IMG/VR virus record: IMGVR_UViG_3300043449_001534
Coordinates: 1 to 41,606 of that record
DNA from: a virus
Length of the DNA stretch: 41,606 nt
Reading direction: 5' to 3' (one strand)
Shown here: positions 1 through 41,606 of the stretch, one piece after another
How positions within the stretch are numbered: position 1 is the stretch's first letter
How the letters are laid out: each line of letters opens with the position of its first letter
Notes under the pieces: generated by a model
What the model was told of the DNA's origin: nothing
Databases searched by the model: none
What the model saw: the letters and a program-made list of their open reading frames with translations, nothing else
Program-made: the position numbers and the translations under genes

Positions 1-441
1 ATGAGTGGTGACGACACCATCGTTATAAATAACAGAGTTTTTACTGATTTGGCTGATGGGGACGTGGTAAATCTTACCTTCCCAAATGATATTGCTAATA
101 TCAAGACTGGTAAAAATGGAAACTCAATCTATGGCTTTAATGCCACAGGTAAACAATGCGAAGTTAAAATTAGGGTCATTCGGGGTTCAGCTGACGATAA
201 ATTTTTGAACGGCCTTCTCGTTTCCCAACAGGGTAATTTCGCAGGGTTTCCTTTAATGATTGGCGAATTTATTAAAAAGATTGGTGACGGAGCTGGCAAG
301 ATTTTGAGTGACACCTATATTATGTCTGGGGGAGTATTTACCAAAATACCCGAGGCAAAAAGTAACGCAGAAGGCGACACCGAACAATCAGTTTCGGTCT
401 ATACATTGAAGTTTAGCAATTCGCCAAGGGTCATCTCATAA
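1..441 (+). CDS. Tail tube protein (5' end cut by the window start)
   Basis: Inner tube subunit of the contractile tail, assembled under the sheath. The visible 146 residues resemble the DUF3277 tube family, which normally follows a DUF3383-type sheath gene, as here across the circle junction. The true start lies in the repeated copy at 41366, adding five residues (MSTVA) for a total of 151 aa, the usual length for the family. The ATG at base 1 is an internal methionine. The chaperone pair follows 11 bp downstream. Family call from sequence pattern and gene order. Confidence 0.8.
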   Translation: MSGDDTIVINNRVFTDLADGDVVNLTFPNDIANIKTGKNGNSIYGFNATGKQCEVKIRVIRGSADDKFLNGLLVSQQGNFAGFPLMIGEFIKKIGDGAGKILSDTYIMSGGVFTKIPEAKSNAEGDTEQSVSVYTLKFSNSPRVIS

Positions 442-452
442 GGAGTTGATCA

Positions 453-845
453 ATGATCGAGCCTATTAAACTTCCGAGCGGTGCGGAGCTAAGAATCACC
501 TTGGCTCCCTTTACAGTGGCCAAATCCCTCTATCAAGCTGTTCTTGAGGAAACTAAATTAGTTCGCCTCGACGCCAATATGGATATTGACACCAACTTAT
601 TAAAGGACCTTTTTTGTATTGGCCTTTCCTCAAAGAAAATTGAGGCCGCCTTAGATGATTGCATGAAAAGGTGCTTGTATAATAACCTGAAAATCACTGC
701 TGATACGTTTGAGGCTGAAGAGGCTCGACAAGATTACATTACAGTTTGTTTTGAAGTAGGGAAGGCGAACATAGAGCCTTTTCTGAAAGCCCTTATGCCC
801 AAGTTAAAACAATTATCAGCGATAATACCAAAAAGCCAAGCATAA
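453..845 (+). CDS. Tail assembly chaperone, short form (gpG-like)
   Basis: A 130-residue mainly helical protein placed between tube and tape measure, the position of the short tail assembly chaperone in most long-tailed phages (lambda gpG type). The ATG at 453 follows AAGGAGTTGATCA. Its final codons contain an A-run at 830-834, and the -1 frame is open from 755 to the stop at 1019-1021, so a longer fused form is expected. Assigned by position and the overlapping frame rather than by sequence similarity. Confidence 0.7.
   Translation: MIEPIKLPSGAELRITLAPFTVAKSLYQAVLEETKLVRLDANMDIDTNLLKDLFCIGLSSKKIEAALDDCMKRCLYNNLKITADTFEAEEARQDYITVCFEVGKANIEPFLKALMPKLKQLSAIIPKSQA
828..836 (+). promoter_or_regulatory. 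Probable -1 ribosomal frameshift site
   Basis: Zero-frame codons CCA AAA AGC contain five consecutive A (830-834). A peptidyl-tRNA on AAA can re-pair with AAA one base back, entering the -1 frame that continues for 62 codons. The heptamer A_AAA_AGC is not a perfect X_XXY_YYZ site, so the exact slip point is uncertain within the open overlap 755-845. Confidence 0.5.
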
Positions 846-1021
846 GGGCGAATGATGATTCTTTGTTGATTTTATTTCGATTGGTGAAGGCTGGTTACGG
901 TTCGCTGAGTGAGGTTAAACGAATGAACGCGAGAGAAGTAATTCAGGCTTTACACTATGAAACTTTTCTCTCAGACTACGAGTATGCGTTCAAACAATTA
1001 AACCTGAGGGGTGATGTTTGA
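833..1021 (+). CDS. Tail assembly chaperone, -1 frameshift extension (gpGT-like)
   Basis: The -1 frame relative to the short chaperone is open from 755 to a TGA at 1019-1021 and has no convincing start codon of its own with a ribosome binding site. A -1 slip on the A-run (830-834) would join residue 127 of the short form to 62 further residues ending in NLRGDV, about 189 aa in total. Such G/GT fusions are a conserved trick of long-tailed phages. Reinitiation at a TTG near 863 is an alternative. Confidence 0.65.
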   Translation, partial: KPSIRANDDSLLILFRLVKAGYGSLSEVKRMNAREVIQALHYETFLSDYEYAFKQLNLRGDV

Positions 1022-2226
1022 AAGTCGGAGAGTTATTTGTTCAAATTGGATTGAAGGGCGCCGAACAGGTTGCTAAGGGTATGAGTGACGTTGCAAAACG
1101 TTTCAAATCTCTAGCGGACCTTTCTTGGGAAACTAAAGCAGCTGTTCTTGGTGCCATTTATGGCTTAGAACGATTCGCTCAAATGGCCGCCGGTAATGGT
1201 ATGGCTATGCGTAACTTCAACGCTGAAACTGGCCTATCCGTTGAGACCCTTCAACGTTGGCAGATTGCTGGAAAACAATTCGGTATTACTAATGAAGAGA
1301 TGGCTGGCAGTATTAAAAATGTCCAGTCAGTAATGGGTAAAATGCTATCAGGCCAAAACGCTCCGAGCGGCTGGGCCGATATTTCAAGGACCGTTGGTTT
1401 AGATATCACGAGAGTCCAAGATACCTATTACGTTATGGAAAAACTCAGAGAGTACGCTAAAAAAACTAAGTTACCGGTAACTTTGGCAAATGAATATATC
1501 AGTTCCTTCGTTGGCAACGAGAAAGTCGTCGGGATGCTTAGGCGCACGACCGTCGAACTAGATAAAATCCCAAGAAGCATGATAATGACCCAGCGAGAAC
1601 TTGAGAATCAAGCTAAACTCGCACATGACTGGGAATTACTCTGGCTCAGGATGCAGCAGGGTTTTCAGCGTTTTGCTATGACTTATGCTCCGTCGGCAGT
1701 TAAACTGATGGGTGGCGGTTTTGATCAAATAATAGACCTTGCTAAGAATATTAGAAAATTGTCGAATGAATTTCCTTTTCTTGAAAAGGTCGCTATTGCT
1801 GCCGGATTAGCCATCGCTGGTGCGTTCAAACCTATTACGACAATAATTGCTGGCATTATGCTATTTTTAAATGAATGGCAGAAGTATCAAGAAGGAAAAG
1901 AAAATTTATTTAGCACCTATTCCGATGCATTCAAGGGAATGATGCAAGAATGGCAAGAAGAAAAACCAGCAAAACCTGATGAGGCTGAAGCAAATAAATA
2001 TAGAGATAAAATCAGGGCAATGTTTGGCATGAGTCCCTTAGAGCAATCAAATGTGGTTCCGCCGATGAAAGGTCCGACCGAAAATAAATCAGGAACGTCG
2101 GTAAATATAAACCAGAACCTAAACTTTCAGCATGAAGGTAAGGATGCGCATAAGACTGGGGTCTCTGTTCAAGAGGCAATCAAGGGCGCGTTCTATCAAA
2201 TGCCAAGTAACTTTATGGTGAAATGA
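1018..2226 (+). CDS. Tape measure protein (short)
   Basis: Determines tail length and lies in the tail lumen. It is 402 residues, largely helical, with a hydrophobic alanine/isoleucine-rich stretch near residues 257-283, and follows the chaperone pair. At about 1.5 angstrom per residue, a general rule for tape measures, a tail of about 60 nm is expected, short for a myovirus. The start is taken as TTG at 1018, preceded by GAGGGG at 1006-1011 and overlapping the chaperone TGA (1019-1021). No muralytic domain is visible. Confidence 0.75.
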   Translation: MKVGELFVQIGLKGAEQVAKGMSDVAKRFKSLADLSWETKAAVLGAIYGLERFAQMAAGNGMAMRNFNAETGLSVETLQRWQIAGKQFGITNEEMAGSIKNVQSVMGKMLSGQNAPSGWADISRTVGLDITRVQDTYYVMEKLREYAKKTKLPVTLANEYISSFVGNEKVVGMLRRTTVELDKIPRSMIMTQRELENQAKLAHDWELLWLRMQQGFQRFAMTYAPSAVKLMGGGFDQIIDLAKNIRKLSNEFPFLEKVAIAAGLAIAGAFKPITTIIAGIMLFLNEWQKYQEGKENLFSTYSDAFKGMMQEWQEEKPAKPDEAEANKYRDKIRAMFGMSPLEQSNVVPPMKGPTENKSGTSVNINQNLNFQHEGKDAHKTGVSVQEAIKGAFYQMPSNFMVK

Positions 2227-3041
2227 TGGACATCAGTCGATTAGCGAACGCAACAAATCAAATAACAGGACTTGCAAATCTGATTGTGGTGGCTCCACAA
2301 CAGACTATCGGATATCAGCCACAACTATCATCGCAAAAGCCTCTTTTATTTCATTACGAGGCCGAGAACACAATCAACCTCGAATCAGACATTACCGATC
2401 ACTACACTGAGGATAATTCAGCTATCAACGATCATATTGCTCTGAGACCTGAACAAGTGACGGTCCGAGGTTTCATCGGCGAATTGAACGATGTAGTACC
2501 TGAGGAGTTACAGGTCTTGAAAACGGCTTCAGAAAAACTTGTGGCCATCGGGTCATTCGTTCCCCAATTATCTGAGTCAGCGTTAAATGCTTACAACAAT
2601 GCTTGGTATCTCTACAATGTTGGGAAATCAGCCTTTAACGCTGCCGTAAGTGCGTACAGCACACTCGATAAGGGCAGCCAAGTATCTCAGCCCGTAGTCT
2701 CAGCCAATGGCATTAGTAATGGAAAAACCCAGAATCAACAGCAGTTATATTTTCAACAGTTCTATGGATATTGGCACGATAGAGTACTTTTTACAGTTCA
2801 AACTCCGTGGGCAGTTTTTGAGAACATGGCCATTAAAAATCTAAGAGTTTTGCAGGACGCTGACACCGCCGTTATTTCAGATTTCGAAATAACTTTCAAA
2901 ATGATTAGATACGCAAAAACAATCAGGGTTGCAGACCGCGAAGGACGTCTGTTTTCTCAAGGGTCATCGCTGCTAGACCTTGGAACATCAACACCATCAC
3001 CAGCCACAGAATCACTGTTGGGATTCGTAGGAAAGTTTTGA
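2223..3041 (+). CDS. Dit-like distal tail / baseplate protein
   Basis: A 272-residue protein directly after the tape measure, coupled to it by an ATGA overlap. The N-terminal half (HYEAENTINLESDITDHYTE, then VTVRGFIGEL) resembles the N-terminal domain of Dit-like proteins of simple myoviruses, and the C-terminal half holds a second beta-rich segment with WAVFENMAIKNLRV. It likely joins tube and baseplate. Position matches the Pam3-type baseplate order. An alternative start is the ATG at 2226. Confidence 0.65.
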   Translation: MMDISRLANATNQITGLANLIVVAPQQTIGYQPQLSSQKPLLFHYEAENTINLESDITDHYTEDNSAINDHIALRPEQVTVRGFIGELNDVVPEELQVLKTASEKLVAIGSFVPQLSESALNAYNNAWYLYNVGKSAFNAAVSAYSTLDKGSQVSQPVVSANGISNGKTQNQQQLYFQQFYGYWHDRVLFTVQTPWAVFENMAIKNLRVLQDADTAVISDFEITFKMIRYAKTIRVADREGRLFSQGSSLLDLGTSTPSPATESLLGFVGKF

Positions 3042-3047
3042 GGCGTT

Positions 3048-3392
3048 ATGTTTAAGATCGAACAAATAACCAGTGATCCCTATCAGAAACAGACTTTAGT
3101 CCTGACGGATAAGACGAAGGTCAAACTCACTCTTTATTATATGCCCATGCAATATGGCTGGTTTATTAAGGAATTAGTTTACGAATCTTTCACTTTAAAT
3201 AACTACCGTGTTTGTAATTCCTTAAACCTCCTCCATCAGTTCCGAAATAAACTGCCCTTTGGTCTAGCTTGTATTTCGAATCAAAATCGGGAACCGATGT
3301 TTGTTCAGGACTTTAGTTCTGGGTTTTCAAACCTGTATCTATTAACTTCCGACGAGGTTGAACAGGTTAATCAGGTGATTCTGAATGGATAA
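3048..3392 (+). CDS. Baseplate plug-like protein (Pam3 gp18 type)
   Basis: A 114-residue protein with a pattern shared by the small DUF6983 / Pam3 gp18-like baseplate proteins: a beta N-terminus, an aromatic turn (MQYGWFIKEL), PFGLACIS near residues 73-80, DFSSGFSNLYLLT near residues 92-104, and an acidic end. It lies between the Dit-like and hub genes, as in other simple contractile tails. The start follows GAGGCGTT. Family name is from memory of the pattern, so moderate certainty. Confidence 0.6.
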   Translation: MFKIEQITSDPYQKQTLVLTDKTKVKLTLYYMPMQYGWFIKELVYESFTLNNYRVCNSLNLLHQFRNKLPFGLACISNQNREPMFVQDFSSGFSNLYLLTSDEVEQVNQVILNG

Positions 3393-4254
3393 AACGCAGA
3401 GGAGTTATGTTTTAAATATTGAGGATCAAAATGGGGACGTCCTGCGCGTAGAACCTCCATTTACTATCGACTTTGACGTTTTTAGAAATACTATGTCGTC
3501 AGCGAACATAACAAAAATCAGAATTTATAACTTAAACGAGGAACAACGAAACCGCATTCTTAAAAATCCATTACAATGGCAACCTCGTTTAGTCACATTG
3601 CGGGCAGGCTATGGAACAAACCTACCGATGATTTTGAATGGTTATATTACCCAATGCTTTTCAATGAGAGAAGGCACTCAGTTTGTTACGACGATTGAAT
3701 CATTTGATTCAGGTTACGCTTATTCAAACGCTGTTTATAGTGGTCCAGCTTTTCCGGCTGGCACGAAAAAACAGACGATCGTCGAGACGTTGATTAAATC
3801 CTTGGAGGCCTATGGCGTAGGGATTGGTTATATTAGCGATCTTGGGACCGATAAAATTACCAGAGCTAAATCAATTACTGGCTCGACTATTGATCGAATT
3901 AGAGAAGAAACCGACGAGCATTTTTTTATTGATAATGGGCTTGCCTATGTTGTGATTGATTTAGACGCCATTGAGGGGCCAGTTGATTTCGTAAACTATG
4001 AGACCGGCCTTTTAAATACGCCGCTTAGGAACGAGACGTATCTCAATTTTGATCTGCTTTTTGAGCCTCGGTTAATCATGGGACAGAAACTTTTTGTCGA
4101 AAGTCAGACGGCTCGGAACTACACCGGAAATTATAAGGTTGTTTCAATTCACCATCGCGGTACAATTTCGCAAGCTATTGGCGGAGTCGCTATAACGTCG
4201 GTCGGTTGTCTCGCTGGTGACTATGCGACATTAACAGCGTTGAGAGGATTTTAA
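3385..4254 (+). CDS. Baseplate hub protein
   Basis: At 289 residues it fits the hub (gp27 / gpD-like) that links the tube to the spike. Visible features are an N-terminal beta domain with FTIDFDVFRN and KIRIYNLNEEQRN, the usual opening of this hub family, then GYITQC, and a C-terminal YKVVSIHHRGTI segment. It overlaps the plug gene by 8 bp and abuts the spike gene. Confidence 0.65.
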   Translation: MDKTQRSYVLNIEDQNGDVLRVEPPFTIDFDVFRNTMSSANITKIRIYNLNEEQRNRILKNPLQWQPRLVTLRAGYGTNLPMILNGYITQCFSMREGTQFVTTIESFDSGYAYSNAVYSGPAFPAGTKKQTIVETLIKSLEAYGVGIGYISDLGTDKITRAKSITGSTIDRIREETDEHFFIDNGLAYVVIDLDAIEGPVDFVNYETGLLNTPLRNETYLNFDLLFEPRLIMGQKLFVESQTARNYTGNYKVVSIHHRGTISQAIGGVAITSVGCLAGDYATLTALRGF

Positions 4255-4944
4255 ATGCAACAGGCACCTACCAATTTCACCCCACAGCTTCGGGACCTTC
4301 TGAATCTCTTTAAAAGGGAAATATTTCTTGATTTTAATTGTCATGCGATTGCTGCCGTTGAATCCTTCGACTCGGCAACACAGAGAATTAAAGCCAAGAT
4401 GCTTTATTGTAAGACAGTTATAAAAGATGGCTTAGAAATACCAATCGAATATCCTTTACTCGTCGATATTCCGATGATCATTTTGGGCGGCGGGAATGGT
4501 CGATTGACTTTCCCTATCGCCAAAGGTGACCAATGCCTGATTCTATTCAATGACCGTGATATTGATAACTGGATGGCCGGAGCAAAATCTGGCCATGTGG
4601 CATCGACTCGGCTTCATTCTTTCTCTGATGGTATAGCACTCATTGGTTTTTTTAAGGTCGCAAGTTATGACACGACTAGGGTGAAGCTGGCAAACGGCTC
4701 GACCTATGTCGGGATCAGTTCGTCTAAAGTTAAAGTCGCAAATAGTTCCGATAGTCTGGGGGTGGTTCTAAAGAGCCTGACAGATGAGCTGGCCAGTTTA
4801 ATCACAGCGATTAAGGCCATTACTGTTTCAGGGGTACAAACGGGAGCAGGGGTCAGTGGAACGCCAGTCAATGCGGCGTCCTTTACCTCAATAAATAACA
4901 ATTTGACGACGATTTCTAACAAATTGCAGGGGTTACTCGAATGA
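4255..4944 (+). CDS. Baseplate spike, Gp138-like OB domain
   Basis: The central spike piercing the outer membrane. Residues 1-125 match the Gp138 N-terminal pattern: a short helical lead, CHAIAAVESFD, YPLLVDIPMIILGGGNGRLT, then GDQCLILFNDRDIDNWM. The rest is low-complexity Ser/Thr/Val-rich beta sequence ending in a helical TTISNKLQGLL. It starts directly after the hub stop (GAGGATTTTAAATG) and overlaps the next gene by ATGA. Confidence 0.75.
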   Translation: MQQAPTNFTPQLRDLLNLFKREIFLDFNCHAIAAVESFDSATQRIKAKMLYCKTVIKDGLEIPIEYPLLVDIPMIILGGGNGRLTFPIAKGDQCLILFNDRDIDNWMAGAKSGHVASTRLHSFSDGIALIGFFKVASYDTTRVKLANGSTYVGISSSKVKVANSSDSLGVVLKSLTDELASLITAIKAITVSGVQTGAGVSGTPVNAASFTSINNNLTTISNKLQGLLE

Positions 4945-5333
4945 AAGTTAGGGCCATAGACGCAGACGGAGACTGGACCTACGGCAAGGGGTTCAATGAC
5001 TATAAAACTAACAATGCTGCAATTGCTCAAAATATAGCAACTAGGCTTCGTTGTTTCTTAGGAGATTGCTTTTTTGCTTTAAATGAGGGCGTTGATTGGT
5101 GGACTCTAATAGGTTCTAAAAATCAAATCGCTTTAAATCTTGCTATAAGTGCAGTGATTCTTAAAACTGATCTAGTAACGGGGATTTTGCAGCTATCGAC
5201 TAATTTGGACGCGAACCGGAAACTCACCCTTTCATATGAGGTAGCGACGGTGTTCAGCCAAGGGCAATCCCTAGACACGATTATTGCTGAAAATACTTAC
5301 TTGATGGACAATACTGGGAACATAACTGTTTAG
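4941..5333 (+). CDS. gp25-like baseplate wedge protein
   Basis: A 130-residue GPW/gp25-like protein. Supporting features are the size, the DWTYGKGFNDYKTNNAAIAQNI opening typical of simple-myovirus gp25 homologues (quoted only in part as DWTYGKGFN), a FALNEGVDWW motif and the place between spike and J-like protein. It is coupled to the spike gene by ATGA. Confidence 0.65.
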   Translation: MKVRAIDADGDWTYGKGFNDYKTNNAAIAQNIATRLRCFLGDCFFALNEGVDWWTLIGSKNQIALNLAISAVILKTDLVTGILQLSTNLDANRKLTLSYEVATVFSQGQSLDTIIAENTYLMDNTGNITV

Positions 5334-5341
5334 AGGTAATT

Positions 5342-6778
5342 ATGCCAAACGCTTTAACTAGCACCGGCTTGCAAACTATGACTAGGGATGAACTGGTCAC
5401 TTATTTCACTGATGAAATGCAGAGCATTTACGGTGCTGATATCAATTTGGATTCTGATACGCCAGATGGTCAGATGATGAACATTTTTATTCAGGCCATG
5501 CTCGATATGCAGGACCTCCTGACTCAAATCTATAACTCAATGAACCCAGATACGGCGTTTGGAGTTACCCTAGACGAGCGTTGTGCGATAAATGGGATTC
5601 AACGGCAAGCTGGCACGAGGACCATCACAAACGTCACTTTAACGATAAGTCAGGCCGTTACATTGTATGGTGCAGATCAGGACGTAGAACCGATTTATAC
5701 AGTTGCGGACGATGCTGGTAATAATTGGCAGCTTATCACGACGACTGTAATCTCAAGTCTTGGGGATAATATCTTGGCATTTAGGGCAGAAAATTTAGGT
5801 AAAATCCTAAGTCTCCCAAATACTATAACCAACCCCGTTACAATCGTTCTGGGCGTGGATGCGATTAACAATCCGACGACCTATACGACTCTCGGACTTG
5901 ATGAAGAAACAGATGCAGCGCTCAAGTTACGCCGCCAGAAGGCCGTTGCGCAATCCTCACAGGGATATTTAGCCGGACTATATGCTGCGCTCGGAAATAT
6001 AACAGGCATTAGCAGCGTTAAAATTTACGAGAATAATACTGCGGCTACTGATAGCGATGGCACACCGTCACACTCAATTTGGATCATTCTTGGTGGTTCA
6101 GCTTCATCGGCATCAATCGCAAATGCTATTTATTATAAGCGCAATGCTGGATGCGGAATGAGAGGAGATCAGACCTATACGATTTCGCAGATTGATGGCA
6201 CCGATTTTATTGTTAAATGGGATGTTATCGAGGCGGTCGATTTATTCATACAGTTCACCGTAACATCGCTGGATGGGACGACAATACCCGATATCGCTGG
6301 CATCAAAACTGGGCTATTATCCTTATTTGTTCCGGAATTGTTCGAAAAGGTAAACGTTAATGATTTAGCCACTCAAGTACAAATTATTGATTCCAATTCT
6401 CTAGTGACCAATGCGGGATTCAGTTTAACGTCTGGTGGAAGTTATACAACGACCTTAATTCCACTAATTAAAAATCAGCAGTTCGTTTTATCAGAGGCTA
6501 ATATAATTGTTTTGCCTATTATGTTAACGTCTGAAAATTCTTTAGTCGCTGTTGTCGGTGGGGTTGTTACGACGACTCTCGTTATAGCAGCAGGGGGATC
6601 GACTGAAACGTTTACTACCGTTGGAGGCTATGGCTCGATTACATGGTCTAAGATCTCTGGTTCTGGCAGCATCGGTTCAAGTTCTGGCATTTATACATCA
6701 GGGGTTGTAGGTTCTGCAATAATTCGAGCGACCGATTCGCTTGGTAATTATTCAGAGGCTACAATTACGGTGATTTAA
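5342..6778 (+). CDS. Baseplate J-like protein with C-terminal Ig-like domain
   Basis: Wedge protein of the gpJ / gp6 type. The N-terminus carries DELVTYFTDEMQSIYG and LDSDTPDGQMMNIFIQAM, and the mid-region LDEETDAALKLRRQKAVA, both hallmarks of the family. Residues about 390-478 form an extra Ser/Gly/Thr-rich beta domain (GYGSITWSKISGSGSI, then ATDSLGN) resembling a bacterial Ig-like fold. The extra domain may decorate the baseplate or bind host glycans. Downstream gene overlaps by TAATG. Confidence 0.8.
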   Translation: MPNALTSTGLQTMTRDELVTYFTDEMQSIYGADINLDSDTPDGQMMNIFIQAMLDMQDLLTQIYNSMNPDTAFGVTLDERCAINGIQRQAGTRTITNVTLTISQAVTLYGADQDVEPIYTVADDAGNNWQLITTTVISSLGDNILAFRAENLGKILSLPNTITNPVTIVLGVDAINNPTTYTTLGLDEETDAALKLRRQKAVAQSSQGYLAGLYAALGNITGISSVKIYENNTAATDSDGTPSHSIWIILGGSASSASIANAIYYKRNAGCGMRGDQTYTISQIDGTDFIVKWDVIEAVDLFIQFTVTSLDGTTIPDIAGIKTGLLSLFVPELFEKVNVNDLATQVQIIDSNSLVTNAGFSLTSGGSYTTTLIPLIKNQQFVLSEANIIVLPIMLTSENSLVAVVGGVVTTTLVIAAGGSTETFTTVGGYGSITWSKISGSGSIGSSSGIYTSGVVGSAIIRATDSLGNYSEATITVI

Positions 6779-7392
6779 TGACGATAGATGAATATAAACA
6801 ATACTACTCAAATTTATTAATTGCTCAATATAGGAGTAAGCCGAAAGCAAAGGCGCACATTGAAGCCCTAATAAAACCTATTGGCATAGATTTACTTCCA
6901 CTCGCTGTTCAATCGGCATTCAATTTAGAAACTGCCGAAGGTATTCAGCTCGATACTGTAGGTCAATATGTCGGCGCAAGTCGAACAGTGGTAGGCCCTA
7001 ACTCTTTGAAAGTTGTTTTATCTGATGCTGACTATAGAGTTCTTATTAAATTAGCAGTTATTAAAAATACGTCACATTCAACTTTAGGCGAAATTCAAGA
7101 TTTAATAGCTGCATTTTTCGCGGATAACATTCTAATAACTGATAATACGATTATGCAGTTAAACTATTTTATTGGTGAGGGTATTGGTTCAACTGATCTT
7201 CAGTATGCCTTACTCTATGGTGACTATTTACCACGACCGATGGCAGTTCAAACGTCTGTCGTTGTAGTCCCACCTTTTACAGCGCCGTATTTTGGAATGA
7301 GAACATATTCAAGCGGTGGTGTAAATATCTCACCTTTTAACAGTTATGATTTATACAATACAAATGCGCCGTGGCTTAGCTACACAACATAG
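6778..7392 (+). CDS. DUF2612-type tail protein (gpI-like)
   Basis: A 204-residue protein of the DUF2612 kind, which follows baseplate J in simple myoviruses and probably attaches fibres. The diagnostic piece is AEGIQLDTVGQYVGASRTVVG near residues 58-78, followed by a DYRVLIKLAVIKN stretch. The C-terminal 40 residues are a variable Ser/Tyr/Asn-rich tail. Start overlaps the preceding stop (TAATG). Confidence 0.75.
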   Translation: MTIDEYKQYYSNLLIAQYRSKPKAKAHIEALIKPIGIDLLPLAVQSAFNLETAEGIQLDTVGQYVGASRTVVGPNSLKVVLSDADYRVLIKLAVIKNTSHSTLGEIQDLIAAFFADNILITDNTIMQLNYFIGEGIGSTDLQYALLYGDYLPRPMAVQTSVVVVPPFTAPYFGMRTYSSGGVNISPFNSYDLYNTNAPWLSYTT

Positions 7393-7402
7393 GGGATTTT
7401 AG

Positions 7403-8065
7403 ATGGCGAAATTAGATCGAAAAAATATGAAAGTATTCGGGTCTCTAGCTGGTTATGCGCAGCTCGGGAAGATTGGTTCATTAGCAGCTGGTGCTCAAAC
7501 TACTACAACAGATATTGAGGAAATGCAGTCATTAGCAAACTATTTGACCGGCTGGTTTGGTGTCGTTGTAGGCGGTAACTCCCCTGCAATTGAAGATATG
7601 AATGCTCTCTGCCACGTTTTCGCTTATCAACTAGCCTACCTTATGCAAGCTGGTATTCCAGAGTGGAATTCGCAAACGAGCTATTATATTGGCTCTATTG
7701 TCAATTCATCAGGCACGATTTATGTAAGTCTTACAGATGATAATTTAAATAATGCGGTCACAGATTCAACAAAATGGAGACTACAGGGATCAGTTAGTTT
7801 AACCGTCTCAACAAATACCACGATGACTACCTCAACCGATATATTGAGAGTCGATTCAACGAGCGGCACAATCACTATTACGATGCCCACTATTGCTTCG
7901 ACTATAGGTCAACATAAGTATATTAAAAATATTGGTGCCAATCCAGTAATTGTAAATGGAAATGGGTCGGAATTAATTGATGGCTTTAATAGTTCGACTC
8001 TTATAACTCAGCAATATGAATCGCTGCATTTATTTAACAATGGAACGTCATGGGATATTTTATAA
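7403..8065 (+). CDS. Tail fibre-like protein
   Basis: A 220-residue protein after the gpI-like gene, as expected for a fibre. Residues 90-130 contain a carbohydrate-binding-like WNSQTSYYIGSIVNSSGTIY segment, common in phage fibres, followed by NNAVTDSTKW. The C-terminal third is a short beta domain (YKIKNIGAN-like pattern, VIVNGNGSELIDG). Ribosome binding site AGGGGATTTTAG. Confidence 0.65.
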   Translation: MAKLDRKNMKVFGSLAGYAQLGKIGSLAAGAQTTTTDIEEMQSLANYLTGWFGVVVGGNSPAIEDMNALCHVFAYQLAYLMQAGIPEWNSQTSYYIGSIVNSSGTIYVSLTDDNLNNAVTDSTKWRLQGSVSLTVSTNTTMTTSTDILRVDSTSGTITITMPTIASTIGQHKYIKNIGANPVIVNGNGSELIDGFNSSTLITQQYESLHLFNNGTSWDIL

Positions 8066-8076
8066 AAGGAGTTTAT

Positions 8077-8940
8077 ATGAAAATAATTTTACTTAGTTTA
8101 CTAATCGCCTCGATTACTTATGGATCATATATAAAACCTAAGCCAGCAGGTTCGAGCGGCAATATACAATATAATTCGTCTGGAAGTTTTGGAGGCTCTA
8201 ATAACCTTTTTTGGGATGTAGCAAATAATAGACTTGGAATTCAAAATTCATCCCCATCTTATAAATTAGATATAGGTGGAACTGGCACAAGTTCGATGAG
8301 GATTTATACGCCTACAGCAAATGGCACTTCAACTATGGAAATTGGCCAAGGCGGAACTGGCCAAAGAGATTCATATATTGATTTAACTGGCGACAATACC
8401 TATTCCGATTATGGATTAAGAATTATAAGAAATTCTGCTGTTCAATCTAGTATAGAACATCGAGGAACTGCTGATTTTATGATTAAAGCAATAGATAATG
8501 CGGCAGTAAATATTTACACAAATAATACTCTTAGATTTGTGGTGGGGCAAGGCGGAGCACTCACAGGAATTAGTATTCACAATAATGGTGGAAACATAGC
8601 CTCCGGCACCTATACGCCAAGTATTACCGGAAGTGCTGGTTGTACCCAAATTGGTTTAGTTCCATGGATTAGAGTTGGTAGTGTGGTTTCTGTTGCTCTT
8701 CGGATGTCTTGTCCTAATAGCAGCCTTGGCAACACCACAATTACTGTAAGCCTACCTCAAACTACAAATACAGGTGCGATCTGTAGTGGTGGTCTTGTTG
8801 GCGGTAACAACGGGTATTCTTATCCTAGCGGCGTCTCTACCACTGGCACTACAACAGGAAATACGTGTACGTTTAACAATTATTCAGCATTAACAGGCGG
8901 AACACAATTAGCTGGAACGATTCTATACGTTGTTCAATAA
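8077..8940 (+). CDS. Fibre-like protein with an apparent signal peptide
   Basis: Start chosen at the ATG at 8077, preceded by AAAGGAG (8065-8071), giving 287 residues. The first 17 residues (MKIILLSLLIASITYGS) look like a Sec signal peptide. The rest is a Gly/Ser/Asn-rich fibre-like repeat (GNIQYNSSGSFGGSNNLFWD, NNRLGIQNSSPSYKLDI) ending in a compact domain with several cysteines. A signal peptide is odd for a virion fibre and suggests export to the periplasm or surface, or a gene taken from a bacterium. Function unknown. Confidence 0.6.
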   Translation: MKIILLSLLIASITYGSYIKPKPAGSSGNIQYNSSGSFGGSNNLFWDVANNRLGIQNSSPSYKLDIGGTGTSSMRIYTPTANGTSTMEIGQGGTGQRDSYIDLTGDNTYSDYGLRIIRNSAVQSSIEHRGTADFMIKAIDNAAVNIYTNNTLRFVVGQGGALTGISIHNNGGNIASGTYTPSITGSAGCTQIGLVPWIRVGSVVSVALRMSCPNSSLGNTTITVSLPQTTNTGAICSGGLVGGNNGYSYPSGVSTTGTTTGNTCTFNNYSALTGGTQLAGTILYVVQ

Positions 8941-8951
8941 ATGAGGTTTAT

Positions 8952-9359
8952 ATGTTAGAGGTCCTGATTTTTCTTCGGTTTAAGCATTTACTTGCTCACA
9001 TTTTGCATAATTATGCGCAAGGTCCGGCATTTTTTGCGGACCATGAATTTCTCAGTGAATTCTACGCTCAGGCTGAGAGCCAGTACGACTCCGTTATTGA
9101 GCGCATGATTGGCCTAGGAATTGTTTTTGACCCTATAAAGATTCAGGAAGCGGCTGTAAACCTTTTAAGAGATATTAAGCTACCGGCTGCCGACAATGGG
9201 TTAGAATTACTCAAGGCAGCAGAAAATGAACTATGCGCAGAGATTGATGAACTGGTAAAATCTGAGAAACTGTCGCAGGGGACAATTCAGCTATTGGGTG
9301 ACATTGCCAATCAGGCTGAAATGAACCTCTATAAAATCGGCAGACGCCTCGGAGGGTAA
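8952..9359 (+). CDS. Dps/ferritin-like protein
   Basis: A 135-residue all-helical protein. Its first 52 residues match the Dps signature: helix A with H19, then FFADHEFLSEFY carrying H31, then D46 and E50 in YDSVIERMIGLG. The spacing H-12-H-15-D-4-E equals that of the Listeria Dps ferroxidase ligands (H31, H43, D58, E62). The family forms 12-subunit shells that oxidise and store iron and may protect DNA from peroxide. The N-terminal tail that binds DNA in many Dps proteins is absent. It sits between fibres and lysis genes, where its job is unclear. Confidence 0.65.
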   Translation: MLEVLIFLRFKHLLAHILHNYAQGPAFFADHEFLSEFYAQAESQYDSVIERMIGLGIVFDPIKIQEAAVNLLRDIKLPAADNGLELLKAAENELCAEIDELVKSEKLSQGTIQLLGDIANQAEMNLYKIGRRLGG

Positions 9360-9363
9360 TAAT

Positions 9364-9627
9364 ATGCAGGAATGGGCTTTAAATCCGAATGTCATCGTGT
9401 CTGGTACCGTCGCTTTGGTAACAACTATTGTCTGGTTTATCAGATTAGAATCAAAAATTATTTATTTAGAAAAGGACCATGAGAAGCTGGTCCAATCGAC
9501 GGCCAAAACTGACTTGATTTTCGAAACTAAGATTGACAAACTTATTACTGATTTAAACCTGATTCAAATTAGTTTAACCCGCATCGAAACTCAACTCCAT
9601 TCGATGCATGACAAAAAAGAGGATTAA
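9364..9627 (+). CDS. Small membrane-anchored coiled-coil protein (holin-accessory-like)
   Basis: 87 residues with one N-terminal membrane helix (residues about 9-27, VIVSGTVALVTTIVWFI) followed by a heptad-like helix (LESKIIYLEKDHEKL onward). This layout resembles XhlA / holin-associated proteins. It lies in the lysis block, with a GGAGGG ribosome binding site. Alternative: a tail-associated anchor. Confidence 0.45.
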   Translation: MQEWALNPNVIVSGTVALVTTIVWFIRLESKIIYLEKDHEKLVQSTAKTDLIFETKIDKLITDLNLIQISLTRIETQLHSMHDKKED

Positions 9628-9930
9628 ATGGCTGAAGTAGTTCAAAAAGAAGGTATTAAGGAAACGCTTGAATTGACCGTTGCTTTTTTGGCAATCGCTC
9701 GAATGATGGCAGAACAGTTTAAGGACGGGATGCAAGCTGAGGACGCCGTTGAAATTATCAAAAAATCACTGACTCCTGAGATGTCTAAATTGATCGTTGA
9801 CGCTTACAACGGTGTTGAGAAGGTTCCGGCAGAAATTAAAGACCTGACTCTTATGGAAGTGATGGACCTGATTAAGATTGCATTGCCGCAAATTCTCTCA
9901 ATCTTTTCCAATGTAAATAAGGCGAAGTAA
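9628..9930 (+). CDS. Small helical protein of the lysis block
   Basis: I do not recognise this 100-residue protein. It is predicted helical, with a moderately hydrophobic segment near residues 14-27 and another near 77-94, an acidic pI and no cysteines. It is in the lysis block between two small membrane proteins. A holin role is possible but the hydrophobic segments are weak. GAGGATTAA precedes the ATG. Confidence 0.4.
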   Translation: MAEVVQKEGIKETLELTVAFLAIARMMAEQFKDGMQAEDAVEIIKKSLTPEMSKLIVDAYNGVEKVPAEIKDLTLMEVMDLIKIALPQILSIFSNVNKAK

Positions 9931-9931
9931 C

Positions 9932-10135
9932 ATGGCTTATCTGGCCCTGATTTTTAACTTCATTATAGCTATCCCTAAGATTTGGGGAATTATTAAAGAG
10001 GTTGCTCAGTGGATTGAAGCCCAGAAACGGGGCCAGAAAGAAACAGCTCGGGAAGAGGCCAAACGTCAAATTCACGATGGTAAAACGGAAAAGGAGAGGG
10101 AAGATGCTGCGGATCGCTTTATTGATAATGATTAG
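9932..10135 (+). CDS. Small membrane protein, i-spanin-like or holin
   Basis: 67 residues: an N-terminal hydrophobic helix (residues 2-24, AYLALIFNFIIAIPKIWGI) then a long charged helix rich in Lys, Glu and Arg. Its 3' end overlaps the next, lipoprotein gene by 32 bp in another frame. That overlapping pair resembles Rz/Rz1, which fuse inner and outer membranes at lysis. It is short for an i-spanin, so a holin role remains possible. Confidence 0.5.
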   Translation: MAYLALIFNFIIAIPKIWGIIKEVAQWIEAQKRGQKETAREEAKRQIHDGKTEKEREDAADRFIDND

Positions 10136-10397
10136 CTCTGTTCTTTTCGGTTTTACGTCCTGCAATGATAAAATCGACGCCTTTCGCTGCGTGAGTCTCA
10201 AGGCAGACAACGGTTCTATTTATTTGAGATGCCGTAACCCCAAGACGGCTGAAAGTTTTAACGCTGGCCTAGACTCAATCGGTAAATGTATTCGTGCCAC
10301 AAATCAGGAATGCACTTGGATTTTGACCGATGAAGTTGAATACGAAATCTATAAAAAAAACTATGAGAAAAGGTGCGTGAATGGCAACACTTACTGA
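10104..10397 (+). CDS. Small lipoprotein, o-spanin-like
   Basis: Start at ATG 10104, after AAGGAGAGGG (10091-10100), giving 97 residues. The N-terminus MLRIALLIMISSVLFGFTSC is a lipoprotein signal with Cys20 as the lipidation site (lipobox FTSC, imperfect). The mature part has further cysteines and charged helices, unlike proline-rich lambda Rz1. Overlap with the preceding membrane protein (10104-10135) and with the endolysin start (10381) argues for a lysis role at the outer membrane. Confidence 0.5.
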   Translation: MLRIALLIMISSVLFGFTSCNDKIDAFRCVSLKADNGSIYLRCRNPKTAESFNAGLDSIGKCIRATNQECTWILTDEVEYEIYKKNYEKRCVNGNTY

Positions 10398-10827
10398 GAA
10401 GGCGTTTGAGATTGCAAAGAGGGCTTTAAAAGAGGACTGGCGTGAGGTCGATGGACCAAAGTCTAATCCTAAAATCTTGGCTGTTTATAAATGCGTGGAT
10501 GGCCTTGGTAACCCTGAGATGCTGGACGATAGTAAGGTTTCATGGTGTTCATGCTTCGTGAACTATTGCATCCAACGGGCTGGCGGCAAGGGTACTCGAT
10601 CGGCCTTGGCTCGGTCTTGGCTTCAATGGGGAGTCGAATCGGCTGGCGATGTTGGCGACGTTGTTATCCTTCGCCGAGGGACTAGCTCTTGGCAGGGTCA
10701 CGTCGGTTTTGTCTTTGAACAGGGCAAATTGACAGTTAAGGTGCTTGCTGGAAACCAAGGCAATAATGTGACTGTGAAAACCTTTTTTAAGGCAATGGTC
10801 TTAGGTTATCGCAAAAGTAAGTTTTAA
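10381..10827 (+). CDS. Endolysin, TIGR02594/NlpC-like cysteine peptidase
   Basis: Peptidoglycan-degrading lysis enzyme, 148 residues. The TIGR02594-type layout is clear: SWCSCFVNYC with catalytic Cys56, ARSWLQWG, GDVVILRRG, GHVGFVFEQG with catalytic His107, and LAGNQGNNV. Single domain with no cell-wall-binding module, as usual for Gram-negative hosts. No signal peptide, so it needs a holin. It overlaps the lipoprotein gene by 17 bp. Confidence 0.85.
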   Translation: MATLTEKAFEIAKRALKEDWREVDGPKSNPKILAVYKCVDGLGNPEMLDDSKVSWCSCFVNYCIQRAGGKGTRSALARSWLQWGVESAGDVGDVVILRRGTSSWQGHVGFVFEQGKLTVKVLAGNQGNNVTVKTFFKAMVLGYRKSKF

Positions 10828-10835
10828 GGAGTTAT

Positions 10836-11213
10836 ATGTCAGCAGTCCAATACGACCTCTATATTGAACAGGGAGCTAGTTTTTTACGGAAGCTGACCTT
10901 TAAGGACTGCGACGGGAACCTAGTTGATCTTTCATCTTATACGTTCAGAGGCCAAATCAGGAAGTACGTTTCCTCGCCTACAATAGCTCTATCATTTACC
11001 TGCACGGTCCTCAGCCAAGTTACTAATAAAGGTGAGCTTGAATTAAGTTTAACGGCAGAACAAACGGCGTCTCTTGTATTAGACCAGCAAACGTCACCGA
11101 TCCGACAAGCCCAAGAAATGTGTTATGATCTTGAAAAAGTTGACGGATCAACTGGGTTTGTAGAGCGTATTCTTGAAGGATTGATTAGCGTTAGCCCAGA
11201 GGTGACAAGATGA
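10836..11213 (+). CDS. Conserved phage beta-domain protein before fibres
   Basis: 125 residues of a widespread phage type that opens with YDLYIEQGASFLRKLTFKD, then DLSSYTFRGQIRK, and LSLTAEQTASL. Such proteins usually accompany tail fibres and resemble the N-terminal baseplate-attachment domain of BppU-like proteins. It is coupled to the next gene by ATGA. Probable role: a fibre adaptor; not proven by sequence. Confidence 0.55.
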   Translation: MSAVQYDLYIEQGASFLRKLTFKDCDGNLVDLSSYTFRGQIRKYVSSPTIALSFTCTVLSQVTNKGELELSLTAEQTASLVLDQQTSPIRQAQEMCYDLEKVDGSTGFVERILEGLISVSPEVTR

Positions 11214-11599
11214 CAAACTGTTCGCAAATCTTCACCGAAGAGGTCTGCAATCAAATCATTGAAATCGAAACCCCATGTCCGCCGTCGGGCGCAGGGGATA
11301 CATTATCTGGAGACATAACATCTGGCCAAACAAAAGTTATTGACGCAAATCTTGCCGAGACGTTTTTGGGCGCAAGTTACATATTTTCTATTTATAACAT
11401 AACGCAGAATAAGTATCGTTTTTTTCAATTAAGTATGACCAAGGTCGGGTCTGGTACTGAGGAGACTGTCTATAATAAATTAGGTGACGCTTTAAGTCTT
11501 AGCGTTCAAACTGGAGTAAATGGTTCAAATATTGAGGTAACAGTCCACAATAATGAATCATTTGATCTTCAGTATAAGGCGATCCGATTCAAAATTTAA
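11210..11599 (+). CDS. Small beta-rich protein, fibre-associated
   Basis: Not recognised. 129 residues, beginning with a cysteine-containing segment (NCSQIFTEEVCNQIIEIETP) and continuing as a beta-sandwich-like domain rich in Ser, Thr and Asn. It is coupled by ATGA to the conserved protein upstream and lies 12 bp before the first large fibre, suggesting a structural role in the fibre network. Confidence 0.45.
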   Translation: MTNCSQIFTEEVCNQIIEIETPCPPSGAGDTLSGDITSGQTKVIDANLAETFLGASYIFSIYNITQNKYRFFQLSMTKVGSGTEETVYNKLGDALSLSVQTGVNGSNIEVTVHNNESFDLQYKAIRFKI

Positions 11600-11611
11600 G
11601 GAGGAATTTCT

Positions 11612-14600
11612 ATGGCTCGTAAAGAATTTGTAATAGAAGGTGGGTTAAAGATTGTAGCCGCCGATAGTGATAGCGGGGCTTCAATTTTAAATGGTGATGG
11701 TGCGCCGGCGGGCGATGCTGCTCTTGGTTCTATTTACCAAGATATTACTAATGGCGAAATGTACATTAAAAAAGTTGCTGGCGCAGGCGCTGGAAACTGG
11801 GAACTAATGGCTGACGCGACCTATGTTGCCGATGCTATCGCAGCTATTCCTGCGGTCGATTTGACTCCGTACCTTAAGCATGACGGCACAGTCGCAATGA
11901 GTGGTGACTTGAATCTTGATGGTAATTCTATCAAGGCAGCAGATGCGCTTAATGATGCCAGCGGTAATGCAATCATTGACCTCACAAACAGTCAAATCTT
12001 TCACTATAATGCAGGTACAACAAATAACGAAAAGAAAATTGATTGGAACACTCATCAATTATTTTCACCAATGAGCGGTTTGGGCTGGCAAGAAGTTCGA
12101 CTGGATTGGTCTGGCGCTGACATTATCATTTCCGAACAGGCGTTTGCTTCTGATCAAGCTATTTCCACAAAGAAATATGTCAATGATCAAATTGCTGCAA
12201 TTCCTGCTGTTGACCTGAGTCCGTACTTTAAGCATGATGGCTCGGTTCCTCTATCTGGCAATGTCACAGCAAATGCAGATAATATTAATTTAGCTGATGA
12301 TATCCACCCATTTTTTAGCATCGAAGTCCAAAACGCTCGATGTATGAAATACCATGACGGTGGTATTTCTCTTCAAGAATTAAAACTTCTTGATTCTACG
12401 GGTTTTGCGTCAATGAATTTTAGCGCAAGAACTTTGTTAGGAACTGATGGAATTGCGGTTGTAGGCGATTGGGGAGCTACTCTGTTACAAGATGTTGACG
12501 GGGTTGCATCGGTTAATTGGGGTACTAGACAGCTATCGGATTCTGCCGATAATCCGATGATTAGTTGGGATTTGGCTAATATCACCGCAATTCAATTTGG
12601 CGGTGTAGTCGATATGGGTAACTTCATTATTCAAAACCTTGCTACTCCAACATTAGATTATCATGCTGCTACTAAAAAATACGTCGATGATTCGATTGAT
12701 GCAATTCCTGCCGTTGACCTCAGCGCTTACATGAAGCATGACGGTTCTACACCCATAACCGGCACTTTCATTCCTGATACGCCAATTAGCACAATTGCGC
12801 GTGATATTGGTGAGCCATCGAACCCTTTCAGTGATATCTATTGCGTATCATTGAAAAATGGCGTCAATACTGCCGTTGTATATTCTACTGGTACTTTGGT
12901 TTATGGTAGTGTTACAAAAGTTGATTGGACGTTAGATGGTCTCACACTGTCAACCGGCAACAACGCTAACATTATCCTCGACCCTCACGGGACTGGAAGT
13001 GTAAGCGTATCGAGCGCAAAAATCATCAATCTTGCAAATGGTGTTGATGCTACCGATGCAGTAAATAAAGGTCAGTTAGACGCTGCTGTGGTCGGTTTGA
13101 TTTGGCATGACCCAATTCTAGACCCCAATTTGTACGACGATAGTCTGACTGCACCTCCGGTAACCCCAACAGTAAACGCTATTTATATCGTAAATGGGAC
13201 TGGTTCTGGCGCTTGGCTTGGTAAAGATGGCCATGCAATGTTTTACAATGGCACAGCATGGGTTGATTTACTCGGACGAGCTATCGCGATTGGTGATCGT
13301 TTTGGCGTTTCAATGTATGCGTCTATTCCAGTTCCAGCAGGCGGTTTAACTGGATATGATAACTATGTTGCACAGGTCACTGATGCAACACTTGGTTCAC
13401 TCGCTTATAGTTTCCACCAACCGGCTAAATACGATGCGGTTTTTGTAAACGCTGACCTAAGTTACCACTTTGGTCACAGTTACACTTGGAATGACGTTTG
13501 GCCAGCAGGCTCATGGGTTGAATTTTCTGGACCAGCGGTAATTATTGCAGGTGATGCACTTCAATACACCGGCAATACCCTGAATGTTCAGGCTGGTGAC
13601 GGTATTACCGTCAACGGATCAAATCAGCTTGAGCTGGTTCTTGATGGTTCTATCGCTGCGACTGGTGATATTAGCATGGGCAGTCATCAAATCAATGACC
13701 TGTCCGATGGAACTCTTTCGACTGATGCCGCGACCTTTGGTCAGGTTTCTGCCGTGGCTGACGATGTTGGGCACTTGGTAACACTGTCAGGCGTTGCCGT
13801 TGATAGCGACAATCTCGGAACCTTTACAGGTGTAACTCTGAGTGATACAGAAACAGTTAAATCAGCGTTGCAGACTTTAGAAACCGCCCATGAAGCAGTT
13901 AAAGATGATGTTGGGCATTTGGTTACACTTTCAGGCGTGGCCGTTGATTCCAACAATCTTGGAGCGTTCACAGGTATTACTCTTGGAGATACTGAGACTG
14001 TAAAAACTGCATTCCAAACACTAGAAACTGCTCACGAAACTGTTGCCGGTAAAGTTGACGACCTTGTGACTCTGTCAGGTGTTGCCGCTAATAGCGAAAA
14101 CCTTGGGACATTCACAGGTGATATTATTGCAGATGACAGCACAGTAAAGACGGCGCTTCAGGCCCTTGAGACTGAGCTTGTTGATACTAGAGGGAACGCT
14201 GATGATCTAATCACACTCAGCGGCGTTGCTGAAAATGCAACGTCTTTCGGTTCATTTACTGGCACTAGCTTTGCAGATGATCAAACATCTAAACAGTTGT
14301 TTCAGCGAATTGAAGTCTTGCTTGAGCAGATGAAGGGTATTGCGGTAACAGGTGTTACTACCTCTCAAGCCGTTGACTCTGTACCAGTGGCATCCGTTGG
14401 CGCAGTAAAATGGTTAGTTGAAGTGACTGAAGCTGCAACACCTGCTAATAAAAAATCAATGGAAATTTATGCGCTCAATAACGGTACTTCAGCCGATTTT
14501 ACTGAGTATGCTAAACTTTCCTTGGGTATTCCATTCAACCTGACTGTCGACGTTGATATCAATAGCGGCAATATGAGACTGCTTTTGGCATCTACTACTG

Positions 14601-14653
14601 CGGGTGTGAATGTAAAAGTACGACGCATTGAAGTTGTTTCAAGCGCAGTTTAA
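11612..14653 (+). CDS. Large tail fibre with internal repeats
   Basis: A 1013-residue fibre starting after AAGGAGGAATTTCT. Residues 30-55 hold the AGDAALGSIYQDITNGEMYI motif typical of trimeric fibre shafts. Three copies of an IPAVDL(S/T)PY.KHDG segment lie in the first third, and four copies of a 48-residue segment (LVTLSGVAVDSDNLGTFTG type) near residues 717-900. The C-terminus is a small beta domain like those that end other phage fibres. Likely host-recognition appendage. No protease or chaperone motif seen. Confidence 0.75.
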   Translation: MARKEFVIEGGLKIVAADSDSGASILNGDGAPAGDAALGSIYQDITNGEMYIKKVAGAGAGNWELMADATYVADAIAAIPAVDLTPYLKHDGTVAMSGDLNLDGNSIKAADALNDASGNAIIDLTNSQIFHYNAGTTNNEKKIDWNTHQLFSPMSGLGWQEVRLDWSGADIIISEQAFASDQAISTKKYVNDQIAAIPAVDLSPYFKHDGSVPLSGNVTANADNINLADDIHPFFSIEVQNARCMKYHDGGISLQELKLLDSTGFASMNFSARTLLGTDGIAVVGDWGATLLQDVDGVASVNWGTRQLSDSADNPMISWDLANITAIQFGGVVDMGNFIIQNLATPTLDYHAATKKYVDDSIDAIPAVDLSAYMKHDGSTPITGTFIPDTPISTIARDIGEPSNPFSDIYCVSLKNGVNTAVVYSTGTLVYGSVTKVDWTLDGLTLSTGNNANIILDPHGTGSVSVSSAKIINLANGVDATDAVNKGQLDAAVVGLIWHDPILDPNLYDDSLTAPPVTPTVNAIYIVNGTGSGAWLGKDGHAMFYNGTAWVDLLGRAIAIGDRFGVSMYASIPVPAGGLTGYDNYVAQVTDATLGSLAYSFHQPAKYDAVFVNADLSYHFGHSYTWNDVWPAGSWVEFSGPAVIIAGDALQYTGNTLNVQAGDGITVNGSNQLELVLDGSIAATGDISMGSHQINDLSDGTLSTDAATFGQVSAVADDVGHLVTLSGVAVDSDNLGTFTGVTLSDTETVKSALQTLETAHEAVKDDVGHLVTLSGVAVDSNNLGAFTGITLGDTETVKTAFQTLETAHETVAGKVDDLVTLSGVAANSENLGTFTGDIIADDSTVKTALQALETELVDTRGNADDLITLSGVAENATSFGSFTGTSFADDQTSKQLFQRIEVLLEQMKGIAVTGVTTSQAVDSVPVASVGAVKWLVEVTEAATPANKKSMEIYALNNGTSADFTEYAKLSLGIPFNLTVDVDINSGNMRLLLASTTAGVNVKVRRIEVVSSAV
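11838..12760 (+). repeat. Three copies of an IPAVDL..Y.KHDG coding repeat
   Basis: Within the first fibre gene, copies begin near 11838, 12190 and 12700 and encode a conserved core IPAVDL(S/T)(P/A)Y(L/F/M)KHDG(T/S). Nucleotide identity is only partial, indicating old duplications kept for structure. Confidence 0.75.
13760..14330 (+). repeat. Four tandem copies of a 48-codon fibre repeat
   Basis: Copies begin near 13760, 13904, 14057 and 14199. Each encodes (V/D)LVTLSGVA..S..LG.FTG followed by (A/T)VK(S/T)A.QTLE. The first two share most codons at the DNA level (period 144 bp), the last two have drifted. Such tandem units are sites where fibre length can change by recombination. Confidence 0.8.
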
Positions 14654-14664
14654 TAGGAGTCAAA

Positions 14665-17600
14665 ATGTACGATCTCTCTAAAAGTTTTGAAGTAACCGAC
14701 GACGGTTTGTTCATTGAAGCTGGCGTTGGCGTCATTAGTGGTGATGCCAGTCCAATCGGTATTTCAATGAGTAGCCCTTGCTATTACCTAAGAACTAATG
14801 GAGAGATTTGGTACTATGACACGGTAAACGAATCGTGGGACTTGACGATTGCCAATGTTACCACAACAGTGTGGAACGAAACTGGCACGACAATTCCTAA
14901 ACAAAGTGTCATTTATATAAACGGTGGGCACGGAAACAGGCCCACCGTGGCTTTGGCACAAGCTAATACTGAAGGAACTTCATCAAAGACTTACGGCTTA
15001 GTGTTAGAAGATATTTCGGATCAATCACTCGGAACAGTCCTCGTAAGCGGTGCCTTTATTCAAGCAGATACAGATCAGTATGGTGCCACGGCTGGTACAG
15101 CCCTTTGGCTAAGTCCAACGACTGCAGGAGCTATGACCATCACAAAACCAACCGCGCCGAATCATTTAGTTTACATGGGTTTGATTGTTCGCTCGCATCC
15201 GACTCAAGGCGTGATTGAAGTAAAGATTCAAAACGGGTATGAGCTTGATGAATTACATGATGTTTTGATTACAGACCTACAAAATAATCAGTTTCTAAAA
15301 TATGATTCAACGTCTCTCGTCTGGAAAAATGTTACGCCAACAAAATCAGACGTCGGTCTGGCAAACGTTGATAATACTTCTGATCTTGATAAACCAATTT
15401 CGACAGCCACACAATCAGCGTTAGACCTTAAAGCTGATCAAACCGACTTAGAAACATTACAAACTCAGGTCGATGCTGGAGATGCTATCGTTGATGATAT
15501 TCTGGCAAATACACATGAGCCAACAGGGTATGTTGATAGAACACAAAGCACAATTGCATGGGATGATGTTACAAGAACGCTTACCGTAGCACCCGTTTCT
15601 GGTAGTTTCACGATCTACACGGCTGGCAATAAGCAGGTCATTTCCGCAACATTGACAAAACAAATCCCAGATACAACTGGCTCTTATTTTTTCTATATTG
15701 ATAGCCTTGGCGTTTTAGATTACACAACGACCTTCAATACTAATCTATTGCGAGTCTATGCTTATACATCATACGTTTACTGGAATGCAGACCAAGATAA
15801 AGCAATTGTGTTTGGTGAAGAACGCCATGGCTGTGTTATGGATGCGGTCACCCATGGTTATTTGCACAGCACGCGAGGAACACAGTTAAACTCTGGAGCT
15901 TCAATTTCTTACGCTATTGGCGATGGTTCATTAGACGCCGATATGCAGGTTGGAATTGGAGACGCTCGGGTCAGTGACGAAGATATCACTATTAACATCA
16001 CTCATGCAGCAACCCCAGCAAATCCCTTCGAACAGGTCCTATTCCCAACCGCAAAGATTCCTATTTTTTATCAAACCGGAACAGGAGTTTGGGCTAAGGA
16101 TACTGCAACAGACTACCCTTTAAAACAAGGCAGCGTAAGGGCGCAGTATAATTTATTTTCTGGGGGCACTTGGACGACTACAGATGCGAGTGCTGACGGT
16201 AAATATCTTGCGACTTTCTTTTTTGCGACAACAAATATCCATGAGCCGATCATCGGCATTCTCGGTCAAACTGAATACACTGATTTAGCAGATGCCGAGG
16301 CTAACGCTTCATGGGCTAACATTGTTTTCAATGAATTGCCGTCGCAAGAGATGAAACTGCTTCATATTGTGATTTATGAAACCTCATCGGCTTTTGCTAA
16401 TACACCTAAAGCCGCAATTATGGCAGTCAAAGATGTTCGCTTTGGGACCGATCGAGAGGTTAGTGCTTATGCTCTTAATACAGCTCATAGTTCGCTTAGT
16501 GGTCTCCTAAATGATGATCACCCACAATACTTCGATATAGTGAGAGCTGACGACCGTTTTTATACTAAGACTCAGGTGGATGCGCAAATTGGAGTAATCG
16601 ACGGCAAGCTCGGTTATCCGAATTTTATTTTTGTAAATTCAAAAGACGACCTCCCGACTGCCGTGGCAGGTGTTATCACTCTTGCAGATAACGTCACATA
16701 CTTTATAACGACGACTATAGACTTGACTGGGGACCGATTGGTCTGCGGGAACAATACCGTTTTAATTGGCGGCTCATCTGAGAACTGCTTTTTGATCTCA
16801 ACAGGTCTTTCAGCTTCAACGGCACTTATAACATCGGTCTATTCTCTGCCGATGCGAAACCTTTCGATTACTCACGGCACGGCTTTGAACTTAGATGGAA
16901 CAGGTAATGCAACGGCAGCAATTGATTGGTTTGGCGTGAACTTTACTAACTGTGCAACGGTAGGAACGATTAAAACATATTCAAATTTTATTATGTCAGA
17001 TTGCGCGCTTTTATCGTCAGCGAATATGACGTTTGATGGAACTATTGGAACCGTTGGGTTTCAACAGTGTCTTTTCTCTGGTATCGCAGGTCAGACAACG
17101 TTGAATTTTCCAAGCACTCTTACAATCACACGACGGATTAGAGCAATCTATTCATCGTTTGTGGCATTCGGTGGGGCGACAGCAATCAATGTTGCTGTTG
17201 CTGCTGTTATACCCGTCGAGTCCTATATTTTAGATACGATTAACTTTTCAGGCGGTGCAACCTATGTGTCGGGGGTTACACATACAGACAATAAAGCTCT
17301 GTTTCAAAATTGTAAGGGTATTTCGAACTCGGCCGAAATTGCTCAAATGTATTTTACAAATAATACTACGCAAAATAACATTGCGACACAAAACGTATTT
17401 GAGCTTATAGCTGGGACGACTACGGCGGCAGCAATCAACTCTAAATTCACTCATACAACAGGAAGGCTTACTTATACAGGCGGATTGACACGCAATTTTG
17501 CCATTAGTGCGGCGGCTTCCGCCTATTCCGTTTCTACTGCGACGGTAACTATTCTTGTCAGAATAGCCAAAAACGGCACAACTTTAGCGGAGTCTGAATC

Positions 17601-17763
17601 TCAGGCGACAACTTCTGCAATTCAAAGAAACGAGAACTTTTTCTCTCAAACTTTTGTTGAACTTGCTCCAAATGATTTTATAGAAGTGTACATTACTAAT
17701 GCTACAAATGCGAATAACCTGCTTTGTACTGAATTAAACGTAATGATTCGAGCGGTGAATTAA
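14665..17763 (+). CDS. Second large tail fibre
   Basis: 1032 residues. The first 190 form a beta domain with YYLRTNGEIWYYDT and INGGHGNRPTVALAQ, the latter a recurring fibre motif. Then a helical link (KSDVGLANVDNTSD), a large domain including SLSGLLNDDHPQYFD near residues 611-625, also frequent in phage fibres, and a C-terminal half that may be a right-handed beta-helix (residues 680-930) plus an end cap. Likely host receptor binding or a tailspike. No catalytic residues could be assigned. It starts after AATAGGAGTCAAA. Confidence 0.7.
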   Translation: MYDLSKSFEVTDDGLFIEAGVGVISGDASPIGISMSSPCYYLRTNGEIWYYDTVNESWDLTIANVTTTVWNETGTTIPKQSVIYINGGHGNRPTVALAQANTEGTSSKTYGLVLEDISDQSLGTVLVSGAFIQADTDQYGATAGTALWLSPTTAGAMTITKPTAPNHLVYMGLIVRSHPTQGVIEVKIQNGYELDELHDVLITDLQNNQFLKYDSTSLVWKNVTPTKSDVGLANVDNTSDLDKPISTATQSALDLKADQTDLETLQTQVDAGDAIVDDILANTHEPTGYVDRTQSTIAWDDVTRTLTVAPVSGSFTIYTAGNKQVISATLTKQIPDTTGSYFFYIDSLGVLDYTTTFNTNLLRVYAYTSYVYWNADQDKAIVFGEERHGCVMDAVTHGYLHSTRGTQLNSGASISYAIGDGSLDADMQVGIGDARVSDEDITINITHAATPANPFEQVLFPTAKIPIFYQTGTGVWAKDTATDYPLKQGSVRAQYNLFSGGTWTTTDASADGKYLATFFFATTNIHEPIIGILGQTEYTDLADAEANASWANIVFNELPSQEMKLLHIVIYETSSAFANTPKAAIMAVKDVRFGTDREVSAYALNTAHSSLSGLLNDDHPQYFDIVRADDRFYTKTQVDAQIGVIDGKLGYPNFIFVNSKDDLPTAVAGVITLADNVTYFITTTIDLTGDRLVCGNNTVLIGGSSENCFLISTGLSASTALITSVYSLPMRNLSITHGTALNLDGTGNATAAIDWFGVNFTNCATVGTIKTYSNFIMSDCALLSSANMTFDGTIGTVGFQQCLFSGIAGQTTLNFPSTLTITRRIRAIYSSFVAFGGATAINVAVAAVIPVESYILDTINFSGGATYVSGVTHTDNKALFQNCKGISNSAEIAQMYFTNNTTQNNIATQNVFELIAGTTTAAAINSKFTHTTGRLTYTGGLTRNFAISAAASAYSVSTATVTILVRIAKNGTTLAESESQATTSAIQRNENFFSQTFVELAPNDFIEVYITNATNANNLLCTELNVMIRAVN
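14921..14948 (+). repeat. Perfect 9-bp inverted repeat inside fibre gene
   Basis: ACGGTGGGC (14921-14929) and its complement GCCCACCGT (14940-14948) flank a 10-nt loop within the coding sequence. There is no T-run after it, so it is not an ordinary terminator. Confidence 0.6.
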
Positions 17764-17786
17764 AATGAACGAAATGGGGTTATAGA

Positions 17787-18050
17787 ATGGGCGCTCAGAT
17801 TGAAGTCACAACCGGAGTTATCAGGGCTGGCTGCGACTTTAATCAATATGGCGACCCCTATGAGTTTTCTGCAACGGTGATTTTTGACGGCGAAGAGGCC
17901 CGAATAATCGGGGCATCCGGCAAATTCACTATGCAGATGTATTACGATATCAAGATTCAATTATTAAATTTAGGCGTGAAACGGGTAAACTGGGAGCGTC
18001 TAAAAAACAATAAGCAAGTATCATTTAACCTAAGGAAGGGCGACAAATGA
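17787..18050 (+). CDS. Hypothetical small protein after fibres
   Basis: Not recognised. 87 residues, mixed alpha/beta, with GAQIEVTTGVIRAGCDFNQYG at the N-terminus. Its ribosome binding site is weak (GGGG around 17776). It overlaps the next gene by ATGA, so the two are coupled, and it ends the rightward late operon. Confidence 0.5.
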   Translation: MGAQIEVTTGVIRAGCDFNQYGDPYEFSATVIFDGEEARIIGASGKFTMQMYYDIKIQLLNLGVKRVNWERLKNNKQVSFNLRKGDK

Positions 18051-18247
18051 AACATGAAAAAATGAGCATGAATATATGCGCGGTTATCATCGGACAAGAG
18101 GGCGATGAGAAGGCCAAATTCAACGTGGACTATTTCAACCTAGACTATAAAAACGTTTTAGAGATTGAGGGCGCATTGCTTGAAATGCTCCAAAAACTCA
18201 AGGAAATAGGGGAGGCTAAAATGCCAGTTCATTGCAAAAAAAAGTAA
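18047..18247 (+). CDS. Hypothetical small protein at the end of the late operon
   Basis: Not recognised. 66 residues; the C-terminal half is a helix (EGALLEMLQKLKEIGEAK). Coupled to the upstream gene by ATGA. Its stop codon is immediately followed by the stop codon of the leftward gene, so the two operons converge with no gap and no visible terminator. Confidence 0.5.
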   Translation: MKHEKMSMNICAVIIGQEGDEKAKFNVDYFNLDYKNVLEIEGALLEMLQKLKEIGEAKMPVHCKKK

Positions 18248-18478
18248 TTAGTTTAGATTTTCTGGGGTGGGGGTTTCACCTTCTGTTTCGCATAGAAATA
18301 TGATGAAGGCGCAGATACAAGCCTCACCCCAATCGTTAATCCCCTCTTCGTTTTCCATCAAATCATCAGCAATATTATAAATAACTTCTTTTACTCTTGC
18401 ACTCATCTGAAGAGGATTAAATTTTTGGCCTGATGGCGTGATGAACTCTAAACTCTCAAGTCGTTTCTTTTTGGCCAT
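18248..18478 (-). CDS. Hypothetical small protein, last gene of the leftward operon
   Basis: Not recognised. 76 residues, basic N-terminus and acidic C-terminus, with an FNPLQMSARVKEVIYNIADD helical middle. It overlaps the RusA gene by 23 bp, and AAAGGAATTAGGCT precedes the ATG. Confidence 0.5.
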   Translation of the reverse strand: MAKKKRLESLEFITPSGQKFNPLQMSARVKEVIYNIADDLMENEEGINDWGEACICAFIIFLCETEGETPTPENLN

Positions 18479-18932
18479 AGCCTAATTCCTTTAATACATC
18501 GTCATGGGTTCGCATCTTGTGTTCAGAAAAAGTAAAAATGACCTGTTCGTCTTTAGGGTCCTCGCAGATAACCTTCTCGTAATAGCCAGCAAAAAATAAC
18601 TTATCGTCTATTCCGATCAGGCATTTGACTAAACCGTCGAGGGCGGGTTTGATTCTATTGTTTGCATCGATGGCTTTTACCTGGTGTTTTTTACCGATAA
18701 TGCGAGACTTCTGAAAAACGAAAATTGTATCGACCCTGATCTGGGAACCCTTTGCTAGAATATCTTCGAGCGCTTTATTTATTTGCGCCAGTTGTCGGTA
18801 ATGGGTCAGCTGAAAAAATGCAACGTGCTGGTCGAAATGACGGCTCTTATCGCTCTTTGAAATCCTATTATTCCTAACAAAAAAACCAGAATTGACGGTG
18901 TGGGGTAAAGGAAATTTAAGTAGGTAGTTCAT
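18456..18932 (-). CDS. rusA: RusA-like Holliday junction resolvase
   Basis: Cuts four-way DNA junctions and clears branched phage DNA before packaging. 158 residues, the normal RusA size range. The catalytic core is visible in AIDANNRIKPALDGLVKCLI and GIDDKLFF (residues about 96-124): the D..N..K...D pattern followed by the DD pair that binds metal. It partners functionally with the Bet annealase of the same operon. ATGA coupling links it to the zinc protein upstream. Confidence 0.85.
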   Translation of the reverse strand: MNYLLKFPLPHTVNSGFFVRNNRISKSDKSRHFDQHVAFFQLTHYRQLAQINKALEDILAKGSQIRVDTIFVFQKSRIIGKKHQVKAIDANNRIKPALDGLVKCLIGIDDKLFFAGYYEKVICEDPKDEQVIFTFSEHKMRTHDDVLKELGYGQKETT

Positions 18933-19171
18933 AGGTAAATCTTTATGTTTGAAAAATCGTTTTGGTTGGCGGCATATAGGTTACAGAAGTCGCACAGTCT
19001 ATTATGATCACCTTCACTTAAAAATACTTTTTCGCATCTGAGACATTGCCTTTTCCGCCGCTGATATAATGGCGTCCGGATTTCAACGGGTGGTTGCCGT
19101 TTATTCTCCCCGTCGCTTTTCTGCTTAGGGTCTCTGTTTGGATAGCGTTCAGCCATTGTTTTCGGTCTCAT
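18929..19171 (-). CDS. Small zinc-ribbon protein
   Basis: 80 residues with a very basic first half and a CLRC ... CDFC pair (Cys43, Cys46, Cys60, Cys63) expected to bind one zinc. Such proteins in phages are often nucleic-acid-binding regulators, but no specific family is assigned. Two starts are possible: ATG at 19171, inside an inverted repeat, or ATG at 19156 (MAERYPN). Confidence 0.55.
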   Translation of the reverse strand: MRPKTMAERYPNRDPKQKSDGENKRQPPVEIRTPLYQRRKRQCLRCEKVFLSEGDHNRLCDFCNLYAANQNDFSNIKIYL

Positions 19172-19190
19172 ATATAAATTGTATGAGACC
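19164..19190 (-). repeat. Inverted repeat over the start of the zinc-ribbon gene
   Basis: GGTCTCATA (19164-19172) and TATGAGACC (19182-19190) are perfectly complementary with a 9-nt AT-rich loop. In the leftward mRNA the hairpin would hide the first ATG (19171), so it may control translation or act as an operator. Confidence 0.6.
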
Positions 19191-19209
19191 TCACAAGAAA
19201 AGCAAACTG

Positions 19210-19431
19210 TTAGTCCGCGCCCTCAAAATAAGTTTCGTTGGCATCATTAACTAGATCAAACAGATTTTGTTGTGTTTCAACATGCCTAAAGTGATCCATA
19301 CCAATCTGTATGCAGACTCGGGCATGATCAGACTTTACACCACCACTATGCTTGATTGCCTGTTTTTCAAGCTCCCCCATCATAGAGTCGGTTATATAAA
19401 CGGTCAGATGAATATTTGGCTTTTCAATCAT
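19210..19431 (-). CDS. Small ribbon-helix-helix-like protein
   Basis: 73 residues from the ATG at 19431, chosen because GGAAGGTGTGAA stands directly before it. The sequence IHLTVYITDSMMGELEKQAI has the strand-then-helix pattern of ribbon-helix-helix DNA-binding proteins, followed by a second helix (SDHARVCIQIGMDHF). Could be an early regulator. Family similarity is weak. Confidence 0.5.
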   Translation of the reverse strand: MIEKPNIHLTVYITDSMMGELEKQAIKHSGGVKSDHARVCIQIGMDHFRHVETQQNLFDLVNDANETYFEGAD

Positions 19432-19432
19432 T

Positions 19433-19639
19433 TCACACCTTCCAATAAATAATATTGCCACAATACCGACATCGGCAAATAATTTTCACGGCACTTGGAC
19501 GATCTAGGTGGTCATGCTCATAAATCACCTTGCCGTCTGGAGATAAAGCCCTCCGTTGTTCATAGACTTGGATTTCTTTAAATACTTGGTATTTATGGCC
19601 GCAGTAAAAAATGCGGAGTATTTTATAGAAGTATTTCAT
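19433..19639 (-). CDS. Small cysteine-rich protein, putative zinc binding
   Basis: 68 residues. Cys13 and His15 near the N-terminus and CRCRYCG near the C-terminus could bind one zinc ion. It overlaps both neighbours (ATGA with the upstream gene). Function unknown. Confidence 0.5.
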   Translation of the reverse strand: MKYFYKILRIFYCGHKYQVFKEIQVYEQRRALSPDGKVIYEHDHLDRPSAVKIICRCRYCGNIIYWKV

Positions 19640-19854
19640 AGATCAAAATTCAGTCTGCGCGGCCAATGCCAATATCCGCACACCATTCGGTCGGGGTCAT
19701 ACTCTACGTTATAGACTGACGTCACGACTCCATTATGTTTGAAAACGCTTAGATTGACAGCGCCCGATTCTAAGACTGATAAAACGACGGCTGGGTACTC
19801 CACGCCGTCAAAGTTTTTATAGACAACCATTCGTCCAATCGACGGTAGTTCCAT
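19636..19854 (-). CDS. Conserved phage small beta protein (WHWP motif)
   Basis: 72 residues with an SH3-like pattern: IGRMVVYKNFDG, YPAVVLSVLESG, VNLSVFKHNG, and a C-terminal GYWHWPRR. Small proteins ending in WHWP are common in phages of many hosts, with no defined function. The ATG follows a strong GGGGGGAATCTC. Confidence 0.6.
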   Translation of the reverse strand: MELPSIGRMVVYKNFDGVEYPAVVLSVLESGAVNLSVFKHNGVVTSVYNVEYDPDRMVCGYWHWPRRLNFDL

Positions 19855-19877
19855 GAGATTCCCCCCCTCATTTAACC

Positions 19878-20117
19878 CTATCCCTTTAAACTATTAAACA
19901 TCAAAAATACGGTACAAAGTAAAATTAAATATCCTACGATTGTCGCCGCTTTGAGCGCCTTTAACTTATCGTCTTGGGCGTAGATTGTTCGCCTAAGAAG
20001 GCCCATCTCTTTATAGATTTGAGCATCGCCTTGAGCTTGGGCGAGTTTAATTTGATCGCACTCATCCATTACAGCCTTGCGCCAAGTTTCCTCTTTACTG
20101 TCCATCGCTGCTTTCAT
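19878..20117 (-). CDS. Small C-tail-anchored membrane protein
   Basis: 79 residues: an amphipathic helical body with coiled-coil character (residues 5-55) and one C-terminal membrane helix (residues about 58-74, ATIVGYLILLCTVFLMF). No signal peptide. Start at 20117, after AGAGGTGATCA, inside the 3' end of the preceding gene. Function unknown. Confidence 0.5.
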   Translation of the reverse strand: MKAAMDSKEETWRKAVMDECDQIKLAQAQGDAQIYKEMGLLRRTIYAQDDKLKALKAATIVGYLILLCTVFLMFNSLKG

Positions 20118-20334
20118 TGATCACCTCTGCTAATTCAAGTTTAGGTACGTCAAATGATATTTGTCGAGCTATTTTAAAGGGGATTGGTGAGCCTTTAAAA
20201 ATTTCAACGACTTCGAGCGTATCATCTAATAAGGCAATTTGTTCACTAAGCTCCTTTTTTGTCTGAGCATAGATCATGCAGTTGAAAACTGAATCCTGCA
20301 AAACAATGGCATAATATTGTGATTTTGGTCTCAT
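20095..20334 (-). CDS. Hypothetical small protein
   Basis: Not recognised. 79 residues, alpha/beta, beginning MRPKSQYYAIVLQDSV. The ATG follows GGGGAGGAAAAG and overlaps the previous stop (ATGA). The first codons ATGAGACCAAAA match those of the zinc-ribbon gene at 19171. Confidence 0.45.
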   Translation of the reverse strand: MRPKSQYYAIVLQDSVFNCMIYAQTKKELSEQIALLDDTLEVVEIFKGSPIPFKIARQISFDVPKLELAEVINESSDGQ

Positions 20335-20594
20335 CTTTTCCTCCCCTTTTTTCCATAAACTATTTGTTCCGTTTTTTTATAAATCTCTAAAAGGTCTTTT
20401 TTTATTTTTGCTTCAACTGTTAATGTGTTTAAAATTATAGACACATCGGCAATTGTGCATTGGAGTGTTTTGTAAAGAAGTTTATTAACTGATGTAATTG
20501 CTTTATTAATCTTTTTTTGACTAGACAATTCATTCTGATCTATTGTTTTTTTTCTTCGTATTGTTATGGATTTCTTAGTAGAATTTTTTGCCAT
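20331..20594 (-). CDS. Hypothetical basic helical protein
   Basis: 87 residues from the ATG at 20594, preceded by AAGGATGAAG. The first 25 residues are very Lys/Arg/Ser/Thr-rich (KKSITIRRKKT) and the rest is helical. Might bind nucleic acid. Not recognised. Confidence 0.45.
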   Translation of the reverse strand: MAKNSTKKSITIRRKKTIDQNELSSQKKINKAITSVNKLLYKTLQCTIADVSIILNTLTVEAKIKKDLLEIYKKTEQIVYGKKGRKR

Positions 20595-20793
20595 CTTCAT
20601 CCTTCACTTTTTCTTTGGTTATTTGTTCGACGGTCTTTTTTAGGTATCGTTCGACAATGAAGAAGGCGTCACGAACCTCTTGTATTTCCCATGTTGGCGG
20701 CCATTCTTCATAAAGGGTTGCCAGCGCGTTACCTATGGCCTCACTTCGTTTGGCTTCAGTCCAAATTATTCGATGATCTTTTTCATTCTGCAT
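20575..20793 (-). CDS. Small helical protein, paralogue of the 21283 gene
   Basis: 72 residues from the ATG at 20793. The segment EVRDAFFIVERYLKKTV matches EDLQEAFFVVERYLKKKI of the gene at 21283-21471, and both carry a Trp-Pro (EEWPPTW / EHWPRYD) about ten residues earlier. The two are therefore paralogues in the same operon. Function unknown. Confidence 0.55.
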   Translation of the reverse strand: MQNEKDHRIIWTEAKRSEAIGNALATLYEEWPPTWEIQEVRDAFFIVERYLKKTVEQITKEKVKDEDGKKFY

Positions 20794-21023
20794 ATAACCC
20801 ACTTTTGTTTGTTTATTCGATCAAGAGTCATTCGATCTCTGTGACGTTTTGCAAGCAACCGTTTTTTACAATTTACGCATGAAACTTCAGCCTCGTTTTC
20901 AGTCAACCGCATTAAAGCGGGATCATTGATGTATAACTGGACGTTACAGAGAGCATCTGTTTCATTGAGGCCGAAGTGAATCCGATGCTTTTTATAAACA
21001 TAGTTTCCATTCAGCCTCGTCAT
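20766..21023 (-). CDS. Small basic protein with a Cys-x2-Cys pair
   Basis: Not recognised. 85 residues. CVNCKKRLLAKRHRDR near residues 49-64 gives a single CxxC next to a basic stretch, possibly half a zinc site with the early Cys26. The start overlaps the upstream stop (TAATG) and has GGAG before it. Confidence 0.45.
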   Translation of the reverse strand: MTRLNGNYVYKKHRIHFGLNETDALCNVQLYINDPALMRLTENEAEVSCVNCKKRLLAKRHRDRMTLDRINKQKWVICRMKKIIE

Positions 21024-21271
21024 TACTCAACTCCGTTGCGCTTCGAAATTAAAACTTCACGGTCGATTAGAAAGGCCAACTCGCAATCCCTGCTATCTAT
21101 ATTGCGAACAAAAATAGTAGCAGGACCGGAGACGGTGACTAGGTCTCCGCGCTTAACCGATGTTGCAAACCTTTTAATTGACGGATCATTTAAAAACTCC
21201 TGCGGCAGATCGGCCTTTTTATATCGTTGCATTTTATAAACCGATGGTTCCGGCCGATCACTTTTCTTCAT
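21023..21271 (-). CDS. Hypothetical small protein with a beta core
   Basis: Not recognised. 82 residues, basic N-terminus, then VKRGDLVTVSGPATIFVRNI, a beta-rich core, and LAFLIDREVLIS. The ATG has AAGGGGACTCTT before it. Confidence 0.45.
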   Translation of the reverse strand: MKKSDRPEPSVYKMQRYKKADLPQEFLNDPSIKRFATSVKRGDLVTVSGPATIFVRNIDSRDCELAFLIDREVLISKRNGVE

Positions 21272-21282
21272 AAGAGTCCCCT

Positions 21283-21471
21283 TTATAAATCTTGGTTCAA
21301 GGTAATTATTTTCTTTTTCAAATATCGCTCGACCACAAAAAACGCCTCTTGTAAATCTTCACCTTCATCGTATCGCGGCCAATGTTCATTTATTAATTTT
21401 ATAGTTTGAGAAAGTTCTGAAATCATATTTTCTGCCCTTGTCTCAATTTCTTCGCGTGACTCCAAGCTCAT
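21283..21471 (-). CDS. Small helical protein, paralogue of the 20575 gene
   Basis: 62 residues, mostly helical, with EHWPRYDEGEDLQEAFFVVERYL. It shares the C-terminal motif with the gene at 20575-20793. It is coupled to the Bet gene by ATGA, so a supporting role in recombination is conceivable. Confidence 0.55.
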   Translation of the reverse strand: MSLESREEIETRAENMISELSQTIKLINEHWPRYDEGEDLQEAFFVVERYLKKKIITLNQDL

Positions 21472-22520
21472 ACCATACCCCAGAAACTTTCAATCGCTGC
21501 GATGGTGTTTAGAACATCGTCGTTGAGGGGTTTATTATGGTCGGTCGCGTATTTCGTTACCGTTGCGACATAAGCCTTGGCCTCTTTCTCGGGAATGTTT
21601 TTCACCTGCCCAAACTTCTGTATTTTAAAACATTGGGCTGGGATTTTAAACTCGCCTGCCGATAAATCACGCATCACCTGAGGTTCCGAAAGTGCAGGAG
21701 TTGCAATCGGCCCCTTGCTAACTACTGGCTCCTGCACCTCGGATTTAATTTTGGGCAATGGCGGGGTCTCCGGCTCGGTTGTAATTGTGGCTACAATGTT
21801 GTTATTAGTTTCTGCTGCCGGAGACCCCATTGAAATTTCTTCTTTTATTTTATTCATGCGCTCGTAGTCCCTCGGCGATGGTCCAGCGAGTTTATAGCCC
21901 TCGCTTGGATCATCCGGCTTGCCGCCCTTGGGAGTGATATCCCGCTCGGCGTCTGCCGCTTCCATCTCCTCTTTAGCATAAATGCCGGACAAGTCTTGGG
22001 GAAAAGCCTTTCGAATCGCTAAACACTCAGCCACCTTGGCGATCATTACTTCCGGCATTTTAAACCAGAAAGGCGTCAGCGAACCATCTTTTTTGCGGGC
22101 AACATAGCTCGAAAATTTCGCCACGGCCCACAGGGGTTCCTTGAATTCGGTTCGCAGGACGCCTATTTTTGCGGCCATCGGTGGAATGTCACTCAACCAT
22201 ACGTCCTTCCACTCGCCATCAGGCCCGCACCAAAACGGCCCGACTTGGCCCGCATAGCTACCTGAGCGGTTAGCAATCACGCGAAACCCGTCAACGCTGG
22301 TTTGAAACGTATAGACCTCACGCCCGAGGCTCGCATCCCACCGGCGAATTGCCCAGCATTGACGAGCAAACGGGTCTAGGCCAGTCCGGTTCGAATTCGC
22401 TACAAAGAGCTCAAGCTCGGCATCCGATGCGCCTTTCATTATCTGGTCTTTAACTAATTGAATTTTCTCTTGGGTAATGACCGTGATTTCTCGGGTCTCT
22501 CGAATAATAATGTTGCTCAT
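21468..22520 (-). CDS. bet: Bet/RecT-family single-strand annealing protein
   Basis: Anneals complementary single strands in phage recombination and replication. The 350 residues carry the Bet core: DAELELFVANSNRTGLDPFA, CWAIRRWD, YTFQTSVDGFRVIANRSGSY, WAVAKFSSYVARKKDG, and PEVMIAKVAECLAIRKAFPQ. The C-terminal 140 residues are low-complexity and probably recruit partners. No exonuclease of the Exo/YqaJ type is seen nearby, although Bet proteins usually pair with one. The ATG at 22520 is preceded by the shared ACCAGAAAGGTGG motif. Confidence 0.9.
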   Translation of the reverse strand: MSNIIIRETREITVITQEKIQLVKDQIMKGASDAELELFVANSNRTGLDPFARQCWAIRRWDASLGREVYTFQTSVDGFRVIANRSGSYAGQVGPFWCGPDGEWKDVWLSDIPPMAAKIGVLRTEFKEPLWAVAKFSSYVARKKDGSLTPFWFKMPEVMIAKVAECLAIRKAFPQDLSGIYAKEEMEAADAERDITPKGGKPDDPSEGYKLAGPSPRDYERMNKIKEEISMGSPAAETNNNIVATITTEPETPPLPKIKSEVQEPVVSKGPIATPALSEPQVMRDLSAGEFKIPAQCFKIQKFGQVKNIPEKEAKAYVATVTKYATDHNKPLNDDVLNTIAAIESFWGMV

Positions 22521-22527
22521 ATAATGA

Positions 22528-22540
22528 CCACCTTTCTGGT
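22528..22540 (-). promoter_or_regulatory. Shared extended ribosome binding site, bet gene
   Basis: ACCAGAAAGGTGG on the minus strand, 7 nt before the bet ATG. Conservation reaches beyond the Shine-Dalgarno core AGGTGG into ACCAGAA. Confidence 0.7.
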
Positions 22541-22547
22541 ACTATGT

Positions 22548-23057
22548 TTAAAATTTTCTTGGTTTAATTTCTACGCGCTCAGTTTGCTTTAGATTAGCGC
22601 CCCTGATATCAACGCCCATTTTTAGGACTTCAAGGAGTGCCGCTTTATCGACCACCACCTCAGTTTTGATAATTTTATACTCGGCAGGGATGGCATCGAG
22701 GTCTGTAATTTCGCACGAGGCTGGGTTTAGGCGGGTTTTTGCTTGGTAGTGGTCGCCGAGTAGCTCCGAGCGATTCAGCACGTTTAGGCCTGATTTAAGA
22801 GCGTATTGCAGCCATTCGATTGATGATTCTAAATTTTTGATGTAAGCAGCGTGGGCCTGACGAGCCTCTTTGTGCCGGTCGATTGCGTCCTTCATTCTGC
22901 TTATGATGTGAGCATACGCATCGACTTTCACAGCCATCGATTTCTCGCATAGGGCTATTTCACCCGCGAGGTCGTCTGTTAAAACTCCCTCGGCGTCAAT
23001 AAGTTTTTGCTCGAGATCGAGGCTAGATTTTACGATTGATTTAAGCGTTTCTGACAT
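22548..23057 (-). CDS. Gp157-like protein
   Basis: 169 residues from the ATG at 23057, chosen because ACCAGAAAGGTGG stands 5 nt upstream. It matches the siphovirus Gp157 family: a long helical N-terminal half with paired coiled-coil segments (ISRMKDAIDRHKEARQAH), and a beta C-terminal part (LDAIPAEYKIIKTEVVVDKAAL, RGANLKQTERVEIKPRKF). The family is commonly found beside single-strand annealing proteins. It is the first gene of the leftward operon. Confidence 0.8.
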   Translation of the reverse strand: MSETLKSIVKSSLDLEQKLIDAEGVLTDDLAGEIALCEKSMAVKVDAYAHIISRMKDAIDRHKEARQAHAAYIKNLESSIEWLQYALKSGLNVLNRSELLGDHYQAKTRLNPASCEITDLDAIPAEYKIIKTEVVVDKAALLEVLKMGVDIRGANLKQTERVEIKPRKF

Positions 23058-23062
23058 AACTT

Positions 23063-23075
23063 CCACCTTTCTGGT
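23063..23075 (-). promoter_or_regulatory. Shared extended ribosome binding site, Gp157-like gene
   Basis: Minus strand reads ACCAGAAAGGTGG, 5 nt before the ATG at 23057. The same 13-mer precedes the bet gene (22528-22540, minus) and the 23862 gene (23844-23856, plus), and 12 of 13 bases precede the 24149 gene (24131-24142, plus). Confidence 0.7.
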
Positions 23076-23085
23076 TGATGTTTTT

Positions 23086-23114
23086 TATTTATAGACGCTT
23101 CGAATCAAAATCAA
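23086..23114 (-). promoter_or_regulatory. Probable leftward early promoter
   Basis: On the minus strand, TTGATT (23109-23114) and TAAATA (23086-23091) are 17 bp apart and lie 30-60 bp upstream of the Gp157-like start. A second TTGATT directly abuts the first. This would drive the whole operon down to 18248. Confidence 0.45.
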
Positions 23115-23202
23115 TAAAAAAAATTTTGATGTGCCAAATCAAATTGCGGGCCCAAAATGTTTTTGTTGATTCTGCGTCATAAGCGGCTTTTATTTAGATT
23201 TG

Positions 23203-23239
23203 AAAAAAGATAGCCCACCTCGGTGGATGGGCATCTTGA
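23203..23239 (-). terminator. Rho-independent terminator, minus strand
   Basis: On the minus strand, AAGATGCCCATCC pairs with GGTGGGCTATCTT around an ACCGA loop (with small bulges), followed at once by TTTTTT. It would end leftward transcripts that begin right of it, about 150 nt before the Gp157-like gene. Read on the plus strand it lacks a T-run. Confidence 0.65.
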
Positions 23240-23272
23240 TAACTTGCATGTGCAAATTCAAGCTACCAAGAC

Positions 23273-23290
23273 GATCAACCCAGATCAACC
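23273..23290. repeat. Short direct repeat GATCAACC
   Basis: GATCAACC occurs at 23273-23280 and 23283-23290, a 10-bp period (one helical turn), in the control region. It could be a pair of protein half-sites or incidental. Confidence 0.4.
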
Positions 23291-23305
23291 TTTTTTCCAA
23301 GTTTA

Positions 23306-23634
23306 GTTTAGGGACCGTGAAATAATGTTTAAAGACGGACGGGGTGGCCCCACCTTGGCACTTAGGATGGTGCTGGGGAGACTGGAATAATAAAGACCAG
23401 CCAAAGGCGCGAACAGGTTACGCGTTACCCACCACAAGCAGCCGAGGGATAAAGGCTCTAGCGGAAGGCCCTAAATAAAAACCGGACGATAGACTAGGAT
23501 GAAACTCAAAATAAATCCTAGGCGACCGATGGATCCGATCGACGGGTTCTAGAGAGGAGATGAAGCTGCAGGATTTTTCTGACGGTAAACATCTCCTTTG
23601 GGCTCCCTCCGAATCTCTCTCTCTAGGTTCTAGA
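23306..23634 (+). ncRNA. Candidate large structured RNA (about 330 nt)
   Basis: This ORF-free stretch has many pairing elements. GTTTAGGG (23306-23313) pairs with CCCTAAAT (23469-23476) and encloses hairpins CCGT/ACGG (23315-23318/23335-23338), a 9-bp helix 23353-23361/23370-23378 with three G-U pairs, CTGG/CCAG (23382/23397), 23406-23411/23421-23426 with two G-U pairs, and AGCC/GGCT (23440/23454). A second part has CTAGGAT/ATCCTAG (23494/23515), AACC/GGTT (23480/23545), and CTAGAGAG/CTCTCTAG (23549/23619) stacked on GGAGATG/CATCTCC (23556/23590). G-U pairs and A-rich loops favour the plus strand. It matches no RNA family I recognise. Function, ends and promoter unknown. Confidence 0.5.
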
Positions 23635-23787
23635 TAAGTGATTGAAAAGTAAGCATCTTTATATGGTGATTAGATATTAAGCACCTCGATAGTCGAGTGA
23701 TAAAAAGTGGCAAAATAAAGTCGGTTAAATATGTGCTTTTATTAAGGAAATAAGAATTTACTATAGATCAGGTTTACCTAGTCTCTC

Positions 23788-23822
23788 TGATGAAAATGAC
23801 CTATATTTGATGAGAATGATCT
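23788..23822 (+). repeat. Two tandem 15-bp operator-like repeats
   Basis: TGATGAAAATGACCT (23788-23802) and TGATGAGAATGATCT (23808-23822) differ at two positions and are 20 bp apart, two helical turns. They lie just upstream of the 23862 gene, fitting cooperative binding of a regulator. Confidence 0.5.
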
Positions 23823-23837
23823 CAATAGTGAGATCAT
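23816..23837 (+). repeat. Perfect 9-bp inverted repeat before the 23862 gene
   Basis: ATGATCTCA, loop ATAG, TGAGATCAT. It ends 6 bp before the shared ribosome binding site, so it may be an operator or, in mRNA, a hairpin beside the initiation site. Its left arm overlaps the second tandem repeat. Confidence 0.6.
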
Positions 23838-23843
23838 CAACCA

Positions 23844-23856
23844 ACCAGAAAGGTGG
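23844..23856 (+). promoter_or_regulatory. Shared extended ribosome binding site, 23862 gene
   Basis: ACCAGAAAGGTGG, identical to the sites before bet and the Gp157-like gene on the other strand, 5 nt before the ATG. It decides the start at 23862 rather than the GTG at 23853. Confidence 0.7.
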
Positions 23857-23861
23857 ATGAG

Positions 23862-24119
23862 ATGAAAATTGATAAACAAATCCTGCAACTGCAAAACGAG
23901 CAAAAACGATATAACGATCTTCAGCAAAAACTTAAATGGCTGATGAAAGAAATTGCAAGCGAGGGCCTTCCGTTTTCGATTGACCAAGCGTCTGCGGACG
24001 AATTGGGTGAAGCGGCCGAAAAATTACGTTCTCTTTGTTATGAATGCAGTTGCTCATTTGAGGCCCATATTGACGACCTGATCAACGAGGAAAACGCAAA
24101 ACACGACCAAGGCGAGTAA
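23862..24119 (+). CDS. Hypothetical small early protein, helical
   Basis: Not recognised. 85 residues, helical, with an N-terminal coiled coil (KQILQLQNEQKRYNDLQQKL) and a C-terminal CYECSCSFEAHIDDL containing three cysteines. First gene of the short rightward early operon. Confidence 0.5.
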   Translation: MKIDKQILQLQNEQKRYNDLQQKLKWLMKEIASEGLPFSIDQASADELGEAAEKLRSLCYECSCSFEAHIDDLINEENAKHDQGE

Positions 24120-24130
24120 TAAAAACGAGA

Positions 24131-24142
24131 ACCAGAAAGGTG
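24131..24142 (+). promoter_or_regulatory. Shared extended ribosome binding site, 24149 gene
   Basis: ACCAGAAAGGTG, 6 nt before the ATG at 24149; the thirteenth base differs (A for G). It decides the start over the GTG at 24140. Confidence 0.65.
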
Positions 24143-24148
24143 AATAAT

Positions 24149-24514
24149 ATGAAAGCCATATTTTTGGATGCAGTAAATAGGACGATCACCGAGGTTGAAA
24201 TCAACCCTAAAAACAGCCTCACCGATATGTATAAACTCATAGGGTGCCAGCTTGTAGAACGGGTTGGTCTAGATGATAAAAACGATTTATGGGTTGATGA
24301 AGAGGGTTTGCTTGGGGATCCCCAAAACTTTATCCTGCTCAAGCTAGATGATGGGATTTTTGCTTTCGCAGGGTCTGCCATCATCCTCTCTCACAACGGC
24401 AAGGGCAAATCGATCGCTACAAATTGGACGATTGAGGATGCAAAGGCTATGTTTGATTTCGGAGACCGGAGTCAAGTTCAGTTCCTAGCTCGCAACGGAT
24501 TTATCAGAAACTAA
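24149..24514 (+). CDS. DUF3846-like small protein
   Basis: 121 residues from the ATG at 24149. The pattern KAIFLDAVNRTITEVEI, LTDMYKLIGCQLVERVGL, NDLWVDEEGLLGDPQNF and FAGSAIILSHNGKG is that of a small family (DUF3846-like) present in many phages and plasmids, with no known activity. The family assignment is from memory of the pattern. Confidence 0.55.
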   Translation: MKAIFLDAVNRTITEVEINPKNSLTDMYKLIGCQLVERVGLDDKNDLWVDEEGLLGDPQNFILLKLDDGIFAFAGSAIILSHNGKGKSIATNWTIEDAKAMFDFGDRSQVQFLARNGFIRN

Positions 24515-24554
24515 TCACTATAAACGCCCGTCGAGGGCAGAAAAGAGCATTAAA

Positions 24555-24989
24555 ATGGCTAAGAAAAAAGATACCAAAGAAAAAGCCCAACCTAAGCAGA
24601 CTCCCGTAAAAGCTCCAGCCAAGCAGCCAGCCACAGGTCCGGCTAAGCAAGGTAGGAAAAAGGTTGAGCTATCGCTCGAAGAGCAAATCGCAAAGATTTT
24701 TGAGTTAGAGAAAAAATTGGCGGCTGGCAATCTCGACCCCAAAGAACGCTTCAATACGATGTGGAAACGCAATAAATTGAAACGCGATCTAAAGAGAGCC
24801 GGCCACGAAATCCCCGAACGCTTCGATGATTTAGTTCAGCCGAAACTCTCAGGATGGTTTATCGCAAATCCTACTCTCTCAGTCGTTGATCTACTCATCT
24901 ATAAAATCGCCTACTCGAAAGGCTTTGAAAAGAAGATCAAAGATAATGTTAAAAGGCTGAGAACCTTTAAGAAGATGAGGGTCGGCTAA
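24555..24989 (+). CDS. Lysine-rich protein with a histone-tail-like N-terminus
   Basis: 144 residues. The first 36 are almost only Lys, Ala, Pro, Gln and Thr (for example QPKQTPVKAPAKQPATGPAK), like H1-type tails that bind DNA. The remainder is a basic helical region (EEQIAKIFELEKKLAAG, FNTMWKRNKLKRDLKRAG). It could bind or condense DNA. No close family recognised. It overlaps the next gene by TAATG. Confidence 0.5.
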   Translation: MAKKKDTKEKAQPKQTPVKAPAKQPATGPAKQGRKKVELSLEEQIAKIFELEKKLAAGNLDPKERFNTMWKRNKLKRDLKRAGHEIPERFDDLVQPKLSGWFIANPTLSVVDLLIYKIAYSKGFEKKIKDNVKRLRTFKKMRVG

Positions 24990-25222
24990 TGCTTGAGATA
25001 ATAAAAATGCTTTCAATCGACCCATTCTATGGCCGATTGATGAAAAAACTCAGCACGGCAGACTTAGATATCATTCTATCGTTTTGCGAAAACTCAATCT
25101 CATTGGATCGAAATGAATTTGAGCATCGAGCGAATAGGTTTTTTATGGATAGGGAAAAACCTAAGAATTGGAAAATCATTTCCGAAATTCTGAGCGTCAT
25201 TAACGCAAGGCGAGTGATCTAA
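24989..25222 (+). CDS. Hypothetical small protein at end of rightward early operon
   Basis: Not recognised. 77 residues, helical, with DPFYGRLMKKLSTADLDIIL and FFMDREKPKNWKIISEIL. Its 3' end overlaps the 3' end of the leftward queC gene by 23 bp, with no terminator between them. Confidence 0.5.
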   Translation: MLEIIKMLSIDPFYGRLMKKLSTADLDIILSFCENSISLDRNEFEHRANRFFMDREKPKNWKIISEILSVINARRVI

Positions 25223-25709
25223 TCTCTCGGCAGTTTTGACAATCACATACCCTAAAGTCATTTTTATTCTGGTAACAGTTATAAAGGGCTTTAGGGTATT
25301 TTTTTTGCACAAAGGTAATTATCTTCCTTTTTCCCCAACCTGTTATTGGTAAATCAACTCTAATACGCATTAAGTAGCCGAATAGCTTTAAAGATACCCA
25401 ATTCGAATCCCTATACCGATCGAATAATGGGATAAGATTCCGCGACCCTATAATGATGTGCCCGTAGCCTAGCCGCTTAATCTCGCTTATAAAGAAGAAA
25501 TTCCGCCGCTCTTGATCATGGCTAAGATTCAGATTTACGACCCTCAAATCCCGTTTAAAGAAGCCTGAGAACGCCTCAGCCGCTCTCAGCTCATTCTCTA
25601 GATAGATTTGCCCATAGTTGATGAATATCAAATCGGCTTCGATATCTTGATTGAGTAAAAAACAAGCAGCCGAATCCCATCCACCGCTCAAAAGTATTGC
25701 AGTTTTCAT
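25200..25709 (-). CDS. queC: QueC-like 7-cyano-7-deazaguanine synthase (compact)
   Basis: Converts 7-carboxy-7-deazaguanine to preQ0 with ATP and ammonia. The PP-loop SGGWDS is at residues 8-13, followed by INYGQIYLENEL, and the last 30 residues hold four cysteines (YNCY, RVCDCQNC) that bind zinc in the family. At 169 residues it is shorter than bacterial QueC (about 220), mainly through a loss in the middle, so activity should be tested. Last gene of the cassette, coupled by ATGA. No amidotransferase domain is fused. Confidence 0.85.
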   Translation of the reverse strand: MKTAILLSGGWDSAACFLLNQDIEADLIFINYGQIYLENELRAAEAFSGFFKRDLRVVNLNLSHDQERRNFFFISEIKRLGYGHIIIGSRNLIPLFDRYRDSNWVSLKLFGYLMRIRVDLPITGWGKRKIITFVQKKYPKALYNCYQNKNDFRVCDCQNCREIRSLALR

Positions 25710-26068
25710 TTTAAAACCTCCCGCCCGAATTTGATCCTATAGCCGCTCAAAGGGTATAAAGGCATGGCCGAGAAGCGGCCGGTATGAGTGAACCAATCTG
25801 GAATAATATGCAGCAAATGTGCATAGCCTAGCCTCGGCATCATTAGAAATAAAAAAAGCGATACCCAAAGCGAATGGCAAAAGTGATAAAGATGAAACGA
25901 AAAAGCATCGACCCCTAGCGGATCAAATTCGATAGCCTGTCTCCTGATTCTGTACTCATTGCCGATCAAACTCAAATCAGGCCAGATACACCCAAGAAGC
26001 ATCAACCCTTGCGATGGGCATACGATCTCGGCGGCCACGCCTACTAACAAATGATATTTGAAATTCAT
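25706..26068 (-). CDS. YdjM-like membrane metal-dependent hydrolase
   Basis: 120 residues from the ATG at 26068, which overlaps the stop of the transglycosylase gene (ATGA). The layout fits the YdjM / DUF457 family: H6 in KYHLLVG, PD at 30-31 (GCIWPDLS), HLYHFCHS (H59, H62, H65), HIIPDWFTHTG (H87, D91, H95), with hydrophobic segments at about 67-78. The family is membrane-bound and poorly understood. Its place inside a preQ0 cassette suggests action on a base, nucleotide or envelope substrate, an inference only. Confidence 0.55.
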   Translation of the reverse strand: MNFKYHLLVGVAAEIVCPSQGLMLLGCIWPDLSLIGNEYRIRRQAIEFDPLGVDAFSFHLYHFCHSLWVSLFLFLMMPRLGYAHLLHIIPDWFTHTGRFSAMPLYPLSGYRIKFGREVLK

Positions 26069-26964
26069 ATAACTTGGCGCTCTTTCAGATGCCGGTGGGC
26101 GTGTATGAATAAATCGAGCTGCCAAGCGTGGCCAATGGCATTGTAAATACGAGTCCCAATTTTATTCTGAGCATCAATAGAATACTTAAGGAAAGCTAGA
26201 ATTGAATAAAAAATATTCCCCGTGAAGCGGTCTGGATTATCTAAACGGCTCAACCCTTTATTGCGCCACTTATCCAGTTTTTGAAGCTCTTTGATTTCAT
26301 CCATTTCAATTTTTAGAGACCGCATCAAAGAAATAATTTCCGGCTTTGGAAATGTCTTAAAATGCGAACGATCAAAACTCCTCATGCGCCCGTTACCATC
26401 ATAAAGCATCAGGTTGCCAAATTGGGCCGATGAGCTCCACGAGCTGGCATCGACTGAGTAGGGCTTATAATAAATCAGGTAATCGGGCCGAATGAAGGCT
26501 AGGTAATGAACCTTTTTGCCTTTGCTCCTTTTTAAACATTCGTTGGCAAATCTTAGAGGCTCTGAATTACCTTTGCCTTGGCTTTGAACGCCGCCAACAA
26601 ATACGTACTCATCCCTCGTTAGCAACTCATCGAAATAATTAAAATCATCGCCCCGAGTAAAAACAGGACTAACATTAAAGCCGCGATCCCTCATTATATC
26701 GAGATTCAGTTTTGTCTCCTCGGGCTTAAAAACAACATCTAGCTGAACAGCTCTCTCAAAACGGCTATACTCAATGGCCTTTAGAAATGAACAGTAGCCA
26801 TCCAATGTCACCTCATGGCCAGAATTATAGGCAGAGAAGGCGCCTGAATCAATAATTAGCCGATAGTCATCCGGATCCAATGTATTTAAAAGTCTCATCC
26901 ACTCAGCCGTATTTTTTTTGAAGTATGGATAAGCAATGAGCAAATTCATCCTTTTATCTAACAT
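26065..26964 (-). CDS. dpdA: DpdA-like DNA guanine transglycosylase (TGT fold)
   Basis: Expected to replace guanine in phage DNA with a 7-deazaguanine base. From the ATG at 26964 (after TTTGAGGGTG) it has 299 residues. TGT-like landmarks: IIDSGAFSAYNSG with Asp39, the counterpart of the TGT DSGGF motif; VQLDVVF with Asp76; VGGVQSQGKGN at 123-133; and PYSVDASSW with Asp172, where TGT has its catalytic nucleophile. The C-terminal zinc site of tRNA-guanine transglycosylases is absent, as in phage DpdA proteins. The surrounding preQ0 genes support the DNA-modifying role. Confidence 0.8.
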   Translation of the reverse strand: MLDKRMNLLIAYPYFKKNTAEWMRLLNTLDPDDYRLIIDSGAFSAYNSGHEVTLDGYCSFLKAIEYSRFERAVQLDVVFKPEETKLNLDIMRDRGFNVSPVFTRGDDFNYFDELLTRDEYVFVGGVQSQGKGNSEPLRFANECLKRSKGKKVHYLAFIRPDYLIYYKPYSVDASSWSSSAQFGNLMLYDGNGRMRSFDRSHFKTFPKPEIISLMRSLKIEMDEIKELQKLDKWRNKGLSRLDNPDRFTGNIFYSILAFLKYSIDAQNKIGTRIYNAIGHAWQLDLFIHAHRHLKERQVI

Positions 26965-27514
26965 GAACACCCTCAAAGGAAGTTTCGAGCAATCTGGCCT
27001 TGATAAAAATCAAAACTTCATCCTTGAGATCAGGCGGACACTCAATCGTTATCGTGGCCTTCTTTAATGGATCATCTTGGTGGGTAGCATCGGGGTCGAA
27101 ATCTGTCTCCCAATCGCCAACGACTAACGGACTAAGTTCAAGCTCATCGAATAAATCATCGGGAATGACCTGTTTAATCTCATCGAGAATAACCTGAAGC
27201 TCATCAGTAAAAAACCCTTCAATATGTTTATTATTTAAAACCACATTTAAAAGTTTTTCTTCATCCTCAGATAAATCCACATAAGTCACTGGAACATGGG
27301 TAAACCCCAACTCAACGGCCGCCTGTAATCTTTGGTGCCCGCCCACCAAAACCCCGCTCCTTTTATTTACAACTAAGGGCTGGGTAAATCCGAATTGCTT
27401 AATGGATCGTTTTAGGCCGGCCATAGCCTTTTTAGAAATCGCCCTTGGATTATACTCGCTAGGGTTAATCTCACCGATTGCGACTTCAACGACTGTTAAT
27501 TTATTTTCACTCAT
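26954..27514 (-). CDS. ParB/Srx-fold protein in the 7-deazaguanine cassette
   Basis: 186 residues. The N-terminal 90 carry a ParB-type domain: INPSEYNPRAISKKAMAGL, SIKQFGFTQPLVVN, VLVGGHQRLQAAVELGFTHV, the GHQR motif being the usual nucleotide-binding signature. The C-terminal half is acidic and unassigned. In bacterial Dpd islands a ParB-like protein (DpdB) works with DpdA, so it may assist base exchange. It is coupled to folE by ATGA and overlaps dpdA by 11 bp. Confidence 0.75.
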   Translation of the reverse strand: MSENKLTVVEVAIGEINPSEYNPRAISKKAMAGLKRSIKQFGFTQPLVVNKRSGVLVGGHQRLQAAVELGFTHVPVTYVDLSEDEEKLLNVVLNNKHIEGFFTDELQVILDEIKQVIPDDLFDELELSPLVVGDWETDFDPDATHQDDPLKKATITIECPPDLKDEVLIFIKARLLETSFEGVHVR

Positions 27515-28089
27515 TTTACTAACCTCATAAATTCTGATCTAGCCTCATCCTGCATAAACATTCCATAAATTGAACTTGTGATCATAGTGCTATTTTGTTT
27601 GCCCACCCCACGGCCACACATGCAAAGGTGTTTCGCCTCAACCACAACCATAACGCCTTTAGGCTTCAAAACCTCAACCATAGCGTCCTTAATCTGTTCG
27701 GTCATTTTCTCTTGAATCTGCAACCGCCTAGCAAAGACCTCGGCCAATCGAGCCAGCTTTGAAAGTCCAACGACTCTATTATCTGGAATGTAACCAATGT
27801 GTACCTTGCCCATGAATGGAATCATATGGTGCTCACACGTCGAATAAAACTCAATGTCCTTACAAATAATGATTTGATCATAGGTTCCCTTTTCAAAGGT
27901 TGTGCCTAAAATCGTTCGATAGTCCATGCCGTAGCCAGCAAAGAGTTCCTTCCAAGACTTAACGACCCGTCTAGGTGTATCTAAAACACCCTCTCGGTCG
28001 GGATTGTCACCAACCCGTCTAATAATTTCCCGTATCAGGTCTTCACTTTTAATCATTTGCAGGGGCCATTGAATTTCTAAATCTTTCAT
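27511..28089 (-). CDS. folE: GTP cyclohydrolase I
   Basis: Converts GTP to dihydroneopterin triphosphate, the first step to preQ0. 192 residues from the ATG at 28089, which overlaps the queE stop. The family core is intact: EGVLDTPRRVVKSWKELF, FYSTCEHHMIPFMGKVHIGY with zinc ligands Cys85 and His88, VVGLSKLARLAEVFARRLQI, and HLCMCGRGV with Cys155. ATGA overlap to the ParB-like gene. Confidence 0.95.
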   Translation of the reverse strand: MKDLEIQWPLQMIKSEDLIREIIRRVGDNPDREGVLDTPRRVVKSWKELFAGYGMDYRTILGTTFEKGTYDQIIICKDIEFYSTCEHHMIPFMGKVHIGYIPDNRVVGLSKLARLAEVFARRLQIQEKMTEQIKDAMVEVLKPKGVMVVVEAKHLCMCGRGVGKQNSTMITSSIYGMFMQDEARSEFMRLVK

Positions 28090-28685
28090 TTTATTCCTAA
28101 CCATTTATGAGTTTGCAGGTTTAATCGCCATTGCGGGTTCATCCTAATATAGGCTTCAATTTCCGTTATCGAATCAGCCATGCGCCCAAATTCCGGACTT
28201 AATAAAAGTCTTGTTCCTGGCTGGCGTTTCTTTTCAAAAAACTTTAACAAATCAAAATCAAAACCCTCATCAACCACAATCTTTAAATCGTTAATGACCG
28301 GCCAAACGTCGTCGTGAATAAAATAAACTGACTCTCGCTTCGGGCTACAAGTTACAAAATCAACCCCTTTAAGGATCGGGAACATCCCATTGGTTTCACA
28401 AGCGACCTTAAAATCCAATTCGATGAGCCAATCAATAACCGTCTGGCTGTCTTTATTGACCATTGGCTCCCCACCCGTCAAAACGGCCAAGGCAGATGGC
28501 TCCTCTTGCGCCACAGCTTCAAACTCAGCCCTCGTCCATTTCTTAAAGCTATTAAATTCCGTGTCACACCAAGCACACTTTAAATTGCAAAACGGCATCC
28601 TAACAAATAAAGCCCTACGTCCCCAGTTGGTTCCTTCGCCTTGAAAGGTCCAAAAAAGGTCATTTATCCTTACCTCATCCTTCAT
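28086..28685 (-). CDS. queE: 7-carboxy-7-deazaguanine synthase, radical SAM
   Basis: Makes 7-carboxy-7-deazaguanine from 6-carboxytetrahydropterin. 199 residues. TFQGEGTNWGRRALFVR precedes the iron-sulfur motif CNLKCAWC (Cys33, Cys37, Cys40), and LTGGEP (69-74) binds S-adenosylmethionine. The C-terminal LNLQTHKWLGI is typical of QueE. ATGA coupled on both sides. Confidence 0.95.
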   Translation of the reverse strand: MKDEVRINDLFWTFQGEGTNWGRRALFVRMPFCNLKCAWCDTEFNSFKKWTRAEFEAVAQEEPSALAVLTGGEPMVNKDSQTVIDWLIELDFKVACETNGMFPILKGVDFVTCSPKRESVYFIHDDVWPVINDLKIVVDEGFDFDLLKFFEKKRQPGTRLLLSPEFGRMADSITEIEAYIRMNPQWRLNLQTHKWLGIK

Positions 28686-29104
28686 TTAAACACCTCCACA
28701 TAGCAATTTGAAGTCTCCCATAACCTGATTTTCGGCACTGTAACGCCATACTCGGCCAACATCTTATTTGCCTTTACCAGAAGCATCTCTGCCAAGTTTT
28801 CGGCGGTAGGATTGAAAGGAACCTTGAAAATAGGCTTTGCCCCTTTACAGGCTTCAAGTAAATCAATGTCAGGGTCTATTTCCCAAAGAATCATTGTGTG
28901 ATCTAAATACTCGTCAACCCAAGCGCCAAACACCGTTTTAATGACTGAAAAGTCCACCACCCTACCCAACTCATCCAAACAAGCTGCCTCGCAGTAAACC
29001 TCAATCTTATATTCATGGCCGTGGAGGGTCCGACATTTTGATTCATGGTTCACGACCCTATGGCCGGCATCAAACTTTAAAAGCCTTATCGCCTGTGTTC
29101 TCAT
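28682..29104 (-). CDS. queD: 6-carboxy-5,6,7,8-tetrahydropterin synthase
   Basis: Second step of the pathway, acting on dihydroneopterin triphosphate. 140 residues. Zinc ligands His15 (FDAGHRV), His28 and His30 (CRTLHGHEY), catalytic Cys24 just before, VVDFSVIK, DHTMILW, NPTAENLAE, and a late WETSNC. First gene of the cassette, behind AAGGGGAAAGAA and a promoter. Confidence 0.95.
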   Translation of the reverse strand: MRTQAIRLLKFDAGHRVVNHESKCRTLHGHEYKIEVYCEAACLDELGRVVDFSVIKTVFGAWVDEYLDHTMILWEIDPDIDLLEACKGAKPIFKVPFNPTAENLAEMLLVKANKMLAEYGVTVPKIRLWETSNCYVEVFK

Positions 29105-29127
29105 TTCTTTCCCCTTGCATGTTTAAC

Positions 29128-29155
29128 ATTATGCACAACCATCGCTAACAGGCAA
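29128..29155 (-). promoter_or_regulatory. Probable promoter of the preQ0/DpdA cassette
   Basis: On the minus strand TTGCCT (29150-29155) and CATAAT (29128-29133) are 16 bp apart, about 25 bp before the queD start. The -35 box lies in an inverted repeat shared with the rightward terminase direction. Confidence 0.5.
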
Positions 29156-29163
29156 ATTTTGCC
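29151..29163. promoter_or_regulatory. Operator-like palindrome between divergent operons
   Basis: GGCAAATTTTGCC has 6-bp arms and a single central base. It covers the -35 of the cassette promoter and offers TTGCCG as a weak -35 in the terminase direction, so one protein could control both operons. Confidence 0.4.
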
Positions 29164-29199
29164 GTACACTTAAATCACATTGATGTTATGAGTTAAAAA

Positions 29200-29640
29200 A
29201 TGGCAGATGAAAAAATTAAATATGGCAAAGGCCTGAATCCAAACTCGATGAAGAATCTTAAAAAGATTCCTAAAGGGACTGTTTTGAATCCCCTCGGATG
29301 GCATGCACACAACCAAGCCAAAAAGGACCTAAAGCGAATTACGCACGCCTATCTTGAAGAAGTCGTTCACGCTGCTTTCATGGGCGATATGGCCCAACTT
29401 ATCGCAATCGTAAAAGATAAAACCAGCGAACCAATAAAGGTCGGCGTTGCTTCGTCCATTCTTGTTGCTATAAAAAAAGGCGATTGGAAAACTCTAAACG
29501 AAATACTTGAACGGGTTATTGGCAAGGTCCCAGAAAATATCAATTTAGCAGCTTCGTTTGCCGGAAAACCGCAAGTCGTCATTAGCTTGCCGGATAATGG
29601 CCGCACCATCGATGTAACTCCTGATGACAGATCAGAATAA
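29200..29640 (+). CDS. Terminase small subunit (probable)
   Basis: Recognises phage DNA for packaging. 146 residues directly before the large subunit and overlapping it by 17 bp. The N-terminus (GKGLNPNSMKNLKKIPKG, VLNPLGWHAHN) has the basic DUF5681-like pattern and the rest is helical. No strong ribosome binding site before the ATG. Assigned mainly by position. Confidence 0.65.
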   Translation: MADEKIKYGKGLNPNSMKNLKKIPKGTVLNPLGWHAHNQAKKDLKRITHAYLEEVVHAAFMGDMAQLIAIVKDKTSEPIKVGVASSILVAIKKGDWKTLNEILERVIGKVPENINLAASFAGKPQVVISLPDNGRTIDVTPDDRSE

Positions 29641-30985
29641 AATTGTCATTGGGCCTCAAGAAGGTCCCCAAACTCAGTTTGCAGCTAGTCCGGCAGATAT
29701 TGCGATTTTTGGTGGATCTGCAGGCGGTGGCAAATCTTATGCCCTTTTACTTGAACCATTACGGCATCTTTATAATGGCCAATTTAATGCGGTGATCTTT
29801 CGCCGGAATAGTGTTCAGGTTCGAAATAGTGGCGGTCTATGGGATGAGTCTTTTCAGCTATACAGCCAACTTGGCGGCAAAGCCCGTGAGTCTTATCTTG
29901 AATGGCAGTTCCCAAGTAATATGCAGGTCAAGTTTGGGCACCTTGAAAACGACTCAACCGTTTATAATTGGCAAGGCTCTCAAATTCCCCTTATAGGGTT
30001 TGATGAGCTCACTCACTTCACTGAGACCCAATTCTGGTACATGCTTTCAAGAAACCGCTCAACCTCTGGCGTGGCTGGCTATATTAGGGCCACCACAAAC
30101 CCCGATGTGAAATCATGGGTCAGAACCTTAATTGACTGGTGGATTGGACCTGATGGCTTCCCCATCCCAGAACGCTCTGGCATTTTAAGGTGGTTTATTC
30201 GGTTCGATGGCAGTCTGATATGGGCCGATTCTAAAGATGAGCTTTTACAAAAATATCCACACGAGCTTCCGAAGTCCCTGACTTTTATATCGTCAAAAAT
30301 CTATGACAATAAAATCCTGCTTAAAAAAGACCCAAGCTATTTAGCAAACTTAAAAGCCCTAAATCGTGTCGATCGCGGGCGGCTGCTCGAGGGAAACTGG
30401 AATGTCACTGAGTCAACTGGCCTCTATTTTAAGCGCGAATGGTTTGAGGTAGTCGATCACGTCCCACAAGGATGGATCGATTCCGTTAGGTATTGGGACC
30501 GAGCGGCCACCTTGCCAAATGAGAACAATCTGGATCCAGACTGGACTCGCGGAGTTAAAATGTATAAATACGCCAACGGCAAATTCCTGATCGTGGACCT
30601 GAAATCCGGCAGGGACACCCCTTTAAAAATTGAACAGCTCATTAAAAATACTGCCAGCCATGATTCCACAGAAGTCAAAGTGTGCATCGAACAAGACCCT
30701 GGTTCAAGTGGAGTTGCTGACGCTGAAAACTACGTCAGATTGCTGGGTGGCTATTTCGTTCAAGTCAGAAAACCTACGAAAGATAAGCTAACAAGAGCTA
30801 AGCCATTATCAGCTCAATGTGAATTTGGTAATGTTATGGTCCTGCGCGGCCAATGGAATGAGGAGTTTTTTAAAGAACTAGAGGATTTCGTTGGGGATGG
30901 TAAAGGACATGACGACATTGTTGACGCCGCATCAGGTGCTTTCAATGAATTATGCAACGCCGTTTCATTGCTTGATGTTTTATAA
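29624..30985 (+). CDS. terL: Terminase large subunit
   Basis: Packaging motor and nuclease, 453 residues. Walker A is GGSAGGGKS (30-38), Walker B is IPLIGFDEL (near 121-129), and the coupling motif is ATTNP. The C-terminal RNase H-like nuclease shows RYWDRAAT, EQDPGSSG and KGHDDIVDAASGA with its aspartates. Complete domains, one copy. Confidence 0.95.
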   Translation: MTDQNKIVIGPQEGPQTQFAASPADIAIFGGSAGGGKSYALLLEPLRHLYNGQFNAVIFRRNSVQVRNSGGLWDESFQLYSQLGGKARESYLEWQFPSNMQVKFGHLENDSTVYNWQGSQIPLIGFDELTHFTETQFWYMLSRNRSTSGVAGYIRATTNPDVKSWVRTLIDWWIGPDGFPIPERSGILRWFIRFDGSLIWADSKDELLQKYPHELPKSLTFISSKIYDNKILLKKDPSYLANLKALNRVDRGRLLEGNWNVTESTGLYFKREWFEVVDHVPQGWIDSVRYWDRAATLPNENNLDPDWTRGVKMYKYANGKFLIVDLKSGRDTPLKIEQLIKNTASHDSTEVKVCIEQDPGSSGVADAENYVRLLGGYFVQVRKPTKDKLTRAKPLSAQCEFGNVMVLRGQWNEEFFKELEDFVGDGKGHDDIVDAASGAFNELCNAVSLLDVL

Positions 30986-31052
30986 GGCATTTCATGGTTG
31001 AATTATCTTTATCAAGCCTCATAATTGAAGAAAATTGAAGGAGTTGGCTATA

Positions 31053-32513
31053 ATGTCGAGAAAGAAAAAAACCAACCAGCAACAACAAAATGAGCAACCG
31101 AGGGTTGATAATGGGCTGGGTGACGCAATTCTGCCCTTCATGCAAACGCCTTACAGCAATCAAGTCTCATCCAGTGAGACCTTATTCAAAAACTTGCGTT
31201 ATTATCTAGTCAGTAACTTCCGGCAGATTCTATCCCAAGCCTATGCCGAAATAGGCCTTATTCGAACCATCTGTGACGTTCCAGTTGACGACGCCTTCCG
31301 TGGTGGAGTCGAGATTAAATCAAAACAGCTGAGTGAGGAGCAAATCCAAGACCTAATCGCTCGGGTTGACCGCGACGATGAGCTAGGGACTATTTCGCAA
31401 GCCTGCAAATGGAACAGGCTATTCGGTGGGGCAGGCGTCGTAATCATCACAGACCAAGATCCAGAAACACCGCTTAACCTTGACGCCATCTCTGAAAAGA
31501 CCCCGCTCGAATTTCGGGCAGTGGATATGTGGGAATTGTTTTGGGATAAGCAATCCTCTGAAGGTTTCAATATCGAGCTACAAGAGGAAGCCTACGAGTT
31601 TTATTCCTACTATGGCAAACGCCTTCATAAGTCTCGGGTAATGAAACTCAAGGGAATCACCCCACCGTCCTTCATTCGGCCAAGGCTGCGAGGCTGGGGC
31701 TTGTCTGAGGTCGAGGCCCTAGTCCGGTCCATCAACCAATACCTAAAGGCGACAGAACTGGGCTTTGAGGTCCTAGATGAATTTAAACTGGACATTTTTA
31801 AAATCAAAAACCTGACAAATACCTTGCTGACGCCGAATGGCTCCGAGCGTATTCAGAAACGGGTCCAGCTTGCGAACCTTCAGAAAAACTTTCAGAACGC
31901 GTTAACGATGGACTCTGAGGACGACTATGTCCAAAAACAATTATCGTTTAGCGGGCTATCGGAGGCCATGACTGGTTTCAGAATGCAGATTGCATCTGAC
32001 ATGAGAATGCCACTGACTAAGATATTTGGTATCAGTTCCGCTGGTTTCAACTCCGGTGAAGACGATATTGAAAACTACAATGCCATGGTCGAAGGGCAAA
32101 TTCGAGGGAAAACGAAATACATTATTCTTCGAATGCTTGAGATTAAATGCCAGCAGATGTTTGGCATGGTGCCAGATGATCTTGAGGTCAGTTTTAAACC
32201 CCTCAGAATCCTAAGCGCCGAGCAGGAAGAGAACGTTAAGAATTCTAAATTCAACCGCCTCATTCAAGCTAAACAGGCCGGTCTGATTAATGACCTAGAA
32301 TTTAAACAGGCTTGCAACAGGTCCCATTTGTTCGATATTCAGATTGATACCACCACCGACCAAATTGAGGCCGAACCACCTAGCCAGTCCACCGATGAGG
32401 ACAAGGCTGAGGACGGCAGCGAAGAAATGCCCAAGGCTGAAAAGGAAACATCAAGACAGAGCCAAATACAACCGAAAGAGGCCAAGGAAGAAAAGGAGCC
32501 ACAAAATGTTTAA
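31053..32513 (+). CDS. Portal protein (DUF1073-like)
   Basis: Dodecameric DNA channel at the head vertex. Start at 31053, where GAAGGAG precedes by 9 nt, gives 486 residues. IGLIRTICDVPVDDAFRGGV, then FGGAGVVIITDQD, RAVDMWELFWD, and FGISSAGFNSGEDDIENY are typical of the DUF1073 portal group. The last 60 residues are highly charged and low complexity (Glu, Lys, Gln). Confidence 0.85.
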   Translation: MSRKKKTNQQQQNEQPRVDNGLGDAILPFMQTPYSNQVSSSETLFKNLRYYLVSNFRQILSQAYAEIGLIRTICDVPVDDAFRGGVEIKSKQLSEEQIQDLIARVDRDDELGTISQACKWNRLFGGAGVVIITDQDPETPLNLDAISEKTPLEFRAVDMWELFWDKQSSEGFNIELQEEAYEFYSYYGKRLHKSRVMKLKGITPPSFIRPRLRGWGLSEVEALVRSINQYLKATELGFEVLDEFKLDIFKIKNLTNTLLTPNGSERIQKRVQLANLQKNFQNALTMDSEDDYVQKQLSFSGLSEAMTGFRMQIASDMRMPLTKIFGISSAGFNSGEDDIENYNAMVEGQIRGKTKYIILRMLEIKCQQMFGMVPDDLEVSFKPLRILSAEQEENVKNSKFNRLIQAKQAGLINDLEFKQACNRSHLFDIQIDTTTDQIEAEPPSQSTDEDKAEDGSEEMPKAEKETSRQSQIQPKEAKEEKEPQNV

Positions 32514-32811
32514 CGACAACAGTTTGGAAAAAGGTCGGGAAAAATATGGCCTTTTAAAAAATACAGATCAGAAACAATGGGAAGCCATTATTATGGAAAA
32601 ACTCGGAAGGTCAGGTTTTTCTCGATATGATATTTATCCCTTTGACCAACACATGGACGATAACTTTGTAAAAGCTAAACGAAATCTTTTATCGCAGGGA
32701 AAAATAAAAGAATGCCAATTCCGAACTAAGACTGGATGGGCACAAGGACAATGGATTCAAGGCTATCGCCTCTCATCATTTACTGGCGATTCGAACATTG
32801 AAATTAAATAA
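32506..32811 (+). CDS. Small protein with N-terminal MFND motif, copy 1
   Basis: 101 residues. It begins MFNDNSLEKGREKYG, the same motif as the next gene and the small ORF at 33184. The rest (SRYDIYPFDQHMDDNFVKAK) is unassigned. Located between portal and MuF-like genes, with AAAAGGAGCC before the ATG. The shared N-terminus suggests a common targeting or binding role. Confidence 0.5.
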   Translation: MFNDNSLEKGREKYGLLKNTDQKQWEAIIMEKLGRSGFSRYDIYPFDQHMDDNFVKAKRNLLSQGKIKECQFRTKTGWAQGQWIQGYRLSSFTGDSNIEIK

Positions 32812-32822
32812 TAGGAGCATCT

Positions 32823-33173
32823 ATGTTCAACGACGATAGTTTATTAAAGGGACAAGAAAAGTACGGCAATGCTCAATCACCAAAAATTATAGAAACCTAT
32901 TCAGAAAGTTATAAAGGTCAAACCATAAAATATACTATAAAAGAAACCTATAGTGAACCTTTTATATCTCCAGCAACGGGCAGAGAAGTTGTTCGAGTAA
33001 CATATAGAGTATTTGCCGACATGTCAGGCCCACTGGGTAAATTAGAATTAGATGAACAAGGATATTCTGTCGAACGAATTAAATCAGCCATTCAAAAATC
33101 TGCTAGAGCAGCTATTGATGAAGGTGTAGCTGAACACAAAAAATTAGTCGAAAAGACCTTCGGGAAAAAATAA
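32823..33173 (+). CDS. Small protein with N-terminal MFND motif, copy 2
   Basis: 116 residues. It begins MFNDDSLLKGQEKYG and continues with a different, beta-rich middle (YTIKETYSEPFISPATGREV) and a helical end (IKSAIQKSARAAIDEGVAE). Unrelated to copy 1 beyond the first 15 residues. TAGGAGCATCT precedes the ATG. Confidence 0.5.
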   Translation: MFNDDSLLKGQEKYGNAQSPKIIETYSESYKGQTIKYTIKETYSEPFISPATGREVVRVTYRVFADMSGPLGKLELDEQGYSVERIKSAIQKSARAAIDEGVAEHKKLVEKTFGKK

Positions 33174-33183
33174 AGGAGCATCT

Positions 33184-33219
33184 ATGTTTAACGACAAGAG
33201 TTTGAAAAAAGGCCAATAG
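33184..33219 (+). pseudogene. Truncated third MFND copy (11-codon ORF)
   Basis: ATG at 33184 encodes MFNDKSLKKGQ and then a TAG stop. It has the same AGGAGCATCT leader as copy 2. It is a relict or a translated leader peptide; the next gene starts 3 bp after its stop. Confidence 0.5.
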
Positions 33220-33222
33220 TCT

Positions 33223-33444
33223 ATGACAAACTTTATTAAAAATCCGATTCGAGAGTTTATAGATGTCACCGACGGACTTCAATCTGATTCGTTTCAGTGG
33301 TCCTATGGCGGCATCTATAAATGCCTAGTCTTTCACTATGGCAAGGATGAGGACCAAGGCAAAATTGCAATTAAATATCAGGGCGGTTATCTAATTTTTC
33401 AAACGCCCGATCTATTCAAAACATGGGTTGATAAACAAGGGTGA
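33223..33444 (+). CDS. Hypothetical small head-region protein
   Basis: Not recognised. 73 residues with beta-rich pattern (WSYGGIYKCLVFHYG, KIAIKYQGGYLIF). It directly follows the truncated MFND copy and may formerly have been joined to it, though it now has its own ATG at 33223. Confidence 0.45.
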   Translation: MTNFIKNPIREFIDVTDGLQSDSFQWSYGGIYKCLVFHYGKDEDQGKIAIKYQGGYLIFQTPDLFKTWVDKQG

Positions 33445-33449
33445 TGAGA

Positions 33450-33662
33450 ATGAGCGAAATTTACTGGCAGCCAGGTGTTACACTAGACGCAATCGAGAAA
33501 CAGGTTATCCTAAAAGCCTTTCAGTTCTTTGGGCACAATAAAACTCACACAGCTCACGCCCTTGGGATTGCTATTAGAACTCTCGACAATAAGCTGGCTA
33601 AGTATGAAAAGGAACAAGATGGTCAAGCAGATCGAATTAAAGCCGATCAAGCCGGAAACTGA
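33450..33662 (+). CDS. Fis-type helix-turn-helix protein
   Basis: 70 residues from the ATG at 33450 (AAGGG at 33438-33442). EKQVILKAFQFFGHNKTHTA and LGIAIRTLDNKLAKYE form the Fis/NtrC C-terminal type HTH (residues 15-52). A probable DNA-binding regulator placed among head genes. It overlaps the MuF-like start by 44 bp in another frame. Confidence 0.65.
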   Translation: MSEIYWQPGVTLDAIEKQVILKAFQFFGHNKTHTAHALGIAIRTLDNKLAKYEKEQDGQADRIKADQAGN

Positions 33663-34614
33663 CATTGTAGAGTTACTCGAAAAGGCCGTCATTCAGGCCC
33701 TACGAGAACAATTCTATAAGCCTATCCTTGAAGAGATTGGCGCAGGCCGTTCCAAGATACTTAAAAACGCCCTAGATGATGTTATTTCTGCCATTCTTGC
33801 CGGTAAAATTATCTTTGACCGTGGTACCTTCCGAGGAAAGTTTACGTCGAGTATATCCAAAGAGTTAAAATCTCATGGAGCGAGGTGGGACAAAGTCTCA
33901 GGATCATGGAAGATCCACTATTCAAAACTGCCCATTGAAATAAAAAACGCCATCGATCAGTCGCGCTATCGCATGGAACAAAAAATAAAAGCCATTGATA
34001 AAAAGATTGCTGCCATTATTCCAGATGAATTACTCAAGCACGTTAGGCTAGAGCATCTGTTTGACCGCCAGATTTGGGACCTAGACAATAAGTTTAGGGA
34101 TTCAATGGCCAAGGTAACCATTCAGCCAAAGTTCACCGAGGAGCAGCGAAAAAAGATCGCTGCTGAATATACTAACAACATGAAGCTGGACATTAAAAAA
34201 TGGATGGACGAGGAAATTGTCAGCCTCAGGAAAAAGGTCGATAAGCACGTTCTGACTGGCCTTCGATATGAAAACCTAGTCCCAATGATTCAGAAAAGCT
34301 ATGGGGTGAGCGTTAGCAAGGCAAGGTTCATCGCCCGTCAGGAGACTAACCTTCTCACGACCAAGTTTAGAGAAATCAGGTACACTGATGCGGGTGCCAA
34401 AAAATACATCTGGAGAACCGTGGTCGGAACTACTGCCCATCCAGTCCGACCCCAACATCAAAAGCTCAACGGTACCATTCAATCGTGGGACAGCCCGCCT
34501 ATCGTTTCTGAGCCCGACCAACCGATTAGGCGCGCCCATGCTGGCGCAGATTTTAATTGCCGTTGCATCGCAATTCCCATAGTCTCTTTCGATAAGGATG
34601 GGGACAAAAAATGA
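33619..34614 (+). CDS. MuF-like minor head protein
   Basis: Head morphogenesis protein of the Mu gpF family, 331 residues from ATG 33619 (AAAAGGAACAAG before it). The C-terminal 120 residues show the family core: RFIARQETNLLTTKFREIRY, WRTVVGTTAHPVRPQHQKLNG, and HAGADFNCRCIAIP. Residues 75-120 contain a WDKVSGSWKIHYSKLP segment of unknown role. It overlaps the next gene by ATGA. Confidence 0.8.
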   Translation: MVKQIELKPIKPETDIVELLEKAVIQALREQFYKPILEEIGAGRSKILKNALDDVISAILAGKIIFDRGTFRGKFTSSISKELKSHGARWDKVSGSWKIHYSKLPIEIKNAIDQSRYRMEQKIKAIDKKIAAIIPDELLKHVRLEHLFDRQIWDLDNKFRDSMAKVTIQPKFTEEQRKKIAAEYTNNMKLDIKKWMDEEIVSLRKKVDKHVLTGLRYENLVPMIQKSYGVSVSKARFIARQETNLLTTKFREIRYTDAGAKKYIWRTVVGTTAHPVRPQHQKLNGTIQSWDSPPIVSEPDQPIRRAHAGADFNCRCIAIPIVSFDKDGDKK

Positions 34615-34811
34615 TAAACGATTTATTCAAGAGCTTTTCCATTGAAGACCAAGAACGCGAAGACATTAAAATGATCAGACAAGCCTTTGATGACCTATAC
34701 AAAAAGGTCTGCAAGGCAACGCCTGAGCATAATGTTCATTACAAGACTTTAGTCGGGATGAAACTCGAAGAGGCTTGTTTCTATGCCGTAAAGGCTATCG
34801 CCCGTAAATAA
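34611..34811 (+). CDS. Acb2/Tad1-like small protein (putative anti-defence sponge)
   Basis: 66 residues. Pattern: KMIRQAFDDLYKKVC, then YKTLVGMKLEEACFYAVKAIAR, close to the shape of Acb2-type proteins (R...A...fE/L ... LEeA.~~avKAIar), which bind cyclic nucleotides and block CBASS or Thoeris defence. Many phages keep such genes next to head genes. Not decisive without a structure comparison; other helical hairpins are possible. Confidence 0.5.
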   Translation: MINDLFKSFSIEDQEREDIKMIRQAFDDLYKKVCKATPEHNVHYKTLVGMKLEEACFYAVKAIARK

Positions 34812-34817
34812 TTCCAC

Positions 34818-34893
34818 TGGATTGTAGCTCAGTTGGTAGAGCGCACGACTGTTAATCGTGTGGTCGCAGGTTCGAATCCTGCCAATCCAGCCA
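34818..34893 (+). tRNA. tRNA-Asn (anticodon GUU)
   Basis: A complete 76-nt tRNA including the CCA end: acceptor TGGATTG/CAATCCA, D-loop AGTTGGTA, anticodon loop CTGTTAA with GTT at 34851-34853, T-arm GCAGG TTCGAAT CCTGC, and discriminator G. All four stems pair fully. It would support Asn codons used heavily in the fibres and capsid. Confidence 0.97.
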
Positions 34894-34907
34894 TTCAGGT
34901 GACTACT

Positions 34908-35108
34908 ATGAATGAACAACAAAAAGAGCTAACTAAACATGAACGCATCATCATTAGATTGGCAAGGCAAGGCTTAAAAAACCGGGAGATTGCCCTAATG
35001 ATTAACCGACATTATGCCACCGTCCGATGGCACGTTGATAATATCAGACGTAAAACAGGTCTAAAGAAAAAACAATTCGGCCAGATTAATCTATTAAACG
35101 AACGCTAA
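34908..35108 (+). CDS. LuxR/GerE-type helix-turn-helix protein
   Basis: 66 residues from the ATG at 34908. LTKHERIIIRLARQGLKNRE, IALMINRHYATVRWHVDNIR and KTGLKKK make a complete LuxR-type HTH domain and nothing else. Probably a phage transcription regulator of late genes, like other stand-alone HTH proteins. Starts 14 bp after the tRNA. Upstream codons in the same frame lie inside the tRNA and are ignored. Confidence 0.75.
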   Translation: MNEQQKELTKHERIIIRLARQGLKNREIALMINRHYATVRWHVDNIRRKTGLKKKQFGQINLLNER

Positions 35109-35162
35109 CTCGGCAAATCTTGCTTACTTGACACGCAACAGCCTCTAATCAAAACTGGTTGT

Positions 35163-36278
35163 ATGCGTGAAAATCAAAAAACACCATTACTCGAAGGCAA
35201 GGTATTCTACGGACTTCACTTTGCCTCCGGAATAGCTCAATACCAGAACGCTGGTTCGGACCCCGAGACTATCTTTATTTCTGAAACGGTAGCCAAGGAA
35301 ATGAATAAATCCTTTGCTGGCCGCCCTGTTTTTATCAATCACATCGACGACCTTAATACTGAAATCGTGGCCAATGAATGTGTGGGCTATGTTGTTGAAT
35401 CCTTTTTCAATAAGTCTGACGGGTTCCACTGGTGCAAGTTTGTTATCACGACCGAAGAGGGCCTACGAGCTATTGAACAAAATAATTGGAAACTCTCAAA
35501 CGCCTACTTTCCTAAGTCGTTTGGGGCATCTGGTGTCTGGCATGGTGCCGACTATTCTAAAGAGGTTGTTGAGGCCGAGTACGAGCATCTGGCGATTGTC
35601 CAAAATCCTCGCTACAATGAATCAGTCATTTTAACCCCAGAGCAATTCAAAAAGTATAATGAAGAAAAAGAACTGGAGTTGAAGCGTCTCGCGAACTCCA
35701 AAGAAAACAAAGGAGTTTTATCAATGTTAACTTTCTTCAAGAAAACGAAAGTAGAGAACGCACTAGACCTAGAAAATATGTCAGTGACTCTCCCCAAGAG
35801 CAAGGTTGAGGTAACCATCTCAAAACTTGTAAACGATGCCGACGAAAAGGAGATGAATAAGGAAGAGCCAAAAGAGGCCCATCCCGAGCATTTCGTAAAA
35901 GTCGGTGACTCCATGATGAACGTTCAGGCCCTCATTCAGAAGCATGATGATATGTGCAATGAGATTGCTGAACTCAAGCGCATTAATGATGAGTTGAAAA
36001 AGAAACACGAGGGAGCTGAGGAGCCTGAAAAGAAAGAGGAGCCAAAGCCCGAGGAGAAAAACGACGACTCTGAAAAACCTCAGAATGAAGAACCTGAGAA
36101 AAAAGAGGAGCCAAAAAAAGAAGAACAGAACGACGATGATGAGGATATGCCAGAGAAAAAGCATAACCATTTCGACGATCTTAAAAATGCGCCAGCGTCA
36201 GCCTTTAAGAACCAACAGGTTATTGAACTGGGTTCCGACATGGTTGCTCGCGGAAAAGCACGTTACGGAAATAACTAA
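35163..36278 (+). CDS. Prohead protease (DUF2213-like) with C-terminal scaffold
   Basis: 371 residues. Residues 1-170 fit the DUF2213 head protease type: GKVFYGLHFASGIAQYQ, FAGRPVFINH, WKLSNAYFPKSFG, YEHLAIVQNPRYNES. Residues 188-371 are acidic and lysine-rich with a coiled-coil segment (MCNEIAELKRINDELKKKHE), like a scaffold. A strong internal start at 35724 would make the scaffold part alone. Weak start site at 35163. Confidence 0.75.
   Translation: MRENQKTPLLEGKVFYGLHFASGIAQYQNAGSDPETIFISETVAKEMNKSFAGRPVFINHIDDLNTEIVANECVGYVVESFFNKSDGFHWCKFVITTEEGLRAIEQNNWKLSNAYFPKSFGASGVWHGADYSKEVVEAEYEHLAIVQNPRYNESVILTPEQFKKYNEEKELELKRLANSKENKGVLSMLTFFKKTKVENALDLENMSVTLPKSKVEVTISKLVNDADEKEMNKEEPKEAHPEHFVKVGDSMMNVQALIQKHDDMCNEIAELKRINDELKKKHEGAEEPEKKEEPKPEEKNDDSEKPQNEEPEKKEEPKKEEQNDDDEDMPEKKHNHFDDLKNAPASAFKNQQVIELGSDMVARGKARYGNN
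35724..36278 (+). CDS. Nested in-frame scaffold protein (lambda Nu3-like)
   Basis: An internal ATG at 35724, in frame, is preceded by AAAGGAG with 8 nt spacing, a stronger site than that of the full-length gene. It would yield 184 residues beginning MLTFFKKTKVENAL, the coiled-coil acidic scaffold part only. This matches the lambda C/Nu3 arrangement. Expected to assemble the procapsid and be removed by the protease. Confidence 0.7.
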   Translation: MLTFFKKTKVENALDLENMSVTLPKSKVEVTISKLVNDADEKEMNKEEPKEAHPEHFVKVGDSMMNVQALIQKHDDMCNEIAELKRINDELKKKHEGAEEPEKKEEPKPEEKNDDSEKPQNEEPEKKEEPKKEEQNDDDEDMPEKKHNHFDDLKNAPASAFKNQQVIELGSDMVARGKARYGNN

Positions 36279-36297
36279 ATAAAAAAGGAGAATTACA

Positions 36298-36762
36298 ATG
36301 TCATTAGAATTAAACCAGTTTGTTCAGGCTCCCGTCCTTGGAATGACCGATATGAAGTTCAACTTCAACACCATGAGTGTTCAGGTTGATAGCTCCGAAA
36401 CCGGAGAAATCGTTGCCGGTCAAGCCGTTGTTGTTGTTGATAATGCAGGTGGCGTACCTAAAGTCGTTGCTGCTTCTGCAAATGACGATAAAGTTTGGGG
36501 CTTCGTAAACTACGATATCAAATCTCAGAAATTCGTTGCTTCTAACGCAATGGAAGTATCCACCGAAGGAAACGTTCTGTTTCTTCTATCCACTGGCGCG
36601 ATTGGCCGAGGCGCACAAGTTACCCTCGACGTTTCGGTCGCTGGCGGCGTTGCTGCGGCAGTAACTGGTGATCGTCTTGTTGGCTACGCGCTTGATAAAG
36701 CATCGGCTTCAGGTGCCCTTATTCGTGTTCGCCTCTATGGACCTCATGCGGCCTTGGCTTAA
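36298..36762 (+). CDS. Capsid decoration (cement) protein
   Basis: 154 residues, beta-rich, without Cys or Trp-rich motifs apart from one Trp. GEIVAGQAVVVVDNAGGVPK and VWGFVNYDIKSQKF are typical of DUF2190-like stabilising proteins that bind the capsid surface. Located directly before the capsid gene with AAAGGAGAATTACA upstream. Confidence 0.65.
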   Translation: MSLELNQFVQAPVLGMTDMKFNFNTMSVQVDSSETGEIVAGQAVVVVDNAGGVPKVVAASANDDKVWGFVNYDIKSQKFVASNAMEVSTEGNVLFLLSTGAIGRGAQVTLDVSVAGGVAAAVTGDRLVGYALDKASASGALIRVRLYGPHAALA

Positions 36763-36789
36763 TCAAATCAAATAAAGGAGAATTAAATC

Positions 36790-37809
36790 ATGTCAAAAAT
36801 CTTAGATAAACACGGAAACAAAATCGTTCTTAACGAACAGGAACAGCGCATTGCTGACCTCAACCAGCGGCGCATGAACGCCCTTGGTTATGAAGTCAAC
36901 ATTACGACACTCACCACCATCGCCAAAAAAATCACAGAACAGAAGTTCTTTGAAATTGCACCTGCAGACTACCTCCCCGTTCGCGTTGGCGAAGGAGCTT
37001 GGTCCACCAATCTTGTTACTTATCGCTCATTTTCTTTGGGTGATGATTTCATGGCTGGCGTTATCAATACTGGCAGTAACAATGACCGCCTCGCTGCTGC
37101 TGATGCTGGAGTGGATTCTGTCACAGTTAAAGTAAGCAACTGGGCGAAATCAATTCACTGGTCTTTGCCTGACCTTCAGTTAGCCGCTAAATCCGGCAAC
37201 TGGGATTTGGTTACTACTAAAGAAAAAGCCCGCAAAAAGAACTGGGACCTTGGTATTCAAAAGATCGCTTTTTTGGGCGGTGGACAACCTGGGGTTTTGG
37301 GTCTCTTGAACCAAGCCGGTATTGAAACCAATACAACTTTCCTCACTAAAGCTATCAGCACCATGACTCCTTCTGAATTGAAGGCGTTCTGCGCTGGCAT
37401 CCTCGAAAAATATCGTGCGAATTGTAACCGCACAGCTTGGCCTACTCACTTCATCATTCCAGAGAGTGACTACCTTGGTTTGGCAGCGCCTTCATCTGCT
37501 GACTTCCCATTGAAATCAGTATTGGCTGTTTTGGAAGAAACTTTCAAAATCATGACTAAAAAACCTGATTTTAAAATTCTTCCTTTGGCTTATGCTGATG
37601 CTGCTTATAACGCTGCTGCCGGTATCAATAAACAGTGTTACGTTCTCTTGAACTACGAAGAAGAATCACTCCGCATGGATATCCCAGTGGACTACACTAA
37701 CACTTTGGCAAACAGCATTGATAACTTCTCTTTCCAAAACGTAGGCTATGGTCAATTCACTGGCGTTCAGGCTTACCGTCCGAAAGAGCTTATTTACTTC
37801 CAGTTCTAA
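36790..37809 (+). CDS. Major capsid protein (DUF2184-like)
   Basis: Forms the head shell, 339 residues with an HK97-type fold expected. Features of the DUF2184 group: LTTIAKKITEQKFFEIAPAD, WSTNLVTYRSFSLGDDF, WAKSIHWSLPDLQLAAKSG, IAFLGGGQPGVLGLLNQAG, THFIIPESDYLGLA, and a C-terminal FTGVQAYRPKELIYFQF. A ribosome binding site AAAGGAGAATTAAATC precedes the ATG. A terminator follows. Confidence 0.85.
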   Translation: MSKILDKHGNKIVLNEQEQRIADLNQRRMNALGYEVNITTLTTIAKKITEQKFFEIAPADYLPVRVGEGAWSTNLVTYRSFSLGDDFMAGVINTGSNNDRLAAADAGVDSVTVKVSNWAKSIHWSLPDLQLAAKSGNWDLVTTKEKARKKNWDLGIQKIAFLGGGQPGVLGLLNQAGIETNTTFLTKAISTMTPSELKAFCAGILEKYRANCNRTAWPTHFIIPESDYLGLAAPSSADFPLKSVLAVLEETFKIMTKKPDFKILPLAYADAAYNAAAGINKQCYVLLNYEEESLRMDIPVDYTNTLANSIDNFSFQNVGYGQFTGVQAYRPKELIYFQF

Positions 37810-37832
37810 CAAGTCCTTGTTGGTACTTGTGC

Positions 37833-37870
37833 GGCGGTCTAGCGCCTCATCCTCGTTAGGCCGCCTTTTT
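37833..37870 (+). terminator. Rho-independent terminator after the capsid gene
   Basis: GGCGGTCTA (37833-37841) pairs with TAGGCCGCC (37857-37865, one G-U) around a 15-nt loop, followed by TTTTT (37866-37870). Would lower transcription of downstream connector and tail genes relative to the capsid. Confidence 0.75.
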
Positions 37871-37883
37871 GTGTGGGGGAGCA

Positions 37884-38321
37884 ATGTACGTAAATCCGAC
37901 GAAGAGTGATTTTCAAAATTATTTTTATAGGGATTTTCCGTTCACGGCGAACCCGAGCGATCTGACTAAAGTCCAGACGAAGGATATTACTAAGGCATTC
38001 TGCGATGCAGACTCAATGATCAATCCTGAACTATTTGCGTCTCAGTCATCCTACACATTGGGTTATCTGCATCTGGCAGCCCATTTTCTTGTTATGAATC
38101 TTCGAGCATCCTCTCAGGGGATCAGTGGACAGTTTGGATGGCTTGAAACTTCAAAAAGCGTCGGCTCCGTTAGTGAGGGGTTACAGGTCCCTCAGCGCAT
38201 TATGGACAACCCGATGTTCGCGATGCTCTCAAAAACTAACTACGGGGCAAAATATCTTTATATGATCTTGCCGATGCTCAGTGGCCAAATCTTCATCGTG
38301 AGCGGGGAGACATTGCCCTGA
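37884..38321 (+). CDS. DUF4054-like head-tail connector
   Basis: 145 residues from the ATG at 37884 (GGGGGA before it). The pattern FQNYFYRDFPFTANPSDLTK, DADSMINPELFASQSSYTLG and YLHLAAHFLVMNLRASSQG is that of DUF4054 connectors, which join the portal to the neck. TGATG overlap with the next gene. Confidence 0.75.
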   Translation: MYVNPTKSDFQNYFYRDFPFTANPSDLTKVQTKDITKAFCDADSMINPELFASQSSYTLGYLHLAAHFLVMNLRASSQGISGQFGWLETSKSVGSVSEGLQVPQRIMDNPMFAMLSKTNYGAKYLYMILPMLSGQIFIVSGETLP

Positions 38322-38797
38322 TGGATGATATTAAGGTGGATCTGAAAAATGCCGATCTCGTGAAGCTAATAAGAATGTTTGGCGGTATTATCCCCAAGGT
38401 TCGGCTTGGTATTTTAGGCGACAAAACAAATAGAAAAGCAGGCCAAGGTGAGGTTCCAAGTAATGCAGAGATCGGTTTAAAGCATGAGTATGGCGACAAT
38501 GAGGTTCCTTGTCGGTCATTTCTTCGAATGCCTATTCAGACCAAATTAAATAAATACCTTGAAAAAGAGGGCGCCTTTGAAAAGGACACTCTTGATAAAA
38601 TGGTCAAAGAGGGGAACCTAGTTGAGTTTGTAAAAAAAATCGGGGTGATTTCCGAGACAGTGGTATTAGATGCGTTTCATACTGGCGGTTTTGGAGCTTG
38701 GCCTCCGCATAGCCCAAACTATGAAAACAATACTGGGATGCTGCTCGTGGACACTCAACAGCTCAGAAATAGCATTACGCATGAGGTGGTCGAATGA
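38321..38797 (+). CDS. Head completion / neck protein (HK97 gp10-like)
   Basis: 158 residues. VRLGILGDKTNRKAGQGEVP, IGLKHEYGDNEVPCRSFLRM and MLLVDTQQLRNSITHEVVE give the phage virion morphogenesis pattern. Likely forms part of the neck. It overlaps the next gene by ATGA. Confidence 0.7.
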   Translation: MDDIKVDLKNADLVKLIRMFGGIIPKVRLGILGDKTNRKAGQGEVPSNAEIGLKHEYGDNEVPCRSFLRMPIQTKLNKYLEKEGAFEKDTLDKMVKEGNLVEFVKKIGVISETVVLDAFHTGGFGAWPPHSPNYENNTGMLLVDTQQLRNSITHEVVE

Positions 38798-39177
38798 TTA
38801 TCAATGCGAAGGATTTTAAACTGAATCAAAATATCGGGACGCTTCCAAACGTTTCATCGACCTTGATGAATTGGATGCAACCTTTCACGATTTCGAAGGT
38901 AATTAAAACAGTCGTCAACCATGAGCTCGTTGAAACTCTTCAGGTTGTGGCCTTTGAGGGCGTTGTCGAAGCGGGAACTCCCGAACAGCTTGAGATCAAA
39001 CCAGAGGCGCAAAGATCATGGAAGTGGGTAAATATCTGGACCCTACCGACAATTAACCTTCTGACCGATGATATTGTTGAATCTATGGGCAAAAACTACC
39101 GTATTAAGTCTAAACAGGACTGGGCGCAATACGGCTATATTCAATATGAAGCTGTCGAAGATTGGGTGGATGTATGA
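38794..39177 (+). CDS. Neck or stopper protein
   Basis: 127 residues, beta-rich with Trp-rich C-terminus (YRIKSKQDWAQYGYIQYEAV). Function inferred from place between the gp10-like protein and the tail terminator, and coupled to both by ATGA. No clear family. Confidence 0.5.
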   Translation: MIINAKDFKLNQNIGTLPNVSSTLMNWMQPFTISKVIKTVVNHELVETLQVVAFEGVVEAGTPEQLEIKPEAQRSWKWVNIWTLPTINLLTDDIVESMGKNYRIKSKQDWAQYGYIQYEAVEDWVDV

Positions 39178-39893
39178 TAGTTCATCAGAATGCCTCTATT
39201 CTTACCCAAGGAAAACAAACTTCATTTAAAGCAGCTGGTGGAACCGAACCCTACACTTATGCAATCTCAGATAATAAGAGTGGGGCTTATATTGACCCTG
39301 TTACTGGTGACTATTTTGCTGGCATCACCATTGCTACCGATACGATAACAGTCACCGATTCAAGCGTCGTTCCAATCGTAGTGACGACCACTATTTCAGT
39401 TTTAACGACTAGGCATTTGATCTGTGATATTATCCAAAACCAACTCGACCTTACGGCTGATCGAGTTTACCTGTGGGACCAGAAAATTATGCAACCTAAG
39501 GACTTTGGTCTATATGTTGCTGTGGGAGTCTTATCTCGTAAGCCCTTTTCTAATAGCCGTAAAACTAGACCTGACGGGGTTTCTGTTATTCAGTCGATGA
39601 ATTTTCAAGAAAGTATTTCGATTGACATTATCAGTCGTGGAACCGATGCAAGGGACCGTAAAGAAGAGATTTTGATGGCCCTCAATAGCGTTTATTCACA
39701 ACAAATTCAGAATCAAAATTCCTTCTTTATTGCCCCTATCACGACTCAAATTCGAAACTTGTCTCATCAAGACGGTGCCGCAATTCCTTATCGGTATCAT
39801 ATTGACGTGACAATCATGTATTCTATTTCAAAAATAAAAACAGTACCGTACTATGATGACATCCCAAGTTTTGAATTCATGGTAGATACATAG
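39174..39893 (+). CDS. Tail terminator-like protein with N-terminal Ig-like domain
   Basis: 239 residues from the ATG at 39174 (ATGA overlap). Residues 1-78 look like an Ig-like domain (QTSFKAAGGTEPYTYAISDN, DPVTGDYFAG, TDTITVTDSS). The rest has the tail terminator pattern of myoviruses (DIIQNQLDLTADRVYLWDQK, MNFQESISIDIISRGTDARD, YRYHIDVTIMYSISK). It caps the tail and meets the neck. The Ig domain resembles the one in the J-like protein. Confidence 0.65.
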   Translation: MIVHQNASILTQGKQTSFKAAGGTEPYTYAISDNKSGAYIDPVTGDYFAGITIATDTITVTDSSVVPIVVTTTISVLTTRHLICDIIQNQLDLTADRVYLWDQKIMQPKDFGLYVAVGVLSRKPFSNSRKTRPDGVSVIQSMNFQESISIDIISRGTDARDRKEEILMALNSVYSQQIQNQNSFFIAPITTQIRNLSHQDGAAIPYRYHIDVTIMYSISKIKTVPYYDDIPSFEFMVDT

Positions 39894-39903
39894 GAGATTA
39901 AAC

Positions 39904-41355
39904 ATGGCAGATTTAAGCATTTCTAACGTGGTCAATATCTCGGTCGCCGAAGCGGGGACTGGAATTGGCGAATACAATACAAGCAACGTTGCTATTTTTA
40001 CCCGAGAAGCAGCTGGCGGCGGATTTGGAACCGATGGCTACAAGCTGTATAAATCACCAACAGACGTTGGTGTTGATTTTGGGACTGGCAGCTCAACTTA
40101 TAGCATGGCCGTAGCCCTTTTCTCCCAAAAGCCAAATATTTTGGCAAATGGTGGGTATTTAGTTGTTATGCCCTATGCTGATGAGGCTGGAACAGTAGAG
40201 ATTCAACAGATTGATTTTTCTGCCGTTCCTGTTTCCGGTACTTATAAATTGGCTTATGGTGTAATTCAAACGACTGATCTTGCCCATGACGCCGATGCCG
40301 ATACCGTTCAAACAGCTCTCAGACTTTTGTCAGGACTTTCGTCTATTACTGTCACAGGAGACTATACTGCTGGCTTCGAAATTACCTTTATTGGAATTGA
40401 CGGTGATGCCACTTTACTTGCCGTTGCAGATAATAGCCTTCTTGATAGCGGTGCTTTAACGGTTGACCTCACGTTTAGCGTAACAACAGCCGGTGTTCCA
40501 TCCGTTTTAGAAACAATGGAAGAAGCTTTGATTAGAACCGTCGGTCTTGTTCAATACTTTGGCATTATGACCTCTGAAATTCCTTCTGAAGCCGATATGC
40601 TAGACGCCGCTGCATGGATTGAAACCCAAGATAAAATGGGCTTTTTCGTTAGTACAACGGTCGCAGATGTTGAGGTCGGCGGAATGCTCGACTTGCTTCG
40701 TTCTGGCGGTTTTACTCATTCTCGCGGTTTGCTCTATACCATAAGCACAGCCGAGGCATTGAAGATGATGGCTGCTTACGTTGGCCGTGGACTTTCTGTA
40801 AACTTTGGCGGTTCTAATACCACAATGACAATGCATCTAAAGGACCTTCAAACTATTCAACCCGATTCAGGAATGACTGAGACTTTATTGGCTAAATGCC
40901 AAGCGGCTGGGGTTGATGTTTACTGCTCTATCCAAGGCGTCGCAAAGGTATTCTGTTCCGGACTTAATGACTTTTTTGATAACGTTTATAACCTCTTGTG
41001 GTTTGTGGGCGCCTTAAAAGTCGCTGGCTTTAATACTTTAGCTCAGACCTCAACGAAGATCGTTCAGACTGAAAATGGGGTTTCAACCCTGAAGTCCGCC
41101 TATCGTAAGGTCTGTGAACAAGCTGTAACCAATCAATATGCAGCGGCTGGCACTTGGACTAGACCTGAGACATTCGGAAGCCAAGAGGATATGTTCGCCA
41201 ATATTGAACAGCGTGGCTATTATATTTATTCAATTCCGGTCTCTCAACAATCTGCCGCTGATAGAGCCGCCCGCAAAGCGCCTCTAATCCAAATCGCAAT
41301 TAAAATGTCCGGTGCAATTCACAGTTCTGACGTGCTGGTTGCCGTCAACGCATAA
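39904..41355 (+). CDS. Tail sheath protein (DUF3383-like)
   Basis: Contractile sheath, 483 residues. MADLSISNVVNISVAEAG is the usual DUF3383 opening, followed by FTREAAGGGF and KSPTDVGVDFGTGS. A likely inserted surface domain lies at about residues 105-195, between SAVPVSGTYK and SVTTAGVPS. The conserved C-terminal part includes AAYVGRGLSVNFGGSNTTMT, VYCSIQGVAKVFCSG, GYYIYSIPVSQQSAADRA. A good ribosome binding site precedes the ATG. Confidence 0.85.
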   Translation: MADLSISNVVNISVAEAGTGIGEYNTSNVAIFTREAAGGGFGTDGYKLYKSPTDVGVDFGTGSSTYSMAVALFSQKPNILANGGYLVVMPYADEAGTVEIQQIDFSAVPVSGTYKLAYGVIQTTDLAHDADADTVQTALRLLSGLSSITVTGDYTAGFEITFIGIDGDATLLAVADNSLLDSGALTVDLTFSVTTAGVPSVLETMEEALIRTVGLVQYFGIMTSEIPSEADMLDAAAWIETQDKMGFFVSTTVADVEVGGMLDLLRSGGFTHSRGLLYTISTAEALKMMAAYVGRGLSVNFGGSNTTMTMHLKDLQTIQPDSGMTETLLAKCQAAGVDVYCSIQGVAKVFCSGLNDFFDNVYNLLWFVGALKVAGFNTLAQTSTKIVQTENGVSTLKSAYRKVCEQAVTNQYAAAGTWTRPETFGSQEDMFANIEQRGYYIYSIPVSQQSAADRAARKAPLIQIAIKMSGAIHSSDVLVAVNA

Positions 41356-41365
41356 GGGGGATTAA

Positions 41366-41606
41366 ATGAGCACAGTTGCAATGAGTGGTGACGACACCAT
41401 CGTTATAAATAACAGAGTTTTTACTGATTTGGCTGATGGGGACGTGGTAAATCTTACCTTCCCAAATGATATTGCTAACATCAAGACTGGTAAAAATGGA
41501 AACTCAATCTATGGCTTTAATGCCACAGGTAAACAATGCGAAGTTAAAATTAGGGTCATTCGGGGTTCAGCTGACGATAAATTTTTGAACGGCCTTCTCG
41601 TTTCCC
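41366..41606 (+). CDS. Tail tube protein, true start (3' end cut by the window end)
   Basis: This is the same gene as the one entering at base 1. The real start codon is the ATG at 41366, preceded by a strong ribosome binding site (AAGGGGGATTAA, 41354-41365) and 10 bp after the sheath stop codon. Reading continues in frame into the duplicated segment (41381 equals base 1). Joined across the circle, the protein is 151 residues. Confidence 0.85.
   Translation, partial: MSTVAMSGDDTIVINNRVFTDLADGDVVNLTFPNDIANIKTGKNGNSIYGFNATGKQCEVKIRVIRGSADDKFLNGLLVS
41381..41606. repeat. Terminal direct repeat of bases 1-226
   Basis: The last 226 bases repeat the first 226 with one difference (T at 99, C at 41479, both Asn codons in the tube gene). 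This is what an assembly of a circular or circularly permuted, terminally redundant genome produces. It lies inside a coding gene, so it is more likely an assembly overlap than a true physical terminal repeat. Unit length is about 41,380 bp. Confidence 0.9.

Follow-up and report, generated by a model that had tools for sequence, protein, structure and literature searches.

A phage genome analysed here as one stretch of 41,606 bases (the window, which is the whole of its IMG/VR record) carries a seven-gene operon that likely serves 7-deazaguanine modification of the phage's DNA. We consider it probable that the operon leads from GTP to a 7-deazaguanine and into the phage's own DNA, through a compact QueC-like enzyme with a YdjM-like partner (the mini-QueC/YdjM module) and a ParB-assisted DpdA. 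The gene content, active-site residues, TGT fold and conserved gene pairings described below come from the sequence itself. 7-Deazaguanines in phage DNA resist restriction and are a known way to evade bacterial defences, and the list of known modified phage bases is still growing. The QueC subfamily described here, with its unrecognised, metalloprotein-like partner, is a candidate new route to such a base, and the module would be a new part within known phage 7-deazaguanine modification systems.

The operon and its core pathway

The two ends of the window (positions 1-226 and 41381-41606) are the same 226-base sequence save for one mismatch, so the genome is very probably complete at about 41,380 bp; it is classed as linear, yet this end overlap indicates that it is probably circularly permuted. 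Genes for sheath, baseplate, portal, capsid, TerL, Gam-like and RecT-like proteins are those of a contractile-tail phage. The cassette DNA had no match among 50,697 public phage records.

A preliminary description had reported seven head-to-tail frames on one strand, joined by five ATGA overlaps and one 11-bp overlap, and this layout proved accurate. The frames run on the minus strand from 29104 to 25200 (Table 1), with ATGA junctions at 28685/28682, 28089/28086, 27514/27511, 26068/26065 and 25709/25706 and the 11-bp overlap ATGTTAGATAA at 26964/26954. Overlaps of 4 bases occur at five of the six cassette junctions compared to 11 of 56 other same-strand neighbours (Fisher p=0.003), a background count that depends on our gene choice for the window genome. 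Because such overlaps are common genome-wide, coupling by itself is only modest evidence for shared function. Another phage locus (L049) repeats the gene order, as queD-queE-folE-parB-dpdA-queC-terS.

Table 1. Genes of the cassette, in order along the minus strand of the window.
Gene	Product or assignment	Position	Strand	Length (aa)	Match or basis
queD	6-carboxytetrahydropterin synthase	28682..29104	-	140	PTPS 5.4e-29
queE	7-carboxy-7-deazaguanine synthase, radical SAM	28086..28685	-	199	phrog_2076 9.3e-27
folE	GTP cyclohydrolase I	27511..28089	-	192 (from coupled ATG)	PF01227 1.4e-70
parB	ParB-fold protein, proposed DpdB-like partner of DpdA	26954..27514	-	186	ParB_N PF02195 1.2e-9
dpdA	Putative DNA-guanine transglycosylase	26065..26964	-	299	phrog_887 1.6e-30
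ydjM	YdjM-like / zinc-phospholipase-C-like protein	25706..26068	-	120	Assigned via homologues
queC	mini-QueC, compact QueC-like, predicted ATP-dependent enzyme	25200..25709	-	169	PF06508 7e-7

Judged by their motifs, folE, queD and queE appear intact. FolE passes the NF006825 equivalog cut-off (2.2e-76) and keeps the zinc ligands C90, H93 and C161, numbered from an alternative ATG at 28104 upstream of the coupled ATG at 28089. QueD falls under the cut-off of TIGR03367 (6.7e-22) and keeps H15, C24, H28, H30, D68, H69 and E130, which are nearly invariant in 35 aligned sequences. QueE, also under its equivalog cut-off, keeps the CNLKCAWC cluster motif, QGEG, TGGEP and SPK. A separate QueF, sought in the complete genome, gave a single PF14489 match, the T-fold inside FolE, in agreement with the earlier statement that the gene is absent. 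This absence argues only against preQ1, and does not fix the product.

The phage dPreQ0 systems of Escherichia phage CAjan and Mycobacterium phage Rosebush (Hutinet et al., 2019, PMC6884629) have FolE, QueD, QueE, a QueC-family protein and DpdA in common with the window, and like it they are without an amidotransferase and without QueF. The window differs from them in its compact, non-canonical QueC with a YdjM-like partner, in belonging to a contractile-tail phage, and in its permuted gene order. In mycobacteriophage Funsized (Bclasvirinae), a ParB-like gene, dpdA and que genes adjoin the terminase.

DpdA and its ParB-fold neighbour

We compared a predicted model of DpdA (pLDDT 72, pTM 0.65) with solved structures and found that its best VIA-align match was the archaeal TGT 1iq8 (Z 11.6, 228 residues, 4.1 A). 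TGTs made up 49 of the 50 matches listed, and the only other entry among them, a tryptophan synthase barrel at Z 10.7, lies within tie range. Foldseek on the same model returned only generic TIM barrels (about 2e-3), so the structural kinship of DpdA with TGTs rests on VIA-align. Residues D43, H157 and D176 (numbered from the TTG at 26976; D39, H153 and D172 from the ATG) are invariant in 41 DpdA sequences. The preliminary description had called this gene dpdA-like and allowed that structure prediction might place the protein at 26065 outside the TGT fold; with TGTs as its closest entries and its active-site residues invariant, the assignment stands.

The DpdA loci compared here came from three IMG/VR scans, a fourth scan with QueC, and public phages. 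The sole match of the first DpdA scan (L002) was discarded as a chance match within an intein-bearing terminase-like frame. Two to three dpdA paralogues, in tandem or nearby, are present per cassette in L067, L069, L077, L079, L084, L094 and L124.

Of 104 dereplicated loci, 66 have a ParB gene as the immediate neighbour of dpdA (upstream in 59, downstream in 7). A further 8 have one at some distance within the stretch, and in 30 none was found; these proportions are biased upward because the scan queries were taken from ParB-linked loci. The upstream ParB gene and dpdA can share a 4-base overlap in 34 of the 59 loci. On the DpdA tree the ParB label clusters, with the window clade and a gut-phage clade nearly always ParB-linked. 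In the 9g-type clade, none of the 21 rows shows ParB next to dpdA, indicating that ParB is not universally needed. At L014, L020 and L026, the ParB-dpdA pair is accompanied by a gene for a Vut_1 (YhhQ-like) transporter and no que genes were detected in the stretch; retention of the pair at these loci suggests that ParB goes with insertion of the base and not with its synthesis.

DpdB, the ParB-like protein of bacterial dpd systems, is an ATPase that serves insertion, although certain clusters may be able to do without it (PMC12839542), and a role for dpdB has been suggested in mycobacteriophage CRB2 (PMC6392294). The bacterial dpd cluster resembles the window in pairing a TGT-family enzyme (DpdA) with a ParB-fold protein (DpdB). 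Unlike that cluster, the window has its base-synthesis pathway inside the operon, no DpdC or restriction genes were seen in the cassette, and its ParB protein had no DpdB match in PADLOC, whose profiles have limited sensitivity here (best match MTase_II, 7.7e-20). By analogy, we interpret the window ParB protein as a DpdB-like protein that partners DpdA. The earlier proposal that this gene belongs to the same process as its neighbours, which had been drawn from tight coupling, is thus borne out by adjacency to dpdA across loci and not by overlaps alone. The conserved ParB-dpdA pair also provides a broad set for asking whether help with DNA transglycosylation is a general role of ParB-fold proteins.

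A compact QueC and its YdjM-like partner

The window QueC failed the canonical test, scoring 23.8 bits against TIGR00364 compared to a cut-off of 150.3, while control phage QueCs passed it (165.8 bits for L049 and 192.9 bits for L047); further divergent phage QueCs, in L004 and L140, also fall under the cut-off. It belongs to a single clade of eight rows (support 99/93), which we call mini-QueCs. Counted from the ATP loop, the first three mini-QueCs measured span 141 to 162 residues, compared to at least 178 in complete others. Mini-QueCs keep SGGx[DE]S, Y32, Q34, E40, R69-N70 and YxDSN, and the SGGWDS, Y32, R69-N70 and Y99 of the window are invariant in all eight save for D or E in the loop. 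Equivalents of Y35, R99 and Y131, positions that are essential in E. coli QueC (PMC13329287), are present in the window protein. Its zinc motif, C-Y-(x)8-C-x-C-x2-C, has altered spacing relative to the canonical C(x)8CxxCxxC with Y189; the window keeps this variant cluster, and in the other seven of the eight mini-QueCs a short [YF][ST][ST][EK] tail replaces the Cys4 cluster. None of the eight mini-QueC records yielded a further QueC, in a search whose reach the fused QueC of L136 itself falls below, and the complete window genome holds no QueC besides the mini-QueC. In the public phage records, the window QueC had no match at E 1, and the QueC of L143 and the fusion of L133 had weak partial matches only.

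Cap9 is a type IV CBASS ligase that joins 7-carboxy-7-deazaguanine (CDG) to protein, and QueC-like enzymes serve both CBASS and Qat defence via protein modification. Among solved structures, the mini-QueC profile matched Cap9 best (9nto_B, 3.9e-10), with QueC behind at 1.5e-7, and Cap9 was the sole such match when the window protein alone was the query. A tree places Cap9 with the mini-QueC clade at 87/85, a grouping that is suggestive only. Like the mini-QueCs, Cap9 is a compact QueC-family protein of similar length with the Y/FxQ(x)5E spacing and a CDG-recognition Tyr and Asp; this pair reads CDG in Cap9 (PMC13279940) and is invariant in mini-QueCs. The partner of Cap9, Cap10, is likewise of the TGT family. 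Mini-QueCs differ from Cap9 in their que/dpdA operon context, in having a YdjM-like partner instead, and in the missing Cys4 cluster of the seven. A CD-NTase (PF18144) was not found at E<=0.1 on the eight mini-QueC records, of which the window's is complete and most of the others are fragments. The PADLOC 'QueC' profile was dropped as a Cap9-specific marker, as two canonical QueCs match it better. Mini-QueC also connects the base chemistry of phages to the QueC-like enzymes of CBASS and Qat defence.

The YdjM-like protein of the window matched no library profile, Pfam at E 0.1 included, and was placed through a YdjM-QueC fusion in L027, with whose N-terminal domain it shares 40% identity across 112 aa. 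Within its family, PF00882 matched seven of eight members and PF04307 five of eight, all sub-threshold; the best Pfam matches were 2.4e-4 (21.1 bits versus a gathering threshold of 29) and 5e-5. Alignment to E. coli YdjM by hhalign gave E 3.2e-5. The family shares the conserved His/Asp, PD, HS and HxxxD motifs of YdjM (PF04307) and zinc-dependent phospholipase C (PF00882), and differs from both in being shorter, in having library matches that are all under cut-off, and in being tied or fused to QueC. H6, D31, E38, H65, H87, D91 and H95 are invariant in all eight proteins, consistent with a plausible metal-dependent hydrolase-like site. The single-sequence fold was poor and uninformative (pLDDT 54), and the family profile found no relative among solved structures. 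The window protein as sole query returned nothing from viral contigs, genome contigs or phages; its relatives surfaced only through DpdA and mini-QueC neighbourhoods. It is unlikely to be DpdL, DpdM or DpdN, because it had no match at E 1 in the 50,697 public phage records, where the L027 fusion had none at E 0.1.

A YdjM-like partner accompanies all eight members of the mini-QueC clade. The two form one protein in four of them (L027, L133, L135 and L136), and the cassette of L050 has the order parB-dpdA-ydjM-queC. A scan with three short QueCs had added the L133, L135 and L136 fusions and the neighbouring pairs of L137 and L143; L134 is a near copy of L133. Elsewhere among 111 QueC loci (duplicates included), the YdjM profile had no match. 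The same loci require four changes of YdjM label on the DpdA tree compared to a single mini-QueC clade, indicating that the YdjM-QueC pair travels with QueC and not with DpdA. As the mini-QueCs are one clade, the link with YdjM is one origin that has been kept, and not many independent events. We therefore propose the YdjM-like protein as a putative obligate partner of the compact QueC. That its gene serves the same process as the rest of the cassette, as claimed in the preliminary description from the overlaps, is upheld by the fusions to QueC in four phages. Profiles detected no DpdA on the records of L137 (a 139 kb contig) and L143, and modification of DNA may therefore not be the purpose of the module in every case.

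The proposed route and the inserted base

The route that we favour is a prediction with respect to every activity, to which base is formed, and to both the metal site and the function of the YdjM-like protein. In it, FolE, QueD and QueE would convert GTP to CDG. Mini-QueC together with the YdjM-like metalloprotein would activate the CDG carboxylate with ATP and carry the activated CDG to the final or near-final base. DpdA would then exchange guanine in DNA for this 7-deazaguanine, assisted by the ParB-fold protein in a role analogous to that of DpdB. As product, dPreQ0 or the corresponding amide dADG is most probable, with a different CDG amide also possible. Of the earlier account, a 7-deazaguanine DNA-modification cassette therefore stands, while dPreQ0 as the expected base is not secured: the last enzyme is non-canonical, and Cap9, to which it shows a resemblance, employs another nucleophile.

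The main competing explanation, to which we give roughly one chance in three, is an ordinary dPreQ0 system in which the short QueC is a divergent preQ0 synthase and YdjM is an unrelated passenger or a membrane anchor. Minimal FolE/QueD/QueE/QueC/DpdA sets in phages do yield dPreQ0 (PMC6884629), and the window QueC retains the essential QueC residues along with Y189 and a variant Cys4 cluster. However, YdjM stays with every mini-QueC, fused in half of them, across varying dpdA types and gene orders; its seven invariant His, Asp and Glu residues favour a functional metal site over a passenger role, and the Cys4 cluster has been lost in the mini-QueC relatives.

It is unlikely, in our estimate, that the cassette makes a base new to DNA, with mini-QueC acting as a Cap9-like ligase that couples CDG with an amine that is not ammonia, the YdjM-like domain supplying or processing this amine, and DpdA with ParB inserting the resulting CDG amide. 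The ranking of Cap9 above QueC among solved structures, the tree grouping, the invariant CDG-recognition pair and the sub-threshold matches of the partners to zinc-dependent phospholipase C are consistent with it, but the grouping is without strong support, no CD-NTase was found on the mini-QueC records, and the example of a phospholipid head group as the amine is chemistry by analogy. Were this reading true, phages would be disguising their DNA with the enzyme chemistry by which CBASS activates immunity. Queuosine synthesis also uses FolE, QueD, QueE and QueC, and tRNA is a substrate of TGT folds, yet a cassette that supplies host tRNA queuosine or folate chemistry in place of phage DNA modification is very improbable given a complete genome without QueF and a TGT-like gene that belongs to the phage DpdA family phrog_887 and adjoins a ParB-fold gene.

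Other DpdA cassettes contain further recurring genes. Vut_1/YhhQ-like transporters, which probably import a precursor, adjoin dpdA in L014, L020, L021, L022, L026, L031, L102 and L103, and in L014, L020, L022, L026, L102 and L103 the transporter replaces detected que genes. SAM methyltransferase genes are present at L034:1379-1951 (Methyltransf_23-like), L039:6587-7159 and L085:2205-2858; in L034 and L039 the gene occupies the queC position and queC was not found, which suggests methylated CDG or another base. A phosphoribosyltransferase-like protein was matched in 46 loci (e.g. L050:7635-8033 and L037:1822-2184), either as a separate gene or apparently fused to FolE, judging by long folE frames. 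DUF6884 recurs as well (L022:2218-2628, L036:7391-7813, L063, L033, L073, L100, L056, L064 and L106); the L022 protein is weakly DpdC-like by PADLOC, and these proteins may hydrolyse dPreQ0 to dADG. In several phage cassettes, a radical SAM protein adjoins the QueC-like gene (L140:4938-5936, L146:4915-5940, L094 and L091).
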